The translations under genes were made by a program, and so were the position numbers. From Nitrosopumilus zosterae (lineage in GTDB: Archaea; Thermoproteota; Nitrososphaeria; Nitrososphaerales; Nitrosopumilaceae), in the NCBI RefSeq assembly GCF_025998175.1, contig NZ_AP026695.1, positions 558,001 through 622,000 of the forward strand: DNA of 64,000 nucleotides, given 5' to 3'. The notes under the pieces were generated by a model, which saw nothing but the letters and a program-made list of their open reading frames with translations, ran no database searches and was not told the DNA's origin. Shown in pieces: positions 1-64,000 of this stretch (position 1 is its first letter; every line of letters begins with the position of its first letter).

Positions 1-1126
1 AATTTCCAAACTCATCAACTGCTGTAGTCTTGCCGGTTTCAGTCAAGTGGTATATCTGACCTTTGTTGATTCCATCATATTCTTTTGCAGGATTCATTGA
101 TGGACCTACAACTTCAATCCCGTGATTGTAATAGTTTTGCCATGCATTGCGTTTTGTATCCCAAACATTGGTTCCAAGTATGTTAAAATCAAGTGGTGCT
201 CTAAATGTGTGAATTACTTTGACTAGTAGGCATTGTTGTGCTGATTCTTCAGAACAATTGCCTTCAGATGTTGAAACTTCAATATCTCCTAAGACATGCT
301 CAGGATCATTAACTGAAAGCGTTTTTTCACCATCAAATGATTTGTCCCAGTTAATTACGGCTCTACTTTCGCTCATAATTTCTCCTTTTGCCAAGCCAAA
401 TGCTATCTCAAAGTGAGAAATGTTGTCTGGGCCTCCATTATCATAAATTTTGAATTCGGCAATGTTCTTCTCTCCAGTATTTACAGTTACAAGCGGATAT
501 GGCGTAAAGTATCTTTCAACATCTATTGGTTTTCCATTATATGTAAATCCATTATCAACTAATCTTTCACCCTTGCTATCAAGTCCAAGTGTTGGTTCTT
601 CACAGTCCCCACTACATCCACTTCCATTACTTGCAGAAACTGCAACAAATAATCCAAAGTCACCTGAAAGAGTTGCAGTGACAGATGTGGCATCAAGTAA
701 TTCTGCATTAGTACCTTCTGCAGCTGAGGATATGTTTGTAGTACTTCTGCCTTCAATGGTTGTAGCACCAAGAGTGAGAATAGCATTAGTTACGTCAGTC
801 AATGTTACTGTAAGAACAGTTGAATCTCCATTCCAAACTCCTGAATACGCATCTCCCCAATCAACACCGCCAGTACCATCTGTAAAGTTAGCAATGATTT
901 CCGCTCTAGTCATGGCACCATTGTTTGTAGCATTGGTTGCTTCACTGAATGTAATGGTTAGAGTATCCCCATTTGACAAAATTGCATCTAAGTCATCTGG
1001 ATCATCCGCAACAAAAGATGAGAATTCAGGTTCTGCTGCAAAAGCATAAGATGTTAGATATGGGACAAATCCTAATGTGAAAAGAATAACTGTTAATGCG
1101 GATAATTGAGTTCTTAATGTTCTCAT
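1..1126 (-). CDS. Secreted surface protein, 3' end beyond the window
   Basis: About 375 codons are open on the minus strand from an ATG at 1126 to the left edge, so the C-terminus is missing. The first 30 residues form a signal peptide ending near SYAFAAEPE, which predicts an exported protein. The mature part is rich in Thr, Ser, Asp and Asn and has no membrane segment in view. Its first half reads like a beta-sandwich (Ig-like or adhesin-like) domain, followed by a region with paired cysteines (GSGCSGDCEE, then NCSEESAQQC). A purine-rich GAGG lies about 9 bases before the ATG, a plausible ribosome-binding site. I do not recognise a named family; it resembles the large exported proteins common in marine and freshwater ammonia-oxidising archaea. 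Confidence in the gene is high, in any function low. Confidence 0.85.
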   Translation of the reverse strand, partial: MRTLRTQLSALTVILFTLGFVPYLTSYAFAAEPEFSSFVADDPDDLDAILSNGDTLTITFSEATNATNNGAMTRAEIIANFTDGTGGVDWGDAYSGVWNGDSTVLTVTLTDVTNAILTLGATTIEGRSTTNISSAAEGTNAELLDATSVTATLSGDFGLFVAVSASNGSGCSGDCEEPTLGLDSKGERLVDNGFTYNGKPIDVERYFTPYPLVTVNTGEKNIAEFKIYDNGGPDNISHFEIAFGLAKGEIMSESRAVINWDKSFDGEKTLSVNDPEHVLGDIEVSTSEGNCSEESAQQCLLVKVIHTFRAPLDFNILGTNVWDTKRNAWQNYYNHGIEVVGPSMNPAKEYDGINKGQIYHLTETGKTTAVDEFGN

Positions 1127-1579
1127 TAATTACATCCTCATAAAATTCCACTTAACATCGTGTTTGTTATCATCAAACAGACAAAATCGATTCTAGATTG
1201 ACTAATTGGCTGAAATTATAATTTTGGATATTTGCAATGAATATCTGTCATCTCTCCAATTTTGTTTGAGAAATCTTATTTCAAATTCAGGAATTTTATG
1301 CCTATTTTACCTATATTTCGTATTTTCAAATCTCTTACCTTAGATACGCTAGATTATCTAAAATCTAGAATTGTATCACATCTTCACAGATTTGAACCGT
1401 CAGAGCATTGAGTCGATAATGCAAATTCCTATGAGGTAATTGCAAATATGTGCTGGAAAATAATTTCAAAAAGATTGAGGCTTAGCAAACAACACAATTC
1501 AACAGTTCCAAACTGAATCGAAACCGAGAATTTCTTAGATGAGTTAAAATATCTGAAAAATAGTCTAGAGGCATCTTAT
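1127..1579. other. Intergenic region between divergent genes
   Basis: A 453-base AT-rich gap between two divergently transcribed exported-protein genes. No convincing reading frame or RNA gene is seen. An AT-rich stretch near 1543-1552 lies about 30 bases before the ATG at 1580 and may be its TATA box. Nothing else in it can be assigned. Confidence 0.5.
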
Positions 1580-3046
1580 ATGGCAATATTTGTAATTGAT
1601 AAAAAAATAAAATTTTTGTTTGTTTTGTTGATCATTAGTCTTGGTGTGTCATTTTTGGCATGGTCCGAGTATGCAATTTTTGCAGATTCGGATAATGACG
1701 GAACATCTGATTCTTTTGATAACTGCCCATTAAATCCAAATATGGATCAATCGGATTTTGATCTTGACAAGTCTGGCGATGTGTGTGACACGGATGATGA
1801 TAATGACGGAGTTAAAGACAACCTTGACCAGTTTGATACGGATCCTTTAGAATGGGCAGACTTTGATTTTGACAATCTGGGCGCAAACCAAGATTCTGAC
1901 GATGACAATGATGGATTAACAGACATGGAAGACTCTTTCCCAATTTTAGTTTCCCAAAAACTTGTTGAGGAAAACTTGTCAGAAATTGAATCTTGTGCAA
2001 TACTGGAGACTGGCACGTCAAAACTATTGTGTTATTCTCAATTCTTTCAAAGTTTAGTTGTAAAAGAAGAAAACAATGTGGACACTCTAGAGTTGGCTTT
2101 ATCATTAACCCAGCTTGGTGCAGTGGATGATTGCCACTTTATATCTCATGAAATAGGTCATGCTGCATATGCCGAGAATTCCAATATTTTTGAAAACTTG
2201 AGCGGTGTTGATGGTTCTGTTTGTAGGGGTGGATTTTACCATGGAGTAATGGCGGCATATTTTCATGAGTTACAAGAAAATAACAAAGACATGGGGGAAT
2301 ACAAAACAATCTGTAACGACTTTATCGGTAAACCAGAATATACAAAATGCGTACATGGCTTAGGACACGGAATTACTCATTATTTCATAAATGATTTGAA
2401 TTCTGCCATTAATGCATGTGATCAAATGTCATTCTATCAAAGTTCGATCTGCGTTGGAGGTGTATTTATGCAATATACAGATGATGAATTGACTAGATCC
2501 ACTTCTATAAAACAGGATATTCAAAACATCTGCCCAAAATCAGATCTTCGAATTTTTGATTATCAACAATGTCGTGATAATCTTGGATTAAGCATAGCGT
2601 TTCATACTGATCATGATTTGGAGGAGGGTTCAAAATTATGTGATATGATAATCGATGACATGGGAAAACAATACTGTCATCGAGGATTGGAGAGAGAAAT
2701 TAATGATGCAAAAGAGTACAAAGTATACGACCCGACAAAAGGCGTTAGAGAATTAATGCAACCAGTATGGATTAAGGAAAATGATTCAAACAAATGGATT
2801 GTAGATTTTAGAAGTCCATCTAAAATTTCTAACGTTGTATATGATGAAACAACCAAAATGATGCAATTTTCCTTTGATGCACCGTATAGGATCATAATAT
2901 ACATGTCGACTGATTTGCTTCCTGAAAATCCTGTTGTTATGATTAATGGACAACAAAATGATTTTGAAATACAACATGGACTTTATGATAACCATTCTAT
3001 GATTCAGATAATGCCAAAAAATTCAGGCGTTGTTCTGATTTCATAA
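1580..3046 (+). CDS. Membrane-anchored extracellular protein with Ca-binding repeats and a Cys/His-rich domain
   Basis: 488 residues. Residues about 10-35 are one hydrophobic segment (signal anchor). Residues about 36-125 are aspartate-rich thrombospondin type-3-like repeats (DSDNDGTSDSFDNC, DTDDDNDGVKD, DSDDDNDGLTDMED), a calcium-binding pattern. Residues about 155-375 form an unusual domain with repeated Cys and His: CHFISHEIGHAAY, CRGGFYHGVMAAYFHE, CVHGLGHGITHYF, and later CVGGVF and CHRGLERE. The spacing suggests a repeated Cys-x(4-5)-His motif that could bind metal or heme, but no CxxCH is present. The last 90 residues look like a beta-rich domain. An outward-facing protein fits the anchor and repeats; the function is unknown. 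Confidence 0.85.
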   Translation: MAIFVIDKKIKFLFVLLIISLGVSFLAWSEYAIFADSDNDGTSDSFDNCPLNPNMDQSDFDLDKSGDVCDTDDDNDGVKDNLDQFDTDPLEWADFDFDNLGANQDSDDDNDGLTDMEDSFPILVSQKLVEENLSEIESCAILETGTSKLLCYSQFFQSLVVKEENNVDTLELALSLTQLGAVDDCHFISHEIGHAAYAENSNIFENLSGVDGSVCRGGFYHGVMAAYFHELQENNKDMGEYKTICNDFIGKPEYTKCVHGLGHGITHYFINDLNSAINACDQMSFYQSSICVGGVFMQYTDDELTRSTSIKQDIQNICPKSDLRIFDYQQCRDNLGLSIAFHTDHDLEEGSKLCDMIIDDMGKQYCHRGLEREINDAKEYKVYDPTKGVRELMQPVWIKENDSNKWIVDFRSPSKISNVVYDETTKMMQFSFDAPYRIIIYMSTDLLPENPVVMINGQQNDFEIQHGLYDNHSMIQIMPKNSGVVLIS

Positions 3047-3118
3047 AACCAACAATGTTTCTGGTTTTTGTAATTGATAATTAGTTTGTTACAATAAACT
3101 GGTGCTAACTAGTGGGAG

Positions 3119-3226
3119 TGGACCGGATGGTATCACAACCCACAGTGGGCGCGGATACCTTTTTGAGAATTTTTGAATGACGGCAGAAAGCGATTGGGAC
3201 GCTTACAATATCTCTACTCTTTTTTC
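3119..3226 (-). repeat. Dispersed structured repeat, copy 1
   Basis: Read on the minus strand, this closely matches 42180-42291 on the plus strand. Both copies contain a first hairpin with arms AAGCG and CGCTT around a 7-base loop, then a second with outer arms GGTATC and GATACC and an inner CCCA-CTG-TGGG stem-loop, then ATCCGGTCCA, which is also the 3' end of the tRNA-Val at 21093. In this copy the first hairpin is at 3188-3204 and the second at 3129-3159. The spacer between hairpins is poorly conserved while the stems are kept. It may be a mobile or tRNA-derived repeat, or a structured RNA. Confidence 0.7.
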
Positions 3227-3278
3227 TTGAGCAAAAGATACGAAGTACTTATGAATGTCATAACTTTAGCTTGATTAA

Positions 3279-4685
3279 TTGAAAACTAGACTTTTGACAA
3301 TATTTACAATTGGAATACTTGGACTTGTGGGAACTGCATTTGCAATTCCTCCTTTTAGTTCACAGGAAGTGTTTGATTTTAGCGATACTATTGTTGTTGG
3401 CAAAGTGATTTTGATCAACTCCACATTCTCCCCTACTCATAACCTCTATCACATCCAAGTCGAAAAATTCCTCAAAAATCCTCATGATTCAGATGTCGTA
3501 TTAGCTGCAGGACAAAATATAACTTCCTCCAGATCTGGAACTCAGATTTTCCATGTGGGAGATAGGGCATTGTTCTTCCTTACTGCAGTATTTGGATATG
3601 GTCAGTATCATAATATGCTGTCAATCCATCCTACAACAAAACTAGTGGAATCTGACTGGGACAAGTGTAATATTTTTGAAAATAATATTCCATCAGATCA
3701 CTGGATGTTAGGAGGTACTGGGTCACTTCCAAAAATATCTCAGGATGAAACATTAGACATTAACGCATTCCAAGACAGAAATAACTTCAAGGTTGGCAAG
3801 ACAGTTACGGTATCTTATGACATATCAAACATTTCAGACCGCCCAAAAGAGATTGATCTAGACGGCATATTATCAAGATCAAATGGTGCTGAATTTGAGG
3901 CAATGTCTACTATGAGTCAACATGTGGTCTTGGAGCCATGTACTGTATACAAAACAATAGAATGGAGGTTCACCCCCGGCATGACTGGCTCTTATCTTTT
4001 TGAGATAAATAATAATTCTGGAACATCATATGGGTTGGGGTTTGCTGTAAAAGAATCAGTTGAATCTCCTCTTGCACAATTGAAGCCCAGTGGAGTCATG
4101 GGACATGTGCAAACTTCTTCTACCTCATATGTTGTTGGTGATGAGGTATTTGTCAGAATAGACACAAAACCCAATTCTGATGTGGTAGTTGATGTGCTGA
4201 ATCCTTCTGATAAAATAACTGAACATTTTGTTGCAATATCAGACGAATATGGACAAATCAACACTTCTTTTTTACTTCCTCATGATGCCATGCAAGGTAC
4301 TTGGAAGGTAAAGGCAACATATGGTTCTGATTTTGAGACACTAGAATTTGATGTCAAAGAAAGACTTGTTCCTGAACCCGAGCAGAGCAGACAAGTCTCT
4401 GAAAACTGCGGACCCGGAACAACACTGCAAGACGGAATATGCGTGGTAGATGAAACAAAAGAAAATCATGTGGATTCTGATCGTTGGGGTGGTCTTGTAC
4501 CTTGGATGATTGAATCTCCGCTAAAGCAAATCAAAAAAGGAATAGAACCTTGGGAAGTAAAATGCAATGATGGTTTAATTCGAATATTCAAATCATGGGA
4601 CTTGCATACACCCGCATGTGTTTTTCCTGACTCAATACCGAAACTAAATGAAAGAGGATGGCAGACACTAGAGGATGAAAAATGA
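3279..4685 (+). CDS. Secreted multi-domain protein with Ig-like regions
   Basis: 468 residues starting at a TTG. This start is supported because the first seven residues, MKTRLLT, are identical to the ATG start of the next gene. Residues 1-22 are a signal peptide ending AFA. Residues 23-130 form a beta-rich domain (DTIVVGKVILINSTF onwards); later parts read as two bacterial Ig-like or carbohydrate-binding-like repeats (GKTVTVSYDISNISDR; SYVVGDEVFVRIDTKP). The C-terminal region has four scattered cysteines and no membrane helix. It opens a same-direction run of six exported or membrane proteins ending at 7466; its stop overlaps the next start by four bases. Exported location is well supported, function unknown. 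Confidence 0.85.
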   Translation: MKTRLLTIFTIGILGLVGTAFAIPPFSSQEVFDFSDTIVVGKVILINSTFSPTHNLYHIQVEKFLKNPHDSDVVLAAGQNITSSRSGTQIFHVGDRALFFLTAVFGYGQYHNMLSIHPTTKLVESDWDKCNIFENNIPSDHWMLGGTGSLPKISQDETLDINAFQDRNNFKVGKTVTVSYDISNISDRPKEIDLDGILSRSNGAEFEAMSTMSQHVVLEPCTVYKTIEWRFTPGMTGSYLFEINNNSGTSYGLGFAVKESVESPLAQLKPSGVMGHVQTSSTSYVVGDEVFVRIDTKPNSDVVVDVLNPSDKITEHFVAISDEYGQINTSFLLPHDAMQGTWKVKATYGSDFETLEFDVKERLVPEPEQSRQVSENCGPGTTLQDGICVVDETKENHVDSDRWGGLVPWMIESPLKQIKKGIEPWEVKCNDGLIRIFKSWDLHTPACVFPDSIPKLNERGWQTLEDEK

Positions 4686-5269
4686 AAACTAGACTCTTGA
4701 CAGTTATCATAGTCATGGTTGTTGGTTCTTCTGTCATGGTTTTTGCTGATGTTGTTCTACAACTGAAATACCAAATCAATAATGATCTTAATCCTGACAA
4801 TTATGTCTGTTGGAATTCTGAACATCTCCTAGTAGAAAGACCAAACGGAAAATTTGCATGCATTACTCCGTACATGATGATAAAATTGAACTGGCAGCCC
4901 TATAAGCATGAATACTACATCTTTGATGTCCTCAAAGATAACTCAGTTTATGCAGTATTTGCACTTGACAGTAATGCAGTTGTCTCTGAAATAAGATATG
5001 ATGTAGATTTACATTCATTGATAGTAGACATGCCAAGAAACAATTCTGGAAAACTGTTCATTGAAATCCCTCGAGACCTTTTGGACGCAAAGCTTGTAAG
5101 ATGTGATGAAGTATCTGAAGATCCTTCTGATTGGGACTTTTTTGTACTAGTTGATGGAGAGGAGGTGGCATTTGAAGAAGTATTTACCACTGATGATTAT
5201 AGAGCCTTAGAAATTCTATACAAAAAAAATTCAAAACAAATTGAAATTGTTGATGCTTGTTTAATTTGA
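4682..5269 (+). CDS. Secreted protein of unknown function
   Basis: 195 residues with a signal peptide (MKTRLLTVIIVMVVGSSVMVFA) nearly identical at its start to the upstream gene, which suggests they arose by duplication of the leader. The mature part begins DVVLQLKYQIN, carries three cysteines and is acidic. The middle section (residues about 90-150) resembles the C-terminal beta domain seen in other exported thaumarchaeal proteins (VDMPRNNSGKLFIEIPRDLL). The start overlaps the preceding stop as ATGA, so the two are probably cotranscribed and translationally coupled. No catalytic motif is visible. Confidence 0.8.
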   Translation: MKTRLLTVIIVMVVGSSVMVFADVVLQLKYQINNDLNPDNYVCWNSEHLLVERPNGKFACITPYMMIKLNWQPYKHEYYIFDVLKDNSVYAVFALDSNAVVSEIRYDVDLHSLIVDMPRNNSGKLFIEIPRDLLDAKLVRCDEVSEDPSDWDFFVLVDGEEVAFEEVFTTDDYRALEILYKKNSKQIEIVDACLI

Positions 5270-5282
5270 GGTAAAAAAGAAA

Positions 5283-5600
5283 ATGAATTACAAATTATTA
5301 TTTTTACTTGTCGTTTTAGGCATGTCCATTCTTGTGTTTGTATGGGGCACTACAAACTATCTACGGTGCTATACTGACACACCAAGTGGTAATTACTATG
5401 AATCATGTCCTAGAACTCCAGATGTTCATGCAATACCTGCAGTAATTGCAACTTTTGTCATGATTGGCATTGTTCCAATTATAACTTGGATAAAAACAAA
5501 GTCGCATAAACTTCAAATTGTTTTCACTGTTCTGTCTGGAGTTGGAATCTTTTTTGTTTTTGTTGGAATACTGTATTTGATTCTCATGGTGAGAAACTAA
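5283..5600 (+). CDS. Small membrane protein, three helices
   Basis: 105 residues with hydrophobic segments at about 4-23, 51-70 and 80-101. The first may be a cleaved or uncleaved signal. The loop between the first two holds two cysteines (LRCYTDTPSG, YESCPRTPD) that would face outside if the N-terminus is inside. It sits 13 bases after the previous stop and one base before the next start, so it belongs to the same operon of exported proteins. No family recognised. Confidence 0.7.
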   Translation: MNYKLLFLLVVLGMSILVFVWGTTNYLRCYTDTPSGNYYESCPRTPDVHAIPAVIATFVMIGIVPIITWIKTKSHKLQIVFTVLSGVGIFFVFVGILYLILMVRN

Positions 5601-5601
5601 A

Positions 5602-5835
5602 ATGAAAATTATATTTTTGATACTTATTGTATTTTCATTTATTCCGTTCATCATTCCTAATGTTTTTGCAATATGTGCCGCAGAAACATTGGAATGGTGG
5701 GAGGTATGCAATGATACAGGACCAGAAAATGCACTTCCACTTCATCCTGTATTGCTATTTATGGTAATTCTAGTTATAACTATTGGAAGTATTATTGGAG
5801 GATTGGTTTTTGTGATTAGGGGAAATAGAAAATGA
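5602..5835 (+). CDS. Small exported or membrane protein
   Basis: 77 residues: a signal peptide (residues 1-22, ending NVFA), a short Cys-containing segment (ICAAETLEWWEVCND) and a membrane helix at about 51-72 followed by RGNRK. This arrangement predicts a short outward loop held by one C-terminal anchor. The two cysteines 11 residues apart could form a disulfide. The stop overlaps the next ATG by four bases. Function unknown. Confidence 0.65.
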   Translation: MKIIFLILIVFSFIPFIIPNVFAICAAETLEWWEVCNDTGPENALPLHPVLLFMVILVITIGSIIGGLVFVIRGNRK

Positions 5836-6506
5836 ATCCTAATCTAAAAAACACTCTTTATGCAATTTTGTCAATAATGATAATTGTTCCTGCAATTCTA
5901 CTTATCCATGACTACATTTACTTTCAAGAACCGTTGTCACGAGTTTCACTATACCCTGATGATCCCAAATGTGACAAAGACTGTATTGAAAAAGTATCTG
6001 ATGGCTACAAATGTGTGGAAATTAAATCCGACGAGTTTGTATGCAGACTGGAAAGAGGAAGACACAATTTTTCAGATAGTGCAGTTTTCTATAGTTCTGC
6101 AGGACCAATTTCTTATGGTGAAATTGTATCTTTTCCGGAAGGCAAACCTGATGTTTATTGGTTCAATGTTGAAAACATGATGATACTGAATAAAAATTCA
6201 AAGACAATACAAGTTGATTTTTATGAATCTAAAGATAATACATCAATTTCTAATGTCATTTACACTGCAACATTAGCCCCTGGTGATGACTATGTTTCAT
6301 GTGTAAGTCCGTGGAAACCTGGTCACCTTGTACGGTATATTGACTTGTTTGAATATGAAAACAAAACATATGCTGAATTTTGGGGTCTTCATCCATTTAC
6401 TCCTCCAGAATTGTTTCCATGTGATGTGCAAAAGATATTGGAATATTCACTGAAAACAGATTATGATATATCATTGCCAGAATATGAAGAATTTGGATTT
6501 GATTAG
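5832..6506 (+). CDS. Exported protein with N-terminal anchor
   Basis: 224 residues. A hydrophobic stretch at about 10-28 serves as signal anchor. The rest is soluble, with two close cysteine pairs (DPKCDKDC; KCVEIKSDEFVC) followed by beta-rich sequence; two more cysteines lie near residues 157 and 198. The ATGA overlap with the upstream gene and the three-base gap to the next one place it firmly in the 3279-7466 cluster. Unknown family. Confidence 0.75.
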   Translation: MNPNLKNTLYAILSIMIIVPAILLIHDYIYFQEPLSRVSLYPDDPKCDKDCIEKVSDGYKCVEIKSDEFVCRLERGRHNFSDSAVFYSSAGPISYGEIVSFPEGKPDVYWFNVENMMILNKNSKTIQVDFYESKDNTSISNVIYTATLAPGDDYVSCVSPWKPGHLVRYIDLFEYENKTYAEFWGLHPFTPPELFPCDVQKILEYSLKTDYDISLPEYEEFGFD

Positions 6507-6509
6507 AAA

Positions 6510-7466
6510 ATGAAAACAAAATTTGTGTTAATTATCATCATAGTAGTTCTTGTTGCAATGTACTTTCTTATGCATGCACGAATTTGGCCAGAGCCTGAGC
6601 CCTGCGATGTAGGATTTGAGCATTATCATTTTGGGTTTTGCAGCACTAATTTGTTTTCAGTTTCTGGTGCATTTGCACAAACAGATGACAACTCTGTTGT
6701 TTCGTTTGCTTGGGAAGATGGGATTGATCACAAAAACACTCTTGGAAATATAGGAGAGATGTATTGGTTGCAAGCATCGTACTCTGGAAAAGAAAACTCT
6801 GTAGCCACACTACGTGTAATTGACCCTGATCTAGTGCAGTTTCCTGACTCTGTTGATTTTATCCGAATCCATGTCCACTCTGATACTGACCCTTTGGGAA
6901 CTGACATTGTACTAACAAACACGCCTGAAAACCCTGGATTTTTTGAAGGTGATGTGATTTTTACTCATGATTTTTCTTCTTCAAGAGGTGTATTGCTTGT
7001 AAGTGATGGTGATACAATATCTGCAAAGTATGTTGACACAACACTTCCAGATGATGCAGATTCTGAGACCTATGAAGTTGTTGCCACTGCTATAATCTCA
7101 GGTCCTCGTGGACCAATAGAAATGGTGCTTGCCACATCATTGAGAATAGAAGACCTAAAACAAAATAGATTCTCAGACAATGTGATACCTCTAGGACATC
7201 AAGTCTTGTTTAGTGCAGACCTGAACGCACAGACACAAGACATTCACAACTTTGCATATCTAGTTCAAGTACAAGATGAAAAAGGACGCACAATGTCATT
7301 GTCTTGGCTGTCTGGAACTATTTTACCCAAACAAACAATCACAACAAGCCAGTCTTGGATTCCAGACTTGGCAGGAAAATATTTTGTTACGGTGTTTGTG
7401 TGGGAGTCTGTAGATAATCCAACTGCATTGTCTCCGCCATTAAGTGTAGAATTTGTTGTAGAGTGA
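6510..7466 (+). CDS. Exported beta-rich protein, last gene of the secreted cluster
   Basis: 318 residues. Residues 5-22 are hydrophobic (signal anchor). Residues about 55-190 read as a beta-sandwich: YSGKENSVATLRVIDPDL, a form found in thaumarchaeal surface proteins that carry acidic Asp-Pro repeats. Residues 215-318 form a second domain ending in a beta strand (LSVEFVVE), in the style of Ig-like or CARDB-like domains. There is no C-terminal anchor. The six genes in this cluster share tight spacing and an all-exported composition, so they probably work together at the cell surface; what they do is not shown by the sequence. Confidence 0.8.
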   Translation: MKTKFVLIIIIVVLVAMYFLMHARIWPEPEPCDVGFEHYHFGFCSTNLFSVSGAFAQTDDNSVVSFAWEDGIDHKNTLGNIGEMYWLQASYSGKENSVATLRVIDPDLVQFPDSVDFIRIHVHSDTDPLGTDIVLTNTPENPGFFEGDVIFTHDFSSSRGVLLVSDGDTISAKYVDTTLPDDADSETYEVVATAIISGPRGPIEMVLATSLRIEDLKQNRFSDNVIPLGHQVLFSADLNAQTQDIHNFAYLVQVQDEKGRTMSLSWLSGTILPKQTITTSQSWIPDLAGKYFVTVFVWESVDNPTALSPPLSVEFVVE

Positions 7467-7540
7467 ATCTAAAAAATTTCAAACCTGAAATAGTTCACAA
7501 ACCAAATCTGTTAGAATTTACTATGTCAAAATTTTGTCTT

Positions 7541-7582
7541 AATTGGAAAAAACGGTCCAGTCCCACAGTGCATCCAAGTCCC
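7541..7582 (-). repeat. Short dispersed repeat, GGGACTTG...GACCGTTTTTT type
   Basis: On the minus strand this reads GGGACTTGGATGCACTGTGG followed by a spacer and GACCGTTTTTT. It matches 39351-39390 on the plus strand over most of its length, and the second half matches 35802-35825. It lies between two convergent genes, so a terminator role is possible because of the T run. Confidence 0.55.
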
Positions 7583-7683
7583 TGAGCCTTTTTTCTTTTT
7601 TCGTTTTGGAGATCCTTTTTGAAATTGGACAAAAACCCCATTACTTTAATTACTAAACAGATTCTAAAAAGAGTTCAGGAAGA

Positions 7684-8742
7684 TCAAGAGGATTCAGCAG
7701 TTTTTGGCAGTGTAATTGTAAATGTGGTAGGATTATTACTAACATCGATTGTGCCTTTATGCATCTCCAAGTATTGCTTACAGGATGCCAATCCTAAACC
7801 AGTTCCATCATCTTTTGTTGTAAACATCGGCTCAAAAATTTGTTCAATGTTTTCTTTAGGGATTCCAGGTCCTGAATCACTAATTTTGATTGTAGCAAAT
7901 TCACCATCTACTTCAAGAGATACACTAACTTTACCTTTAAGGCCAATTGCCTGAACGGCATTTTGTATAATATTTGTAACAATACCACGAATTTTTACCA
8001 CATCACACTGAAGAACACAGGAATTAAGTGATGAGTGCAATTCAACATCCGGAGGAAATCTTACCTCGCCAATTGAACTTTTTACAATTTCTTTTAAATC
8101 ACAAGTAATCAAGCGAATCTCAGGAGTTTTAATGAAATTCAACACGTCATTGATTTGATTTGTAATGTGGGATAGTGCATTCTCCATACTGAGTATTGAA
8201 TTTGACAATACTGTATCTTCATGAATTTTTTGTTTTACCTTCATCAATTCAATTTGAGATTGTAAAATTGTTAGTGGATTTCTCATATCATGTGCCATTT
8301 TTGAAGACATTTTACCTATCATCTCCAATTTATTATTGTCCACAGCAGTAAATTTTGAGGATAATGCCTCATCAAGTTTTTTTTGGGTTTGGGTAAGTGT
8401 TGATTTTGTTTTTCTTAATGACGCAGATTTTGCAGTCAATTTTTGTTTTGTTAATTGATGAAATTTTTGTGCGGTCTCAATCTCTTTTTTCAGAGTAAGT
8501 AATTTTTTATCTGATTCATCTAGATTTTCATTTTCTTCTAAAGACTCGTGATTTAATTCTAAGTTTTTTTCAGGTGCTTTTTCTAAAAGAGAATCGATTT
8601 TTTTGGATTTTTCATTAGATTTAAAATCAATCTTTATTGTTTCAGCAGGTTTGGATTTTTTAAAAAAAACGGTCCGTTGAGGGGCATTCATAGGATCAAG
8701 TTCAGAATCTTCTTTGATTTCCCTATGCATGAATTTTCTCAT
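7684..8742 (-). CDS. Soluble sensor histidine kinase
   Basis: 352 residues with no membrane helix. Residues about 60-140 are a long charged coiled coil. The dimerisation and phosphoacceptor box is MAHDMRNPLT with the phosphorylatable His at residue 151. The ATPase domain follows with an N box (IIQNAVQAI), G1 box (SDSGPGIP), F box (IFEPMFTTK) and G2 box (GTGLGLASCKQY). All catalytic elements are present, so it should autophosphorylate. No response regulator is adjacent and no PAS, GAF or HAMP domain is recognised, so the signal and partner are unknown. Divergent from the small gene at 8873. Confidence 0.9.
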   Translation of the reverse strand: MRKFMHREIKEDSELDPMNAPQRTVFFKKSKPAETIKIDFKSNEKSKKIDSLLEKAPEKNLELNHESLEENENLDESDKKLLTLKKEIETAQKFHQLTKQKLTAKSASLRKTKSTLTQTQKKLDEALSSKFTAVDNNKLEMIGKMSSKMAHDMRNPLTILQSQIELMKVKQKIHEDTVLSNSILSMENALSHITNQINDVLNFIKTPEIRLITCDLKEIVKSSIGEVRFPPDVELHSSLNSCVLQCDVVKIRGIVTNIIQNAVQAIGLKGKVSVSLEVDGEFATIKISDSGPGIPKENIEQIFEPMFTTKDDGTGLGLASCKQYLEMHKGTIDVSNNPTTFTITLPKTAESS

Positions 8743-8872
8743 ATATTTACAATCAAAATTTCAAATATGACAAATAGGATGTTCAAATAGTACAAACACA
8801 GTATTATTTAAACAAATTAGGCGTCACAAGATCTTTTAATAGAATAATGCCGTATTATAACCAGATATTTCC

Positions 8873-9112
8873 ATGTTAGAAAAACAATTCAATCCAGATT
8901 TGCTATACAACAGTATTGTTCATTTTTACATAGATAAGAAAGGATATTCAAAGGACAAGGCAAATGCCATAGCACAATCAGTAGTACAAAAAGAAGCCCA
9001 AAGAAGAATATGCAAAAATGAAAAATGTAAGCATTTTTCTCATGATCATATTAGAAATACGGAAACGTGTCTAGTTGAAAATTGTGATTGTAGTAAATTT
9101 TCATCTAAGTGA
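8873..9112 (+). CDS. Small Cys/His-rich protein, probable zinc binder
   Basis: 79 residues. The N-terminal half is helical; the C-terminal half holds CKNEKCKHFSHDHI and then CLVENCDC, giving five cysteines and three histidines in about 35 residues, a likely zinc knuckle. The gene overlaps the end of the convergent nuclease gene by eight bases. No named family; size and motif suggest a conserved archaeal small protein of unknown role. Confidence 0.7.
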   Translation: MLEKQFNPDLLYNSIVHFYIDKKGYSKDKANAIAQSVVQKEAQRRICKNEKCKHFSHDHIRNTETCLVENCDCSKFSSK

Positions 9113-10085
9113 AATTATCTAAAGAATTTTCCAGTAAGGGCTGAGCACTGATGCCAATTTTTTTCAAGTGTTGTGCAAATTCATCCACAAATCCATGTAT
9201 TGTATAGACTTGTTCGGCCTCAGATTTTATGACCATATCAACAAGCTCATTAAAATCACAGTGATCACTCATTGGAATTGAATAATCAGTTCGCCTTCCA
9301 AAAGAAAATCGTGAGGATTGTGCCCATCCACTAAATCCAATTGTTACAGCACCGTATTTCGATTTCATTTCTTGAACAAATTTATTTTTACTTGACATCA
9401 TTGGTGCAACCATTACCCACGGTTTTTTTTCAAGTAATCCATTTTTTTCAGCTTCAGAATGCCCCATCCCATCCTTTAAAGAAATTCCAAATTTTTGATG
9501 AAGTAAATTCATATCTTTTACAGAATCATGAAGATAAAGCGGCCCCCAATGCCCAAATAATTGAGTAATTGTTTGTGCTTTTCCCAATTGATAACCCATT
9601 AAAATTACAGGTATTCCTTTTCCGTAAAGTTCAGAAATTAATTCGTTAACATGTTTTTGAATTTGTTCCATTTTTGGAAAAACAAATTCTGCCAATCCAA
9701 ATGTACATTCAGTAATCAGAGTTTTACATTTAGGAATTTCTGCACCCTTGAGAAAACCTCTATCTCTAGTACAGATATCTCCAGTATAGAAAATATCATC
9801 AAAGAGCAAACCCTTGGCCCCAAGAATATGACCACTGTTAATGAGGGAGAAATTTTCTAGTGATTCTACATGATTTTTCATTTTGAATCCTCGAAGATTA
9901 GCTATCTCATTTGTTTCAATGGATGATAGGATCATTCCACCGTTTTTTGTTGGAAGGTGATCAGAATGAGCATGAGAGACAAAATTTATTCCAGAAACAT
10001 CACTGTTTTTAGGATCTAAATAAACTCGTTTTTCATTTACCTCACACAGGATTCCATTTTTAGTCATCCTGACTTTTCTAGGCAA
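9105..10085 (-). CDS. Metallo-beta-lactamase-fold exonuclease-like protein
   Basis: 326 residues. The metal-binding motif HAHSDHLP lies near residue 36 (the HxHxDH signature), followed by SGHILGAKGLLF and YTGDICTRD with the conserved His and Asp ligands. Near the C-terminus MSDHCDFNELV and YTIHGFVDEFA match the beta-CASP-type ends of RNA/DNA-processing members (YSH1/CPSF-like or DNA-ligase-associated exonucleases). It is shorter than archaeal KH-containing CPSF proteins and has no KH domain, so it belongs to the small single-domain group. It is transcribed away from purN. Enzyme class is well supported, substrate not. Confidence 0.8.
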   Translation of the reverse strand: MPRKVRMTKNGILCEVNEKRVYLDPKNSDVSGINFVSHAHSDHLPTKNGGMILSSIETNEIANLRGFKMKNHVESLENFSLINSGHILGAKGLLFDDIFYTGDICTRDRGFLKGAEIPKCKTLITECTFGLAEFVFPKMEQIQKHVNELISELYGKGIPVILMGYQLGKAQTITQLFGHWGPLYLHDSVKDMNLLHQKFGISLKDGMGHSEAEKNGLLEKKPWVMVAPMMSSKNKFVQEMKSKYGAVTIGFSGWAQSSRFSFGRRTDYSIPMSDHCDFNELVDMVIKSEAEQVYTIHGFVDEFAQHLKKIGISAQPLLENSLDNFT

Positions 10086-10143
10086 CGAAGATGAAAATAA
10101 TTGGATTTGATATAAATTGCAGGTTTGATCTAGTATTGACTAG

Positions 10144-10761
10144 TTGCTAAATCTAGGAATTCTCATCTCTGGTCGTGGAAGCAACATGGAGAACATTCTA
10201 AAGTCAATTAAAAGTAAAAAGATCCCAATAAATCCAGCAATAGTTATTTCAAATAAAGTAGACGCACCAGGTCTAAAAATTGCAGAAAAATTAGGGATTA
10301 AAACTGAGATTATTGAGAGCAGAGGGTTTGAAGGTAGTAGAGAAGCATATGATAAAAAAATCATCGGCAGCCTAACAAAATACGGGGTAACTCCTAAAAA
10401 CGGGCTTGTTTGTCTTGCAGGGTTTATGAGGATAATCAGTCCGCAATTTGTAAAAAAATACAAGAATAGAATTATCAACATCCATCCTGCATTGTTACCA
10501 TCTTTTCCAGGATTAAATGCGCAAAAACAAGCGTTAGAATATGGTGTAAAATATTCAGGATGCACAGTTCATTTTGTAGATTCAGAAATGGATACAGGTC
10601 CAGTGATTCTTCAATCAGTAGTTAAAATCAAAGAAAACGACACGGAGGAATCACTATCAAAAAGAATTCTAAAAGAAGAACACAAGATATACCCCGAAGT
10701 AGTGAATCTATTTGCTAGAAAAAAGATCAAAGTTTCGGGAAGAAGAACAATAATAGGCTAA
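10144..10761 (+). CDS. purN: Phosphoribosylglycinamide formyltransferase
   Basis: 205 residues from a TTG start. Transfers a formyl group from 10-formyl-tetrahydrofolate to GAR, the third step of purine synthesis. The N-terminal nucleotide-binding segment GILISGRGSNM and the catalytic segment NIHPALLPSFPGLNAQ (Asn, His) are present, as is the conserved Asp in DSEMDTGP. Full family length. Together with folD, the formyl-THF cyclo-ligase and purD within 4 kb this makes a folate and purine block, although the genes alternate in strand. Confidence 0.93.
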   Translation: MLNLGILISGRGSNMENILKSIKSKKIPINPAIVISNKVDAPGLKIAEKLGIKTEIIESRGFEGSREAYDKKIIGSLTKYGVTPKNGLVCLAGFMRIISPQFVKKYKNRIINIHPALLPSFPGLNAQKQALEYGVKYSGCTVHFVDSEMDTGPVILQSVVKIKENDTEESLSKRILKEEHKIYPEVVNLFARKKIKVSGRRTIIG

Positions 10762-11078
10762 GAGTCAGGGCCGCCAAAGAAATACAAAACCTTTAGCTCC
10801 TTTGTGTTCCCGTGAAAATAATGCTCGACTCCTTTTGCGACAAAAAACAGTTTGTCTTTGGATATTTTGTAATCATTGTTTTTAATTTTCAAAAAACCAT
10901 CTCCTGAAATTACATAGTATACCTCATCACTATTATGGGGTTCCTGAGTATCTTCTTCATTGGGCTGTAAAACCAAAATTCCTGCCGCTAAGCTTTCACG
11001 ATTGATAAAAGTATGAAAATAAGAATTGCTTTTTTTGATTTTTTCAATATATGAATTTAAATCATAATCGAGTTTCAA
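10758..11078 (-). CDS. Small cupin-fold protein
   Basis: About 106 residues if it starts at the TTG at 11078, just after the stop of the upstream gene; a GTG at 11123 would add 15 residues inside the upstream gene. A single-domain cupin: motif 1 is EPHNSDEVYYVISGDGFLKI, with one His and one Glu of the metal site, and motif 2 is FVAKGVEHYFHG. The usual first motif has GxHxH; here only one His of that pair is clear. Probably binds a divalent metal. It converges on purN with a four-base overlap and is likely cotranscribed with the monooxygenase-like gene upstream. Substrate unknown. Confidence 0.75.
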   Translation of the reverse strand: MKLDYDLNSYIEKIKKSNSYFHTFINRESLAAGILVLQPNEEDTQEPHNSDEVYYVISGDGFLKIKNNDYKISKDKLFFVAKGVEHYFHGNTKELKVLYFFGGPDS

Positions 11079-11079
11079 C

Positions 11080-11412
11080 TTATTCAGCAATAATTGAGAA
11101 TGTTTTCCGTTCGGGAGGAGCACTCATGTAAGAATGTCCTTCAGGATGTAGTTTATCGTGTTCGGGGCTATTGTGCATTTTGATGAAGGTGTCTTTGCTT
11201 TCATGTTCCACTATTATTCTATAGCTTCCGTCATTTGCTTTTAAAAATCGTCTTGAGACAAATCCTGGAAAGTTTGCCAGCACTTTGTTTGATTCTGAAA
11301 ACCATTTTTTGAAATCTTCTTCAGCACCATCTTTTAGATTTACATCTGCCATCATTACAAACATGTTCTGACTAGAAATATAGGCATTAAATTTCTTTTC
11401 TAAGATTTTCAT
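11080..11412 (-). CDS. Antibiotic-biosynthesis-monooxygenase-like dimeric alpha-beta barrel protein
   Basis: 110 residues from the ATG at 11412. I chose this start because a longer frame (to 11493) would run through folD's start, and because an AT-rich TATA-like stretch lies just upstream. The sequence FVMMADVNLKDGAEEDFKKWF and the later PGFVSRRFL match the ABM/ferredoxin-like fold, in which small oxygenases and stress proteins occur. HDKLHPEGHSYM near the C-terminus carries histidines. Divergent from folD, followed by the cupin gene. Fold fairly sure, reaction unknown. Confidence 0.7.
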   Translation of the reverse strand: MKILEKKFNAYISSQNMFVMMADVNLKDGAEEDFKKWFSESNKVLANFPGFVSRRFLKANDGSYRIIVEHESKDTFIKMHNSPEHDKLHPEGHSYMSAPPERKTFSIIAE

Positions 11413-11454
11413 CCAAATTCCAAGAATTAAATATCTACAAACTAAAAACAGTGC

Positions 11455-12318
11455 ATGGCAGGCGTTAAAATCGATGGCAAAGTTATTGCTCAATCAGTCA
11501 AAGACAGGGTCAAAAAGGCGATTCTTGAGCTTAAAACACAAGACATCAATCCCTGTTTAGCCACAATTTTGGTTGGAGAAAATCCAGCATCTGCCACATA
11601 TGTCAAAAACAAACACATTGCATGTGAAGAAGTTGGAATTATAACAAAAGATCATAAACTTGCTTCAAATATCACTCAAATGGAATTAAATAAAATCATA
11701 GACAATCTAAACACGGACAATTCTGTTCATGGAATCCTAGTTCAGCTTCCATTACCCGAACAGTTAGATGAATTTGCCACCACGTCAAGAATTTCACCGC
11801 TAAAAGATGTAGATGGTTTAACTCCTCATAATGCGGGATTGTTAGCGATGAAAAAAGCAGCATTAGTTGCATGCACTCCTTCAGGAGTTATGGAGATGTT
11901 TGATTTTCATAAAATTGATTTGGAAGGTAAAAACGTAGTTCTAATAAATAGAAGTAATTTAGTAGGAAAACCACTTTATCACTTATTATTAGAAAAAAAT
12001 GCAACTGTGATTACATGTCATTCTAAAACAAAGAACATTACGGAATTCTGCAAATCTGCAGACATCATTATAACAGCAGTGGGTGATAGAAACAAATTCA
12101 CGTTGACATCAGAGATGATTAAAGACGGTGCAATCGTAATTGATGTTGCAATATCGCGATTTCAAGAAAAATTAGTCGGAGATTCAGACTATGATAAAAT
12201 AATTCAAAAAGCGTCTTTTGCAACCCCAGTACCAGGCGGAGTTGGACCTATGACAGTTGCCATGTTATTAAAAAATACAATCACCGCAGCATCACTGAGC
12301 AGTCAAATTGGACGATAA
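11455..12318 (+). CDS. folD: Methylenetetrahydrofolate dehydrogenase / cyclohydrolase
   Basis: 287 residues. Bifunctional enzyme that oxidises 5,10-methylene-THF and hydrolyses methenyl-THF to 10-formyl-THF, the donor used by PurN. Visible motifs: the ATILVGENPASATYVKNK region with the catalytic Tyr and Lys, the QLPLPEQL segment, the Rossmann segment VVLINRSNLVGKPL and the C-terminal PGGVGPMTVAMLL. The next gene starts within its last codons, so the two are coupled. Confidence 0.95.
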   Translation: MAGVKIDGKVIAQSVKDRVKKAILELKTQDINPCLATILVGENPASATYVKNKHIACEEVGIITKDHKLASNITQMELNKIIDNLNTDNSVHGILVQLPLPEQLDEFATTSRISPLKDVDGLTPHNAGLLAMKKAALVACTPSGVMEMFDFHKIDLEGKNVVLINRSNLVGKPLYHLLLEKNATVITCHSKTKNITEFCKSADIIITAVGDRNKFTLTSEMIKDGAIVIDVAISRFQEKLVGDSDYDKIIQKASFATPVPGGVGPMTVAMLLKNTITAASLSSQIGR

Positions 12319-12868
12319 TAAAAAAAAGGCACTTAGGAATCTCCTTTTAGAAAAAAGAGATAACACTTCTTTTGATCTATTAAAGATTGCAAGTGAGAAG
12401 ATGCAAAAGAAAATAAAAAAAATTTCTGCATTTAAAAATGCTCAGAAAATTGGAATGTATTATCCAATTCAAAGCGAGATCTTCACACAAGATATGATTC
12501 AAGAATTAATCAGTGACGGAAAAGAAGTTTTTTTGCCAAAAGTAATTGGAGATGAAATGGAATTTAGAAAAATAAAGGATTTTTCAAGCCTGGAAAAAGG
12601 AAGATTTGACATCATGGAGCCAAAAGATGACTGCAATGCAGACAATTCACTGGACGTGATAATCATCCCAGCCGTTGGGATGTCACCAAGTGGAGTAAGA
12701 TTGGGGTATGGTCATGGATTTTACGATAAATTTCTAGCAGAAAATAAAACCACGACTATTGTGTTGACTTTGGAAAAGCAAATTGTAAAGAACATCCCAA
12801 AATCAGAACATGACGTAATTATTGATTGGATCGTAACAGAAGACAGAGTTTTTCAGACTCAGAAATAG
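12308..12868 (+). CDS. 5-formyltetrahydrofolate cyclo-ligase
   Basis: 186 residues from a TTG start overlapping the end of folD by 11 bases. Converts 5-formyl-THF to methenyl-THF with ATP, returning folate to the one-carbon pool. Basic N-terminal helix (KKKALRNLLLEKRD), the MYYPIQSE segment, and the ATP/folate site VGMSPSGVRLGYGHGFYDKFL are all characteristic. Length matches the family. Coupling to folD supports a role in folate one-carbon metabolism; it converges on purD with a 10-base overlap. Confidence 0.92.
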   Translation: MDDNKKKALRNLLLEKRDNTSFDLLKIASEKMQKKIKKISAFKNAQKIGMYYPIQSEIFTQDMIQELISDGKEVFLPKVIGDEMEFRKIKDFSSLEKGRFDIMEPKDDCNADNSLDVIIIPAVGMSPSGVRLGYGHGFYDKFLAENKTTTIVLTLEKQIVKNIPKSEHDVIIDWIVTEDRVFQTQK

Positions 12869-14124
12869 GCCAGTCCTTTTTTACCAATATCTTTTCTGCA
12901 GTATTTGTGTGCCCAGGTTATTTTTTCAGTTGCGTCATATACATTGTTAATTGCAATTTCCAAACTTTCGCCCAGAGCTGTGACTCCTAAAACGCGCCCA
13001 CCATCCGAAACAATTTTACCGTCTATTTTTTTTGTACCAGCGTGAAAAACATAAGCTTGATTTGATATAGAATCAAATCCTGAGATTTCTTCGCCTTTAA
13101 CATATGATTCTGGATATCCATCTGATGCCAAAACAACGCATACAGCATATTGATTTTTCCACGAAGGTAAAGGCATGGAAGATAATTTGCCTTCAACACT
13201 TGCTACAAAATAATCATACAAATCAAAATCCATCCGCATCACAATAGGTTGGCATTCAGGATCACCCATCCTAACATTATATTCTAAAACATAAGGTTCA
13301 TTATCTCTAATCATAATTCCGGCATACAAAAATCCCTTAAAGACAATTCCTTCATTTTTCATTGAGCGTATAGTTTTGTCAATAATTTTTTTTTGTATTT
13401 TTTCTGCCAATACATCATCAATTACAGGTGTGGGAGAATATGCCCCCATTCCACCAGTATTAGGACCATCATCATTATCAAAAATTCTCTTGTGATCTTG
13501 ACTTGAAGCCATAGGAATAGCAATCTCGCCATCAGAGAGTGCAATGTATGAGGCCTCAATTCCATCCAGTCTCTCCTCAACAATTATTCGATTTCCAGCA
13601 TCACCAAATGTTTTTTTAACCAGAATTGTTTGAATTGCAGATATTGCCTCATTATTGCTATTGCAAACAATCACACCCTTTCCAGCAGCAAGACCGTCAG
13701 CCTTTACAACCACATTGTACTCAAGAGAGTTAACATAATCTTCAGCTTTTTGTGCATCATCAAAAATTTCAAATCTAGCTGTTGGAATATCATTGCGTTT
13801 CATGAAATTTTTAGCCCAAATCTTGCTGGATTCAAGCTGAGCAGCCATTTGAGATGGACCAAAAATTTTGAGGTTTAGTTTGTTAAATTTATCAACAATT
13901 CCGGCAGCCAATGGAACCTCAGGGCCAACTACAGTAAAACAATTATTTTTTTGAGCAAAATCAGCCAATTCATCTAAATTAGTAACATCAATTGGCACAT
14001 TGTTCTCAGTACCACCGTTTCCAGGAGATGTAAAAACAGTTTCAACCTTACTGCTTTGAGATAACTTCCAAGATAACGCATGTTCCCTACCTCCAGAACC
14101 TACCACCAGAATATTTGCCAACAA
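12859..14124 (-). CDS. purD: Phosphoribosylamine-glycine ligase (GAR synthetase)
   Basis: 421 residues, ATP-grasp fold. Joins phosphoribosylamine and glycine with ATP, making the substrate of PurN. The N-terminal VVGSGGREHALSWKL, the FGPSQMAAQLESSK segment, KADGLAAGKGV and the metal-binding EYNVRMGDPECQ are all present. Start is a TTG at 14124 or the TTG one codon downstream. Divergent from ileS. Normal length, no anomalies. Confidence 0.96.
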   Translation of the reverse strand: MLANILVVGSGGREHALSWKLSQSSKVETVFTSPGNGGTENNVPIDVTNLDELADFAQKNNCFTVVGPEVPLAAGIVDKFNKLNLKIFGPSQMAAQLESSKIWAKNFMKRNDIPTARFEIFDDAQKAEDYVNSLEYNVVVKADGLAAGKGVIVCNSNNEAISAIQTILVKKTFGDAGNRIIVEERLDGIEASYIALSDGEIAIPMASSQDHKRIFDNDDGPNTGGMGAYSPTPVIDDVLAEKIQKKIIDKTIRSMKNEGIVFKGFLYAGIMIRDNEPYVLEYNVRMGDPECQPIVMRMDFDLYDYFVASVEGKLSSMPLPSWKNQYAVCVVLASDGYPESYVKGEEISGFDSISNQAYVFHAGTKKIDGKIVSDGGRVLGVTALGESLEIAINNVYDATEKITWAHKYCRKDIGKKGLAYF

Positions 14125-14182
14125 AAATCGTCTTTAACTCAATTATATAATCCAAGTCTCAAAAAATCAATTTAGCTTTATA

Positions 14183-17100
14183 ATGCCACATACATATGAA
14201 AATCCAATGGAACTTTCTACAAAGTTTGATGCAAAATCAATTGAATCACAAGTTAAAGAGTACATCAAATCAATTGATTTAGAAAAACAGATTTTTGCAT
14301 CAGACAAACGTGAAAAAATTAGATTCATCGAAGGACCTCCAACAATGAACGGGATTCCGCATGCAGGACATCTAAGGGGGAGAGTCATCAAAGATTTGTG
14401 GTACAGATTCAATACCCTACAAGGGAAAAAAATTGAATTCAATGGCGGATGGGATACACAGGGACTTCCAGTAGAATTGCAAGTAGAGAAAGAATTAGGA
14501 GTTTCAGGTGGGAAAACAGAAGCAATCAAACAGTTTGGAATTGAAAGAATTGTAACTGAGTGCAAAAAAATTGTAAAAAAATACAACAAATCATGGGTAG
14601 AAGTTGACGAACTTCTTGGCATGTCATTTAATCATGATAAAGCGTATTGGACTTTTAGGGATGAATTCATTGAAAGAGAATGGCAAGTGCTAAAAAAAGC
14701 GCATGAGAATGGAATTTTAGAAGAAGACTTTACAGTAATTGCATATTGCCCTAGTTGTCAAACATCACTTAGTCATGCAGAAGTAAATCAGGGATATGAA
14801 GAAGTTAAAGATCCGTCATTATATTATAAAGTAAAACTAGTTGATGAAGACGCATTTTTGATTGTTTGGACTACCATGCCATTCACTCTAGTTACTGATG
14901 CAATGGTAGGTTTTCAACCAGATGAAGATTATGCATATGTCAAAGTAGAAAATGAAACATGGGTTATTGGAAAAACAAGACTAGAAGAATTCATGACAGA
15001 AATGAAAATTGAAAAGTATGGTATTGAAAAAACTACTAAAGGTTCAGAATTCGAAGGCAGGAAATACATTCATCCGTTGCTTGATTTAATTCCAGAATTA
15101 AGTGAATGTTCCAAATTAAACAATTATCATGTTGCAGTTTCAGAGTCGTTTGTTGATGCAAGTACAGGAAGTGGTCTTGTTCATCTATCTCCCGCAAACG
15201 GAGAAGAAGATATCAAAATAGCAAACAAGCGAAATGTAAAAATTTTCAGCCCCATTGATGATGAAGTAAAATTCACCACTCAAGCAGGAAAATATCAAGG
15301 GATGTTTGTTAGAGACGCAGACAGAATAATTGTTGAAGATCTAAAAGATTGTAATGCGCTAGTAAAAATTGGAAAAATAAAACACAAGTATCCTCTTTGT
15401 TGGAGGTCACACCATCCAATAGTTTGGCTTGCGCGAAGAGGGTGGTTTTACAAATTAGATAGGCTAGGAAACAAAGCAATTGATGCGGCAGAAAGTGTAG
15501 AATACTTTTTTGAGCAGCCAAAAAACAGATTTTTAGGAATTATCAAAGAGAGGCACCCATGGTGTATTTCTCGAGAAAGGATATGGGGTTGTCCATTACC
15601 TGTCTGGAGTTGCGATGACTGTGGCGAGAAAAACTGGTTCTTTACAAGAAAAGATATTATAGATGCGGCAGAAAACTTGCCAGACGGTCCAGACTTTGAA
15701 TTGCATAGACCATGGATTGACAACATTACAATAAAATGCAAAAAATGCAACAGTGTCAAAACAAAAAGAGAAGAATATGTTTTAGACACATGGCACAACA
15801 GTGGTTCTGCACCATACTCGTCTTTGACTGACGAAGAATACACAAACGAAATCCCTGCGCCATTTTTCACGGAAGGGATTGATCAAACCAGAGGATGGGC
15901 ATACACTCTTCTTATCGAAAACGTAATCTTAAACAATGGTCCTGTACCTCCTTTCAAATCATTTTTGTTCCAAGGACACGTACTTGATGAAAAAGGAGGC
16001 AAGATGAGTAAGAGTAAAGGAAACGTTTTGGAAGGTGCAGAATTATTACAAAAATATCCTGCAGACCTAGTCAGATTTTATTTTATGTGGAAGGCAAGTC
16101 CAATTGAGCCTCTGAGCTTCAGCACTGATGAGTTAATGTCAAGGCCGTATCAGGTAATAAACACGCTATTCAACCTTCACCTATATTTTGAACAAAATAG
16201 CAAGTACGACGATTTTGATCAATCAAACACGATTGAATGGGCCAAGGAAAAAAATCTGCTAACATCACCGGATATTTGGATATTATCTAAACTTCAAAAA
16301 ATAATACAGAAAATCACAGAGAAAAATCAGACATGTAAATTCCATGAAAGTGCAAAAGTAGTAGACGATTTTATCATAAACAATCTAAGTCAGATCTACA
16401 TTCCAATTACAAGAGGAGAGTTATGGGATGAAGATGAAAACAAGAAAAATAGAAGATTGGCGATATATGCAGTACTCAGTGAAGTGCTCAAAACATTAGA
16501 TATTTTGATTCATCCATTTTGTCCATTTACCAGCGAGTATCTTTATCAGACAGTTTTTCATGAAAAACAAAGCATCCTACTTGACAAGTGGCCCCAGTAT
16601 GAAGAATCACTTGTAAACGAAGAGATTGAAGAATCATTTGACATTATGAAGGATGTCGTATCAGTGTCATCTGCAGCAAGGATGAAAGGAAAATTGAAAA
16701 GACGATGGCCGTTAAATGAAGCACAAATTTGCGTCAAGAAAGAACAAAAGAAAAAACTAGAATCATTATCAGATTTATTGCAATCCCAACTAAACGTAGA
16801 AAAATTCTCCGTTGTAGAAACTGAAAAAGAATCAGGGTTAGAACAAATTTTAGAATTAAAAGCATTAGGACTGCCAGTAAAACCAGTTATTGAACTTGAA
16901 AGAAAAAGAATAGGACCCAAAGCAAAACAACACATGGGAAAACTAGTTACAGCATTTACCGAAACAGATCCTGAAGAAATCATTTCGTCACTACAGAGGA
17001 ATTCAAAGCATGACTTTAACATAGATGGGGAGATAATTTCATTAGACATAGAAGATTACGTTATAGATTTTGACGCAAGTGAAAATTTTGCCGTATCAAA

Positions 17101-17404
17101 AAGAGACAATTACATAGTGTTCATTTCAACACTGCGAAACAAGGAAATGATGGCAAAAGGATTGATAAAAGACGTTGCAAGAAGACTTCAAACTCTAAGA
17201 AAAGAAAGAGGATACAACCCCACAGATATTTTAGATGTTGCATCGATTCTCGATTTGGATGAAGAATCACTTGGAATGATTCAAGACAAGGCAGAGGATT
17301 TGGCATTTCTAGTCAGAGTAAAACAGGTAAATTTCACAAATTCTTGCAAAGAATACAAAGACGATGATATTGACGGTCAGAAAATAAGAATTTCAGTTGA
17401 GTAG
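14183..17404 (+). CDS. ileS: Isoleucyl-tRNA synthetase
   Basis: 1073 residues, class I synthetase of the long archaeal/eukaryotic-like type. The HIGH motif appears as PHAGH at residues 59-63, and KMSKS near residue 607. Between them is the editing (CP1) domain with TTMPFTLVTD and a zinc-binding-like region with CPSCQTSLSH, CDDCGEKNW and CKKCNSV. DQTRGWAYTLL precedes KMSKS, and an anticodon-binding and C-terminal extension follows. A TATA-like run lies close to the ATG. No anomaly. Confidence 0.96.
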   Translation: MPHTYENPMELSTKFDAKSIESQVKEYIKSIDLEKQIFASDKREKIRFIEGPPTMNGIPHAGHLRGRVIKDLWYRFNTLQGKKIEFNGGWDTQGLPVELQVEKELGVSGGKTEAIKQFGIERIVTECKKIVKKYNKSWVEVDELLGMSFNHDKAYWTFRDEFIEREWQVLKKAHENGILEEDFTVIAYCPSCQTSLSHAEVNQGYEEVKDPSLYYKVKLVDEDAFLIVWTTMPFTLVTDAMVGFQPDEDYAYVKVENETWVIGKTRLEEFMTEMKIEKYGIEKTTKGSEFEGRKYIHPLLDLIPELSECSKLNNYHVAVSESFVDASTGSGLVHLSPANGEEDIKIANKRNVKIFSPIDDEVKFTTQAGKYQGMFVRDADRIIVEDLKDCNALVKIGKIKHKYPLCWRSHHPIVWLARRGWFYKLDRLGNKAIDAAESVEYFFEQPKNRFLGIIKERHPWCISRERIWGCPLPVWSCDDCGEKNWFFTRKDIIDAAENLPDGPDFELHRPWIDNITIKCKKCNSVKTKREEYVLDTWHNSGSAPYSSLTDEEYTNEIPAPFFTEGIDQTRGWAYTLLIENVILNNGPVPPFKSFLFQGHVLDEKGGKMSKSKGNVLEGAELLQKYPADLVRFYFMWKASPIEPLSFSTDELMSRPYQVINTLFNLHLYFEQNSKYDDFDQSNTIEWAKEKNLLTSPDIWILSKLQKIIQKITEKNQTCKFHESAKVVDDFIINNLSQIYIPITRGELWDEDENKKNRRLAIYAVLSEVLKTLDILIHPFCPFTSEYLYQTVFHEKQSILLDKWPQYEESLVNEEIEESFDIMKDVVSVSSAARMKGKLKRRWPLNEAQICVKKEQKKKLESLSDLLQSQLNVEKFSVVETEKESGLEQILELKALGLPVKPVIELERKRIGPKAKQHMGKLVTAFTETDPEEIISSLQRNSKHDFNIDGEIISLDIEDYVIDFDASENFAVSKRDNYIVFISTLRNKEMMAKGLIKDVARRLQTLRKERGYNPTDILDVASILDLDEESLGMIQDKAEDLAFLVRVKQVNFTNSCKEYKDDDIDGQKIRISVE

Positions 17405-17456
17405 ATACTGAAATTCAATGCAATATTTTTATTACAATTAGAATTTGTAGAATCAA

Positions 17457-18044
17457 ATGTCTGAATCAAACACACCAAATGTTGTTGGAATCAATGTTCT
17501 AAAACAAAATGGCCTTGATGTCGATGAATTGTTAAAGGAATTAATCAAGAATGCAGCAGTAGAGTTTACTGCATACTATTACTTTACCAATCTAAGAGCG
17601 CATTGTACAGGCCTAGAAGGAGAAGGACTCAAAGGAATTATCGAGGATGCAAGATTAGAGGATCTTAGCCACTTCGAATCATGCCTGGAAAGAATCTACC
17701 AATTAGGCGGGGCCCTTCCAAATGACGCAACAGAATTCATCAAAATGTCAGGTTGTGAATTCCTGCAGCTTCCAGCAAACCCAACTGATCACAAGGCAAT
17801 TCTAGAGAAATGTCTCAAAGCTGAACAGGGTGCAATTGTCAACTGGAATAAAATTTGCCTGATGACAATAGGAAAAGATCCTGCAACATATGATATTGCA
17901 AAAGATATCTTAGCTGAAGAGATTGAACACGAGTCTTGGTTCTTAGAGTTAATCTATGGACGACCATCAGGACACATGAGAAGAAAATATTCTGGTGAAA
18001 GACCACATACTAGAAAACACTCTAGAGCACTTGATATGGCTTAA
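17457..18044 (+). CDS. Dps-like ferritin (thioferritin type)
   Basis: 195 residues, four-helix ferritin fold. The di-iron ligands can be seen in the expected places: AAVEFTAYYY (Glu), LEDLSHFE (Glu and His), KAEQGAIVNW (Glu) and AEEIEHESWFLE (Glu and His). A Cys near the centre (MSGCEFLQ) and a short basic tail (RRKYSGERPHTRKHSR) fit the Dps-like archaeal proteins that oxidise iron with peroxide and protect DNA. TTTTTATTA about 25 bases before the ATG is a good TATA box, so the mRNA is probably leaderless. Likely oxidative-stress and iron-storage role. Confidence 0.85.
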   Translation: MSESNTPNVVGINVLKQNGLDVDELLKELIKNAAVEFTAYYYFTNLRAHCTGLEGEGLKGIIEDARLEDLSHFESCLERIYQLGGALPNDATEFIKMSGCEFLQLPANPTDHKAILEKCLKAEQGAIVNWNKICLMTIGKDPATYDIAKDILAEEIEHESWFLELIYGRPSGHMRRKYSGERPHTRKHSRALDMA

Positions 18045-18155
18045 GGCCAAATCACTTTCTTTCTTTGAAATTACAAATTTGTGATTTTATTGACGACAAG
18101 TTGTGAAGATGCGTTGTTTTATCACGGTTAAATAGAAAAATCACCTATTTAGAAC

Positions 18156-18485
18156 ATGGTAAAACAGATTAGTTTGGATGCCTGGCAAATCCAGCAATTA
18201 TCAGATCTGCTTGAAAAGGGTTCCAGTATTGTTGAAAAGACAAACAGACCAATTGTACTCTACAGACAAACTCTTGAAGAAGAAGAAGAATCCTATGAAG
18301 AAATTGTCTGTACTCTTACCAAAGGATATGTCATAGAACAAATGGTAACATCCGGCGGAGTTTTAGTTCCGAGCTTTCATCAACAGTTTGTATTTACAAT
18401 TGAAGAATATCCTGAAGAATTATTGAGAAAAAGTAAAGATCGCTTTTTAGAAATGATTGATTTTCTTGAAGAGCAATTAAAATAG
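18156..18485 (+). CDS. Conserved small acidic protein of unknown function
   Basis: 109 residues, no membrane segment. The middle carries a very acidic run (TLEEEEESYEEIV) and the C-terminus is a charged helix (LLRKSKDRFLEMIDFLEEQL). The AT-rich segment about 28 bases before the ATG (GGTTAAATAG) looks like a TATA box. It lies between the ferritin and sucC and is probably its own transcription unit. No family recognised. Confidence 0.7.
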   Translation: MVKQISLDAWQIQQLSDLLEKGSSIVEKTNRPIVLYRQTLEEEEESYEEIVCTLTKGYVIEQMVTSGGVLVPSFHQQFVFTIEEYPEELLRKSKDRFLEMIDFLEEQLK

Positions 18486-18525
18486 CATCATAGTTAATAA
18501 AGACCGTAAATTTCATGATTCTTGC

Positions 18526-19632
18526 ATGCAGTTATTAGAATTTCAAGCCAAAGAGTTATTTCGAGAATATGGAATCAATTTGCTTCCCAGTATTTCATCT
18601 ACAAATATAGAAGAAGGCAGAAAACATGCAAAAGAGTTAGGATATCCATTTGTAATTAAAATCCAAGTGCCAGTAGGCGGAAGAGGAAAGGCAGGAGGCA
18701 TTCAAAAATGTCAAAACGACGATGAGTTTGAACTAAAATATCCTCAGGTAATGGATTTGACAATAAAGGGAGAAAAAGCAAGAGCGATTTTGCTTGAAAA
18801 AATGGCTGACATCAAAAAAGAGTTGTATTTATCATTATTTTTGAATCGTTCAAAGAGATGCTACACAATTATTGCATCATCTGAAGGAGGTGTGGAGATT
18901 GAGTCAGTAAAAAACCAAATTATTAAAGAAGTCGGGTTGGGCGATGTTTCAGACGAGATTGCAAGAGAAGTTGCAAAAGAGATAGGATTGCAAGGAAATA
19001 CAGCAGAACAATTTGTAGATACACTAAAGAAATTATCAAAACTCACCATTGAAAAAGAAGCAGAGCTTGTAGAAATTAATCCTCTTGCAATCATGCAAGA
19101 CGATTCAATCATGGCCCTTGATGGCAAATTTGTAACAGATGACAACAGTAACTTTAGACACCCAGAATTACAAAAATATCAAGAGAAGACGGAAATTGAA
19201 GAGCAAGCTGAAAAAAGTGGATTTTCTTTAGTAGAGTTAGAGGGGGACATTGCAGTTGTGGGAAACGGTGCAGGACTAGTGATGTCCACACTAGATATGC
19301 TATCAGACAATGGTGGCAAGCCAGCATGTTTCTTAGATGTTGGTGGTGGTGCGACTACAGAGTCAGTTTATGAAGCATTGACTTTGATCAGCAAATTAAG
19401 CAGGGTTAAAGGAATTCTAGTGAACCTCTATGGAGGAATTGTAAAAACAACAGTAGTGGCAGAGGCATTTCTAAAAGCTTATGAGGATAATTTAATCGAC
19501 TTGCCAGTATTTGCAAGACTAAAGGGAACTGAATCAGATAAAGCAAAAGAGATGTTACAAGGTTCTAGAACCAACATATTTGATTCAGTTGAAGGTGCAA
19601 TCAATGCTGCAGTGATGGGAATAAAGAAATGA
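18526..19632 (+). CDS. sucC: Succinyl-CoA synthetase beta subunit
   Basis: 368 residues, ATP-grasp plus CoA-ligase domains. MQLLEFQAKELFREYGI is the typical start. KIQVPVGGRGKAGGI is the nucleotide-binding loop, EINPLAIM and DGKFVTDDN the metal/ATP site, and FLDVGGGATTE the C-terminal phosphohistidine-facing loop. Pairs with the alpha subunit, whose start overlaps its stop by four bases. Converts succinyl-CoA and NDP plus phosphate to succinate and NTP. In ammonia-oxidising archaea it belongs to the (incomplete) TCA and 3-hydroxypropionate/4-hydroxybutyrate network, although the cycle-specific CoA ligases there are different ADP-forming enzymes. Confidence 0.94.
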   Translation: MQLLEFQAKELFREYGINLLPSISSTNIEEGRKHAKELGYPFVIKIQVPVGGRGKAGGIQKCQNDDEFELKYPQVMDLTIKGEKARAILLEKMADIKKELYLSLFLNRSKRCYTIIASSEGGVEIESVKNQIIKEVGLGDVSDEIAREVAKEIGLQGNTAEQFVDTLKKLSKLTIEKEAELVEINPLAIMQDDSIMALDGKFVTDDNSNFRHPELQKYQEKTEIEEQAEKSGFSLVELEGDIAVVGNGAGLVMSTLDMLSDNGGKPACFLDVGGGATTESVYEALTLISKLSRVKGILVNLYGGIVKTTVVAEAFLKAYEDNLIDLPVFARLKGTESDKAKEMLQGSRTNIFDSVEGAINAAVMGIKK

Positions 19633-20546
19633 CAGACATTTTTGGATTGCTAAAGGGAAAACCTGGAGAACCAGACTATGAGAAAAAAGGGGTGATAGTT
19701 CAAGGGATTACAGGATCGTACGGTTCACTACATGCAGCAAATATGATAGCGTATGGAACAAATGTAGTAGCAGGAGTTACTCCGGGCAAAGGAGGCCAAG
19801 CATGGAATGATAGCGTACCAATTTACAACACAATGCAAGAGGCAGTTGATAAAACAAATGCAAAAATTTCAATTATTTTTGTTCCAGCTAAATTCTTTCT
19901 GGGAGCCGCCAAAGAAGCTCTGGAAGCAGGAATCAAATTACTAGTTGCAATTCCAGAACACGTTCCAATAAGAGACACAATGGAGACGCTAGAATTGGCA
20001 AATAAAAAAGGAGCAGTGGTAATAGGGCCAAATACTCCAGGGATAATGATTCCAGAATTAATCAAAATTGGAATTATGCCACCAATGCCGTTCAAAGCAG
20101 GAAAGATTGCAGTATTATCAAAAAGTGGGACCTTACTTTATGAAATTTCAGATGCATTAACCAATGCAGGGTTTGGTCAATCAATCACCATTGGAATTGG
20201 TGGAGACCCGATTAATGGAACAAGACTGATTGACGCTTTTGAAATGGTAAAAGATATTCCGGACTTGGAAGGAATGGTAGTGGTTGGGGAAATAGGCGGA
20301 GACTCGGAGGAAATTTTAGCTCAAAGAATCATTGATAGTGGATTTAACAAGCCCACCGTAGCATACATTGCAGGAAGAGCAGCCCCCAAAGAAAAGAGAA
20401 TGGGGCACGCAGGAGCAATAGTGATGGGAACATATGGGTCAGCAGAGTCCAAGATTTCAATGTTTAACAAGGCAAACATCCCTGTAGCAAAAAGACCTGC
20501 CGAAGTACCAGTATTATTAGCAGGAAAAATGGAAAAATCCGATTAA
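19629..20546 (+). CDS. sucD: Succinyl-CoA synthetase alpha subunit
   Basis: 305 residues. CoA-binding Rossmann domain (VIVQGITGSYGSLHAANMI; GVTPGKGGQ) and the catalytic phosphohistidine in MGHAGAIVMG at about residue 260. PNTPGIMIP and GEIGGDSEE are conserved segments. ATGA overlap with sucC means translational coupling and balanced subunits. Length is normal. Confidence 0.95.
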   Translation: MTDIFGLLKGKPGEPDYEKKGVIVQGITGSYGSLHAANMIAYGTNVVAGVTPGKGGQAWNDSVPIYNTMQEAVDKTNAKISIIFVPAKFFLGAAKEALEAGIKLLVAIPEHVPIRDTMETLELANKKGAVVIGPNTPGIMIPELIKIGIMPPMPFKAGKIAVLSKSGTLLYEISDALTNAGFGQSITIGIGGDPINGTRLIDAFEMVKDIPDLEGMVVVGEIGGDSEEILAQRIIDSGFNKPTVAYIAGRAAPKEKRMGHAGAIVMGTYGSAESKISMFNKANIPVAKRPAEVPVLLAGKMEKSD

Positions 20547-20577
20547 AATAAAAGAGAGGGATTCAGGAGTCAATTAA

Positions 20578-20745
20578 ATGCCCATTACAGACCCAGAAAA
20601 GAAACGAATTGCACAGCAAGCACGTCTAGTCATGAGAATTTGCTTCAAATGTGGATGCAGAAACGATATTGGCGCATCACGATGTAGAAAATGCAGAAAC
20701 CCATACTTGAGACTAAAGAACAGAAATCTGGGCGTAAAGAAATAG
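20578..20745 (+). CDS. rpl40e: Ribosomal protein L40e
   Basis: 55 residues, starting MPITDPEKKRIAQQARLVM. Four cysteines in a zinc ribbon, CFKCGC and CRKC, and a basic tail NRNLGVKK identify archaeal L40e, which binds the large ribosomal subunit. Downstream of sucD by 31 bases, possibly cotranscribed. Confidence 0.93.
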   Translation: MPITDPEKKRIAQQARLVMRICFKCGCRNDIGASRCRKCRNPYLRLKNRNLGVKK

Positions 20746-20747
20746 GA

Positions 20748-20996
20748 CTAAAAGTTCATCAATCTTTGTCGATAACTTACAATGGCAGACTTTAATTCGT
20801 TATTGTATTTCATGATAAATGATTTAGCAGATTCTGGATTGTCAAGTTCCTCCAGGTATAATTGAAGATCATCGGGCAATTGATCATTCATCTGATAAAG
20901 AACTTTGGCCGCCTCTACATACTGTCCTAGATTATCGGCATAGTCGTATGCCAATTTCATCCTGTTAATTAGCGCATCAAATTCTTGAAGGGACAT
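20748..20996 (-). CDS. Small helical protein of unknown function
   Basis: 82 residues if it starts at MSLQEFDALINRM; a further in-frame ATG at 21011 would add five residues. Entirely helical, mildly acidic, no membrane segment and no motif I recognise (QYVEAAKVLYQMNDQLPDDL). It converges on rpl40e with two bases between stops. Codon use and frame quality look genuine. Confidence 0.65.
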   Translation of the reverse strand: MSLQEFDALINRMKLAYDYADNLGQYVEAAKVLYQMNDQLPDDLQLYLEELDNPESAKSFIMKYNNELKSAIVSYRQRLMNF

Positions 20997-21092
20997 GAGT
21001 GTTATTCTCAAAATCAGTAGAAAAAGTCAAGGTAATAACAGTATAATGGCAAAACCTAAAGACAAAAAAACTCGTCTTTTAGTAGATTCGTT

Positions 21093-21186
21093 GGACCGGT
21101 CGTCTAGTTTGGTTTGGATGACGCACTCACACTGCGTAAGGAATTTTTTCCCGCAAAGGTCGTGGGTTCAAATCCCATCCGGTCCA
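21093..21186 (+). tRNA. tRNA-Val (anticodon CAC) with a non-canonical intron
   Basis: Acceptor stem GGACCGG (21093-21099) pairs perfectly with CCGGTCC (21179-21185), discriminator A at 21186. The anticodon stem ACGCA/TGCGT closes the loop CTCACAC, anticodon CAC at 21128-21130, reading GTG valine codons. T arm GTGGG-TTCAAAT-CCCAT. The variable region as written is 19 bases too long and holds an intron (21139-21157). After removal the variable loop is AGGTC and the tRNA is 75 bases, as expected with a 10-base D loop. No CCA is encoded. The 3' end is the attachment site of the integrated element. Confidence 0.93.
21139..21157 (+). other. tRNA intron in the variable loop (bulge-helix-bulge)
   Basis: Central helix TGCG (21133-21136) with CGCA (21152-21155), 3-base bulges TAA (21137-21139) and AAG (21156-21158), inner stem GGAA/TTCC with a TTTT loop. 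Cutting after the second base of each bulge removes 19 bases and leaves a normal 5-base variable loop. The site is between tRNA positions 44 and 45, not the canonical 37/38. The outer helix is weak (two base pairs). Processing would need the archaeal splicing endonuclease. Confidence 0.82.
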
Positions 21187-21188
21187 TT
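21172..21188 (+). other. attL core
   Basis: ATCCCATCCGGTCCATT, covering the end of the T arm, the 3' acceptor strand, the discriminator and two bases beyond the tRNA. Identical to 39303-39319. Because the whole 3' end is recreated, the tRNA gene stays intact. Confidence 0.85.
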
Positions 21189-21233
21189 TACCATCATGGG
21201 TGTTAAATACGACCCACATCATGGCATCATCTA

Positions 21234-22418
21234 ATGGAAATTACCCTAGAAAAGATCAACACCAGAAGCGATCCCTACCAATTGTTTTTAGACTCAGTAA
21301 AAAATAAGGAAACTGTTAGACGATACAGAAACTTACTCTACACGTTTCTCAAACTAATTCCAAATCAGATTTACCATGATGTATTAGGAGAAGTACCTCC
21401 AGATAGAGAAAAAGAAACACTTGCAAAATATTTTGTAGATGTTGCAAGAAAAGATTCTGAGATTGCTGCAAATATTATTGCAGCATACATCAAAGAAGAC
21501 AAAAAAAGAATAGAATCTGGTGAAATTAGTCCCCAAACCATCCCAAATCATATCAAGCCAATCAAGGTTTTACTTGATTCTAATCGCATTGCAATTCACT
21601 GGAAATCTCTTACAAAACTATACCCTAGAATCACAAGAGGATCAAATGACAGAGCATACACACGAGAAGAAATACAAAAAATGCTCGAGGTTTCAAAAGA
21701 CATTACAGATAAAGTGATTATCCTGATGTACTCCTCAGGAGGATTCAGACTCGAAGCGTGGGATTACTTTACTTGGAAGGATTTGGTCTTTTTCAAAAAT
21801 AATGATGGAAGTTACAAAGGTGCAGCATTGATTGTTTATAGAAATGATCCGGAACAATACTGGACATTTATCACGCCAGAGTCATGTAAAGCCCTGGAAA
21901 TTTATCGTGAGAAATGGAAATCAGAGATTGGGCAATATCCAAAACCAGAGGAACCATTAATCAGGACAGTAAAATTCCCCATGATTCGCAGACTCAATCA
22001 AAAAGGAGTAAGAAAAAGAGTAGAAAAAGTAGTTAGAGAGATAGGCCTTAGACCACCATTGCCTCCAGGAAAAAGAAGACATGAGGTAAAACTTGATCAT
22101 GGTTTTAGAAAATTCTTTAACACAAATCTACGACGTGCCAAAGTTGATTTTTTGGACAAAGAGGACATGATGGGTCACAAAATAGGTCTAGAAAGACATT
22201 ATGAGAGATATCAGGAAGAAGATTTTGAACGATTCCCAGAATATGAAAAAGCCATTCCTTTTCTAACCATATCTGATGAGGAAAGAGCCAAACTAGAAAA
22301 CATAAAGTTAAGACAAGAGAAATCTGAACTGGAAAAGAAGAATGCAGAGCTAGAAGCTATAAAGGTAAAATTAGACGAACTTTGGGCAGACAAGCAACGC
22401 ATGGAAAATAACAATTAA
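21234..22418 (+). CDS. Tyrosine-recombinase integrase
   Basis: 394 residues. N-terminal SAM-like/core-binding region (NKETVRRYRNLLYTFLKLI), then the catalytic domain: first Arg in SSGGFRLEAWDYF, HGFR (the HxxR motif), a late His in MMGHKIGLERHYERY, and the nucleophile Tyr most likely in that same HYERY segment. The last 50 residues form a charged coiled coil (KLRQEKSELEKKNAELE). It starts 46 bases after the attL core and points into the element. Catalyses integration and excision at tRNA-Val. Confidence 0.92.
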   Translation: MEITLEKINTRSDPYQLFLDSVKNKETVRRYRNLLYTFLKLIPNQIYHDVLGEVPPDREKETLAKYFVDVARKDSEIAANIIAAYIKEDKKRIESGEISPQTIPNHIKPIKVLLDSNRIAIHWKSLTKLYPRITRGSNDRAYTREEIQKMLEVSKDITDKVIILMYSSGGFRLEAWDYFTWKDLVFFKNNDGSYKGAALIVYRNDPEQYWTFITPESCKALEIYREKWKSEIGQYPKPEEPLIRTVKFPMIRRLNQKGVRKRVEKVVREIGLRPPLPPGKRRHEVKLDHGFRKFFNTNLRRAKVDFLDKEDMMGHKIGLERHYERYQEEDFERFPEYEKAIPFLTISDEERAKLENIKLRQEKSELEKKNAELEAIKVKLDELWADKQRMENNN

Positions 22419-22424
22419 CTCACA

Positions 22425-23441
22425 CTATTTGCATAGAGTAATTCCAAGATAGTCTAATCTATCTAGACTCTTTTTCTTAAATTTCTCTTTTTCCTGTTTA
22501 GACAACATGTCATTGGATTCTACACCTTTAATCATGTATTTTACTGCCTTTTCTTTTTGCCCTTTGTATAGAAAATAATGTGCTTGACTAAAGTAGTAAT
22601 TTTGACGATGTAATCTTTCATAAGAATAAAACATCTTATCAAGAAAATCTTTGATATCCTCATCATCTATTGCTTTTACAAAATGTTGTATAGAATAGTA
22701 AGCACTTTCAATTTGTCTAGTGTAGAATCCAAGTGTTATGTCTCCATCAAATGTATTAAATGTAATACTATACTTGGTATTGCCAGATATTGAATCACTC
22801 AATAACATTTTGGAATCAGGTTTAATTATTGTTAGATCATACAAATTATACACATTTACTCTGGGATTATTTTTCAAGTAATCCCATTTCCCAAAAATTA
22901 GGGGTAATCTATGAGAGTAATTTTTTGCAACAATATCCATTATTGTAGTTGGAAATTCTTTTTGTTTACTATAGTCATACCATTTAACATTTGAATCCAT
23001 TTCCAACATATTTTTATAATTTCCAGAATATACAATCTCAAGATCCATAAACAACTTGATTGCATATAAAATTCCATTGTGGGATAATTCATATTTTTTA
23101 TGAAGTTTGTCTTCTGCCTTGCTTGGAGTAACAGCTCCTTTTTCTATCAATCCTGTAACATTTGTTTTTTTATCGCCCACTATAATTCGACGATATGTTA
23201 TGTATCTACTATTTTTGGGTTTGAATTGTTGAGATAATCCATCAGATTCTACAATCTCATTAATTGTTGATGGTCCTCTTTCTGCAAGAATCTTGATTAT
23301 AGTAAAAAAATTCCTATGCTCGGGTTTTGACCATTTTACCTTATCAAATTTTCTTTCTCTGAATGCAGTACTAGTGGGTTCTGGATATTGAATTCCAATT
23401 CTTTCGATGAATCTCTTATACTGATCAAAAAATATATTCAA
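22425..23441 (-). CDS. Winged-helix protein, paralogue A
   Basis: 338 residues from a TTG at 23441. The region around residues 45-85 (IKILAERGPSTINEIVESDGLSQ) is a helix-turn-helix of winged type. It is clearly related to the 467-residue protein at 33197 in the same element: ILAERGPSTINEIV against ILAEHGPSTISEIV, KKYELSHNGILYAIKLF against KKYELSYYGIFLAIRVF, and NYSHRLPLIFGKWDYLK against NYSIFLPLIFGKWEFIK. The last 100 residues are helical and charged. A perfect 14-bp palindrome covers its start codon, which suggests autoregulation. Confidence 0.75.
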   Translation of the reverse strand: MNIFFDQYKRFIERIGIQYPEPTSTAFRERKFDKVKWSKPEHRNFFTIIKILAERGPSTINEIVESDGLSQQFKPKNSRYITYRRIIVGDKKTNVTGLIEKGAVTPSKAEDKLHKKYELSHNGILYAIKLFMDLEIVYSGNYKNMLEMDSNVKWYDYSKQKEFPTTIMDIVAKNYSHRLPLIFGKWDYLKNNPRVNVYNLYDLTIIKPDSKMLLSDSISGNTKYSITFNTFDGDITLGFYTRQIESAYYSIQHFVKAIDDEDIKDFLDKMFYSYERLHRQNYYFSQAHYFLYKGQKEKAVKYMIKGVESNDMLSKQEKEKFKKKSLDRLDYLGITLCK

Positions 23442-23453
23442 TAGTATACTATT
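23440..23453. promoter_or_regulatory. Palindromic operator over the start of the winged-helix gene
   Basis: AATAGTATACTATT is a perfect 14-bp palindrome. It covers the first bases of the TTG start at 23441. A near-identical site lies at 23527-23540. Confidence 0.55.
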
Positions 23454-23526
23454 AAATCAATTATATTAATATAGATTATGCCCAAATACAGGCATAAATT
23501 TACCAATTTCCTATATGAGGACTTTT

Positions 23527-23540
23527 AATAGTAGACTATT
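23527..23540. promoter_or_regulatory. Second palindromic operator, upstream of the RHH gene
   Basis: AATAGTAGACTATT differs from the first site by one central base. It sits about 30 bases before an AT-rich TATA-like run (23553-23566) that precedes the RHH gene at 23583. Two copies of one site in a divergent region suggest one regulator for both genes. Confidence 0.5.
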
Positions 23541-23582
23541 TTAGTAATATAACTTATTTAATAAAACTTCAAACCCATGCTC

Positions 23583-23726
23583 ATGAAAAAAAGCAAGTTT
23601 GTCGGCATCACTATCCCAAAAGAGCTTTATGACAAAATAGAGAAAAAACGAGGAGATTTGCCAAGATCTTACATTTACAAAAAACTCGTAGAAACAGGAT
23701 ATGAACAAGGTGAATTAAAATGGTAG
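23583..23726 (+). CDS. Ribbon-helix-helix DNA-binding protein
   Basis: 47 residues, MKKSKFVGITIPKELYDKIE at the start. One beta strand (FVGITI) and two helices fit the CopG/Arc-type RHH fold, in which dimers bind palindromes and repress. An in-frame ATG two codons upstream (23577) is also possible; the TATA-like run at 23553-23566 favours the one used here. The stop overlaps the next start. Confidence 0.75.
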   Translation: MKKSKFVGITIPKELYDKIEKKRGDLPRSYIYKKLVETGYEQGELKW

Positions 23727-23896
23727 TTGAGCCAACCTATGTTTGTTCTAGTAATCATGAATTTGTATACTTGATCACTTTTAGTGTCGGAGATGAGAAT
23801 AAAACCTATCGTGTTTGCAAAGAATGCAGTAAACTAGATTATTTTAAAAAATTCATCGTAAATAAAATCCCCTTAATTTCTACGGAGATGAGTTGA
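23720..23896 (+). CDS. Small Cys-containing protein, possible zinc knuckle
   Basis: 58 residues, MVVEPTYVCSSNHEFVYLIT first, then RVCKECSKLDYF. A CxxxH and a CxxC pair could bind one zinc. It overlaps the RHH gene by seven bases and ends immediately before the TTG of the ParB-MT-A70 gene, so all three seem to be one transcript. Function unknown. Confidence 0.6.
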   Translation: MVVEPTYVCSSNHEFVYLITFSVGDENKTYRVCKECSKLDYFKKFIVNKIPLISTEMS

Positions 23897-25093
23897 TTGG
23901 TGGATTTACATGTTAATCCTGAACTGTTTGCACTAGTTCCTGAACCAACAAAAGAAGATTTTGCTGCACTGAAAAAATCAATAGAGGCTAACGGACAACA
24001 CAATCCAATTATTGTTTGGAAAGATCCTGTTTCAAGTAAAGATTTCATAATTGATGGTCATTCACGCTATGAAACTTGTAAACAATTAAAGATAGAACCA
24101 ATAATAGAATACAAACAATTTGATAACTGGCTTGTTGCTATGAAATTTGCAGTTCAAGTAAATAGCAACAGACGACATCTTAGTGCTATTCAAAAAGTGG
24201 AGCTTGCTTTACGAGAGATTGAAATTGAAGGAAAAATTGCTAAAGAACGTCAAAAATCCACTCTTCCCAAGAAAGGCGAGAAAGGATTTCAAAAATCTGT
24301 GCCAAATGGCATGCACACTGGAAATACCTGTGAGATAGTATCTAAAAAAACAGGTCTAAGTTCACGAACTGTTGCACGATTGAAGCGAATATTAGATGAT
24401 GGGACAGATGAACTAAAACGTGATGTTGCTTCTGGTAAAAAGACTGCAGCATCTGCTGAACGCCTAATAAAATTAGAACAAATTCATACAAACCCCATAT
24501 CTTTGCCTGAGGGTAAATTCAAAATAATATTGTGTGATGTGCCTTACAAATATGATTTTGAGGGAGAAGGAGCACCAAACTATCCTACTCTGTCAGAAGA
24601 AGAAATTATCAAACTCAAAGACCAACACGGCAGACCCATAACTGACTTGTTTGCAACTGATGCAATAATCTTCTTCTGGGCACCATTTCCTAAGCTAGAA
24701 GACGCATTACGCATAATTCATGCCTGGGGATTTTCTTACAAAACGGGCATAGTCTGGTCCAAAGAAAAAGAAGGCATTTCACAGCAAGGAACAGGCCATT
24801 ATGTTGTTGCGACTTGTGAGACAATACTCATTGCAACCAAAGGAAAACCAGGTATACCTCTACCAAAAAACAGACCTCTCGGAATACTTAGGGCACCAAG
24901 AACTAACACCCATTCTCAAAAACCAGACATTACAAGACATTGGATTGAAAAGATGTACCCTAATGAAAAATATCTAGAGTTGTTTGCAAGAGAAACTGCA
25001 AAAGGATGGACTGCCTGGGGCAATCAACTGGATTTCCCAAAAATAACCAAACCAGTTATCAAAAAAGGAATTTTGGATTATCTTGAAAGATAA
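23897..25093 (+). CDS. ParB domain fused to an MT-A70-like DNA methyltransferase
   Basis: 398 residues from a TTG. Residues about 1-105 are a ParB/Srx-fold domain: VNPELFALVPEPTKEDF, then IIDGHSRYETCKQL. Residues about 125-200 hold a KorB-like HTH (SKKTGLSSRTVARLKRI). From 210 to the end is an MT-A70 fold (ILCDVPYKYDFEG, FWAPFPKLEDALRII, LELFARETAKGWTAWGNQ). MT-A70 enzymes make N6-methyladenine with a DPPW motif; here the motif reads DVPY near residue 214, so activity is uncertain. The sister gene at 31683 has canonical DPPW. Similar fusions occur in phage and plasmid genomes, where ParB-like domains may help target DNA. Confidence 0.85.
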   Translation: MVDLHVNPELFALVPEPTKEDFAALKKSIEANGQHNPIIVWKDPVSSKDFIIDGHSRYETCKQLKIEPIIEYKQFDNWLVAMKFAVQVNSNRRHLSAIQKVELALREIEIEGKIAKERQKSTLPKKGEKGFQKSVPNGMHTGNTCEIVSKKTGLSSRTVARLKRILDDGTDELKRDVASGKKTAASAERLIKLEQIHTNPISLPEGKFKIILCDVPYKYDFEGEGAPNYPTLSEEEIIKLKDQHGRPITDLFATDAIIFFWAPFPKLEDALRIIHAWGFSYKTGIVWSKEKEGISQQGTGHYVVATCETILIATKGKPGIPLPKNRPLGILRAPRTNTHSQKPDITRHWIEKMYPNEKYLELFARETAKGWTAWGNQLDFPKITKPVIKKGILDYLER

Positions 25094-26102
25094 AACATGT
25101 GACACAAAACCAACGTTTCAACAAAACTTTCCATATCATAATGATCATGCCATTGAGCAAAGTGAACCGTATGCCAACAATTTTGATAATGATGATGAAC
25201 TATACAATGACTGGGAACTTGATGATTATCACTTGTTGACAAATTGGGAAACAGCAGAGCATAATGGTTGGAGACTTCCAGCAACAAAAGAACCTCATTA
25301 TTGGTGTGCACAATGGAACCACAAGGGATGTATACATTCAGAAGATCATCAAACACATGACGGTAAAATATTCATAAGACGCTATCAACTTTCATGTTTC
25401 CGACCAGCTTGTAAAACATGCTGGGAGAAATGGATAGGAAGACAATCAAATGTAGCCACTAGAAAGATTGAAAGATATTCAAAAAAAGAAAACATCTCAC
25501 CAATACATATCGTCCTTTCGGTATCTAATTGGGACTACGAACTAGATTACAAACAAATGAAACAAAAAGCAAGAAAGATTCTAAATGAAATTAAGATTAG
25601 AGGAGGAAGTATAATTTTTCATCCATTTCGTTTCAACAAGAAAATACGATGTTGGTATTTTTCTCCTCATTTTCACGTAGTGGGTTTTGGTTTTATTCCT
25701 AAAGGTTCTCTAGTTGATGCCTATCATCAAAATGGTTGGTTTGTAAAATATTTGGGAGTTAGAAAATCTGTCTTTGCTACGTTCTACTATCTGTTATCAC
25801 ATTGTGGAATAAGACATAGAACTCGTGCAACAACCTGGTTTGGTGACTTGTCATATAGCAAACTGGAAAAAGAAATTTTACCTGATTTTAGTAAATGCCC
25901 ACTTTGTGGAAGAAAACTAACAGAGATTTACTATAAGGGATGGGATCCGCCAATAGAATCTAATTCATTTTTCGAAGGATTCTTAGATTCTGAAGGGTGG
26001 TGTGTAGTAATAACTGAAAAACACATAGAACCTTGTAACTTTGAATACGCTCCAACTAGAGAATTAAATAATTTACTACAAAGTTTAGAACAGGCAAGAT
26101 AA
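25083..26102 (+). CDS. Candidate HUH-type rolling-circle replication initiator
   Basis: 339 residues from a TTG that overlaps the previous stop by 11 bases. The key motif is SPHFHVVGFGF at about residue 195, the His-hydrophobic-His pair that binds the metal in HUH endonucleases. A strand before it (IHIVLSVSNW) suits motif 1, and tyrosines 45 residues later (VFATFYYLLSHCG) suit the nucleophile motif. The N-terminus has a cysteine cluster (CFRPACKTCWEKW) and the C-terminus a zinc ribbon CPLCGRKL. These features occur in Rep proteins of archaeal plasmids and viruses. I see no nick site nearby. HUH call is good, a Rep role is inference. Confidence 0.65.
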   Translation: MKDKTCDTKPTFQQNFPYHNDHAIEQSEPYANNFDNDDELYNDWELDDYHLLTNWETAEHNGWRLPATKEPHYWCAQWNHKGCIHSEDHQTHDGKIFIRRYQLSCFRPACKTCWEKWIGRQSNVATRKIERYSKKENISPIHIVLSVSNWDYELDYKQMKQKARKILNEIKIRGGSIIFHPFRFNKKIRCWYFSPHFHVVGFGFIPKGSLVDAYHQNGWFVKYLGVRKSVFATFYYLLSHCGIRHRTRATTWFGDLSYSKLEKEILPDFSKCPLCGRKLTEIYYKGWDPPIESNSFFEGFLDSEGWCVVITEKHIEPCNFEYAPTRELNNLLQSLEQAR

Positions 26103-26297
26103 AACAGATTTGTTTTTAGACAATGATTATAATATGATACCCTATTTATGAAACACAAATAAATTTAAGATAAAACATGCAAGCAATTGTATTCAAATTA
26201 AGAATAATTTAATGAAAATATTTACTATGGCAATAGCATTAAGGTATGAAAATAAACAAATTTAACATATCTCTTTTGAAAAAATATTCTATTTCAT

Positions 26298-27293
26298 TTA
26301 TTTAAAAAACTTCTTTAATTCTTTATAAAGATCAGTTAATGTTTTCTTTGATTCAGGATTTTCAAATATTTTTTTTCTTTCAAATTTGTTTAATTTATTC
26401 ATGCTTTTTGAAACACTTGGAATTTTTTTAATCCAAGGCAATTTGCTTAAATAATTTTTTTCAGTGAATTCTAGAAATGCATCATCCACAGTCATTCTTG
26501 CGTCGTTTAGAAATTTTTTCAAAATAGCATCATCTTCTACAATTTTTCCAAAAGTTCTTAATCCTCCTTTTAATGAAACACTTGGAATTCTTGTTATACC
26601 ATTTTTATTTGGCGTAATTAACTCAAAATAATTTTTTCTTGAAACTGGAGATTTAAAAAATTTTTGTTTTATTGTTCCTGGTGCATCTTTGAAAAAAGAA
26701 TATTTCTTAGGGTCTACTTCATAATCTCCTTTTTTCTTACCATATTCAATAAATTCTAGATAAAATTTGAAATTATCTATTTCGTTGTCTATATAACTTC
26801 GTGATTTTCCTAACATGCTTGCAATGTCCTCAATACTTATCTTATTTTTCCAGAATAAATTGTAGATATGAGCTGCTTCATTAAATGCACCCCATGGAGT
26901 TTTACCTGTTTGTAAAATTGCCTTTTGAACTTCAAGATCAACTTGACTTGTACTATTTGGAACAACATGAGCACGTACTGATTTGTAGTTTATTCCACCA
27001 GATGACGGAATTTTTTTCTTAATTAATTCACGTAAAACGGTTACTCTCATATTTCCTTCAATCACCTGATAGGATCCATTTGCTAAATCATAAACCCAAA
27101 TAGGATCAATTACACCATATTCATGAATGGAATCGAAAAGTCTGTTAAAAACTGGAGAATCTTGAATCTCTTCCATCATGTTTTCCTGAGTCCAGTTTTT
27201 AATACCACGTTCAATTTTTGAAAATCTTAATCTTGGGTTCTCATCATCTAACTGAATAGCTTCTACAGGAATTTCTTTTAGAATTGATTTCAT
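26298..27293 (-). CDS. ParB-fold protein, paralogue 1
   Basis: 331 residues. ParB/Srx motifs in the first 100 residues: IQLDDENPRLRF, YGVIDPIWVYD and IEGNMRVTVLREL. It aligns along its whole length with the divergent neighbour at 27366 (LITPNKNGITRIPSVSLKGGL against LITPNKHGETRIRSVSLKGGL; ILQTGKTPWGAFNEA against ILQTGKKKWGPFNEA). A second region near residue 165 (IEDIASMLGKSRSYIDNEI) resembles an HTH. ParB-fold proteins can be DNA-binding NTPases or nucleases. It lies opposite a nuclease-helicase operon, and the two paralogues share a 72-base intergenic region. Confidence 0.82.
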   Translation of the reverse strand: MKSILKEIPVEAIQLDDENPRLRFSKIERGIKNWTQENMMEEIQDSPVFNRLFDSIHEYGVIDPIWVYDLANGSYQVIEGNMRVTVLRELIKKKIPSSGGINYKSVRAHVVPNSTSQVDLEVQKAILQTGKTPWGAFNEAAHIYNLFWKNKISIEDIASMLGKSRSYIDNEIDNFKFYLEFIEYGKKKGDYEVDPKKYSFFKDAPGTIKQKFFKSPVSRKNYFELITPNKNGITRIPSVSLKGGLRTFGKIVEDDAILKKFLNDARMTVDDAFLEFTEKNYLSKLPWIKKIPSVSKSMNKLNKFERKKIFENPESKKTLTDLYKELKKFFK

Positions 27294-27365
27294 ATTGTGA
27301 TTCTATGAATCTCTTAATTAAGATTTGATGGGGATTCTTAAATAATCATAATTTTATGAATATTT

Positions 27366-28391
27366 ATGGTAAAGAAAACATCTGAAGATTATTTTGAAAA
27401 AACTATTCCAATCAAAGACATTACATTGGATCTAGAAAACCCTAGGTATCATGAAAAATTAATTCAAACGGGAAAAAAGAAGTGGACAGATGAAATGCTT
27501 CAGGAAATTATTGAGGATGAAGATATTTCAGATATTTTGCCATCGATTAAAGCTTCAGGTGTACGTGAGCCAATATGGATATTTGAAAAAGGTAATGGCA
27601 AGTATGAAGTACTTGAGGGCAGTAGAAGATTAGTTGTGCTAAGAGGATTAGTAAGGGATAAAGTTGATCCGCCTAATAGCAATATCTCATATGACAAGGT
27701 CAAATGTCATATTTATCCAAAAAATACGGATCCTAGATTCATAGATGCTCAGAGAGTGATTCTACAAACAGGTAAGAAAAAATGGGGGCCATTTAATGAG
27801 GCCTCGGCAATTTACAAGCTTGTTCACACAGATCGTTATACAACTGAGGAAGTAGCAAAAATGATGCGAAGTTCAGTAGGTTCAGTAAATAAGGAATTGG
27901 AGAACTATAAACACTATGTCGATTTCACCAAATTTATCAAAAAAGATAAAGTGCAAGGAATAGAAGATCCTAGAAAATATTTGTATTTTCAAAGAGCTAG
28001 TGCATATGTTAGAGACAGATTCTTTGGAACTTTAAAAGAAAAAGAAAAATTCTTTAAATTAATTACGCCAAATAAACATGGTGAAACAAGAATTCGTTCT
28101 GTATCATTAAAAGGAGGTTTGTATGATTTTAATAAATTTGCACAAAATGAAATTATTCTACAAAAATTCTTAAAAAATGATCGAATGACAATTGAAGATG
28201 CACTAGATGAATATCATGGTACGTCCATTAATGATTTGATGCCTTGGATCAAAAAATTAAAAGATGTGGCTAAAGGAATTAACAATATAGATGACGATGA
28301 TCTTGAAAAACTCAAAAAAGAAACCGCCATTATGAATCAAATTAAACGAGTCTACTTGGGTTCTAAATCCATTATTGAATCTACAAAATGA
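27366..28391 (+). CDS. ParB-fold protein, paralogue 2
   Basis: 341 residues. Motifs ITLDLENPRYHE, SGVREPIWIFE and LEGSRRLVVLRGLV give the ParB fold. Paralogue of 26298. It starts a three-gene operon, with the nuclease start inside its last codons (17-base overlap) and the helicase overlapping the nuclease. The HTH-like region at about 150-175 is TTEEVAKMMRSSVGSVNKEL. Role inferred as the recognition or regulatory part of the nuclease-helicase module. Confidence 0.83.
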   Translation: MVKKTSEDYFEKTIPIKDITLDLENPRYHEKLIQTGKKKWTDEMLQEIIEDEDISDILPSIKASGVREPIWIFEKGNGKYEVLEGSRRLVVLRGLVRDKVDPPNSNISYDKVKCHIYPKNTDPRFIDAQRVILQTGKKKWGPFNEASAIYKLVHTDRYTTEEVAKMMRSSVGSVNKELENYKHYVDFTKFIKKDKVQGIEDPRKYLYFQRASAYVRDRFFGTLKEKEKFFKLITPNKHGETRIRSVSLKGGLYDFNKFAQNEIILQKFLKNDRMTIEDALDEYHGTSINDLMPWIKKLKDVAKGINNIDDDDLEKLKKETAIMNQIKRVYLGSKSIIESTK

Positions 28392-29229
28392 ATTGGAACT
28401 CAAAACTTTTGTGTCAAAAATTCTTTCAGACGAAGATGTAGATCATAAATTACGTAAATACCAAAAAGTTTTACTTTCACTTGAGGATGTGAACAAAAAA
28501 GGAAAATCCATAATCGTATCAAAATATGAAGAATTTGTCACTCAGCTTCAAAAACAATTGCAAATCAAACCTCTTTTGATAAAAGCTGATTGGAAAAATG
28601 AAGAAAAAGAAGAGGTCATGTTTGCTATGAAATATCATAAATTTAGAGAAGAATTTGAGATAGTAGTTATGCCAACATGGTCTGAAATTGGCATAGTTTC
28701 AAAATTGTACAATGAGTATCTTAATGAACAAATTAATGATAAAATCAAAAACTTGACTCAGCCACAATCAGTGGTATTAATTGAAAATGTACTAAGTGAT
28801 TCAAAAATAGAGTGGATCAAAGATTTTAGATTAAATCCAAAAGCCTCAGATGATGAAGGTACTGATTTTACAGCTGTGCTATACATAGATAGAGATGGTT
28901 CAATCTCTCATGATGAATTTGGAAAATGGGTTGAAATTGTTGGTCAGTTAAAGCATCTAAAGGGCGAAATGGGTCCAAGTGATATGCGTGATTTCATAGG
29001 AACCATAAAGACTTCCAAGAAAAAGCATGGTATGGTAATTAGCACTAACGGATTTACCAAAAGAACTATTGATGCAGTTGACTCTTCAAAATTCACAATT
29101 TTCTGTTATGATTCAAATTTCATTACAGATCTAATCATAAAACATAAAATTGGAATGAAAGAATATCGAATTAAAGCAGGTTTAATTCCTGATGATGAAT
29201 GGTGGGATGAAATTAGAATCTTTTCTTAG
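28375..29229 (+). CDS. Mrr-like restriction endonuclease
   Basis: 284 residues from a TTG (28375, or the one at 28393). Residues about 155-240 carry the PD-(D/E)xK pattern of Mrr nucleases: DEGTDFTAVLYIDRDG with the catalytic Asp, then WVEIVGQLKHLKGEMG giving the QxK motif, and HGMVISTNGFTKRTIDAV, which matches the Mrr segment after the core. The N-terminal 130 residues are helical and unassigned. Coupled to a ParB-fold gene upstream and a SNF2-like helicase downstream, as in restriction systems that pair a nuclease with a translocase. Confidence 0.78.
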   Translation: MNLQNELELKTFVSKILSDEDVDHKLRKYQKVLLSLEDVNKKGKSIIVSKYEEFVTQLQKQLQIKPLLIKADWKNEEKEEVMFAMKYHKFREEFEIVVMPTWSEIGIVSKLYNEYLNEQINDKIKNLTQPQSVVLIENVLSDSKIEWIKDFRLNPKASDDEGTDFTAVLYIDRDGSISHDEFGKWVEIVGQLKHLKGEMGPSDMRDFIGTIKTSKKKHGMVISTNGFTKRTIDAVDSSKFTIFCYDSNFITDLIIKHKIGMKEYRIKAGLIPDDEWWDEIRIFS

Positions 29230-30817
29230 GCCAGCCCCATATCAATTGGTTCCTTTAATGAAATTACTACATAACAACCTAAATGGAATTCTTATTAGTG
29301 ATGGGGTGGGTGTTGGAAAAACAATTTCAGCTGGTTACATACTTTTATTTCTTATTTCTAAACTTAATCAATCAGGTATTGTTGTATGTCCTCCATCTTT
29401 ACTGATAAAATGGAAAGAAGAACTTGAATCAAAATTTGATCTTAAGGGAATTGTTGTCACTAATATTGAAGAACTTGCCACAATGGAAAATGAACTTCAA
29501 ACTATCAGAAGTAAAAAAAGACCCACAGTCTACATTATGCCTTCGTCCATTTTGAATAAAATTAAGTTTGGCGAGAAAACTCAAGTAAGCGTGATTGTTT
29601 TTGATGAGATACATAATTTTAGAAATGATGAAACACTTGGATATAGAAATGCCAGAAAGATTTCTTTACATGCAGAATATCGAGTTGGACTAAGTGCAAC
29701 ACCAATCAATAACTCGATTGATGATTTTATCTCCGAATTAAGCATTTTATTCCCATTTAATAGCAGAGAAGCAGTTTCAATTCTAATTGATGATCTCTGG
29801 GATCAAAATAAATCAATGATAACTAATTCATTAGTAACACGATTTACAAAAGAACATCTTGGTATTCACTTTGCAAAAAGAATTGTCAAAACAGCCGAAA
29901 TAGAGTATCCACAAGAATATATCAGAAAAATCAAAAACATCATCTCAAAAATTCCGACAACAAGAGACTCTTTTTTTGAAAAAGTCACATATTATAGATT
30001 GGCCGCAAGTAGTTCTCAAGCATTTAGTAAATCTGTTGGAATTAAAGAAGAATTGATTGAACAAGATCCAAAAATTTCTGCTGCAAGTAAAATTATGGAT
30101 GAAATAAAGAATGAAAAATGGGTGATTTTTTGCGAATTTTCTGAAACCGTTAATGCAATTGAAAAAGAGTTTGTTAATAGATGGACTACTTTTGTAATGA
30201 CTGGAGAAACACCTCTCTTAGAAAGGCAAAAAATTATCAATAATTTTCGAGAATCAGAAAAATCGATTCTAATTATGACACCCGTGGGATCTGAGGGATT
30301 AGATGTTCAGTTTTGTAGTGCTGTAATGAATTATGATTTGCATTGGAATCCAATGCGGATGGAACAAAGAATTGGAAGAATTGATAGAGTTGGTCAAGAA
30401 AAAGACAAGATCTATATTGTAAATTTACTTGTAAATGGTAGTATAGATTTGAGAATTTTGCAAGTCATTGAGGAAAAATTATCTCTGATTTCAAACTCCA
30501 TCTTTGAACTTTCTTCACTAATTAAACAAAAATCAGATAAAGTAATTGAAATTTTTGATAAAAGATCATTTGATAGTGAATTTGAAATAAGTAAAAAATT
30601 CTTGCAATCATTGAAATACTGGGAATCTTTTCCGTTAGAAGATTATTCAATCATCCCTAAAATCAATATTGAATTGTGTAATGCTGAAAAATTATTGAAA
30701 AGTTCCAAACAAGAACATGTGAACTGGTTTAAAAATAATAAAGAATATACTAAATGGAAAAATGATTTTATAAAAAAATCAAAACCAATTCAAGAAAGAA
30801 TTAATCTATATTCATGA
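29207..30817 (+). CDS. SNF2/RapA-like superfamily 2 helicase
   Basis: 536 residues from the ATG at 29207 (MKLESFLRPAPYQL), 23 bases before the nuclease stop; another ATG at 29192 would add five residues. Walker A DGVGVGKTISAGY, DEIH box VIVFDEIHNF, GLSATPINN (motif III), and the C-terminal lobe GSEGLDVQFCSAVMNYDLHW with MEQRIGRIDRVGQ (motifs V and VI) are typical of RapA/SNF2 translocases. It moves along double-stranded DNA using ATP rather than unwinding it. Last gene of the operon; it overlaps the convergent 30812 gene by six bases. Confidence 0.92.
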   Translation: MKLESFLRPAPYQLVPLMKLLHNNLNGILISDGVGVGKTISAGYILLFLISKLNQSGIVVCPPSLLIKWKEELESKFDLKGIVVTNIEELATMENELQTIRSKKRPTVYIMPSSILNKIKFGEKTQVSVIVFDEIHNFRNDETLGYRNARKISLHAEYRVGLSATPINNSIDDFISELSILFPFNSREAVSILIDDLWDQNKSMITNSLVTRFTKEHLGIHFAKRIVKTAEIEYPQEYIRKIKNIISKIPTTRDSFFEKVTYYRLAASSSQAFSKSVGIKEELIEQDPKISAASKIMDEIKNEKWVIFCEFSETVNAIEKEFVNRWTTFVMTGETPLLERQKIINNFRESEKSILIMTPVGSEGLDVQFCSAVMNYDLHWNPMRMEQRIGRIDRVGQEKDKIYIVNLLVNGSIDLRILQVIEEKLSLISNSIFELSSLIKQKSDKVIEIFDKRSFDSEFEISKKFLQSLKYWESFPLEDYSIIPKINIELCNAEKLLKSSKQEHVNWFKNNKEYTKWKNDFIKKSKPIQERINLYS

Positions 30818-31564
30818 TGGAAGATTAAGCTCATTAAACATATTGAAGAGAATTTTATGGATTTCGCTATGTTCGGATTGAGATAATCTATAATCAAACC
30901 AGAAATATTGTGTATAGCATAATGCAGTAAGATTGTGTATACTTTGAGATGATTTTAATCCATCCAAGAATTTTTTGTTATATGTATCTCTACCAATTTT
31001 TAATTTATTTGCAAATTCTTTGTATTTGTAATTACTAAAAATAGAATATTTTCTGGCAACATACAATGATAGTAGGATGTACAGGTATTGTGGACTAACA
31101 TCTCTTCGAAAATCATTATTTTCATCAAAAATCATAGGCAATATTTTATGCCTAAATTTGGACTCTTTTTTAAAAAATATTAAATTATAACGTAAAATCT
31201 CTCTAAATCGTAAAAATTCCCCTAGTCTTTCTTTATCTTTACGATTTGTAGATTGAAAAATTTCTTTGATGTCTTCTTTAATTATTTTATCTTTGTGTGG
31301 TAAAAATAATGCAGATTCTGTAGTAAGATGTCCTTGTAAAAAATTGAATAATTCAGTCCACTTCGGATTTTGTGATCTATTTTCTGCTTGACGTTGATTA
31401 AGATACCTTTGAATTTCTTTTTTCCATGTAGAACCAGCAGTGTTAATTGCAGTTTGATTTCCTCGTTTTCCCAATAAATGAGGAATAAAATTTTTATCAA
31501 AAGAATAAAATATTTCGTCTTTAAACTCAAACTTGAATTTTTTTAAATGAAAAATTCCTAACAT
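30812..31564 (-). CDS. Unknown basic protein in the defence-like module
   Basis: 250 residues, basic, no membrane segment. The N-terminus is hydrophobic and aromatic (MLGIFHLKKFKFEFKDEIFY); the middle is rich in Arg/Lys (NQRQAENRSQNPKW; QSTNRKDKERLGEFLRF); the C-terminal third is helical and rich in Tyr and Phe. No motif recognised. It converges on the helicase and diverges from the MT-A70 gene at 31683. Position suggests it is part of the module, as a regulator or an additional specificity protein; the sequence does not show which. Confidence 0.7.
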   Translation of the reverse strand: MLGIFHLKKFKFEFKDEIFYSFDKNFIPHLLGKRGNQTAINTAGSTWKKEIQRYLNQRQAENRSQNPKWTELFNFLQGHLTTESALFLPHKDKIIKEDIKEIFQSTNRKDKERLGEFLRFREILRYNLIFFKKESKFRHKILPMIFDENNDFRRDVSPQYLYILLSLYVARKYSIFSNYKYKEFANKLKIGRDTYNKKFLDGLKSSQSIHNLTALCYTQYFWFDYRLSQSEHSEIHKILFNMFNELNLPS

Positions 31565-31682
31565 GCAATTTTTATTAAAAATAAGAGCATTTATGGTTTT
31601 AAATTTATCCAGATCGCTATTTTTTGAGAAATTGTAGAAATTACCATGCTCTAATATATTATGAATTTTAATTCAAAATTAT

Positions 31683-32363
31683 ATGACACAGGAGATAACC
31701 GAAAAACCAACGGGTTATTCTATTTACAAAAAAACTGTCAAAAAGCGTACCATACGTAGTCATTTACCAGAAGAAAAATTTTATCCAGCATTACCAAAAA
31801 CCAAATTTGATATAATTTATGCAGACCCACCTTGGGATTATAATGGAAAATTACAATTTGATAAAAGCAGCAAAGATAAAGAAAATCTCGACACATCAAA
31901 AAATCTATTCATAAGTACTTCGGGATTCAAGTATCCAACTTTAAAAACAGAAAAAATGAAAGAGATCCCTATTCAAAAAATTGCAAAAGATGATTCTTTA
32001 TTATTTATGTGGACTACAAATCCTCATTTAGCACAATCCATTGAATTAGGAAAAGCATGGGGTTTTGAGTATAGAACTGTTGCTTTTATTTGGGATAAAA
32101 TGGTGCATAACCCTGGCAAATACACACTTTCTAATTGTGAGTTATGTCTTGTATTCAAACATGGCAGAATCCCAACACCTAGAGGTGCCAGAAACATTCG
32201 TCAACTAATCAGAGTGCCAAGAGGAAAACATAGTGAGAAACCCAAAGAAGTCATGGTAGCAATTGAGGCAATGTTTCCACATCACAAACGAATTGAATTA
32301 TTTGCACGGGAAAAAGTAAAAGGATGGAGTAATTGGGGATTGCATTTGGATCATTGGGGATAA
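31683..32363 (+). CDS. MT-A70 family N6-adenine DNA methyltransferase
   Basis: 226 residues. The catalytic DPPW motif is intact in IIYADPPWDYNGK at about residue 50. Other conserved segments: LLFMWTTNPHLAQSIEL, YRTVAFIWDKM and RIELFAREKVKGWSNWG at the C-terminus. Expected to methylate adenine at N6 in DNA. Only three bases separate its stop from the HARE-HTH gene, so they are one operon. In this context it may protect host DNA from the Mrr-like nuclease; that is inference. Confidence 0.9.
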   Translation: MTQEITEKPTGYSIYKKTVKKRTIRSHLPEEKFYPALPKTKFDIIYADPPWDYNGKLQFDKSSKDKENLDTSKNLFISTSGFKYPTLKTEKMKEIPIQKIAKDDSLLFMWTTNPHLAQSIELGKAWGFEYRTVAFIWDKMVHNPGKYTLSNCELCLVFKHGRIPTPRGARNIRQLIRVPRGKHSEKPKEVMVAIEAMFPHHKRIELFAREKVKGWSNWGLHLDHWG

Positions 32364-32366
32364 TTT

Positions 32367-32615
32367 ATGAAAAAATCTAAAAATCTAAAAATTGTTGGTG
32401 TGAGAATGAGTGATGCAAATGATTCTATTCACGGTATCGTTGTACGTATTTTGAAACAATCTGGTAAACCTATGAGGGTTAAAGACATAACAGAAAAAGT
32501 ATTAAAAATTAAAAAAATTCATAGTAAAACTCCCATGAATTCTGTTGTCAATAAATTACAAACATCAAAACATGTTATTCGTATCGGACACGGATTATAT
32601 TCATATAAAGAATAA
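32367..32615 (+). CDS. HARE-HTH-like small DNA-binding protein
   Basis: 82 residues. Residues about 25-80 resemble the HARE-HTH (HB1/ASXL) winged-helix domain: IVVRILKQSGKPMRVKDIT, VNKLQTSKHVIRIGHGLYSY. This domain is known from restriction-modification proteins and from chromatin proteins such as ASXL, where a role in sensing DNA modification was proposed. The N-terminal 20 residues are basic. Encoded directly behind the MT-A70 methylase, supporting a link to DNA methylation. Confidence 0.7.
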   Translation: MKKSKNLKIVGVRMSDANDSIHGIVVRILKQSGKPMRVKDITEKVLKIKKIHSKTPMNSVVNKLQTSKHVIRIGHGLYSYKE

Positions 32616-33175
32616 TTTTAACCGCATTTCTCTTTTTAAAAAATCATTTATTCTCCTTACATGTTCAAAATTGTTTAGATACATGTCTAATCCCAATACA
32701 TGTTCATTTAAAATAAATTCCATTTACAGTGTAGTTATTTTGAAAAATTTCAATTAAGGTTTTTTTAATATTCAATAATGATCTGTCACTAAAGATTCAC
32801 TTTGTGTTTCTAAATAGTGATTTTAGACTCATTTTGAAGTTTATTAATCTGTTTTTCATAACTAAATTTTTCTGAATTTTATAAAATTGAGTTGATCTTA
32901 CGAACTATTTTACAAATATGCCTTCAAATTTGCATTATAATATTCCATTAAATATTGCAATTTTACGAACAAATTCTGTAAAAAATACATAGAAATCTTA
33001 CAAGAAAATTTTGCCAATCAGAGATTTGTTCGTTGAAAATTAATTCTAACTTGATCAAATCTAAAAGAAATCCTGGAAGTGACAAAATGCTACTAACACA
33101 AATACCTACAATCACTAATACCAGCATCAAATTTGTGTTATCCATAAAAAAAATACGTGAAAAAATATATGAAGA
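32616..33175. other. AT-rich intergenic stretch
   Basis: About 560 bases with no plus-strand gene and very AT-rich. A 60-residue minus-strand frame (32963-33145) is described separately. Near 33159-33172 the run AAAAATATATGAAG acts as a TATA box for 33197 and, read the other way, could serve the minus frame. No RNA gene or repeat recognised in the rest. Confidence 0.4.
32963..33145 (-). CDS. Possible small membrane protein
   Basis: 60 residues: MDNTNLMLVLVIVGICVSSI then an amphipathic or hydrophobic stretch, with one clear membrane helix near the N-terminus. A TATA-like segment lies 20-25 bases before the ATG, on the opposite side of the promoter region of 33197, so the two would be divergent. 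Only size and hydrophobicity support it; it may be a chance frame. Confidence 0.35.
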   Translation of the reverse strand: MDNTNLMLVLVIVGICVSSILSLPGFLLDLIKLELIFNEQISDWQNFLVRFLCIFYRICS

Positions 33176-33198
33176 ATTTCACACTTAAGGTGTGAAAT
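33176..33198. promoter_or_regulatory. Palindromic operator over the start of winged-helix paralogue B
   Basis: ATTTCACAC and GTGTGAAAT are perfect 9-bp inverted arms around TTAAG. The site includes the ATG at 33197. A TATA-like run lies 25-38 bases upstream of the ATG, so a bound protein would sit at the transcription start of a leaderless message. Confidence 0.6.
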
Positions 33199-34600
33199 GA
33201 TATTTGCAAGATTGTATAAATGGTACGGTCTAGAATTTTTCAAAGAAAAATATCAACCTTCAGCATTAGAATTAATCAAAATTAGGAAAAATTTTCAAAA
33301 ATTTAATTGGAGAAATAGTCATCAAAAATACTTGTTAACAATTGTTAAGATTTTAGCAGAACACGGCCCATCTACAATTTCTGAAATTGTAGAAAAAGAT
33401 GGATTTCCTCAAGAGAAAAAAAGAAAATTAACTAGACATAAAATTTACTCAAGAATTATTGAAGGTTCAAAAGATGGCAAAGTCAAAGGATTACTCCCTC
33501 ACAATATTCTCCACGTTGCGGAAAAAGTATTGACTAGTAAGCCTTCTAAAAAATATGAATTATCTTACTATGGGATTTTTTTAGCAATTCGTGTTTTTGC
33601 ACAAGATGATTTTTCATTAGTTAACAATATGGAAAAAATTGGCAGAGACAGATTTGACGAAGTGCAAAAACAATTTATCACCGATAATATGATTTTTCTT
33701 GAAAATCTTGCAAAAAATTATTCTATTTTTCTCCCGTTAATTTTTGGAAAATGGGAATTTATAAAAAACAAATTTCCTGACGGAGCAGATTATCTAATAA
33801 AATTTGCCAAAGAGGGATATTATGAACAAGATCAAATTGAATACGATGAACCTTTCATGAATTCGACTATTATTGAAGATCTATATCCTGAGAATTCAAG
33901 CTTCCACTTCTTTCCAGAGCATTTTGATTGGAAAGAAGGAAATTTCTTTCAAGAAGAAATTACCATGTGGTTCTATACTTTACTATTAAAAAGCCATCAG
34001 GAATATGATTTTCAACAAAATTTGAGAATAGATCAAGAGGTATTAACTTGGTTTACAAATCATACAAATCGTGTCATAGCAAGACAAAAAGAATTACTAT
34101 CTAATGCAAAAAATATTAAAAGATGGTTACAAAAAAACAAATCTGAAAAAATTGAGGAGTTTTTACAAATTGCATTAGATGGGATGTCATCAAATTATTG
34201 GAAAAAGGATCACAAATTAAGTCAATTACAAAAAAATATTTTAAAAATTGAAAATGAAATTGATAAAATTACTATTACCGAGAATGGAATGGGAAGAATT
34301 CTCGACATGGAAAAATACAAAAAATTAATTGATGAAATTGAACCTTTAAGAATGAATTTACGTGATAAAACCCGAAAAAAAATTATTAAAATCATGGAAA
34401 ACCGTAAATTCTCAAAAAAGTTGGTTATAGAATACCTATCTGAAATACATTATATCTTAGAATCAAAATATTCTGAAAGATTATTCACGATTTCATTAGG
34501 TGGAGGTAAAAAACCTGGTTGGGGAGACATACCTATTAGACAAGTGCCTCCAGAAGAATTAAGACGTTGGATTCGAAGAAATAATTGGGACGTTAGTTGA
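33197..34600 (+). CDS. Winged-helix protein, paralogue B
   Basis: 467 residues. HTH region around residues 50-75 (IVKILAEHGPSTISEIVEKD), followed by KKYELSYYGIFLAIRVF and LPLIFGKWEFIK, all shared with the protein at 22425. The C-terminal 200 residues are a charged helical region (KNIKRWLQKNKSEKIEE; KNILKIENEIDKITITE), perhaps coiled coil. Carries a start-codon palindrome different in sequence from that of paralogue A, consistent with each controlling itself. The protein could be a regulator of the island. Confidence 0.75.
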   Translation: MIFARLYKWYGLEFFKEKYQPSALELIKIRKNFQKFNWRNSHQKYLLTIVKILAEHGPSTISEIVEKDGFPQEKKRKLTRHKIYSRIIEGSKDGKVKGLLPHNILHVAEKVLTSKPSKKYELSYYGIFLAIRVFAQDDFSLVNNMEKIGRDRFDEVQKQFITDNMIFLENLAKNYSIFLPLIFGKWEFIKNKFPDGADYLIKFAKEGYYEQDQIEYDEPFMNSTIIEDLYPENSSFHFFPEHFDWKEGNFFQEEITMWFYTLLLKSHQEYDFQQNLRIDQEVLTWFTNHTNRVIARQKELLSNAKNIKRWLQKNKSEKIEEFLQIALDGMSSNYWKKDHKLSQLQKNILKIENEIDKITITENGMGRILDMEKYKKLIDEIEPLRMNLRDKTRKKIIKIMENRKFSKKLVIEYLSEIHYILESKYSERLFTISLGGGKKPGWGDIPIRQVPPEELRRWIRRNNWDVS

Positions 34601-34712
34601 CTCTTTGTTATAATTTTTTTCATAATGTTGAAAACACTATTTTTGTAAATCATGGTACTAGAACATATAATAGTCAAACTAAGTTATTACTTACTATCAC
34701 TACAACACAATA

Positions 34713-35021
34713 TTGACCAGAAAAGTTGTGATTGATGAAGATATTCACGGTTGGTCCGAAGAGAATCATGATATGTTAAGGCCATACAAATCCATTATCA
34801 AAGTAGGAGAGGATTCTGAATCTTTGAAGCGAGGAAGTTCTGACGAAATAGTTGCGGATTATTGTAATGCAAATGGTTGTGATTTATTCACATCAGATGT
34901 AGGATTCTATGCAAAATGTATCAAAGCAGGAATTAAAACAATTCAGATTACAAATTGTGGTTTTTGGGAGAAAGGGAAAAAACAGATCTTTCTTGTCAAA
35001 ATCATTGAAAGTTTAGAGTAG
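34713..35021 (+). CDS. PIN-like (DUF5615/Mut7-C type) protein
   Basis: 102 residues from a TTG (a GTG at 34728 is an alternative). VVIDEDIHGW near the N-terminus, SSDEIVADYCNANGCDLFTSD in the middle: the pattern of a short PIN-like nuclease core with acidic residues (DED, DE, SD). Such proteins occur as single-domain toxins or orphan nucleases. No antitoxin gene is evident beside it, though a SAM methyltransferase gene follows within 52 bases. Confidence 0.6.
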   Translation: MTRKVVIDEDIHGWSEENHDMLRPYKSIIKVGEDSESLKRGSSDEIVADYCNANGCDLFTSDVGFYAKCIKAGIKTIQITNCGFWEKGKKQIFLVKIIESLE

Positions 35022-35072
35022 CTAAATAGATCTGCTAAGCTTTGTAAGCATGATCAACCATTATAAAATAAA

Positions 35073-35774
35073 ATGTTAACTGGAAATTGGCCTATTAATT
35101 ATACATTTGAGGATAGATATGAGCTAACAGGCATTACAGATTTTGTTTTAGATTATGCAAATAATTCAAAGAAAAAATTAATCATTTTAGATGTTGGATG
35201 TTCAAGTGGAATTGCCATGAAATATGTTCAAGATTATCTGAAACAGAAAAATATTGAAACATTCACTATTGGAATAGACATATCAAAAAATGTAGTAAAA
35301 GACGCTTCGAAAAATCTAGATAAATTCATCAATGAAGATTTACTTAATGTCAATGATTTTGTGAAAAAAGCGGATGTTGTAATTTGCAGTAAAGCTGCAA
35401 TATTTGTTACAGGTGAAATAAGATATAAAATAATTAGAAAATGTTCAGATTTTCTCAAAAATGATGGAATTCTGATTACAGACGTAGATTGTTTTGAAAA
35501 ATCAAAATTATCTGATGATTTGAGAGATTTTCTATGTGAATTTCCCACTTGGTCTTGTTTTAAAAACGGCATAGGGAAATTTAGTAAAGAATTTCGAAGA
35601 AGACAAAACATTCCATACAAGAAAAAAATGAAAAAAATGTCCAAAGACGAGGGATCAAAATACGCAGATGAAATTCTTTCGGCTTGGAATAGTTTTTCTT
35701 TCTTTAAAAAATTAGATTGGAAAATATCTATCATTCATAGGCGTTTTGCAAGTTCTATTGTACATGGAAGGTGA
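35073..35774 (+). CDS. Class I SAM-dependent methyltransferase
   Basis: 233 residues. The SAM motif I is IILDVGCSSGIAMKYVQ at about residue 32; the acidic end of strand 2 is IGIDISKNVVK; motif IV-like segment KADVVICSKAAIF, followed by LKNDGILITDVDCF. The C-terminal 70 residues are basic and rich in Lys and Phe. Substrate unknown: it lacks DPPY or NPPY, so it is probably not a DNA adenine methylase; RNA, protein or small molecule remain open. Confidence 0.78.
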   Translation: MLTGNWPINYTFEDRYELTGITDFVLDYANNSKKKLIILDVGCSSGIAMKYVQDYLKQKNIETFTIGIDISKNVVKDASKNLDKFINEDLLNVNDFVKKADVVICSKAAIFVTGEIRYKIIRKCSDFLKNDGILITDVDCFEKSKLSDDLRDFLCEFPTWSCFKNGIGKFSKEFRRRQNIPYKKKMKKMSKDEGSKYADEILSAWNSFSFFKKLDWKISIIHRRFASSIVHGR

Positions 35775-35801
35775 ATTTTTCCTCTATGAGTCAAATGGAC
35801 T

Positions 35802-35825
35802 CCCAAAAACGGTCTCAACCCACAG
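35802..35825 (-). repeat. Short copy of the ...GACCGTTTTT repeat
   Basis: On the minus strand, CTGTGGGTTGAGACCGTTTT matches the second halves of the sites at 7541-7582 and 39351-39390. Lies between two plus-strand genes inside the element. Confidence 0.4.
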
Positions 35826-35840
35826 ATTCACACACATTTC

Positions 35841-36974
35841 ATGTTGATGTTTGTCAAATACTATTTGAGAAGAAAAATTAAATGCAGTTACGATGTTAGT
35901 AATATTCTGAATATAGACGAACACATATCAAAAGTGGAAACTTTTCTCGACAACGCAACAAAAGGATTGGATAGTGATACCCTGTTATGGCTTAAACAAC
36001 AATTCGAAGAAAATATGGGAAATTTTATCGAGAATTGTTCTGGAGGCTTGAAAGTCACTATGGTTTTAGATGCAAACATCGCCATCAGTACAATTCAAAG
36101 ATATGATTCAAATAAAAATTCCATTCTACATCATCTTAAGGATAATCCTATGTTTACCATAATTGCACCTCCATTAATTGAGGAGGAAGTAATCAAATTC
36201 ATTGATTCGCCCGAACAAGCAAAATCCCGAACCAAACTTCGAAAAGAATGGAAACGACTTAAAAAAACTATTCAAATTAAGGAAGTTACTGACAAACGGA
36301 TTTTGGAGGCCGCATTAAAGATTACATCAAGACGTGATCCAAAAGATTCTCAATATGTTGCATTATACATAGAAACAAACTCTAACGCAATATTGACCAA
36401 AGATGATGATTTTAATGATTTTTCTGTTAGAAAATTTGATATTACAAATCTAGATAAAGTTGTGGGAACGTTTCATAGAGGCGTTTACTCTTTTTTCATT
36501 TTTCATGATGCTTTTCCATTGGTTTTTGAATTATCAGGTAAAATCATTGCTGCCATATTAAAAAATGCAATATCTTTTCTCGCTCTTATTCTCTCTCTTG
36601 TAACTAATGCTGTCACAAAATCATTTGAAAAACTAATTGATTTATTTTCAAAAATGTCAAAAGGCACACAACAAGCTATAGGTGCGTTATTGTTAATTGG
36701 CAGTATTGTATCTATCATAATACTTGTCTTGAGAGAAGATGTGAGGGAAAAAGCAAGTAAAAAACTATCCTCACTTACAAAAAAAGCAAAAGAGATTATT
36801 GAAAAAATCTTAGAATGGATTACTAGATCATTTGAAATATTACGTACTTATGCTGGCAAGGCTGCCCCTTACGGAATCACATCCTTAGAAATTATAGCAG
36901 AAATACAGGAACATATAGATGCAATATCTGACGAATTAAAGAATATTAGTACGGATCCTGCTTCTTACGCATAA
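35841..36974 (+). CDS. PIN-domain protein with C-terminal membrane segments
   Basis: 377 residues. Residues about 70-205 are a PIN nuclease domain with the four acidic residues in order: MVLDANIAIS, PLIEEEVIKF, SRRDPKDSQYVAL and LTKDDDFNDF. Then a hydrophobic region (residues about 225-260, KIIAAILKNAISFLALILSL) and a stronger helix at about 280-297 (AIGALLLIGSIVSIIILVL), and a cytosolic-like tail with charged helices. A nuclease tied to the membrane suits an abortive-infection effector or a toxin, but that is inference. No paired antitoxin is apparent. Confidence 0.75.
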   Translation: MLMFVKYYLRRKIKCSYDVSNILNIDEHISKVETFLDNATKGLDSDTLLWLKQQFEENMGNFIENCSGGLKVTMVLDANIAISTIQRYDSNKNSILHHLKDNPMFTIIAPPLIEEEVIKFIDSPEQAKSRTKLRKEWKRLKKTIQIKEVTDKRILEAALKITSRRDPKDSQYVALYIETNSNAILTKDDDFNDFSVRKFDITNLDKVVGTFHRGVYSFFIFHDAFPLVFELSGKIIAAILKNAISFLALILSLVTNAVTKSFEKLIDLFSKMSKGTQQAIGALLLIGSIVSIIILVLREDVREKASKKLSSLTKKAKEIIEKILEWITRSFEILRTYAGKAAPYGITSLEIIAEIQEHIDAISDELKNISTDPASYA

Positions 36975-37163
36975 TAGTATTGATCTTAAGATGACTATGA
37001 TGGTAAAATTCTGAATACTAAAAATAACTTGTAGTAAAATGTAGGCATCCAAAGAAAATGAAGAACAGACCCCTGATAGATATGGTGTGTATGAATTTAA
37101 TTACAATCTGTAAGTTTTCATTTTTGAATAAAATGACCTAGTTAAACAACATCTTTTCAATCA

Positions 37164-37175
37164 TTTATTTAAAAT
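37164..37175 (+). promoter_or_regulatory. TATA-like box of the DarT-DarG fusion gene
   Basis: TTTATTTAAAAT is centred about 28 bases before the ATG at 37198, the usual distance for a leaderless archaeal message. Confidence 0.5.
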
Positions 37176-37197
37176 ACGTTATAATGAATGAAGCATT

Positions 37198-38376
37198 ATG
37201 GATGAATTCAAAATTTATACATCCGATATAAGCCGATATCTGTTCTATATTACACATATTGATAACATTCCTTCTATGCTCCAAAATGGAATTCTTTCTC
37301 ATAATCTAATTGAACAAGAAAATCTTGATTATACTCCAATTTATGACAGAGAAATTGTTTCTAACAGAAAAGAAAAAATGGTTAATGGAAAAAGTCTCTG
37401 GCATTTTGCTAATTTGTATTTCCAGCCTAGAAATCCCATGTTATATCGTGTAACCATGGAAAAATCGCCTGACGTTATAGCTGTAGTTGCTGTAGACAAA
37501 AAAATCCTGGATACCTCCAATGCATTTATCACAGATGGAAATGCGGCTAGTGAACCTACAAAATTCTATCCAAACACTAATTTCAAAATTATCGAAAAAC
37601 AAATTAGCAGGATAACTGATTTACAATGGTGGACAGAAAGTAATGCAACTAAAAGACAAATCATGGCAGAATGTTTAGTACCCGAAAGGATCCCTCCAGA
37701 ATTTATTAGAGCGATTTATGTCAGTAATCATGAACTTGCAGATAAAATACGACAATCAGTGTCTTCTAGTGTTTCTGTAATTCCAGAACCTTCAATGTTT
37801 TTCCAACCTGTAAGAAAAATACCACTTACCAATAATCTTTCATTGGTGGAAGGGGATTTGTTTTTTTCAAAAATGCAAACGCTTACTGTAAGTGTAAATT
37901 GTATTGGAATTATGGGAAAAGGTCTGGCTTCTAGAGCCAAATATCAATTCCCTGATGTTTATGTTTACTATCAAGATCAATGTAAAAGAAAAACACTTCG
38001 AATGGGAAAACCTGTATTATATCAACGTGAAGGTCCATATCATCAACAAATTGCAGATGATCCAAGTTCTTTAGGGAATAGAACAGATACGTGGTTTTTA
38101 CTTTTTGCAACAAAACAGCATTGGCGTGATAATAGTGACATTAATGGAATCGAGAAGGGATTACAATGGCTTCTAGACAATTATGAAAGAGTAGGAATTA
38201 AATCTCTTGCAATTCCTGCTTTGGGTTGTGGTTTAGGACGATTACGCTGGGAAGATGTGGGACCAATTCTTTGTAAATATTTGTCTAAAATGGACATACC
38301 AGTTTGGGTGTATTTGCCAGCAGAAAAACAACTTTCAAATGACTTACTCACAAAAGAATTCTTACTAGATGATTAG
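37198..38376 (+). CDS. DarT-DarG fusion: DNA ADP-ribosyltransferase and macro-domain glycohydrolase
   Basis: 392 residues with two domains. Residues 1-200 are DarT-like (DUF4433): FYITHIDNIPSMLQNGILSH, LYFQPRNPMLYRV, and KRQIMAECLVPERIP, in which Glu158 matches the catalytic Glu of the DarT motif. DarT adds ADP-ribose to bases in single-stranded DNA. Residues about 213-385 are a macro domain: LVEGDLFFSKMQTLTVSVNC, IGIMGKGLASRAKYQFPDVY and LAIPALGCGLGRLRWEDVG, as in DarG, which removes the mark. They are normally two adjacent genes of a toxin-antitoxin and phage-defence system; here one chain carries both. No frameshift separates them. Confidence 0.9.
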   Translation: MDEFKIYTSDISRYLFYITHIDNIPSMLQNGILSHNLIEQENLDYTPIYDREIVSNRKEKMVNGKSLWHFANLYFQPRNPMLYRVTMEKSPDVIAVVAVDKKILDTSNAFITDGNAASEPTKFYPNTNFKIIEKQISRITDLQWWTESNATKRQIMAECLVPERIPPEFIRAIYVSNHELADKIRQSVSSSVSVIPEPSMFFQPVRKIPLTNNLSLVEGDLFFSKMQTLTVSVNCIGIMGKGLASRAKYQFPDVYVYYQDQCKRKTLRMGKPVLYQREGPYHQQIADDPSSLGNRTDTWFLLFATKQHWRDNSDINGIEKGLQWLLDNYERVGIKSLAIPALGCGLGRLRWEDVGPILCKYLSKMDIPVWVYLPAEKQLSNDLLTKEFLLDD

Positions 38377-38489
38377 ATTTCATATTTGAAATTCAATTAT
38401 ACTTTGAGATTTCTATACCCAACTTGCTCTACTGGTGCGGTCAATATGATTAATCAAAATTTAATAAATTAGTATGAAATTAACATTTT

Positions 38490-38762
38490 ATGGCAACTTG
38501 GAAACTATATGTTGAAAATAATAACTCTCTTAACGAAAAATGGATTCAGAAAGCTAATGAAAGCATTTCAAACAAATCAACAAAACTAGACAATTTTGAA
38601 GTAGATGATTCTCAATTATCTGCATCTTTGAATTATTTAGAAAAATGTGGTTATAATGAAATTAAACTCTGTGTTGTTGAAAAACGGATTGTTTTACCAC
38701 CTTCAAATTCTTCACCATGTCCCAATTGCAAAGGTTCAGGACACGTTAAATCAGGGAATTAA
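38490..38762 (+). CDS. Small protein with a zinc-finger motif
   Basis: 90 residues. The first 65 are helical (WIQKANESISNKSTKLDNF) with one Cys; the end has CPNCKGSGHVKSG, a single copy of the DnaJ-type CxxCxGxG motif. A single finger is not enough for a chaperone, so it may bind nucleic acid or be structural. The stop and the next ATG are two bases apart, and the gene follows the DarT-DarG fusion. Confidence 0.65.
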   Translation: MATWKLYVENNNSLNEKWIQKANESISNKSTKLDNFEVDDSQLSASLNYLEKCGYNEIKLCVVEKRIVLPPSNSSPCPNCKGSGHVKSGN

Positions 38763-39167
38763 ATGTTTGAAAATTCTACTATGATAATTATTGTACCCAT
38801 AATCAGTGCATCAATAGCTGCAGCAGGACTGATCTTTACTGGTCTTTCCTATCAAAATAATACTAAAGCAAAATATCTCCAAGTATTACGAGAATTTGAT
38901 AATGAGATTTCTGAATTAGAAATGTCTCAAACACGTGTTTCTAATTATGATCAATTTGTTGCTCGTTATCTGAATATTCATGAACGATTGGCATTTCTGG
39001 CTCAAAACAGAAAAATTCCCGGTGATTTGGCAAACTATTATGATTCCAGTTTTGCAGCTTCATTAGGAATACTTCAAATGCCCAAATATCAACATCATGC
39101 TACTGATCTAGATAATCTAACTTGTTGGTGTAAAATGAATGGTATTGAACCTGGAAATCCTCCTTGA
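38763..39167 (+). CDS. Small membrane-anchored protein of unknown function
   Basis: 134 residues. A membrane helix at about 6-27 (IIIVPIISASIAAAGLIFTG) is followed by a soluble region with a charged helical stretch (KYLQVLREFDNEISELEMSQ) and a C-terminal Cys-containing end (LTCWCKMNG). Similar one-helix proteins with a short cytosolic domain occur near defence genes and in plasmids. Probably cotranscribed with the zinc-finger gene. Last gene before the right att site. Confidence 0.65.
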   Translation: MFENSTMIIIVPIISASIAAAGLIFTGLSYQNNTKAKYLQVLREFDNEISELEMSQTRVSNYDQFVARYLNIHERLAFLAQNRKIPGDLANYYDSSFAASLGILQMPKYQHHATDLDNLTCWCKMNGIEPGNPP

Positions 39168-39302
39168 TTTTATTATTTTACATATTTGATTTTATCTTGT
39201 AATTTTTACATATGTCTGGGACTTTTTTAGAAACAACTTACTCTACTGGTCTGATCTATTTCGAATAACTGCGTCCATTTTATTGCCCATGTTAGTAGGC
39301 AT

Positions 39303-39319
39303 ATCCCATCCGGTCCATT
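39303..39319 (+). other. attR core
   Basis: ATCCCATCCGGTCCATT, identical to 21172-21188; the bases on either side differ. Marks the right end of the integrated element. Confidence 0.83.
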
Positions 39320-39350
39320 GGTCCGCCCCCACTGTGGGTTCAAATCCTAC
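39306..39350 (+). repeat. 45-bp direct repeat, left copy (with att-like core)
   Basis: Matches 42279-42323 with 3 differences in 45. It begins CCATCCGGTCCATT (tRNA-Val 3' end) and continues into GGTC, CCCACTGTGGG and a T-arm-like GTGGGTTCAAATCC. Both copies run in the same direction and enclose four efflux-type genes. Confidence 0.75.
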
Positions 39351-39390
39351 GGGACTTGAATGCACTGTGAGGTGTGACCGTTTTTTAATT
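39351..39390 (+). repeat. Short dispersed repeat, GGGACTTG...GACCGTTTTTT type
   Basis: Matches the minus strand at 7541-7582 over most of 40 bases (GGGACTTGAATGCACTGTG then GACCGTTTTTTAATT). It lies just after the left 45-bp repeat and before the MFS gene. Confidence 0.55.
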
Positions 39391-39453
39391 ATAGAAAAAA
39401 TTCTGTATCTCACAATCAATTTATCATATATTCAATGAAAAGTTTTAGAAAAC

Positions 39454-40641
39454 ATGTCAGACTCTCCCAAAAAATACAGTTGGAAGAATGTACGAAATCT
39501 TGGGTTTGTGAGTTTTTTTACTGACATGTCATCTGAGATGATTTTTGGGATACTGCCAATGTTTATCATTGATGAACTAGGTGCAGGAAAAGCAGTTTTA
39601 GGAATAGTAGAAGGAATGGGAGAATCAGTTGGATATGGTACAAGAACTATCTCAGGAACCATTTCAGACAAAATAGGAAAAAGAAAATCACTCATACTGC
39701 TAGGATATGGACTATCAACTTTAGCAAAACCGTTTTTTGCAATTTCTACAAGTGTAGCACACATAGTAGGAATTAGAGTAACAGATAGGATAGGAAAAGG
39801 CATACGTACATCTCCAAGAGATGCCTTACTTTCAGATTCCATAGAGCCCACCAATATTGGCAAAGCATTTGGATTACATCGTACTATGGATCAAGCAGGA
39901 GCAATAATTGGTCCACTAATTGCATTTGGTTTGCTTTATTATTTTGAGGTAAGAGACATCTTTTGGTTTTCACTTATTCCAGGAGGAATTGCTTTGTTCA
40001 TACTTGCACGTCACGTTAGTGAAAGAAAAATAACTCCAAAGAATCAGAGTGTTTTTTCAAACTTCAGAGATGTTCTTCACGGTAAATTTTTGTTGTACTT
40101 GATAATCATAATGGTTTTCTCAATTGGAGCATTCAACTTTTCATTTGTTTTAGTAGAATCCTCAGAGTTAGGATTAGAGAAGAATTTTGTGCCACTTGTA
40201 TACGTAGTGATTAATGTTGCACATACTCTAATTGGAATGCCATCGGGAATTTTATCTGACAAGATTGGAGCAGAGAAAGTATTACTGATAAGCATGGGAT
40301 TGTTTTTGATAACATCTTCAATCGGGTATTTTGAGACGGAATTTGTTCTGGTTGGCTTTGCGATGGCTGCAATCTTTGGTTTGTATCATGGCATGACGAT
40401 AACTGCTCAAAGAACGGTGGTATCAAGATATGTTTCAGAGCAGTTAAGAGGCACCGCCTTTGGTGTGTATTATCTTTTTGTGGGAGCATCATTTCTTGTT
40501 GCAAATATCACTTTTGGGTTTTTGTGGGATGTATTTGATTCTCAAGCCGCATTTGGATACAGTATTACTACCAGTATTATTGGAATGGTTTTACTTTTAA
40601 TATTCATCTACAAGAATAAACAAAAAACTAGTGATGTTTAG
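39454..40641 (+). CDS. Major facilitator superfamily efflux transporter
   Basis: 395 residues with 11-12 hydrophobic segments. TDMSSEMIFGILPMFII is the first helix; the loop between helices 2 and 3 is SDKIGKRKSLILLGYGL, close to the MFS motif A (G-x3-D-R/K-x-G-R/K), and a second copy of that style, SGILSDKIGAEKVLLIS, lies in the second half. The protein resembles MFS proteins annotated as drug or multi-substrate exporters. A TATA-like run TTTATCATA lies about 30 bases before the ATG. Substrate not shown. Confidence 0.88.
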   Translation: MSDSPKKYSWKNVRNLGFVSFFTDMSSEMIFGILPMFIIDELGAGKAVLGIVEGMGESVGYGTRTISGTISDKIGKRKSLILLGYGLSTLAKPFFAISTSVAHIVGIRVTDRIGKGIRTSPRDALLSDSIEPTNIGKAFGLHRTMDQAGAIIGPLIAFGLLYYFEVRDIFWFSLIPGGIALFILARHVSERKITPKNQSVFSNFRDVLHGKFLLYLIIIMVFSIGAFNFSFVLVESSELGLEKNFVPLVYVVINVAHTLIGMPSGILSDKIGAEKVLLISMGLFLITSSIGYFETEFVLVGFAMAAIFGLYHGMTITAQRTVVSRYVSEQLRGTAFGVYYLFVGASFLVANITFGFLWDVFDSQAAFGYSITTSIIGMVLLLIFIYKNKQKTSDV

Positions 40642-40644
40642 TAA

Positions 40645-41367
40645 TCAAAATCCAAACAAATGACCAACAACACCAATCTGATACATTATGTTAAATCCAA
40701 TAACAAGACTGAACCCACCTGCAACATACCTAAAGCATTTTTGAACTAGTTTTATCTTGTTTGCAAATACCAGTGGGATTCCCATCAGACTTCCAACCAA
40801 GGCCATTCCGATCATCGAACCCACACCAAAAATTGCAATGAACCCCAAGACCATTCCAACGTTATCCAAAGTTGCAGCAGTCAAGACCACAAGACTTCCA
40901 CTTCCTGCTAATCCGTGAACCAATCCAATGAAATAAGAGCGATGGGTGTGCTCATGATCGGAATCATCATGATTATGTTCATCAAAGTGGATAGACCCAT
41001 CTTGATGTTGGTGAGGATGTTTGTGTTTGAGACGTAATTTTTTGTTCAGAATTGTCGTTAATCCTAGAAAGACAAGCATGATGCCAACTGTAAATTCTAA
41101 TCCAGAAAAAACTTGTTCCTGTATTGTTATTGCAAGTGCATAGACTAGGAATCCAATTAGGATAAGAGTAGTTGTGTGTCCTGCACCCCATAATGCACCA
41201 AGGACCGAGGATTTGGTAAATGATTCTCTGAGTAATGATTTTGTTGATTTTTGCTTGTATTTTGATTTTGAAATTTGTGTACTAACTGCTGCCACATGAT
41301 CTGGTTCAAATGCATGTTCAAGTCCAACTGCAAGGCCAAGCCCCATGACAAGAGCAGGGGTCAGCAT
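40645..41367 (-). CDS. NicO/UreH-like membrane transporter
   Basis: 240 residues with about six membrane helices. The signature GLEHAFEPDHVAAV (HxxxxDH) lies in the first helix, as in nickel/cobalt transporters and UreH-type proteins. A long His- and Asp-rich loop (KHKHPHQHQDGSIHFDEHNH...HEHTH) in the middle is a metal-binding feature. Probably moves or exports Ni, Co or a similar metal. The gene converges on the MFS gene three bases away. Metal and direction are inferred from family knowledge. Confidence 0.82.
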   Translation of the reverse strand: MLTPALVMGLGLAVGLEHAFEPDHVAAVSTQISKSKYKQKSTKSLLRESFTKSSVLGALWGAGHTTTLILIGFLVYALAITIQEQVFSGLEFTVGIMLVFLGLTTILNKKLRLKHKHPHQHQDGSIHFDEHNHDDSDHEHTHRSYFIGLVHGLAGSGSLVVLTAATLDNVGMVLGFIAIFGVGSMIGMALVGSLMGIPLVFANKIKLVQKCFRYVAGGFSLVIGFNIMYQIGVVGHLFGF

Positions 41368-41448
41368 TCCAATTTGTTCAATGATTTCTTCTACTATGAG
41401 GTATCAAAATTCTTGTCCAATAAGTGATTAATAAAAATTTCATGTTGG

Positions 41449-41778
41449 TTAACGTGGGAAGTAGAACATCACTGCAACACCAATCAATACAACTACCGAA
41501 CCAATTAATTCAAATCTGTCTGGTATTTTCTTGTCAATCCAATATCCCCAAATTATTGATGAGACAACAAAGATTCCGCCATAAGTAGCATAAACTTTGC
41601 CAAAATCTGCTGGCTGTAAAGTCATTACAATTCCATAAGAAAACAAAATCAAACCTCCAGTTAATCCTAGAATCTTTCCTTTATGATCTCGTAACCATTT
41701 CCATACCAAATATCCACCACCAATTTCAAGTAGTGCTGCAAAAAAGAATACAACTATGGTCGAAGTTATTTCGAGCAA
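41449..41778 (-). CDS. YnfA-like (UPF0060) small membrane protein
   Basis: 109 residues, four membrane helices. LLEIGGGYLVWKWLRD near the start and VYATYGGIFVVSSIIWGYWI are signature segments of UPF0060, distantly related to small multidrug-resistance transporters. The neighbouring gene at 41766 is a paralogue (13-base overlap); such pairs often form heterodimers in the SMR superfamily. Function inferred as small-molecule or cation efflux. Confidence 0.85.
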   Translation of the reverse strand: MLEITSTIVVFFFAALLEIGGGYLVWKWLRDHKGKILGLTGGLILFSYGIVMTLQPADFGKVYATYGGIFVVSSIIWGYWIDKKIPDRFELIGSVVVLIGVAVMFYFPR

Positions 41779-42131
41779 GATTTAGCCTCCTTTCTCGGAT
41801 AATAGAAAATTATCAAAACACCAATCACTGCAATGACTGTGCCAATGATATCGTATCTGTCTGGAGTGATTCCATCAATTAACCAACCCCAGAATACAGA
41901 CATTACAATGAATACTCCTCCATAAGATGCATAGACTCTATGAAAGTGGGTTTTTTGAAACGTTGGAACTATCCCATACAAAAACAACACAAAACCACTT
42001 ATTGCACCTAATATCCAGCTGAAATCATCACGCAGCCAAAGCCATACAAGATACCCTCCACCGATTTCACAAAGACCAGCTAGAAAGAACAACAAAACTG
42101 AAGTGAGATAATTCTTTGATTTTTCACTCAA
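41766..42131 (-). CDS. YnfA-like (UPF0060) small membrane protein, upstream paralogue
   Basis: 121 residues, four helices: GLCEIGGGYLVWLWLRDDF and VYASYGGVFIVMSVFWGW. Aligns with the 41449 protein throughout (EIGGGYLVW, YGIVPTF against YGIVMTL, GVAVMFYFPR against GVLIIFYYPR). Starts the two-gene operon; a heterodimer is plausible. Confidence 0.85.
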   Translation of the reverse strand: MSEKSKNYLTSVLLFFLAGLCEIGGGYLVWLWLRDDFSWILGAISGFVLFLYGIVPTFQKTHFHRVYASYGGVFIVMSVFWGWLIDGITPDRYDIIGTVIAVIGVLIIFYYPRKEAKSCSK

Positions 42132-42179
42132 TATGATACAAAAATTGAATGAAGATTCTATATTATAACTAATTTAGAC

Positions 42180-42291
42180 AAAAAAGAAAATAGAGATATT
42201 GTAAGCGTCTCAATCGCTTTCTGCCGTCAATTTGTAAAATTATCAGAAAGGTATCCGCACCCACTGTGGGGCATGATACCATCCGGTCCAT
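42180..42291 (+). repeat. Dispersed structured repeat, copy 2
   Basis: Plus-strand match of the minus-strand copy at 3119-3226. The first hairpin AAGCG/CGCTT is at 42203-42219 and the second (GGTATC...CCCA-CTG-TGGG...GATACC) at 42250-42280, then ATCCGGTCCA, identical to the tRNA-Val 3' end. This last part is also the beginning of the right 45-bp direct repeat. Confidence 0.7.
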
Positions 42292-42323
42292 TGGTCTGCA
42301 CCCACTGTGGGTTCAAATCCTGC
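42279..42323 (+). repeat. 45-bp direct repeat, right copy
   Basis: Pairs with 39306-39350 (42 of 45 identical), 2973 bases apart. It overlaps the end of the structured repeat and the first codons of the 85-residue frame at 42307. Confidence 0.75.
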
Positions 42324-42564
42324 CCAAATCAACGGGAAACATCTCAAAGAACTGTTAAAAAAATTCAAAGAAGAACGAGATAGAATAGAAGAAGAAACTG
42401 GAGTGCGGCCTCAAATTGATGACACGACACAAATGTTTATGCAAAAAATCCTAAATGTGTGGATTGATGAAGGAAAAGAAATCGATGAAGAAAAATTCTG
42501 GTTAGAAGTTGACTATAATCGACAATTCTCTCATCCTGTGGAGTATTATGAAAAATCACATTAA
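42307..42564 (+). CDS. Small helical protein, possibly a 5'-truncated gene
   Basis: 85 residues if it begins at the GTG within the 45-bp repeat; the first six codons (MGSNPA) are then repeat sequence. No other good start lies before MFMQKILN. The following part, KHLKELLKKFKEERDRIEEE, is a charged helix and the C-terminus HPVEYYEKSH is soluble. The conserved-looking coding sequence seems to begin at about 42325, so an older N-terminus may have been replaced when the repeat formed. Alternatively it is a genuine short gene. Function unknown. Confidence 0.45.
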   Translation: MGSNPAQINGKHLKELLKKFKEERDRIEEETGVRPQIDDTTQMFMQKILNVWIDEGKEIDEEKFWLEVDYNRQFSHPVEYYEKSH

Positions 42565-42625
42565 GATTATCTCTTTTACAATATGTTTATTTTGATATGA
42601 AAATCACACCTCTCAAGTGAAATAA

Positions 42626-42733
42626 TTGGATAAAGAATGGCTGCGTGTAAAAAGCGGTAGAAGCAAAGGCTGCAAAAATTGCATTGTTCATAGATGTGTA
42701 CCAACTAGTTGTAATTGCGATTGTCATAAATGA
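42626..42733 (+). CDS. Tiny Cys-rich protein
   Basis: 35 residues from a TTG: MDKEWLRVKSGRSKGCKNC at the start, then CVPTSCNCDCHK. Six cysteines and two histidines in 20 residues would bind zinc. The TTG start is not confirmed by a clear promoter. The C-x4-C-x-C pattern at its end resembles the end of the small protein at 8873. Confidence 0.4.
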   Translation: MDKEWLRVKSGRSKGCKNCIVHRCVPTSCNCDCHK

Positions 42734-42750
42734 AATTTCACACATTTAAT

Positions 42751-44028
42751 TTATCTTAAAATCATGCCTATGTCCATTAGATTTGTATGTGTAAAGTTTG
42801 TGATGATGTTTCCTTTCTGTTTTTGGAAGAATCTTCCTGAATCACTGTTTTTGAGAAATTCTTTCATCACATCCAAATCAACTTTGATGTTCTCTGTGAT
42901 TGCTCCTGCAAAAATTGAATTTCCGTCTATTCCATCTGTTCCCATAGATGCTATGACGATTTTTTTTGCTTTTTGAGTATTTTTTAATAGTCTTAAAACT
43001 AATTCTTGATTTCTTCCGCCCATTCCCTTTCCCAGAACTTTTACAGTAGGTTCGCCTCCAAAAATCAAACAAGTATTTTGTTCATCTGAAATATTTTCAA
43101 GTATTTTTGGCACTACTTCTTTAATGTCTCCAAAAATCTGCATTATTGAAACTTTGTATCCTATCTCATCAGCTTTCTTTTGCATTGCTTGCAGGCAATC
43201 ATTATTGTTTGCAATGATGTAATTTTCAATCTGTGCTTTTTTTGGAGTTTCACACCTTTTTTCATTTAATCTCTTTTCTAAAATCTGCAAGACCTCCGTT
43301 GGAATTTTCCATCTGATTTTATATTTATCAATAATTTCTAATGCATCTTCATAAGTTGTATCATCCATGTATGTTGTACCTGATGCAATCGACGAAAGAT
43401 CATCACCTTCAACATCCGACATCACCAAGCTAATCCCGTGACATTTCATGTTTTCAATTAACTTCCCTCCTTTAATTTTTGAGAGATGTTTTCTAATACA
43501 ATTGAACTCTTGAATTGTTACCCCTGCTTTCAACAGCAAATTTGTAACGTGAATTTTATCATCCAATGTAATTTCATCTGGCATTGCAAGAAGAGAAGAA
43601 CCCCCTCCGGATACAAGAAAAATTATCAATTCGTCACTTCGTTTATTTTGGACGAATTTCATAACTTCTTTTGCTGCTTTTACGCTTGTTTTGTCAGGTT
43701 GTGGATGTCTGGAATTGAAAATTTGAAATTTTTTTCCTTTAATCTTGGCTTTGGAACCTTTGGGAATTACTATTATCCCGCTTTTAATGGGCATTATTGC
43801 ATTCAATGCCCTTGTCATAGAATCTCCAGCTTTCCCAAATGCTACCGAATAGATGTTTGAATATTTCTCAATATTGATCACTTTGCCTTTGATCTTAATT
43901 TCATTGGGCGTAACATATTTTGTAATGATATTTTTAGGATCTGCTGCTCGAAGACCTGCCTCTAAAATTTCTAGGCAATCTTTTTTCTTCTCAGTGGTTG
44001 CCAATTCTCTGAAATTTTGTATAATCAC
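42751..44028 (-). CDS. gckA: Glycerate 2-kinase (MOFRL family)
   Basis: 425 residues from the GTG at 44028; four more codons upstream would reach the TTG at 44040, but the TATA-like run at 44049-44062 is about 28 bases from 44028 and favours that start. SGGGSSLLAMP and FGGEPTVKVLGKGMGGRNQEL are the two signature segments of the glycerate kinase family, with the last in the MOFRL domain; TDGIDGNSIFAGAI near the C-terminus is also typical. Phosphorylates D-glycerate to 2-phosphoglycerate. Divergent from the alcohol dehydrogenase gene. Confidence 0.9.
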   Translation of the reverse strand: MIIQNFRELATTEKKKDCLEILEAGLRAADPKNIITKYVTPNEIKIKGKVINIEKYSNIYSVAFGKAGDSMTRALNAIMPIKSGIIVIPKGSKAKIKGKKFQIFNSRHPQPDKTSVKAAKEVMKFVQNKRSDELIIFLVSGGGSSLLAMPDEITLDDKIHVTNLLLKAGVTIQEFNCIRKHLSKIKGGKLIENMKCHGISLVMSDVEGDDLSSIASGTTYMDDTTYEDALEIIDKYKIRWKIPTEVLQILEKRLNEKRCETPKKAQIENYIIANNNDCLQAMQKKADEIGYKVSIMQIFGDIKEVVPKILENISDEQNTCLIFGGEPTVKVLGKGMGGRNQELVLRLLKNTQKAKKIVIASMGTDGIDGNSIFAGAITENIKVDLDVMKEFLKNSDSGRFFQKQKGNIITNFTHTNLMDIGMILR

Positions 44029-44048
44029 ACTAATTCTCAATAATGCAA

Positions 44049-44062
44049 GATATAATAATAAT
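44049..44062. promoter_or_regulatory. Shared divergent TATA region
   Basis: GATATAATAATAAT lies about 25 bases before the ATG at 44081 and about 28 bases before the GTG at 44028 on the other strand. One AT-rich element could serve both directions. Confidence 0.5.
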
Positions 44063-44080
44063 CAATGATGCCTTTGATTT

Positions 44081-45025
44081 ATGCACACAGTACGCATTCC
44101 AAAAGTTATCAACTTTGGAGAAAACGCACTTGGTGAAACAGAGTATCCGAAAAATGCCCTGGTTGTGACAACCGTTCCGCCAGAACTTTCTGACAAATGG
44201 TTAGCAAAAATGGGAATTCAGGATTATATGTTGTATGATCAAGTGAAACCTGAACCATCAATTGAAGATGTCAATACTGTGATTTCACAATTCAAAGACA
44301 AAAATCCATCTGTCTTAATCGGTCTCGGTGGTGGAAGTTCAATGGATGTAGTAAAATATGCTGCACCTGAGATGAAAAAAGAAAAAATCTTAATTCCAAC
44401 TACTTTTGGAACTGGAGCTGAAATGACAACTTATTGTGTTCTGAAATTTGATGGGAAAAAGAAACTGTTACGTGAAGATAGATTTTTAGCTGACATGGCT
44501 GTAGTCGATTCATATTTTATGGATGGTACTCCGGAACAGGTCATCAAAAATTCTGTCTGTGATGCATGTGCTCAAGCTACTGAAGGCTATGATAGCAAAC
44601 TCGGTAATGACTTGACTAGAACTCTCTGTAACCAAGCATTTGAGATTCTTTATGATGCAATAATGAATGACAAACCTGAAAACTACCCATACGGCTCAAT
44701 GTTGTCTGGGATGGGATTTGGTAATTGCTCTACGACACTTGGACATGCTTTGTCCTATGTATTCTCAAATGAAGGAGTGCCTCATGGTTATTCCTTATCT
44801 TCTTGTACTACAGTTGCTCACAAGCATAACAAGTCAATATTTTATGATCGATTCAAAGAAGCTATGGAAAAACTTGGTTTTGATAAATTAGAACTCAAAG
44901 CTGATGTTTCCGAAGCTGCAGATGTCGTAATGACTGATAGAGGACATTTAGATCCAAACCCAATTCCAATATCTAAAGAAGACGTCATGAAATGTCTTGA
45001 AGACATCAAATCAGGTAATTTGTAA
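44081..45025 (+). CDS. Iron-containing alcohol dehydrogenase family protein
   Basis: 314 residues, shorter than the 380-400 of typical members. NAD(P)-binding loop IGLGGGSSMDVVKY and IPTTFGTGAEMT are standard. Metal ligands: Asp161 (CDACAQATEGY), His222 (LGHALSY) and His235 (PHGYSL). The residue four after the Asp, usually a His in Fe-type enzymes, is Gln165, as in enzymes that use a three-ligand (Asp, His, His) set such as glycerol dehydrogenases. In ammonia-oxidising archaea a protein of this family reduces malonic and succinic semialdehyde in the 3-hydroxypropionate/4-hydroxybutyrate cycle; this gene may be that enzyme, which would need direct comparison. Confidence 0.82.
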   Translation: MHTVRIPKVINFGENALGETEYPKNALVVTTVPPELSDKWLAKMGIQDYMLYDQVKPEPSIEDVNTVISQFKDKNPSVLIGLGGGSSMDVVKYAAPEMKKEKILIPTTFGTGAEMTTYCVLKFDGKKKLLREDRFLADMAVVDSYFMDGTPEQVIKNSVCDACAQATEGYDSKLGNDLTRTLCNQAFEILYDAIMNDKPENYPYGSMLSGMGFGNCSTTLGHALSYVFSNEGVPHGYSLSSCTTVAHKHNKSIFYDRFKEAMEKLGFDKLELKADVSEAADVVMTDRGHLDPNPIPISKEDVMKCLEDIKSGNL

Positions 45026-45124
45026 AAAATTCAAAATTTTTTACCTTTTTTCTATTTTATTGATTAACTGCGAAATTGGCAGCTTGATGAAACTTTTTAT
45101 GCTAATACTCTAAGGTAATTATAC

Positions 45125-46225
45125 TTGGCTTCAAAGAAACTCAAATTTGGCATTCAAAACGGATTAAATGTAGCACGAGCCGGATATACTGAGGACCAAA
45201 TTTTAACGGCTTGTATGCTGGCTGATAAAACTGGATATGATTCGATTTTCTACATGGATCATACAAATGTTCCACAATGGAAAAACGCTACAGTACTCGA
45301 TCCATGGGTCATGCTTTCTGCGATAGCTGCAGTAACAAATAATGTAGAATTGGGAACTTGTGTTACAGATGCAATTAGAAGACACCCATCAAATATTGCA
45401 TTAGCTGCAATTACTCTTGATAGAGTTTCAAAAGGCCGAGCGATACTTGGAATCGGCGCAGGTGAGGCACAAAATCTAAAAGAATTCTGCATTCCGTTTG
45501 AAAAACCAGTTTCAAAATGGGAAGAGCAAATTGAGGTTATTCATACATTATACAATTCCACTCCCGACAATATTGTTGATTACACTGGAAAATATTACCA
45601 ACTAGAAGGTGCATGCTTACAAGCCCCGCCAATTAGAAAACCACGTCCTCCAACTTATATGGCATCAGGTGGCAAGAGAACTTTAGAATTAACAGGAAAA
45701 CTCGGAGATGGGTGGCTTCCAATTGGTTATACTCCTGAACTCTTTGAGGATCACAAAAAACAAATCGAATCATCCATGGATAAGCACAATCGCACTCAAG
45801 AAGAAAAAGACAACTTCCAAATGGCTTTAGATATTGATGTGTACTTTTCTGAGGATGCAGAAGAATCTTGGGCTAAAATGAAAGAAGCTGTAAAAGTTAG
45901 TTTATTCAAACCCGAAGTATTGCGAGTGCATGGATTAAAAGAAATTGAAGGATTTGATTTTGTTAAATACTTTACAGAATATTCCATGTCTGATCAAAGT
46001 TGGATTGTAAAGATGAGGGAGGCAGCTACAAAAATTCCTGACAAAGTTGCACGTTCTTCCACTGCAGTTGGAACCCCTGAAGATATCATTCCCACATTTG
46101 AGCGATTTATGGAGGCAGGTGTTAATCACTTTGTTATAAGATTCTGGGGTAAGAACTACTTTGGTTCTATAGATAAATTTGCAAGTCATGTTATGCCTGC
46201 ACTTAGAGAAAAAGCCAAACAATAA
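45125..46225 (+). CDS. F420-dependent luciferase-like oxidoreductase
   Basis: 366 residues from a TTG with a TATA-like run about 30 bases upstream. Alpha/beta barrel of the bacterial luciferase family: KFGIQNGLNVARAGYTEDQI, FYMDHTNVPQWKNA, LGTCVTDAIRRHPSNIALAA, SKGRAILGIGAGEAQNLKEF and RKPRPPTYMASGGKRTLELTG. Sequence style is that of F420-dependent enzymes, including methylene-tetrahydromethanopterin reductase and F420-dependent glucose-6-phosphate dehydrogenase. Thaumarchaea do have F420. The exact substrate cannot be told from the sequence. Confidence 0.87.
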   Translation: MASKKLKFGIQNGLNVARAGYTEDQILTACMLADKTGYDSIFYMDHTNVPQWKNATVLDPWVMLSAIAAVTNNVELGTCVTDAIRRHPSNIALAAITLDRVSKGRAILGIGAGEAQNLKEFCIPFEKPVSKWEEQIEVIHTLYNSTPDNIVDYTGKYYQLEGACLQAPPIRKPRPPTYMASGGKRTLELTGKLGDGWLPIGYTPELFEDHKKQIESSMDKHNRTQEEKDNFQMALDIDVYFSEDAEESWAKMKEAVKVSLFKPEVLRVHGLKEIEGFDFVKYFTEYSMSDQSWIVKMREAATKIPDKVARSSTAVGTPEDIIPTFERFMEAGVNHFVIRFWGKNYFGSIDKFASHVMPALREKAKQ

Positions 46226-46280
46226 GACATCTGTTCTATAACATACAGAAAATCATTTACTCTACTTGTTTTTATGATGT

Positions 46281-46514
46281 ATGATGGATGACGAACTACC
46301 TGAATCACTAAAAAAATATCTTGATGTTTTAGATGAAAATGTAGACATTTTGGCAAATCTTGAATTTGATTTGGGTGATGAACTGGAAGACGAATTGACC
46401 CCCCACATGGGACTCCACAATCTTTATGATATGACTGAAGATGTTGCCCAATCTGCACGACTCAAGCGTGCTGAATCTAATTTTTCACGAAGGCAAGCCG
46501 AAGATTCTCTATGA
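46281..46514 (+). CDS. Small acidic protein of unknown function
   Basis: 77 residues, acidic N-terminal half (PESLKKYLDVLDENVDILAN), basic C-terminus (RLKRAESNFSRRQAEDSL). Starts MMDDELPE at 46281 (or the second Met). It overlaps the convergent gene at 46509 by six bases. No family recognised. Confidence 0.6.
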   Translation: MMDDELPESLKKYLDVLDENVDILANLEFDLGDELEDELTPHMGLHNLYDMTEDVAQSARLKRAESNFSRRQAEDSL

Positions 46515-46928
46515 TTTGTGTGGCCGTTTGTTTTTTGCTTTTGTAAATGCCTTTGCTCTCCGTTTGTTTTTCTGCTTTTCTAATCTTTTTCTAGTACGCT
46601 CAGTTGCATTTGTTGAGCCTTGAATGATTTTTGTCTTACTTCCGTCTCTTAACATGATCTCTTTCCCTTTGAATCTGAATTCAACATCTCTGCATTTGAC
46701 ATAATATTTTTTTAGACAAAAAAATATCCTATTGTTTGTCCCATGCATATCTTTGACCTCTTTTGATTTTTTTAATTCATTGAGTATATTTCGAAGTAGA
46801 CCTTTGTCAATTTCTGTAATTCTGTGGATTTCTCGGAACCAAATGAATCTAGATTCGGATCCCCACTCCTCTAATAGTTCTAATACTTTCTGAGTGGCAT
46901 TTTCTTGTTCCTCGTTGATTTCATTCAC
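46509..46928 (-). CDS. HTH protein with a basic tail
   Basis: 139 residues. Residues about 15-60 fit a winged-helix pattern (FREIHRITEIDKGLLRNILNE LKK). The C-terminal 50 residues are strongly basic (RKRLEKQKNKRRAKAFTKAK), suitable for nucleic acid binding. Could be a transcription or translation-related factor. Alone on its strand between two short genes; no function assigned. Confidence 0.65.
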   Translation of the reverse strand: MNEINEEQENATQKVLELLEEWGSESRFIWFREIHRITEIDKGLLRNILNELKKSKEVKDMHGTNNRIFFCLKKYYVKCRDVEFRFKGKEIMLRDGSKTKIIQGSTNATERTRKRLEKQKNKRRAKAFTKAKNKRPHKS

Positions 46929-46990
46929 ATCTTTTCTTTTAAACTCCTAAATTTAGCAATTTACCTTAATGAAAACTATTCATGATAAAG

Positions 46991-47215
46991 TCATTTATTG
47001 GATTTTTTCTTCGTTTGTTTTAATCTGGATTTTATTACCTTTACTGATTGTTTTTGATTCTTCTCCATTTTGTTAGCTATTGAATCAATCTGCTGAATGA
47101 TTTTTGATTGCGATTCTATTGAATTTGTTTTCAATAATTTCTTTTTTAATTTTTTTAGTTGATTGGAATAATCTCTAAAGTCATTTTTTAGTTCATCAAG
47201 ATATGGATCATCCAT
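46991..47215 (-). CDS. Small coiled-coil protein
   Basis: 74 residues, a single charged coiled coil (DYSNQLKKLKKKLLKTNS) with a Lys-rich end (SRLKQTKKKSNK). Upstream of it, AT-rich sequence may be a promoter. Unknown function. Confidence 0.55.
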   Translation of the reverse strand: MDDPYLDELKNDFRDYSNQLKKLKKKLLKTNSIESQSKIIQQIDSIANKMEKNQKQSVKVIKSRLKQTKKKSNK

Positions 47216-47292
47216 ATTGACTTTTATTTTGCCTCATATTTTAGGCATTTTTCATGATCTGGATTTATAATATTATTTATTTTTATTAATTT

Positions 47293-47925
47293 GTGCAATT
47301 TGTTGGAATTCTTCAAATAAGATCATATGACAAGGTAAAAGAATTTCTAAATGAGGAGCATGTAGGACGTCTATCCAGCATAGATGAAAATGGGTTTCCT
47401 CAAATTATTCCAATGAATTTTGTTTTTCTTAATGACGCGATTTACATGCATTCACATGTAAAAGGAGAAAAATTGGAAAATATATCTAGGAATAACAAAG
47501 TTGGTTTTGAGGCAGACAGGGAGCTAGAGTTTCTGCCGTCTTATTTTGAGGATCCTCATAATGCATCTCTTGCAGACACTTTGTACATTAGTGTTGTAAT
47601 TAAGGGAATGGGAGTTTTTGTTTCTGACAGAGAAGAAAAAACGCTTGCACTCAATGGACTGATGAAAAAATATCAGCCTGAAGGACAGTATGATCCAATT
47701 GAATCTGATATGAGGGTCTTAGATGCTGTAAGCATTATCAAAGTTGTCCCTCAAACAATTCATGGCAAATATAAGATTGGGCAACATTTGAATCCAAAAG
47801 ATAGAATGGAACTTGCAAAAAATATTTTGAAAAAAAATTCTCCGACATCTAAAAAGACTCTAAAAATCATGGGTTTTGAAGAGACATCTGATGGTTTAAG
47901 AATGATTGATGAACCTGTTTGGTAA
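47293..47925 (+). CDS. Pyridoxamine-5'-phosphate-oxidase-like flavin-binding protein
   Basis: 210 residues from a GTG; a strong TATA-like run AATATTATTTATTTTTATT lies 15-30 bases upstream. The split-barrel pattern is HVGRLSSIDENGFPQIIPMN, IYMHSHVKGEKLENISRNN and KVGFEAD, as in FMN- or F420-binding members. The C-terminal part (MIDEPVW) is an extension. Likely a small flavin- or heme-type redox protein; cofactor not determinable. Confidence 0.75.
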   Translation: MQFVGILQIRSYDKVKEFLNEEHVGRLSSIDENGFPQIIPMNFVFLNDAIYMHSHVKGEKLENISRNNKVGFEADRELEFLPSYFEDPHNASLADTLYISVVIKGMGVFVSDREEKTLALNGLMKKYQPEGQYDPIESDMRVLDAVSIIKVVPQTIHGKYKIGQHLNPKDRMELAKNILKKNSPTSKKTLKIMGFEETSDGLRMIDEPVW

Positions 47926-48126
47926 GATAATTCATTTCACATGTTTTTTCTCAGTTTGTTTACAATAAACATGCACAAAATATGATTTATGGTTATTTGA
48001 AAAACATGATATTTTCTCATGTTCTGGATTAGTAAATGATTGTGCTTAAAGTTTGATTTGTTTTTTACCTTTAGTTTTTAATTAACAAACGCTAGCTATA
48101 AGTTCAGTTTTCAAGAATTGTAGATA

Positions 48127-50079
48127 TTGGAACAGACCTCTAGATTTGAATTAATCTCTGATTATTCCCCAACTGGAGATCAACCCCAAGCAATTGATGA
48201 ATTAGTCAAAGGCGTAAAAAAGAAAACAATTCAAACTTTACTTGGAGTTACAGGAAGCGGTAAAACCTTCTCCATCGCTAATGTTATTGCTAGAACTGGC
48301 AAAAACACTTTGGTAATTTCTCACAACAAAACTCTGGCAGCTCAACTTTATGCAGAACTAAAGCAATTCTTTCCAAAAAACAATGTTGGTTATTTTGTGT
48401 CATACTATGACTACTATCAGCCAGAAAGCTATCTTCCTCAAACTGATACCTACATTGAAAAGGATACCCAGATAAATGAAAAGATTGAAAAATTAAGACT
48501 AGAGTCTACTGCAATGCTACTCTCAGGCGAACCCACGATTATCGTCTCTACTGTTTCTTGCATTTACTCTCTTGGAAATCCAAAAGATTGGGAAGATTTG
48601 GCAATTACGTTAAAACCTGGTGATGAAATAAGAAGAACTGATCTAATTAGAAAATTTGTTGATGCACGGTATGAAAGAAATGATGTTGAAGTTGCACCTG
48701 GAAATTTCAGAGTAAAAGGTGACACTATTGATGTCACGCCTGCATACTCTGAAGATATAGTGAGAATTTCCTTGTTTGGTGATGAAATAGAAAAAATCAC
48801 TCTTCTTGATCATGTGTCATTAAAAGAAAAAAAACTCGTATCTCAAATGAAAATTTTTCCTGCAAAACATTACCTTATTGCCAAAGACGTTAGAGAAAAA
48901 GCTGTTAAATCAATTAAACAAGAATTACAAAAGCGTCTGCCTGAATTAAATGAACTAGAAAAACAAAGACTTGAAATGCGAACAAAATATGATTTGGAAA
49001 TGATTGAAGAGTTGGGATATTGTTCTGGTATTGAAAATTACTCTAGGCATTTTGATGGTAGATCTGCTGGCGAAAAAGCTTTTTGCTTGATGGATTTTTT
49101 TGGAGATGACTATCTTTTAGTAATTGATGAATCCCATGTCACATTGCCACAACTTCATGGTATGTACAAGGGAGATCACTCTAGAAAAAAAGAACTCGTA
49201 ACATATGGATTTAGATTGCCGAGTGCATATGATAACAGGCCATTAAAATTTGAAGAATTTGAGAAATACATTAAAAATACGATATTTGTATCTGCAACTC
49301 CATCAGAATATGAAAAAAAAATCTCCACAAAAATAGCAGAACAACTAGTGAGACCTACTGGTCTACTTGATCCTTTAGTTGAGATTAGGCCAACCCTAGG
49401 TCAAATGGATGATTTAATTAATGAAATCAATAAAAGAGCTGCTAAATCTGAGCGTGTTTTGGTTACTACTCTGACCAAAAGAATGGCTGAAGATTTAGCA
49501 GAATATCTGTCCAAAAAACAAGTCAGGGTACGATACATGCATTCCGAAATTGAAGGATTACAAAGAACTGAATTGATCAGACAATTACGTCTAGGCGAAT
49601 TTGACGTTCTCGTTGGAATCAATTTACTACGAGAAGGATTGGACATACCCGAAGTCTCCCTAGTTGCAATTTTAGATGCTGATAAAGAAGGCTTTCTAAG
49701 AAATTTTACTAGCTTGATTCAAACATGCGGACGTGCAGCCAGAAATGAAAATGGAACCGTCATAATGTATGCGGATAACACTACGCAATCTATGAAAAAT
49801 GCCATGAATGAAACTAAACGTCGTAGAGAAAAACAAATTAAATATAATCTACAACACAACATTACTCCTAAAACCATCATAAAATCAGTGCCCGAACAAG
49901 AAACCACATTGGATGAATCAAAATTAAAATCCACTCATGATTTAAACAATGACATTATTGATTTAGATGCTCAAATGAAAAAATATTCTGAAGAATTAGA
50001 CTTTGAGCGAGCAATTGAATGTAGGGATAGGATAAAAAGACTAGAAAAGGAGATTAGATTTAAAGATGGTAGAAACTAA
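48127..50079 (+). CDS. uvrB: Excinuclease ABC subunit B
   Basis: 650 residues from a TTG. Walker A GVTGSGKTFS, the beta-hairpin segment YFVSYYDYYQPESYLPQTDT that holds DNA next to the damage, the DESH box VIDESHVTLPQ, motif IV-VI region (LLREGLDIPEVSL; IQTCGRAARNENG) and the C-terminal UVR motif (YSEELDFERAIECRDRIKRL) that binds UvrC. Complete. Damage-verification helicase of nucleotide excision repair. uvrA follows with a 14-base overlap, uvrC with an 11-base overlap: one operon. Confidence 0.97.
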   Translation: MEQTSRFELISDYSPTGDQPQAIDELVKGVKKKTIQTLLGVTGSGKTFSIANVIARTGKNTLVISHNKTLAAQLYAELKQFFPKNNVGYFVSYYDYYQPESYLPQTDTYIEKDTQINEKIEKLRLESTAMLLSGEPTIIVSTVSCIYSLGNPKDWEDLAITLKPGDEIRRTDLIRKFVDARYERNDVEVAPGNFRVKGDTIDVTPAYSEDIVRISLFGDEIEKITLLDHVSLKEKKLVSQMKIFPAKHYLIAKDVREKAVKSIKQELQKRLPELNELEKQRLEMRTKYDLEMIEELGYCSGIENYSRHFDGRSAGEKAFCLMDFFGDDYLLVIDESHVTLPQLHGMYKGDHSRKKELVTYGFRLPSAYDNRPLKFEEFEKYIKNTIFVSATPSEYEKKISTKIAEQLVRPTGLLDPLVEIRPTLGQMDDLINEINKRAAKSERVLVTTLTKRMAEDLAEYLSKKQVRVRYMHSEIEGLQRTELIRQLRLGEFDVLVGINLLREGLDIPEVSLVAILDADKEGFLRNFTSLIQTCGRAARNENGTVIMYADNTTQSMKNAMNETKRRREKQIKYNLQHNITPKTIIKSVPEQETTLDESKLKSTHDLNNDIIDLDAQMKKYSEELDFERAIECRDRIKRLEKEIRFKDGRN

Positions 50080-52891
50080 ACTAAAAATTCGAGGAGCACG
50101 ACATCATAATCTAAAAAATCTAGATATTGATATCCCAAAAAACAAACTAGTTGTAATTAGCGGATTATCCGGATCTGGAAAATCCACATTGGCTTTTGAT
50201 ACAATTTATGCTGAGGGTCAAAGACGGTATGTTGAATCTCTCTCAGCATACGCTCGTCAATTTTTAGAAATGATGGATAAACCCGATGTTGATTCCATTG
50301 AAGGATTATCTCCTGCAATTTCTATTCAACAAAAAACCACCAGCAAAAATCCTCGTTCTACTGTGGGTACAACTACTGAAATTTATGATTATATGCGATT
50401 ACTTTATGCAAGAATTGGTATCCCGTATTGCACAAATTGTGGAAGAAAGGTGTCAACACAATCAGTCGAGCGAATATGTGATTCTGTCCTAAAAGACTTT
50501 TCTGGGAAAAAGATCTTGATTTTAGCCCCTATCATTCAAAGAAAAAAAGGAACATATGAAAAATTATTTGAACAAATCAAAAAAGACGGGTATTCTAGAG
50601 TACGCATAAATGGAGAAATTTTGAGCCTGGATGATGAAATTCCTCCACTTGACCGGCAAAAATGGCACAATATTGAAATTATTGTTGATAGAATAACTAG
50701 TGAAAAATCTGAACGCTCCCGACTCTTTGAGGCAATTCAAACTGCCATTAAAGCATCAAAAGGAGATGTGATGATTGCAACTGACAAGGATGAAAAAATC
50801 TTCTCGCAAAATAATGCATGTCCATATTGTGGATTAACAGTAGGCGAATTAGAACCACGCTCGTTTTCATTTAATTCCCCGTTTGGAATGTGTAAAACAT
50901 GTAATGGATTGGGTGTAAAGATGGAGTTTGATGCTGATTTAGTAATTCCTGATAAAACAAAATCAATTTTGGATGGAGCAATCGTTCCTTGGAGTGGAAG
51001 ATTCTCTTCCTTTAGAAGACAAGCATTAAGAGCGGTTGGAATGAAATTTGGTTTTGATTTGATGACTCCCTTGGAAAAAATTAAACCAAAACATTTTGAT
51101 ATTATTTTACATGGCACATCTGATTTAATTGATTTTAAATATCGCTCCAAATCTGGCGATTCTTCTTGGCAATATACCGATGCATTTGAAGGTGTACTTG
51201 TAAATCTTCAGCGGGTTTTTATGGAGACTGACTCTGAATCAAAAAGAGAGTGGTTAAAGCAATTCATGCGTGACACTCCATGCAATTCATGTGATGGTAA
51301 AAAATTAAAACCTGAATCACTTGCAGTCAAAATTAATGAAAAAGGAATAATGGATGTTTGCGATATGTCCATTGATCATTGTTATGATTTTTTTTCTACT
51401 CTAAAATTAACTGAAAACGAACAATACATTGCAAAAGATGTTCTCAAAGAGATCAAAGAACGTCTGGAATTTTTGATGAATGTGGGATTGAATTATTTAT
51501 CATTAAACAGATTAAGCTCAACATTATCTGGGGGTGAATCTCAAAGAATTAGATTGGCAACACAGATAGGCTCTAACCTGACTGGTGTTTTGTATGTGCT
51601 TGACGAACCAACAATTGGACTACATCAACGTGATAATGCTAGACTAATTAAAACGCTAAACAAGCTACGAAATCTTGGAAATTCAGTCATAGTTGTGGAG
51701 CATGACGAAGAAGTAATACGAAATTCAGACTGGATTGTGGATTTGGGACCTGGCGCAGGAGTTCATGGCGGAAACGTGGTTTTTGAAGGAACAGTTGATA
51801 AAATTCTAAATGGCAGCAACTCTGTCACTGGTGCATATTTGAAGGATAATTCTCTGATTGCGTTGAAAAATAAAATTCGTAATCGCTCTGGTTCATTAAT
51901 TATTAGAAAAGCATCAGAAAACAATCTCAAAGATATTGATGTTGAAATCCCTTTGGGGTTTTTTGTATCCGTTACTGGTGTTTCAGGTTCTGGAAAATCG
52001 ACTTTGATTAATGACGTACTGCTTAAAACACTGGAGAGTCATTTTTACAAAACAAATGTCAGGCCTGGCAATCACAAAGAGATTGTTGGTTTAGAGAATA
52101 TTGATAAAGTTATTGCAATTGATCAATCGCCAATTGGTAGAACGCCACGTTCAAATCCTGCAACATACATTGGTGCATTTACTCCTATTAGAGAACTATA
52201 TGCAAATACTGAATTATCAAAAGAACGCGGCTATGCTCCTGGACAATTTTCATTTAATGTGGCCGATGGACGATGTTTTGCATGTGATGGAGATGGCGTT
52301 AAACAAATTGAAATGCAATTTTTGTCTGACGTTTATGTAAAATGCGATGAGTGTAAAGGAAAGAGATACAACACCGAAACATTATCTGTGCTGTACAAGG
52401 GTAAAAACATCTCCGATATTTTAGACATGACTGTCTATGAGGCATTAAATTTCTTTGAGAATATCCCATCAATTAAACGAAAACTACAAACAGTTTATGA
52501 TGTTGGGCTAGGTTATGTCAAACTAGGCCAATCATCTACAACACTTTCTGGCGGAGAAGCTCAAAGGGTAAAACTTGCGTCTGAACTCTCAAAGAGAGGT
52601 ACTGGGAAAACTCTCTATATTCTGGATGAACCAACAACCGGATTGCATTTTGCTGACGTTCAAAAACTACTTGATGTCCTTAATCGATTGGTAAATTTAG
52701 GAAATACTGTGGTTGTCATTGAGCATAATATGGATGTGATCAAAAATTCTGATTGGGTGATTGATCTTGGACCTGAAGGAGGTGATGAAGGAGGGAAAAT
52801 TGTTGCTAGTGGTACCCCTCATGATTTGGCAAAGGCACCTGGAAGTTATACTGGAAAGTTTCTGAAAAAACTATTAAAAAATGACTTTTGA
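50066..52891 (+). CDS. uvrA: Excinuclease ABC subunit A
   Basis: 941 residues. Two ABC ATPase cassettes: [20 protein letters not shown] with [17 protein letters not shown], and [12 protein letters not shown] with [17 protein letters not shown]. Zinc-finger regions: CPYCG...CKTC in the insertion and CFACDGDG...CDECKG in the second half. Damage recognition and loading of UvrB. Full length, consistent with transfer from bacteria into the archaeal ancestor, as in other thaumarchaeota. Confidence 0.97.
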
Positions 52892-54467
52892 CATTTCAAA
52901 AATCTCTATCCCCGTGGATCCTGGAATCTACTTGATGAAAGATTCGAATGGAAAAATACTCTATATTGGTAAAGCAAAGAACTTGAAAAATAGAGTCAAA
53001 TCATATTTTTCAAAAAATCAAAACTACAAGACACAAAAACTAGTGGAAAAAATTTCTGAAATTGAATTTGTTCTAACAGATAACGAAAGTGAGGCCTTTT
53101 TACTAGAATCAAACATGATCAAAAAATATCGTCCAAGATTCAACATTGAATTGAAAGACCAACAAAGATATACTTATCTTAGAATATCTGATGAGAAATA
53201 TCCTCGATTGCTTGTTGCACGAAGAACTAGAGATGGAAAATTTTTAGGCAAAGGAATGACTTTTGGACCCTTTACTCAAGGCAGTTCCAAATTGCTCACA
53301 ATTGGAACTTTACGTAAAGCATTCCAAATTAGAATTTGTAAAACACTTCCAAAAAAAGTGTGTTTGGAATATCATTTAGGAAATTGCGAAGGTCCTTGTG
53401 AATTTAAAGATGCACAAGAAAGATATCCAAAACATATTTCTGCTTTGGAAGATGTCCTAAAGGGAAAAAACCAAACAAAAATTTTTACAAAAAAACTAGA
53501 AGAAGAGATGTACCAAGCTGCTCAACTACAGCAATTTGAGCGTGCAAAAGATATTCGCGATACTTTGGTTAGACTGGGCAGTCTTCAGACTAACCAAAAA
53601 ATGGAATACATTGATAAATCCGATGAGGAGTATTTTGGAATTGGCATAATGGGACAGTCTGCGACTGTGATGAATTTTCGAATGATTAACGGTGTGATTC
53701 GAGATAGTGACAAATTCTTTTTTGACTTGGTTGCTGATAATTCTTTTTCAAATTTCCTTTTTCAATACTATTCCACACATAAAATTCCCAAATTCATTCT
53801 AGTAAGTGAGATTCCAGAAAAAAAAGAATTGTTGGAATCATTACTTTCAGAGCAAGCAGGATTTGCTGTACAAATTCTAGTTCCTTCTAAAGGAAAAAGA
53901 AAAGATGTCATAAATCTGATTTTAAAAAACATTCAATTAATTCACACAAAGGGCGGAGATCCCGGACTAGTTGAATTAAAAGAAATATTGCATTTGCCAT
54001 CAATTCCTAAGATCATTGAATGCTTTGACATTTCTAATCATGGTGTGGATTTTGCAGTAGGTTCTATGTCTAGATTTGTAGATGGGATGCCCAATAAATC
54101 TGGATACAGAAAATTCAAAATTAAAACGGTACGTGGTAGAGATGATTTTGCAATGATTGCTGAGATTATTAAAAGAAGATACTATAGATTATTGGAAGAA
54201 AATTCTGAACTTCCAGATTTGATAGTCATTGATGGGGGGAAAGGACAACTTAACGCAGCTATAAAGTCCCTTGAATCATTGGGATTGAATATCCCGTGTA
54301 TATCATTGGCAAAAGAAAATGAAGAAGTTTATGTTCCAAAAACAAAACATCCTATAACAATTTCCAAAGCAAAACCCTCTTTGAAAATATTGCAATATGC
54401 AAGAGATGAAACCCATCGATTTGGGGTAGCATACAATAGGACAATAAGAAAAAATAAGATAAAATAA
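52881..54467 (+). CDS. uvrC: Excinuclease ABC subunit C, lacking the C-terminal HhH domain
   Basis: 528 residues. GIY-YIG nuclease for the 3' incision: GIYLMKDSNGKILYIGKAKN at residues 12-31. Cys pattern near 160-175 (CKTLPKKVCLEYHLGNCEGPC) and the UVR motif (AAQLQQFERAKDIRDTL). The RNase-H-like nuclease for the 5' cut is CFDISNHGVDFAVGSMSRFV, with IVIDGGKGQLNAA. The protein ends in AYNRTIRKNKIK, just after the nuclease; the two helix-hairpin-helix motifs at the end of bacterial UvrC are absent. Confidence 0.95.
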   Translation: MTFDISKISIPVDPGIYLMKDSNGKILYIGKAKNLKNRVKSYFSKNQNYKTQKLVEKISEIEFVLTDNESEAFLLESNMIKKYRPRFNIELKDQQRYTYLRISDEKYPRLLVARRTRDGKFLGKGMTFGPFTQGSSKLLTIGTLRKAFQIRICKTLPKKVCLEYHLGNCEGPCEFKDAQERYPKHISALEDVLKGKNQTKIFTKKLEEEMYQAAQLQQFERAKDIRDTLVRLGSLQTNQKMEYIDKSDEEYFGIGIMGQSATVMNFRMINGVIRDSDKFFFDLVADNSFSNFLFQYYSTHKIPKFILVSEIPEKKELLESLLSEQAGFAVQILVPSKGKRKDVINLILKNIQLIHTKGGDPGLVELKEILHLPSIPKIIECFDISNHGVDFAVGSMSRFVDGMPNKSGYRKFKIKTVRGRDDFAMIAEIIKRRYYRLLEENSELPDLIVIDGGKGQLNAAIKSLESLGLNIPCISLAKENEEVYVPKTKHPITISKAKPSLKILQYARDETHRFGVAYNRTIRKNKIK

Positions 54468-54485
54468 GAAAAAAGGGTTTTTTGG

Positions 54486-55103
54486 TTAGTTCACTGATAC
54501 ACTGCCTACCATCCAAGGATGAACCATACAGAAGTAATCATAGTTGCCTGAATCATTAAACGTAAATGCAAATTCTGCACCTGCCATGATTAGACTGCTA
54601 TCAAATACGCCAGACGGACCATCTGCTGGACTACCACCAGTTACTGTATGTGCTGCTGAATCTGTGTTGACCCAATTTACAGTATCACCTGCATTTATTG
54701 TGATATTTGCTGGTGTGAAACATGTGTTGGATTCTTCACATCCTGGAACTGACGTGCCCACTGGAATATTCACTGTATGTGTTGTTGGTCCTGCTGGTTT
54801 TTCCATTGTAGTTTCGTCTTTTGGAATTTCTTCCATCTCGACTTTTTCTTCCATTTCTACAGATTTTTCCATTGGTTTCTCCATCTTCTTTTCTTCAACT
54901 TTTGGAGCTTCTTGCTTCACCTTTTCAGCCAAATCTGCGAATGGATCTGCTTGTGTTTTGGGCTCAATTGTTTTAGTTGACATACTTGGAGCGGAGACTA
55001 TGGGGACAGCATCTTGAGCTGCACCCAAAGAGAATGCAACTCCTACGCCTATAGCTACTATTGCAATTGAAAATGCAATTGCGGCTTTGTCTATACCTGC
55101 CAT
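54486..55103 (-). CDS. Membrane-anchored blue-copper protein (cupredoxin)
   Basis: 205 residues from the ATG at 55103; the earlier ATG at 55118 is less likely because the TATA-like box lies only 14 bases before it. Signal anchor (AIAFSIAIVAIGVGVAFSLG), an acidic and Lys-rich linker (repeated EKPMEKSVEMEEK), then a cupredoxin domain with His in SAAHTVTGG and the Cys-x4-His-x2-Met cluster CMVHPWM at the end, the ligands of a type 1 copper site. Such proteins are abundant electron carriers in ammonia-oxidising archaea. Confidence 0.9.
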   Translation of the reverse strand: MAGIDKAAIAFSIAIVAIGVGVAFSLGAAQDAVPIVSAPSMSTKTIEPKTQADPFADLAEKVKQEAPKVEEKKMEKPMEKSVEMEEKVEMEEIPKDETTMEKPAGPTTHTVNIPVGTSVPGCEESNTCFTPANITINAGDTVNWVNTDSAAHTVTGGSPADGPSGVFDSSLIMAGAEFAFTFNDSGNYDYFCMVHPWMVGSVSVN

Positions 55104-55127
55104 AATAATCCCTGGCATGCTACATGC

Positions 55128-55137
55128 TAAATAAATC
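55128..55137 (-). promoter_or_regulatory. TATA-like box of the cupredoxin gene
   Basis: TTTATTTA-type run about 28 bases before the ATG at 55103 on the minus strand, the usual leaderless distance. Confidence 0.5.
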
Positions 55138-55582
55138 TAATCTCTCTGTTTATTTCTCAAATCGTTCTGAATCTGACCTTTTGTGATGTTTAATTTCTCT
55201 CTAAACTATGTATTTTTGAAATTTTTCAAATATTTGCAATATTTTTAAAAATTCATTGAAAATTTCATATGATCGCTCTAATTGAACTCTGATTTTTGTT
55301 AATGTTGTTGAACAAATCATTCTTTTATGAAAATGAACTCTCATCATTTACATACAATTGAGATGTCACCAAGCAACTAACCGTTTTTGGTCTTAATCTC
55401 TTTTGTTTTGTGTTTTACATAAATCTCCAAAACAAACATGTTTTGTAGTTTTTTATACGTCTATGTAAACGGAGTAATTTTCACAACAAACCTAATTTAA
55501 TTTGGGTCGTTGTAATGGCGACAAATTGTGTGTGTGAATTGAACATTAAGTAATCTATATCCAAGTTATTTTGTTACTAATT
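55138..55582. other. Intergenic region upstream of the chemotaxis genes
   Basis: About 440 bases, very AT-rich, between divergent genes. CTATAT at about 55553 lies 26 bases before the ATG at 55583. A short perfect inverted repeat CAAAAC/GTTTTG occurs around 55430. Nothing else can be assigned. Confidence 0.4.
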
Positions 55583-55777
55583 ATGCAAAAATTTTTTGTA
55601 AGCAATAATTTTGATGTGAATTACAGTGATCTGCTTGTTTCATATAAAATAGATGTAACAAGATTAAGTTCTTCACGTGTAAAGAATGCTATTGAATCAC
55701 AAACTGGTACTATCTTTCAAAATAATTTAACGCCGTTTAGAATTATTTTATCAAGAACCAAAAAATCCATTCTCTAG
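55583..55777 (+). CDS. Small protein in the cheR operon
   Basis: 64 residues, MQKFFVSNNFDVNYSDLL at the start, basic C-terminus (RIILSRTKKSIL). The start at 55583 fits a TATA box 26 bases upstream. Two bases separate its stop from the cheR ATG, so they are cotranscribed. No family recognised; a role in chemotaxis is suggested only by position. Confidence 0.55.
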   Translation: MQKFFVSNNFDVNYSDLLVSYKIDVTRLSSSRVKNAIESQTGTIFQNNLTPFRIILSRTKKSIL

Positions 55778-55779
55778 AT

Positions 55780-56598
55780 ATGACTACAATTTTAGAATGT
55801 CAAATAATTGATATTAAAAAGATAGTAAGAAAAAAAATCGATGTAAACATAGATCACTATGCCTCTAGTTTTTTAGAACGCAGGGTTCAAAATAGAATGA
55901 ACATGATAGGAATAAAATCCTATGCAGAATACATTTCATTCCTAGATGAAGATTTTCTTGAATCTTTTGAACTTAATTCTACTTTGTCAATTAATGTAAC
56001 GCAGTTTTTTAGGAATCAAACTGTGTGGGATGTATTCAAACAGAAAATTATCCCTGAAATCATTTCATTGTCTTCTTCTGATCATCCCATTTCAATATGG
56101 AGTGCTGGATGTGCAATTGGAAATGAGCCTTATAGCTTGGCAATGATGTTTTCTGATATGCTTCAAACAAATGAAAAAAAATTCAAGATTGTTGCAAATG
56201 ACATAAATCCAACGTCTATAGGTATTGCAAAAACAGGCCAATATGAATTTGAGAAATTAAAGAATATCCCAAATTCATTTTTGTCTAAATTTTTAGAAAA
56301 AATCGATGATGACTTGTACAAATTTAGTGATGATTTAAAAAAAACTATTACTTTCCAAGTAGGCGATGTTGCATCCTTTAACATTAATCATGTTGATGTA
56401 ATTCTATGTAGAAATATGCTAATTTATTACGCTGATGATGCTAAAGAACTTCTCTTTAAAAAATTTCACAAGACGCTAAATGACAGTGGATTTCTCGTAT
56501 TGGGCATGGCTGAAGATGTGCCTCTTTCAATGAAGAAATTTTTCAAAACTGTTGATTTGGGTATGAAAATCTATCAAAAAGTTTCCCTTGATCCCTAA
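55780..56598 (+). CDS. cheR: Chemotaxis protein methyltransferase CheR
   Basis: 272 residues. SWAGC-like SAM site is ISIWSAGCAIGNEPYSLAMM; VNVTQFFRN-type segment LSINVTQFFRNQTVWDVF precedes it; VDVILCRNMLIYYADDAKE is the NPPY-equivalent region. The N-terminal helical domain is present. Methylates glutamates on methyl-accepting chemotaxis proteins; the soluble MCP at 59680 is a candidate partner. Full length. Confidence 0.93.
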   Translation: MTTILECQIIDIKKIVRKKIDVNIDHYASSFLERRVQNRMNMIGIKSYAEYISFLDEDFLESFELNSTLSINVTQFFRNQTVWDVFKQKIIPEIISLSSSDHPISIWSAGCAIGNEPYSLAMMFSDMLQTNEKKFKIVANDINPTSIGIAKTGQYEFEKLKNIPNSFLSKFLEKIDDDLYKFSDDLKKTITFQVGDVASFNINHVDVILCRNMLIYYADDAKELLFKKFHKTLNDSGFLVLGMAEDVPLSMKKFFKTVDLGMKIYQKVSLDP

Positions 56599-56987
56599 CC
56601 ACATATTTTTTTTGAATTTGTATCTGGTCTGGAACTGTATGTTATTCATTACAGACAAAATTCTAAATGCATTAAAAATATTTCATTACTATGAGAATTT
56701 ACATTCCAGTTAGACCTTCAAGAAGACTTGATTCTGATGATGATTCTGATGTATTAGACGACTGGTGATTCAAAATTTTATAATTGCAAAATATCTTGAT
56801 TTAATCTAATGTTATTACTGCACGTTCAATGTTTTATTTTCACCTTCAAAAAACCTGATGAATTTGAAATATTTGGTTGAATGTGAGATATTGTTTTTGA
56901 TATACCTGACTTCCTGATGTGACTATTTGTTGAAATTGATCACACAAGATTATCTATTCCTTGAGAAAACTTCAATTTTCATTATAA
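56599..56987. other. Intergenic region with a tiny frame
   Basis: About 390 bases of AT-rich DNA. It contains a 25-residue frame at 56691-56768 (MRIYIPVRPSRRLDSDDDSD), basic then acidic, with no clear promoter; it may be chance. No RNA structure seen. Confidence 0.35.
56691..56768 (+). CDS. Doubtful 25-residue frame
   Basis: MRIYIPVRPSRRLDSDDDSD then VLDDW. Coding signal is only its codon composition and the basic-to-acidic switch; an AT-rich run lies about 16 bases upstream, closer than usual for a TATA box. Confidence 0.2.
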   Translation: MRIYIPVRPSRRLDSDDDSDVLDDW

Positions 56988-57434
56988 ATGAAAATCATGA
57001 TAATCAATGATTCAAGGGCTATGCGATTATTTCTTGAAGATATTGTGAATTCCTACTTTGGCTGGCAATTAATTGGTTCGTATTCTGATGCAACTTACGC
57101 TTTGAGTGTTCTGGAAAATAAAAAACCCGATGTAATTCTTTTAGATCTTGAAATGCCTAAAATGGATGGCTTTACATTCCTTGAAAGATTGGGAAATGTT
57201 GGAATCTATCCCACAATAATAACTAGTAATTATGCAATAGATGGTTCTGAAATTGTTAGTGATGCTCTGGCTTTGGGGGCTGTTGATTATATTGTACCTC
57301 CGTCATCAAACAGCAAAGTAGATTTTGATAAATTCAAACTTCGACTTCGCCATAAAATTACCAAGGCTTCTCTTAAATCTAGCCGTTATTCTCTATTTTC
57401 TAATTCCGGTAAATCTAAATCTCGCATTACGTAA
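56988..57434 (+). CDS. CheB-like receiver domain without the methylesterase
   Basis: 148 residues. Receiver with acidic pocket IINDSRAMR, phosphoacceptor in VILLDLEMPKMDGF (Asp), a Thr/Ser-like switch in TIITSNYA, and the C-terminal VDYIVPPSSNSKVDFDKFKL, in which a Pro replaces the usual conserved Lys of the KP pair. The linker after this resembles that of CheB, but there is no methylesterase domain: the protein ends in a Ser/Lys-rich tail (SNSGKSKSRIT). It may be a split CheB or a stand-alone regulator. Near cheR, so a chemotaxis role is likely. Confidence 0.75.
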   Translation: MKIMIINDSRAMRLFLEDIVNSYFGWQLIGSYSDATYALSVLENKKPDVILLDLEMPKMDGFTFLERLGNVGIYPTIITSNYAIDGSEIVSDALALGAVDYIVPPSSNSKVDFDKFKLRLRHKITKASLKSSRYSLFSNSGKSKSRIT

Positions 57435-57640
57435 ATTTCAGATTATTTTTACAATGTCCTGATTAAATTGATACTCTCTTCTTCAATAACTTGAAATTTC
57501 AATAACACTGTCTCTTTTTTGTATACTCAATTTAACAAAGTTGCTCCTTAACTTTGTTAATTGGTTAATAAACACCTGTTTTTTATCTTGTGTGACCTTG
57601 TTCTTATAATCTATAATCTTGGCATGATATTGGATAAAAC

Positions 57641-58219
57641 ATGAACAAATCTTTGATTTTGTTGCCTCTTATTGCAATTCCAATTATTTTTATTTTGATC
57701 AGTCCTCAAGATTCTAAAAAATATTCTGAACTTGATCTTACCGGTCAAGATGCAATATTGAAGGTTGGTGAGGATTTCATTAAACAGGCATCAGTTGAAC
57801 CTCTTGATCAGGATCATATTTTAAATGAGTTAAGAGAAATCACTGAAGAGGAGATTCGTAAAGAAACGCAAATTCATGATCCTACAGAAAGTGAAAAGAT
57901 CTTTACAAATGGAATGAAATTAAGCGACGATTACAATAGAATCAGTTTTGAATATTCTACTGAAAAACTTAATGTTACAGAATTTTTTTCAAAATTGCTA
58001 GATTTTAAAATTAAATATGAAAAATATATGACTGCAATAGATTCTTACATTGGAGATGAGGATATCTTAATTCTTAAGAATTCAATGGTCAAAGAATATG
58101 AAAAAATCAACGAGCAGATAACTTTGATAAAAAATTCAGGAACCATTGATGATGAATGGGAATCTAAAACTGAGTTTGATAAATACAAACAATATCTGCC
58201 ATCTATGTTTGATTCTTGA
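57641..58219 (+). CDS. Exported helical protein
   Basis: 192 residues. A hydrophobic N-terminus (LILLPLIAIPIIFILISP) acts as signal or anchor. The rest is acidic and helical (LNELREITEEEIRKETQIHD) with no cysteines, suggesting a coiled coil on the outside. No family recognised; stands alone between the CheB-like gene and a membrane-protein gene. Confidence 0.7.
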   Translation: MNKSLILLPLIAIPIIFILISPQDSKKYSELDLTGQDAILKVGEDFIKQASVEPLDQDHILNELREITEEEIRKETQIHDPTESEKIFTNGMKLSDDYNRISFEYSTEKLNVTEFFSKLLDFKIKYEKYMTAIDSYIGDEDILILKNSMVKEYEKINEQITLIKNSGTIDDEWESKTEFDKYKQYLPSMFDS

Positions 58220-58420
58220 TTGTATTTATCATATTTTAGAAAATTGATAAAAATAGTGATTATTAACCACACTCTGAAATTACACAAAAATGATTTTTTT
58301 GTTTTTTAGTTGTGGCTGATTACTGTTTTTTGTGTCTGAAAACCTGAAAATTGATAAATGATCTTGCATGTTTTTTTTGAACTAGCTGGACTTCTAGATG
58401 TCTTTATGTTTTCATAATTT

Positions 58421-59074
58421 ATGGCAGTATTTAAAAAAAATCCTCCGGATTATTTACTTCATCCTTTTCTTGAATTTTTAATTGTCACACTTTCTTTAGT
58501 TGCAATTTTAGTTCCACTTAGAATTCTCTCTAAAGTGATTTTTGATGATGAATGGATTGGTTCCATTGGTGTTATCACTGTGGTTTTTGGTGTGATTTTA
58601 TTTTTATCTATGAAAGAAAAATTGGGGAATTTTGGTCAGATGTTTCTTCGTCAAATCACTAAAAATCACACCAGAAAACAAAAGTGGATTATTTTTTCTC
58701 AGACCGGGTTATTTCTGTCTCTGGGAATTTTGACTATTTTTAGCATACATGCTGGAAATACCGAATATCATCTCTTAAAAGAACAGGTGATAGCAGAATT
58801 TGGGAACAAAGGAATCATGATTGATTCCGACTTGAATTTTGACGCAATTAATCAAATATCTTCTCAGGTTTCCCCAGAACAGCAGGTAGGAGCCATTGCA
58901 GCATTGCCATTGCTTACTATACAAAATTTTGAAATTTTTTCAGTAGTATTGGCAGTTACTGATCAAATGATGGGTGGATGGGTGATGTATTTTTGGCAAA
59001 TCATGGTAATTGAAACTATGGAGATTTCGATATTTTTGTTCATAACAAGAAAATTTACTTTAAAATATGCATGA
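58421..59074 (+). CDS. Membrane protein with four predicted helices
   Basis: 217 residues with hydrophobic segments at about 18-40, 47-66, 92-110 and 185-205. The outer loop between the third and fourth is about 75 residues with FGNKGIMIDSDLNFDAINQ. A purely structural description is possible; no transporter or enzyme motif seen. Unknown function. Confidence 0.7.
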   Translation: MAVFKKNPPDYLLHPFLEFLIVTLSLVAILVPLRILSKVIFDDEWIGSIGVITVVFGVILFLSMKEKLGNFGQMFLRQITKNHTRKQKWIIFSQTGLFLSLGILTIFSIHAGNTEYHLLKEQVIAEFGNKGIMIDSDLNFDAINQISSQVSPEQQVGAIAALPLLTIQNFEIFSVVLAVTDQMMGGWVMYFWQIMVIETMEISIFLFITRKFTLKYA

Positions 59075-59109
59075 ACAAGACATGTGCTAAAAAATATTCT
59101 TCGTTTATT

Positions 59110-59493
59110 CTACCTTGCTTTCTGTTTTAATGCTTCTTTGTATTCTGCAAATGCGTCATCTTTGACAATCTTAGCCGCATCTAAAATCACTTTTTTTGCA
59201 TCAATTACAGTTTGGTCTCCTGATCTTTTAGCTGATTTATAATCGTCTTTTGCAGTTTTCCATGATGCAAATGCTGTTTTGTATGCTAAAAACGCCTTCT
59301 TCCTTTCTTCAATGACCTCTTTTTTGTTTCCTTGTTTGTCATAATCCTTGGATTTTTCTTCAATCTCTTTCCTTGCATTCTCATTTCTGCTATCTGGATT
59401 ATGATGTGCATCAACTATAGACACTGTCTGAGCTAAAAGCAATGTTGTCACTAAAACCATTGCAGAAATCACTTTGACATTCATGACCTTCAT
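59110..59493 (-). CDS. Small secreted Lys/Ala-rich protein
   Basis: 127 residues with a signal peptide (VISAMVLVTTLLLAQTVSIV, then DAHHNPDS). The mature part is charged and helical with repeated Lys-Ala-Asp patterns (KTAFASWKTAKDDYKSAKRS). Start could be either of two Met (MKVMNV). Likely cell-surface or periplasm-like location. Unknown role; such small repetitive secreted proteins are frequent in this lineage. Confidence 0.75.
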   Translation of the reverse strand: MKVMNVKVISAMVLVTTLLLAQTVSIVDAHHNPDSRNENARKEIEEKSKDYDKQGNKKEVIEERKKAFLAYKTAFASWKTAKDDYKSAKRSGDQTVIDAKKVILDAAKIVKDDAFAEYKEALKQKAR

Positions 59494-59679
59494 TATTTTT
59501 TAGAAATATTATCTAGTGTCTGTTTAATTAAATCACATAATAATTATAATTATTATAAAATATCACATTCGTGTTTTATTGTTAAGAAAATTTTCTCAAT
59601 GCCAGTATGAATAAAAAACGACTGTTTGTTCATTTTGAATTACCAGTAAATTATGTTGATCTATGCATTTCTTTCCATA

Positions 59680-61818
59680 ATGAGTGATTCTCAACAAGTT
59701 ATAGAATTGCATGAAAACAAAAAGGATTTTTTCCAGCAGGTAGTCGAGCAAACTTCTGAAATTGGTCATGAAATCAATAGAGCGTTAAAATCTACCAAAG
59801 AAATCAATGGTAGGGCGCACATGCTTTCCACAACTGCCAAAATTGAAGCAAATCGTACTGGTGATATTGGAAGAAATTTTTTGGTCGTATCGAACTCAAT
59901 TGATGAATTAAGTACAAAAACAGATGAAGTTCTAGACAAAATGAAAAAAGAAACTATACGCGAGATTGAAAATTTATCTAAATCAATTGAAAGTAAATCT
60001 GTCAGCATTCGTGGAAGCCGATTGGCAACTCTTGCTTTGACAAATATTCGACTAATTGACAGAAATCTTTTTGAAAGGGCTGCAGATGTTCGCTGGTGGG
60101 CCACAGACGATATCTTGGTCAAATCTCTTGTAGATAATAATATTGATGCATATCAAGAAGCAGAAAATCGTCTTAGAGTGATTTTACAATCGTATACTGT
60201 TTACTATGATCTTATTTTATGTGATGTAGAAGGCAACTGTAAAGCTTCTGGAGAAAGCAAATTTGGTTTTACTGGAAGAAATTTTTCTGATAAACCTTGG
60301 TTCAAAGGAGCTATGAATACTAATAGTGGCAAAGAACATGCATTTGAAACTGTCCATCATTCCCCATCTGTGAATGATGATTATACAGTAACTTATTCCT
60401 GTAAGATACATGAGGGAGGAAATCCTGATAACAAAGTTATTGGTATTCTGGGTGCTGTTTTCAAATGGACCGAATTTGCACAACGAATAGTAAACGAAAC
60501 TTCTTTATCTTCTGAGGAAAAATCAAAAACACGTGTGTTACTTTGTGATGATGCGGGAAATGTTCTTGCTGATACAAAAGAAAGAATTCTTAAGCAGACG
60601 ATTAGTTTCAAAGGTAAAAATGATTTGTTCCTAAAAGAAAAAGGATTCAGTGTCGTTGAAAAAGATGGAGTCAAAAAAATTATTTGCCATGCGTTGTCTC
60701 CTGGATTTGAAGGATATAGATCAAAAGAATGGCATTCGTTAATAATTCAAGATATTGATGCATCTTGTCAGGATCTGGATTTGACCGACAATAATGATGA
60801 GTCTCTTGATTCAATACTTGATTTGATATCAAATTTATCTGAAGAAACACAACAGGCAATTAAAGAAATTAACAATGTTAATGATGAAACACACGTGTTG
60901 TCTCTAAACGCTGCAATTGAAGCTGCCCGTGTGGGCGATGCTGGGCGTGGGTTTGGAGTTATAGCCGGATTTATGGGCGATCTTTCGCGAACCACTGCTG
61001 AAATAACATCGAAAATGGATTCGAACACCCAAAAAAAACTCATAGATCTTAATTCGTTGATATCTGTCAATTCTAGAGAAATTAAAGGTGACAGACTTGT
61101 GAACCTGTCTTTTACAAATATTGATTTGATAGACAGGGCATTGTATGAGCGAACAGCAGATGTTCGCTGGTGGGCTACTGAAGGAAGTGTAATTCAAGCA
61201 TTAACTCAAAAAACAATTGAAAATAAAGATTTTCTAGCAATGCGTCTTCAAACAATTCTCAAGTATTATACAGTATATTCAGATTTGATCGTATGTGATA
61301 CAAATGGAGTTGTCATTGCAAATGGTTCTTCAAGTAATGTGGATACTGCTAACATGAATGATGCTTCTTGGTTTCAAACTGCATTAAAGACTAAAAATGG
61401 TAGTGAATATGGATTTGACATAATTAAAACACAAAACGGGGATAGCACATCAACTGGTCTTGTATTTTCATGCAAGATACACAAAAATGGAAATATTTCT
61501 GATGATGTTATAGGAATTCTTGGAGTTGTATTTAATTGGAATCAATTCATTGATGTGATATTCAAAGAAACACCTCTTAATGGAAACGAAGTTGATTCTA
61601 CTAGTTTAGTTATATTGGATTCTAATGGAAACAAACTATCTGAGAACACCAAACACCAAAATACGATTTCAGATCAAGATTTATTGTTATTACTTAATGA
61701 GCCAAAGAATTTTCAAACTATTACTTTAGATAATTCAAAACTATTGGCCGGTCATGCAAAATCAAGCGGGTATGAAGGATTTTCCACTGGTTGGCATTCA
61801 ATAATAATTCAGTCATAA
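59680..61818 (+). CDS. Soluble methyl-accepting chemotaxis-like protein with duplicated signalling and sensor domains
   Basis: 712 residues from the ATG at 59680; a TATA-like run TAAATTATG about 30 bases upstream supports this over 59653. No transmembrane helix. Two repeats: each has a coiled-coil signalling segment followed by a Cache/PAS-like sensor. In the second repeat the MCP hairpin tip LNAAIEAARVGDAGRGFGVI is well kept; in the first it is degenerate (TTAKIEANRTGDIGRNFLVV). The sensors align (DVRWWATDDILVKSL / DVRWWATEGSVIQAL; YTVYYDLILCD / YTVYSDLIVCD). The signalling domain lies before the sensor, opposite to standard MCPs. Likely substrate of CheR. Confidence 0.85.
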   Translation: MSDSQQVIELHENKKDFFQQVVEQTSEIGHEINRALKSTKEINGRAHMLSTTAKIEANRTGDIGRNFLVVSNSIDELSTKTDEVLDKMKKETIREIENLSKSIESKSVSIRGSRLATLALTNIRLIDRNLFERAADVRWWATDDILVKSLVDNNIDAYQEAENRLRVILQSYTVYYDLILCDVEGNCKASGESKFGFTGRNFSDKPWFKGAMNTNSGKEHAFETVHHSPSVNDDYTVTYSCKIHEGGNPDNKVIGILGAVFKWTEFAQRIVNETSLSSEEKSKTRVLLCDDAGNVLADTKERILKQTISFKGKNDLFLKEKGFSVVEKDGVKKIICHALSPGFEGYRSKEWHSLIIQDIDASCQDLDLTDNNDESLDSILDLISNLSEETQQAIKEINNVNDETHVLSLNAAIEAARVGDAGRGFGVIAGFMGDLSRTTAEITSKMDSNTQKKLIDLNSLISVNSREIKGDRLVNLSFTNIDLIDRALYERTADVRWWATEGSVIQALTQKTIENKDFLAMRLQTILKYYTVYSDLIVCDTNGVVIANGSSSNVDTANMNDASWFQTALKTKNGSEYGFDIIKTQNGDSTSTGLVFSCKIHKNGNISDDVIGILGVVFNWNQFIDVIFKETPLNGNEVDSTSLVILDSNGNKLSENTKHQNTISDQDLLLLLNEPKNFQTITLDNSKLLAGHAKSSGYEGFSTGWHSIIIQS

Positions 61819-62131
61819 CTTATGTTAACTGTTTTATTTCGGAATTTATCACAAAGTCCAAAAAATTATGGTTTTAATTTTATCAATTAATCTCTCTTTC
61901 TGGCAGGAACGTAAATTTATCTTGACTCTAATTTAGACAATACGTCTACTGACTATGGAAGTTTGATTGTAAATATTGGGTTGTTTTTAACCAAACTGTA
62001 CTTACATGTAATACTTGTTGATTTTGTGCCTAATTCATGTCAATTCTTTTGTAGGAAAATAGATCCTGTTTGTATTTTTTGTATTAATAAAACACACAGG
62101 TTGTTTTTAAACTGAAATCGTCTATTTCTTT
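61819..62131. other. Intergenic region
   Basis: 313 bases. The run GGTTGTTTTTAAA about 25 bases before the ATG at 62132 is a likely TATA box; a near copy, GGTTGTTTTTAACC, sits at 61979 without a gene behind it. No frame or RNA seen. Confidence 0.4.
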
Positions 62132-63565
62132 ATGTCTAAAATTAATTGTAATTGCTGTGATCTTGTGTTTGATTCGGAATCAAAATACTATGCACATTAT
62201 ATTGGACTTCACAAAAGTATTTCTTCATCTACAAAAAAAATTTTAATTTTAGGTGGAGGTTTTGGTGGTATTACAGCGTTAAAGGAAATAGAAAAAAATT
62301 TTCAAAAAGAATCTGTAGAAATAACTATTGTTTCAGATAAGAACTCTTTTCTTTTTACTCCCATGTTGCCTCAAGTTGCTTCTGGATTACTACATGCAAG
62401 TAATATTACAATACCTATACGATATTTTTGTAAAAAAGCAAAATATTTACATGCTTCTATAGACTCTGTTGATTTAGATAATCAACTTGTTACCATTGAA
62501 AGATCATTTGATCACAAAGTTCGTACATTAGAATATGACTATCTGATATTGGCATTGGGTGCACAAACTAATTTCTTTCATAATGAAGATCTCAAAAAAC
62601 ATTCTTTTACAATAAAGAGTATTGAAGATGCAATTGCAATTAAAAACCATATAATTGTAATGCTGGAACATGCTGCACAAACAGGAAACTATGAGCTACA
62701 AAGAACATTGTTGACATTTGTTGTTGTTGGTGCAGGATTTGCTGGTGTGGAGACTATAAGTGAAATAAATCAATTTGTTAAAAAATCTGTCTCAAAATCA
62801 TACCCTAGCATTAATCCAAAAAATATAAACATGATTTTAATCTCTTCTAAAGACCGTATTTTGCCTGAGATTAATGAAAAATTATCTGAAAAAGCTACTA
62901 TTTTTCTTGAAAAATCTGGAGTAACGATTATGAAAAATACTAAAGCTGATGGTGCAGATGAGGAAAATGTCATGTTGAGTAATGGTGGAAAATTATCTTG
63001 TGCTACTTTGATATGGACTGGAGGTACAAAAATGGACAAAGTTATTTCAGATTTGAATTGTGAACATGATGCAAATAAAAGAATTATAGTTGATCAATCA
63101 TTAAGGATGAAAAACAAAAAAAATGTTTTTGTGTTAGGTGATTGTGCTCTGATTAAAGATGAATCTGCGGATACTTTCTATCCGTCAACCGCACAACATG
63201 CAATTAGAGAAGGGAAATTAGTGGCCGAAAATTTGATGCTTGTATTTAATAATCGTAAAAATTTAAAAAAATTCACTTTTCATAGTTTAGGAATAATGGC
63301 CATTATCGGTAATAAAGTGGGCATTGCAACAATAGGGGGGAGAAATATTAGTGGATTTTCTGCGTGGTTACTTTGGAGGATGTATTATCTATCAAAAATT
63401 CCCTCATTTGGAAAAAAATTAAAAATTTCTGTAGATTGGTTTACTGATAGTATTTTGGCCCCTGATGTGACACACATTGGTTTAATTAAAAAGAAAGAAG
63501 TTAATTCAATACATGTCAATGAAAACATCCCTTCAATAAAAGAACAATTGTTATCAAATTCATAA
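62132..63565 (+). CDS. NDH-2-like flavoprotein with N-terminal C2H2 zinc finger
   Basis: 477 residues. Residues 6-27 form a C-x2-C-x12-H-x4-H zinc finger (Cys6, Cys9, His22, His27). From residue 36 it is a type II NADH dehydrogenase-like protein: FAD loop ILILGGGFGGITAL, the second dinucleotide loop VVVGAGFAGVETISEI, and VFVLGDCALI followed by YPSTAQHAIREGKLVAENL for the FAD end. The C-terminus (GFSAWLLWRMYYLSKIPSF) is hydrophobic/amphipathic, suiting membrane attachment. Would oxidise NAD(P)H and reduce quinone. A zinc finger on such a protein is unusual. Confidence 0.87.
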   Translation: MSKINCNCCDLVFDSESKYYAHYIGLHKSISSSTKKILILGGGFGGITALKEIEKNFQKESVEITIVSDKNSFLFTPMLPQVASGLLHASNITIPIRYFCKKAKYLHASIDSVDLDNQLVTIERSFDHKVRTLEYDYLILALGAQTNFFHNEDLKKHSFTIKSIEDAIAIKNHIIVMLEHAAQTGNYELQRTLLTFVVVGAGFAGVETISEINQFVKKSVSKSYPSINPKNINMILISSKDRILPEINEKLSEKATIFLEKSGVTIMKNTKADGADEENVMLSNGGKLSCATLIWTGGTKMDKVISDLNCEHDANKRIIVDQSLRMKNKKNVFVLGDCALIKDESADTFYPSTAQHAIREGKLVAENLMLVFNNRKNLKKFTFHSLGIMAIIGNKVGIATIGGRNISGFSAWLLWRMYYLSKIPSFGKKLKISVDWFTDSILAPDVTHIGLIKKKEVNSIHVNENIPSIKEQLLSNS

Positions 63566-63566
63566 T

Positions 63567-63998
63567 CTATCTAAAAATCACACATAAAGAATTTTCATTT
63601 GAAATTGTGTGGATTGAATAATTTTTTAAATGAATTGTGAACATTTTTTCAAAAAACTTCTTCAAAAATTTGGTTCCATTAATTCCTGATTTATGAACAA
63701 CTTTAAAATTACTTCTTCCAGCTCTTTGTATATATTCAAATGTTCCAAAATCAGAATCTTGAAAAAACTTTTTACATTTTTCTGCAATCTCTCTGATATT
63801 TTCTGATTCTGTTATGATTATCTTGGTATTGATTGTGTTGCTAACAACATCATTAATTGCGTTTTCAACTGACTGGTTAATCAATTCATTAATTGAAATT
63901 TTATTAAAATTTATTTTATCCTTATGACTGACTGGTTTTATAAATTCACCAAAAAGATTATCTATATTTTCTGATTTTGTTTCAAGATTCTTATACAA
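63567..63998 (-). CDS. Hypothetical protein, 5' end possibly beyond the window
   Basis: 143 residues visible, opening with a TTG at 63998, two bases from the window edge, so the true start may lie outside. The first part is rich in Asn, Ile and Glu (SVENAINDVVSNTINTKIII); the second half is basic (KFLKKFFEKMFTIHLKNYSI). No motif recognised and no membrane helix. It converges on the NDH-2-like gene, with one base between the stops. Unknown function. Confidence 0.55.
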   Translation of the reverse strand: MYKNLETKSENIDNLFGEFIKPVSHKDKINFNKISINELINQSVENAINDVVSNTINTKIIITESENIREIAEKCKKFFQDSDFGTFEYIQRAGRSNFKVVHKSGINGTKFLKKFFEKMFTIHLKNYSIHTISNENSLCVIFR

Positions 63999-64000
63999 AC

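Follow-up and report, generated by a model that had tools for sequence, protein, structure and literature searches.

Genes and features of the locus

The window, the whole stretch of 64,000 nucleotides analysed here, belongs to a complete genome of 1.775 Mb, by gene content and published work probably that of a marine, Nitrosopumilus-like ammonia-oxidizing archaeon, and carries an integrated element of 18.1 kb. The element is recognized by 17-bp att repeats of the tRNA-Val 3′ end and by the tyrosine integrase gene that comes immediately behind the tRNA. The original prediction of an island-borne module is thereby confirmed—with boundaries that it did not give. It also lacked two further features of the element: a third ParB-fold protein, fused to a degenerate MT-A70 domain, and a DarT toxin fused with a DarG macrodomain in one gene. 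With these and a PIN gene, the element carries further defence-like genes in addition to the module. It is uncertain whether the ParB–MT-A70 fusion belongs to the module. In the window fusion the DPPW motif reads DVPY; a fusion resembling it occurs in genome G090 (locus L098). The four core genes have a G+C content of 0.29–0.32, the MT-A70 gene has 0.342, and the genome on either side has about 0.35.

Table 1. Features of the integrated element and of its ParB–nuclease–helicase module (window positions)
Feature	Position	Strand	Basis or remark
tRNA-Val(CAC), integration target	21092..21187	+	ARAGORN
attL, 17-bp repeat ATCCCATCCGGTCCATT	21172..21188		exact copy at 39303-39319
Tyrosine integrase of the element	21234..22418	+	NCBIfam XerA-like 1.4e-8; adjoins tRNA-Val
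ParB–MT-A70 fusion, degenerate DVPY	23897..25093	+	PF05063 1e-18; parB_part 2e-8
ParB1, ParB-CTPase-fold with HTH	26298..27293	-	PF02195 3e-6; 40% identity to ParB2
Palindrome GATTCTATGAATC, candidate ParB operator	27299..27311		ParB1/ParB2 divergent promoter
ParB2, ParB-CTPase-fold with HTH, first gene of operon	27366..28391	+	AF2 pLDDT 80.7; Foldseek
Mrr-like nuclease, N-terminal part without assignment	28375..29229	+	PF04471 1.5e-7; GTD...GQLK
SNF2/RapA/DrmD-like translocase	29192..30817	+	PF00176 1e-18; PF00271 3e-22; DrmD 209 bits vs 610
Orphan basic, helix-rich protein	30812..31564	-	no convincing family match
MT-A70 adenine methyltransferase, candidate modifier	31683..32363	+	PF05063 8e-21; DPPW intact
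HARE-HTH/winged-helix protein, 82 aa	32367..32615	+	PF05066 1e-6
Fused DarT-DarG, neighbour of the module rather than part	37198..38376	+	DarT 1e-48; DarG 1e-45
attR, 17-bp repeat	39303..39319		copy of attL

All seven genes named in the original prediction lie where it placed them, the domains it gave are borne out by Pfam matches, and the arrangement it described holds throughout. The two ParB-fold genes are homologous over 299 residues (E 2e-80) and run divergently with 72 bp between them. ParB2 leads a coupled operon: its gene overlaps that of Mrr by 17 nt, which in turn overlaps the SNF2 gene by 38 nt. The gene on the opposite strand encodes a basic protein of pI 9.7, and 3 bases separate the MT-A70 gene from the HARE-HTH gene behind it. 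The Mrr-like protein starts at a TTG codon, later starts being possible, and its intact catalytic motif marks it as a putative restriction-type nuclease. Walker A and DExH motifs are present in SNF2. The intact DPPW motif identifies MT-A70 as a methylase, for which DNA is the probable substrate. The orphan basic gene has no relatives in 130 genomes and no convincing Pfam or PADLOC family.

The ParB fold is a nucleotide-gated DNA clamp, better known from chromosome segregation. Proteins with the ParB-CTPase fold bind NTPs and are often fused to methylases (PMC12704722). The ParB_N Pfam match of ParB2 (4.5e-4) falls under the curated cut-off. Structural comparison supports the predicted ParB fold: the AF2 model of ParB2, based on 15 aligned sequences, finds ParB, Noc, and KorB as best PDB matches by Foldseek (E about 1e-6). 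The modelled fold and its HTH are those expected of a ParB-CTPase of ParABS systems; among the module genes, searched with Pfam and NCBIfam, there is no ParA. Across 18 ParB relatives, E84, G85, R88, W140, and A146 are invariant in addition to M1, and N25 and R27 nearly so. The family conserves EGxxR and NPR, and features GKxxW where ENxxR is expected. EGxxR is probably the counterpart of the ParB nucleotide motif, with ENxxR replaced by GKxxW; because of this replacement, CTP switching or nucleotide use by the window ParBs is not to be assumed. The candidate operator palindrome is the sole copy in the 1.78-Mb genome. The N-terminal part of the PADLOC candidate PDC-M38A (a model of 715 positions) matches this ParB family, the ParB of locus L067 at 4.9e-42.

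Related loci in archaea and bacteria

The seven-gene set was sought in 150 relatives from the genus and order of the window genome, in 398 members of the phylum Thermoproteota, and in 201 members of the class of genome G296, and no further copy turned up. The conserved neighbourhood by which the original prediction could be judged is hence seen in part: the full set is in no other searched genome, whereas neighbourhoods of ParB with a nuclease and of ParB with a methylase recur. ParB lies directly beside Mrr in two further archaeal families, followed in L067 by a convergent N6/N4 methylase and in L091 by DGQHR and radical SAM genes and PbeA/PbeC. In L097, ParB precedes a 131-aa gene, whose nuclease identity could not be demonstrated, and a D12 methylase. 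L052 features an AAA ATPase and an OLD-like TOPRIM gene, then ParB, then an N6/N4 methylase, and in two genomes (L066 and L054) ParB adjoins RusA. Of the seven archaeal ParB loci, four have a methylase within 5 kb, where about 0.02 would be expected for each locus (P about 9e-6; P = 0.004 with methylases 5-fold enriched in islands and 0.05 with 10-fold enrichment)—a small sample of seven genomes in which three methylase families were counted, with loci picked by ParB similarity regardless of their neighbours and with only partial correction for the clustering of methylases in islands. ParB2 of the window found no match in phages and plasmids, and none was confirmed for ParB2 alone in viral contigs.

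Further arrangements of similar parts occur in these archaea. In L091 (8249-17307), ParB-Mrr, DGQHR, and radical SAM genes directly adjoin PbeA and PbeC. Two loci of the same genus as the window contain DndC, DndE, and neighbours with ParB-like and SNF2 genes (L051, 92-11939) and a row of an SNF2 gene, a 585-aa gene without assignment, and an Mrr-like gene (L053, 5755-9967). SNF2 homology alone was dropped as evidence: 146 of the 150 relatives have helicase matches.

A scan of genome contigs yielded one locus, L059, placed by its tree in Myxococcota. This locus opened a bacterial branch of Rhizobium, Mesorhizobium, Roseomonas, and Bradyrhizobium plasmids and of viral contigs; the hosts are Rhizobiales, Roseomonas, and a myxobacterial MAG in addition to the viral contigs. 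As judged by custom profiles, 13 non-redundant bacterial or viral loci have at least two ParBs, SNF2, radical SAM, and GHKL genes (L059, L070-L075, L099-L101, L103, L105, and L108); a small nuclease gene is recognized in most of them and a DGQHR gene in some. Their layout is ParB-A, PD-(D/E)XK, SNF2, ParB-B, (DGQHR), radical SAM, and GHKL ATPase (L059, 5957-12910). The small gene is assigned to the PD-(D/E)XK nucleases by motif, its PD...EAKT residues being conserved. The radical SAM enzyme may make a novel DNA modification. In the viral contig L112 (7254-10623), 58 bp separate a PD-Lambda-5_A-like ParB gene from a radical SAM gene that lies behind it and belongs to this same family, which suggests that the radical SAM enzyme can stand in for a methylase. 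The MT-A70 gene in the viral contig L101 was considered as a second case and rejected because its neighbours look like phage genes. No matching PADLOC system and no name were found for the bacterial ParB–SNF2–radical SAM locus.

Like the window, the bacterial loci combine two ParBs, in most cases a restriction-type nuclease, and an adjacent SNF2, with a putative modification module beside them. They differ in having separate ParB duplications, another SNF2 subfamily, the small PD-(D/E)XK nuclease for Mrr, and radical SAM for MT-A70. The two window ParBs share one clade of the ParB tree with the L052 protein (100/100); bacterial ParB-A and ParB-B form two others (each 100/100). The window SNF2 groups with other archaeal loci (91/95) and the bacterial SNF2 proteins stand apart (97/99), with best scores to DrmD for the former and to ZorD/DpdE for the latter. 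The trees thus do not support a common origin for the two-ParB sets of archaea and bacteria. Since they show that the ParB duplications, like the SNF2 genes, arose separately, convergent assembly from like parts is more likely than common descent of the set—a claim held at moderate strength because the branches are long.

Comparison with known defence systems

As the original prediction had supposed, no named system of PADLOC, Pfam, or NCBIfam corresponds to the gene set, and no description was found in the searched open literature. That the seven-gene set is unnamed in these sources is not proof of novelty, and it may have been named earlier.

PD-lambda-5, a tested anti-phage system (Vassallo 2022, PMC9519451), is the nearest tested precedent. 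Its PADLOC models comprise a ParB-domain protein (A) and a D12 methylase (B). Both ParBs of the window align with PD-Lambda-5_A in its N-terminal ParB portion (5e-9 and 4e-8), and the D12 methylase of L097 matches PD-Lambda-5_B. However, most PD-Lambda-5_A profiles span about 430-610 residues, of which the N-terminal ~100 are matched, and the window ParBs have 331 and 341 aa. PD-lambda-5 also needs D12, in whose place the window has MT-A70—the D12 match of this genome lies elsewhere—and the window features separate Mrr and SNF2 genes.

The window SNF2 is nearest to the DrmD/RapA-type translocases of DISARM, but its DrmD score of 209.4 bits is below the curated cut-off of 610. Among the matches listed for the module proteins there is no DrmB, DrmC, or DISARM methylase, and the one DrmA match is the SNF2 helicase itself. 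The phosphorothioation systems Dnd and Pbe and the Dpd system share with the window a ParB-superfamily protein, SF2/SNF2 helicases, and a modification arm: DndB and DpdB are ParB-superfamily proteins in Dnd and Dpd systems with such helicases (PMC10853773), and in L091 ParB-Mrr stands beside PbeA/PbeC. The matches listed for the module proteins, however, include neither DndC, DndD, DndE, PbeC, and PbeD, which have counterparts in L051 and L091, nor DpdA (TGT) and DpdB; only the helicase resembles DpdE, and MT-A70 occupies the place of the Dnd, Pbe, or Dpd modification gene. Zorya unites SNF2 and Mrr-like activities in ZorD. Both activities occur together in the window, but in separate genes, and neither ZorA nor ZorB is among the PADLOC matches listed for the module proteins. 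The comparison with the MADS defence system covers the PADLOC matches of L052 only.

Function of the module

The module is tentatively read as a modification-gated restriction system on a mobile element with the ParBs as site readers, a reading given a little less than an even chance. MT-A70 would methylate adenines of host DNA and set an m6A mark. ParB1 and ParB2, probably as a heterodimer, would load at defined DNA sites via HTH and nucleotide-binding fold, and would tell unmethylated from methylated sites or load on unmodified DNA only. The loaded ParB would recruit SNF2 as translocase and Mrr as nuclease, and these two would travel along and cut the invader DNA. In addition, ParB may bind its own divergent promoter and so balance the expression of both arms, and the HARE-HTH protein may regulate or sense modification. 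We infer in this way a role in defence as such, ParB as reader, MT-A70 as cognate modifier, and modification-dependent cleavage.

The original prediction held that the methylase marks host DNA and that ParB, nuclease, and helicase attack what is unmarked. Restriction linked to modification is the best-supported reading because ParB–nuclease and ParB–methylase neighbourhoods recur in archaea and bacteria. It is further favoured by the single overlapping operon of ParB2, Mrr, and SNF2, by the ParBs beside Mrr, RusA, and methylases in relatives, by the 13 bacterial loci, by the PD-lambda-5 precedent, and by DarT-DarG on the same element. The repeated partners of ParB are a nuclease and a modification enzyme, both exchangeable, which fits ParB as a reader linking modification state to attack. 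Against it stands the occurrence of the seven-gene set in one genome only. The membership of MT-A70 and HARE-HTH did not hold up equally: they form a separate transcription unit, with the oppositely oriented orphan gene between them and the operon. Position and the trend in relatives suggest that MT-A70 pairs with the operon. The HARE-HTH protein as a modification sensor is possible, though not established for adenine methylation, cytosine marks being more likely sensed (PMC11037411).

Because of this separation and of its higher G+C (0.342 vs 0.29-0.32), MT-A70 may be an unrelated orphan methylase. ParB1, ParB2, Mrr, and SNF2 alone would then act as a type IV-like defence against modified or structured incoming DNA, with MT-A70/HARE-HTH as an unrelated orphan unit; this is rather unlikely. 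Mrr-type nucleases often cut modified DNA, the window Mrr matches PADLOC mREase_IV (2e-6), and MT-A70 has its own transcription unit. A second MT-A70, fused to ParB, is already on the element, such fusions are enriched in archaea (PMC12704722), and the RusA-linked ParBs have no nearby methylase. The methylases near more than half of the archaeal ParB loci, in three families, speak against it, as do several other loci in which a radical SAM gene, putatively for modification, takes the place of the methylase.

It is improbable that the ParB pair serves partition or transcription control of the element, with Mrr and SNF2 in replication or maintenance. ParB-like partition genes do occur in thaumarchaeal conjugative elements (PMC6563490), and the divergent promoter holds the candidate operator, but the inspected module genes lack ParA and the ParBs of L052, L067, L091, and L097 sit with nucleases, methylases, or the OLD-like ATPase/TOPRIM pair and without partition genes. 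Slightly less probable still are ParBs that, in the manner of Osa, GmrS, or RK2 ParB, act themselves as effectors by cutting DNA or degrading nucleotides, with Mrr as a regulator or backup: nuclease and NTPase activities have been reported for ParB/Srx proteins (PMC4619093, PMC12839542), whereas the canonical HTH, the ParB-like layout, and the nuclease partners beside many family members suggest a targeting role.

On a wider scale, it is possible, if somewhat doubtful, that a class of modification-gated defence has gone unrecognized in which ParB-fold proteins serve as the swappable reader. Its two-ParB/SNF2 version would have assembled independently in archaea and bacteria, and the window would be the m6A version. 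The same ParB family would then be combined with MT-A70, N6/N4, D12, or radical SAM enzymes as modifiers and with Mrr plus SNF2, small PD-(D/E)XK plus SNF2, RusA, or OLD-like ATPase/TOPRIM as effectors. If true, the ParB fold would also be a general recognition element in immunity and would explain self/non-self discrimination across loci whose modification enzymes differ. The finding would further point to a radical-SAM-linked bacterial relative, perhaps installing a novel DNA modification, and would provide a testable defence system for the Thaumarchaeota, which are abundant and hard to manipulate genetically.
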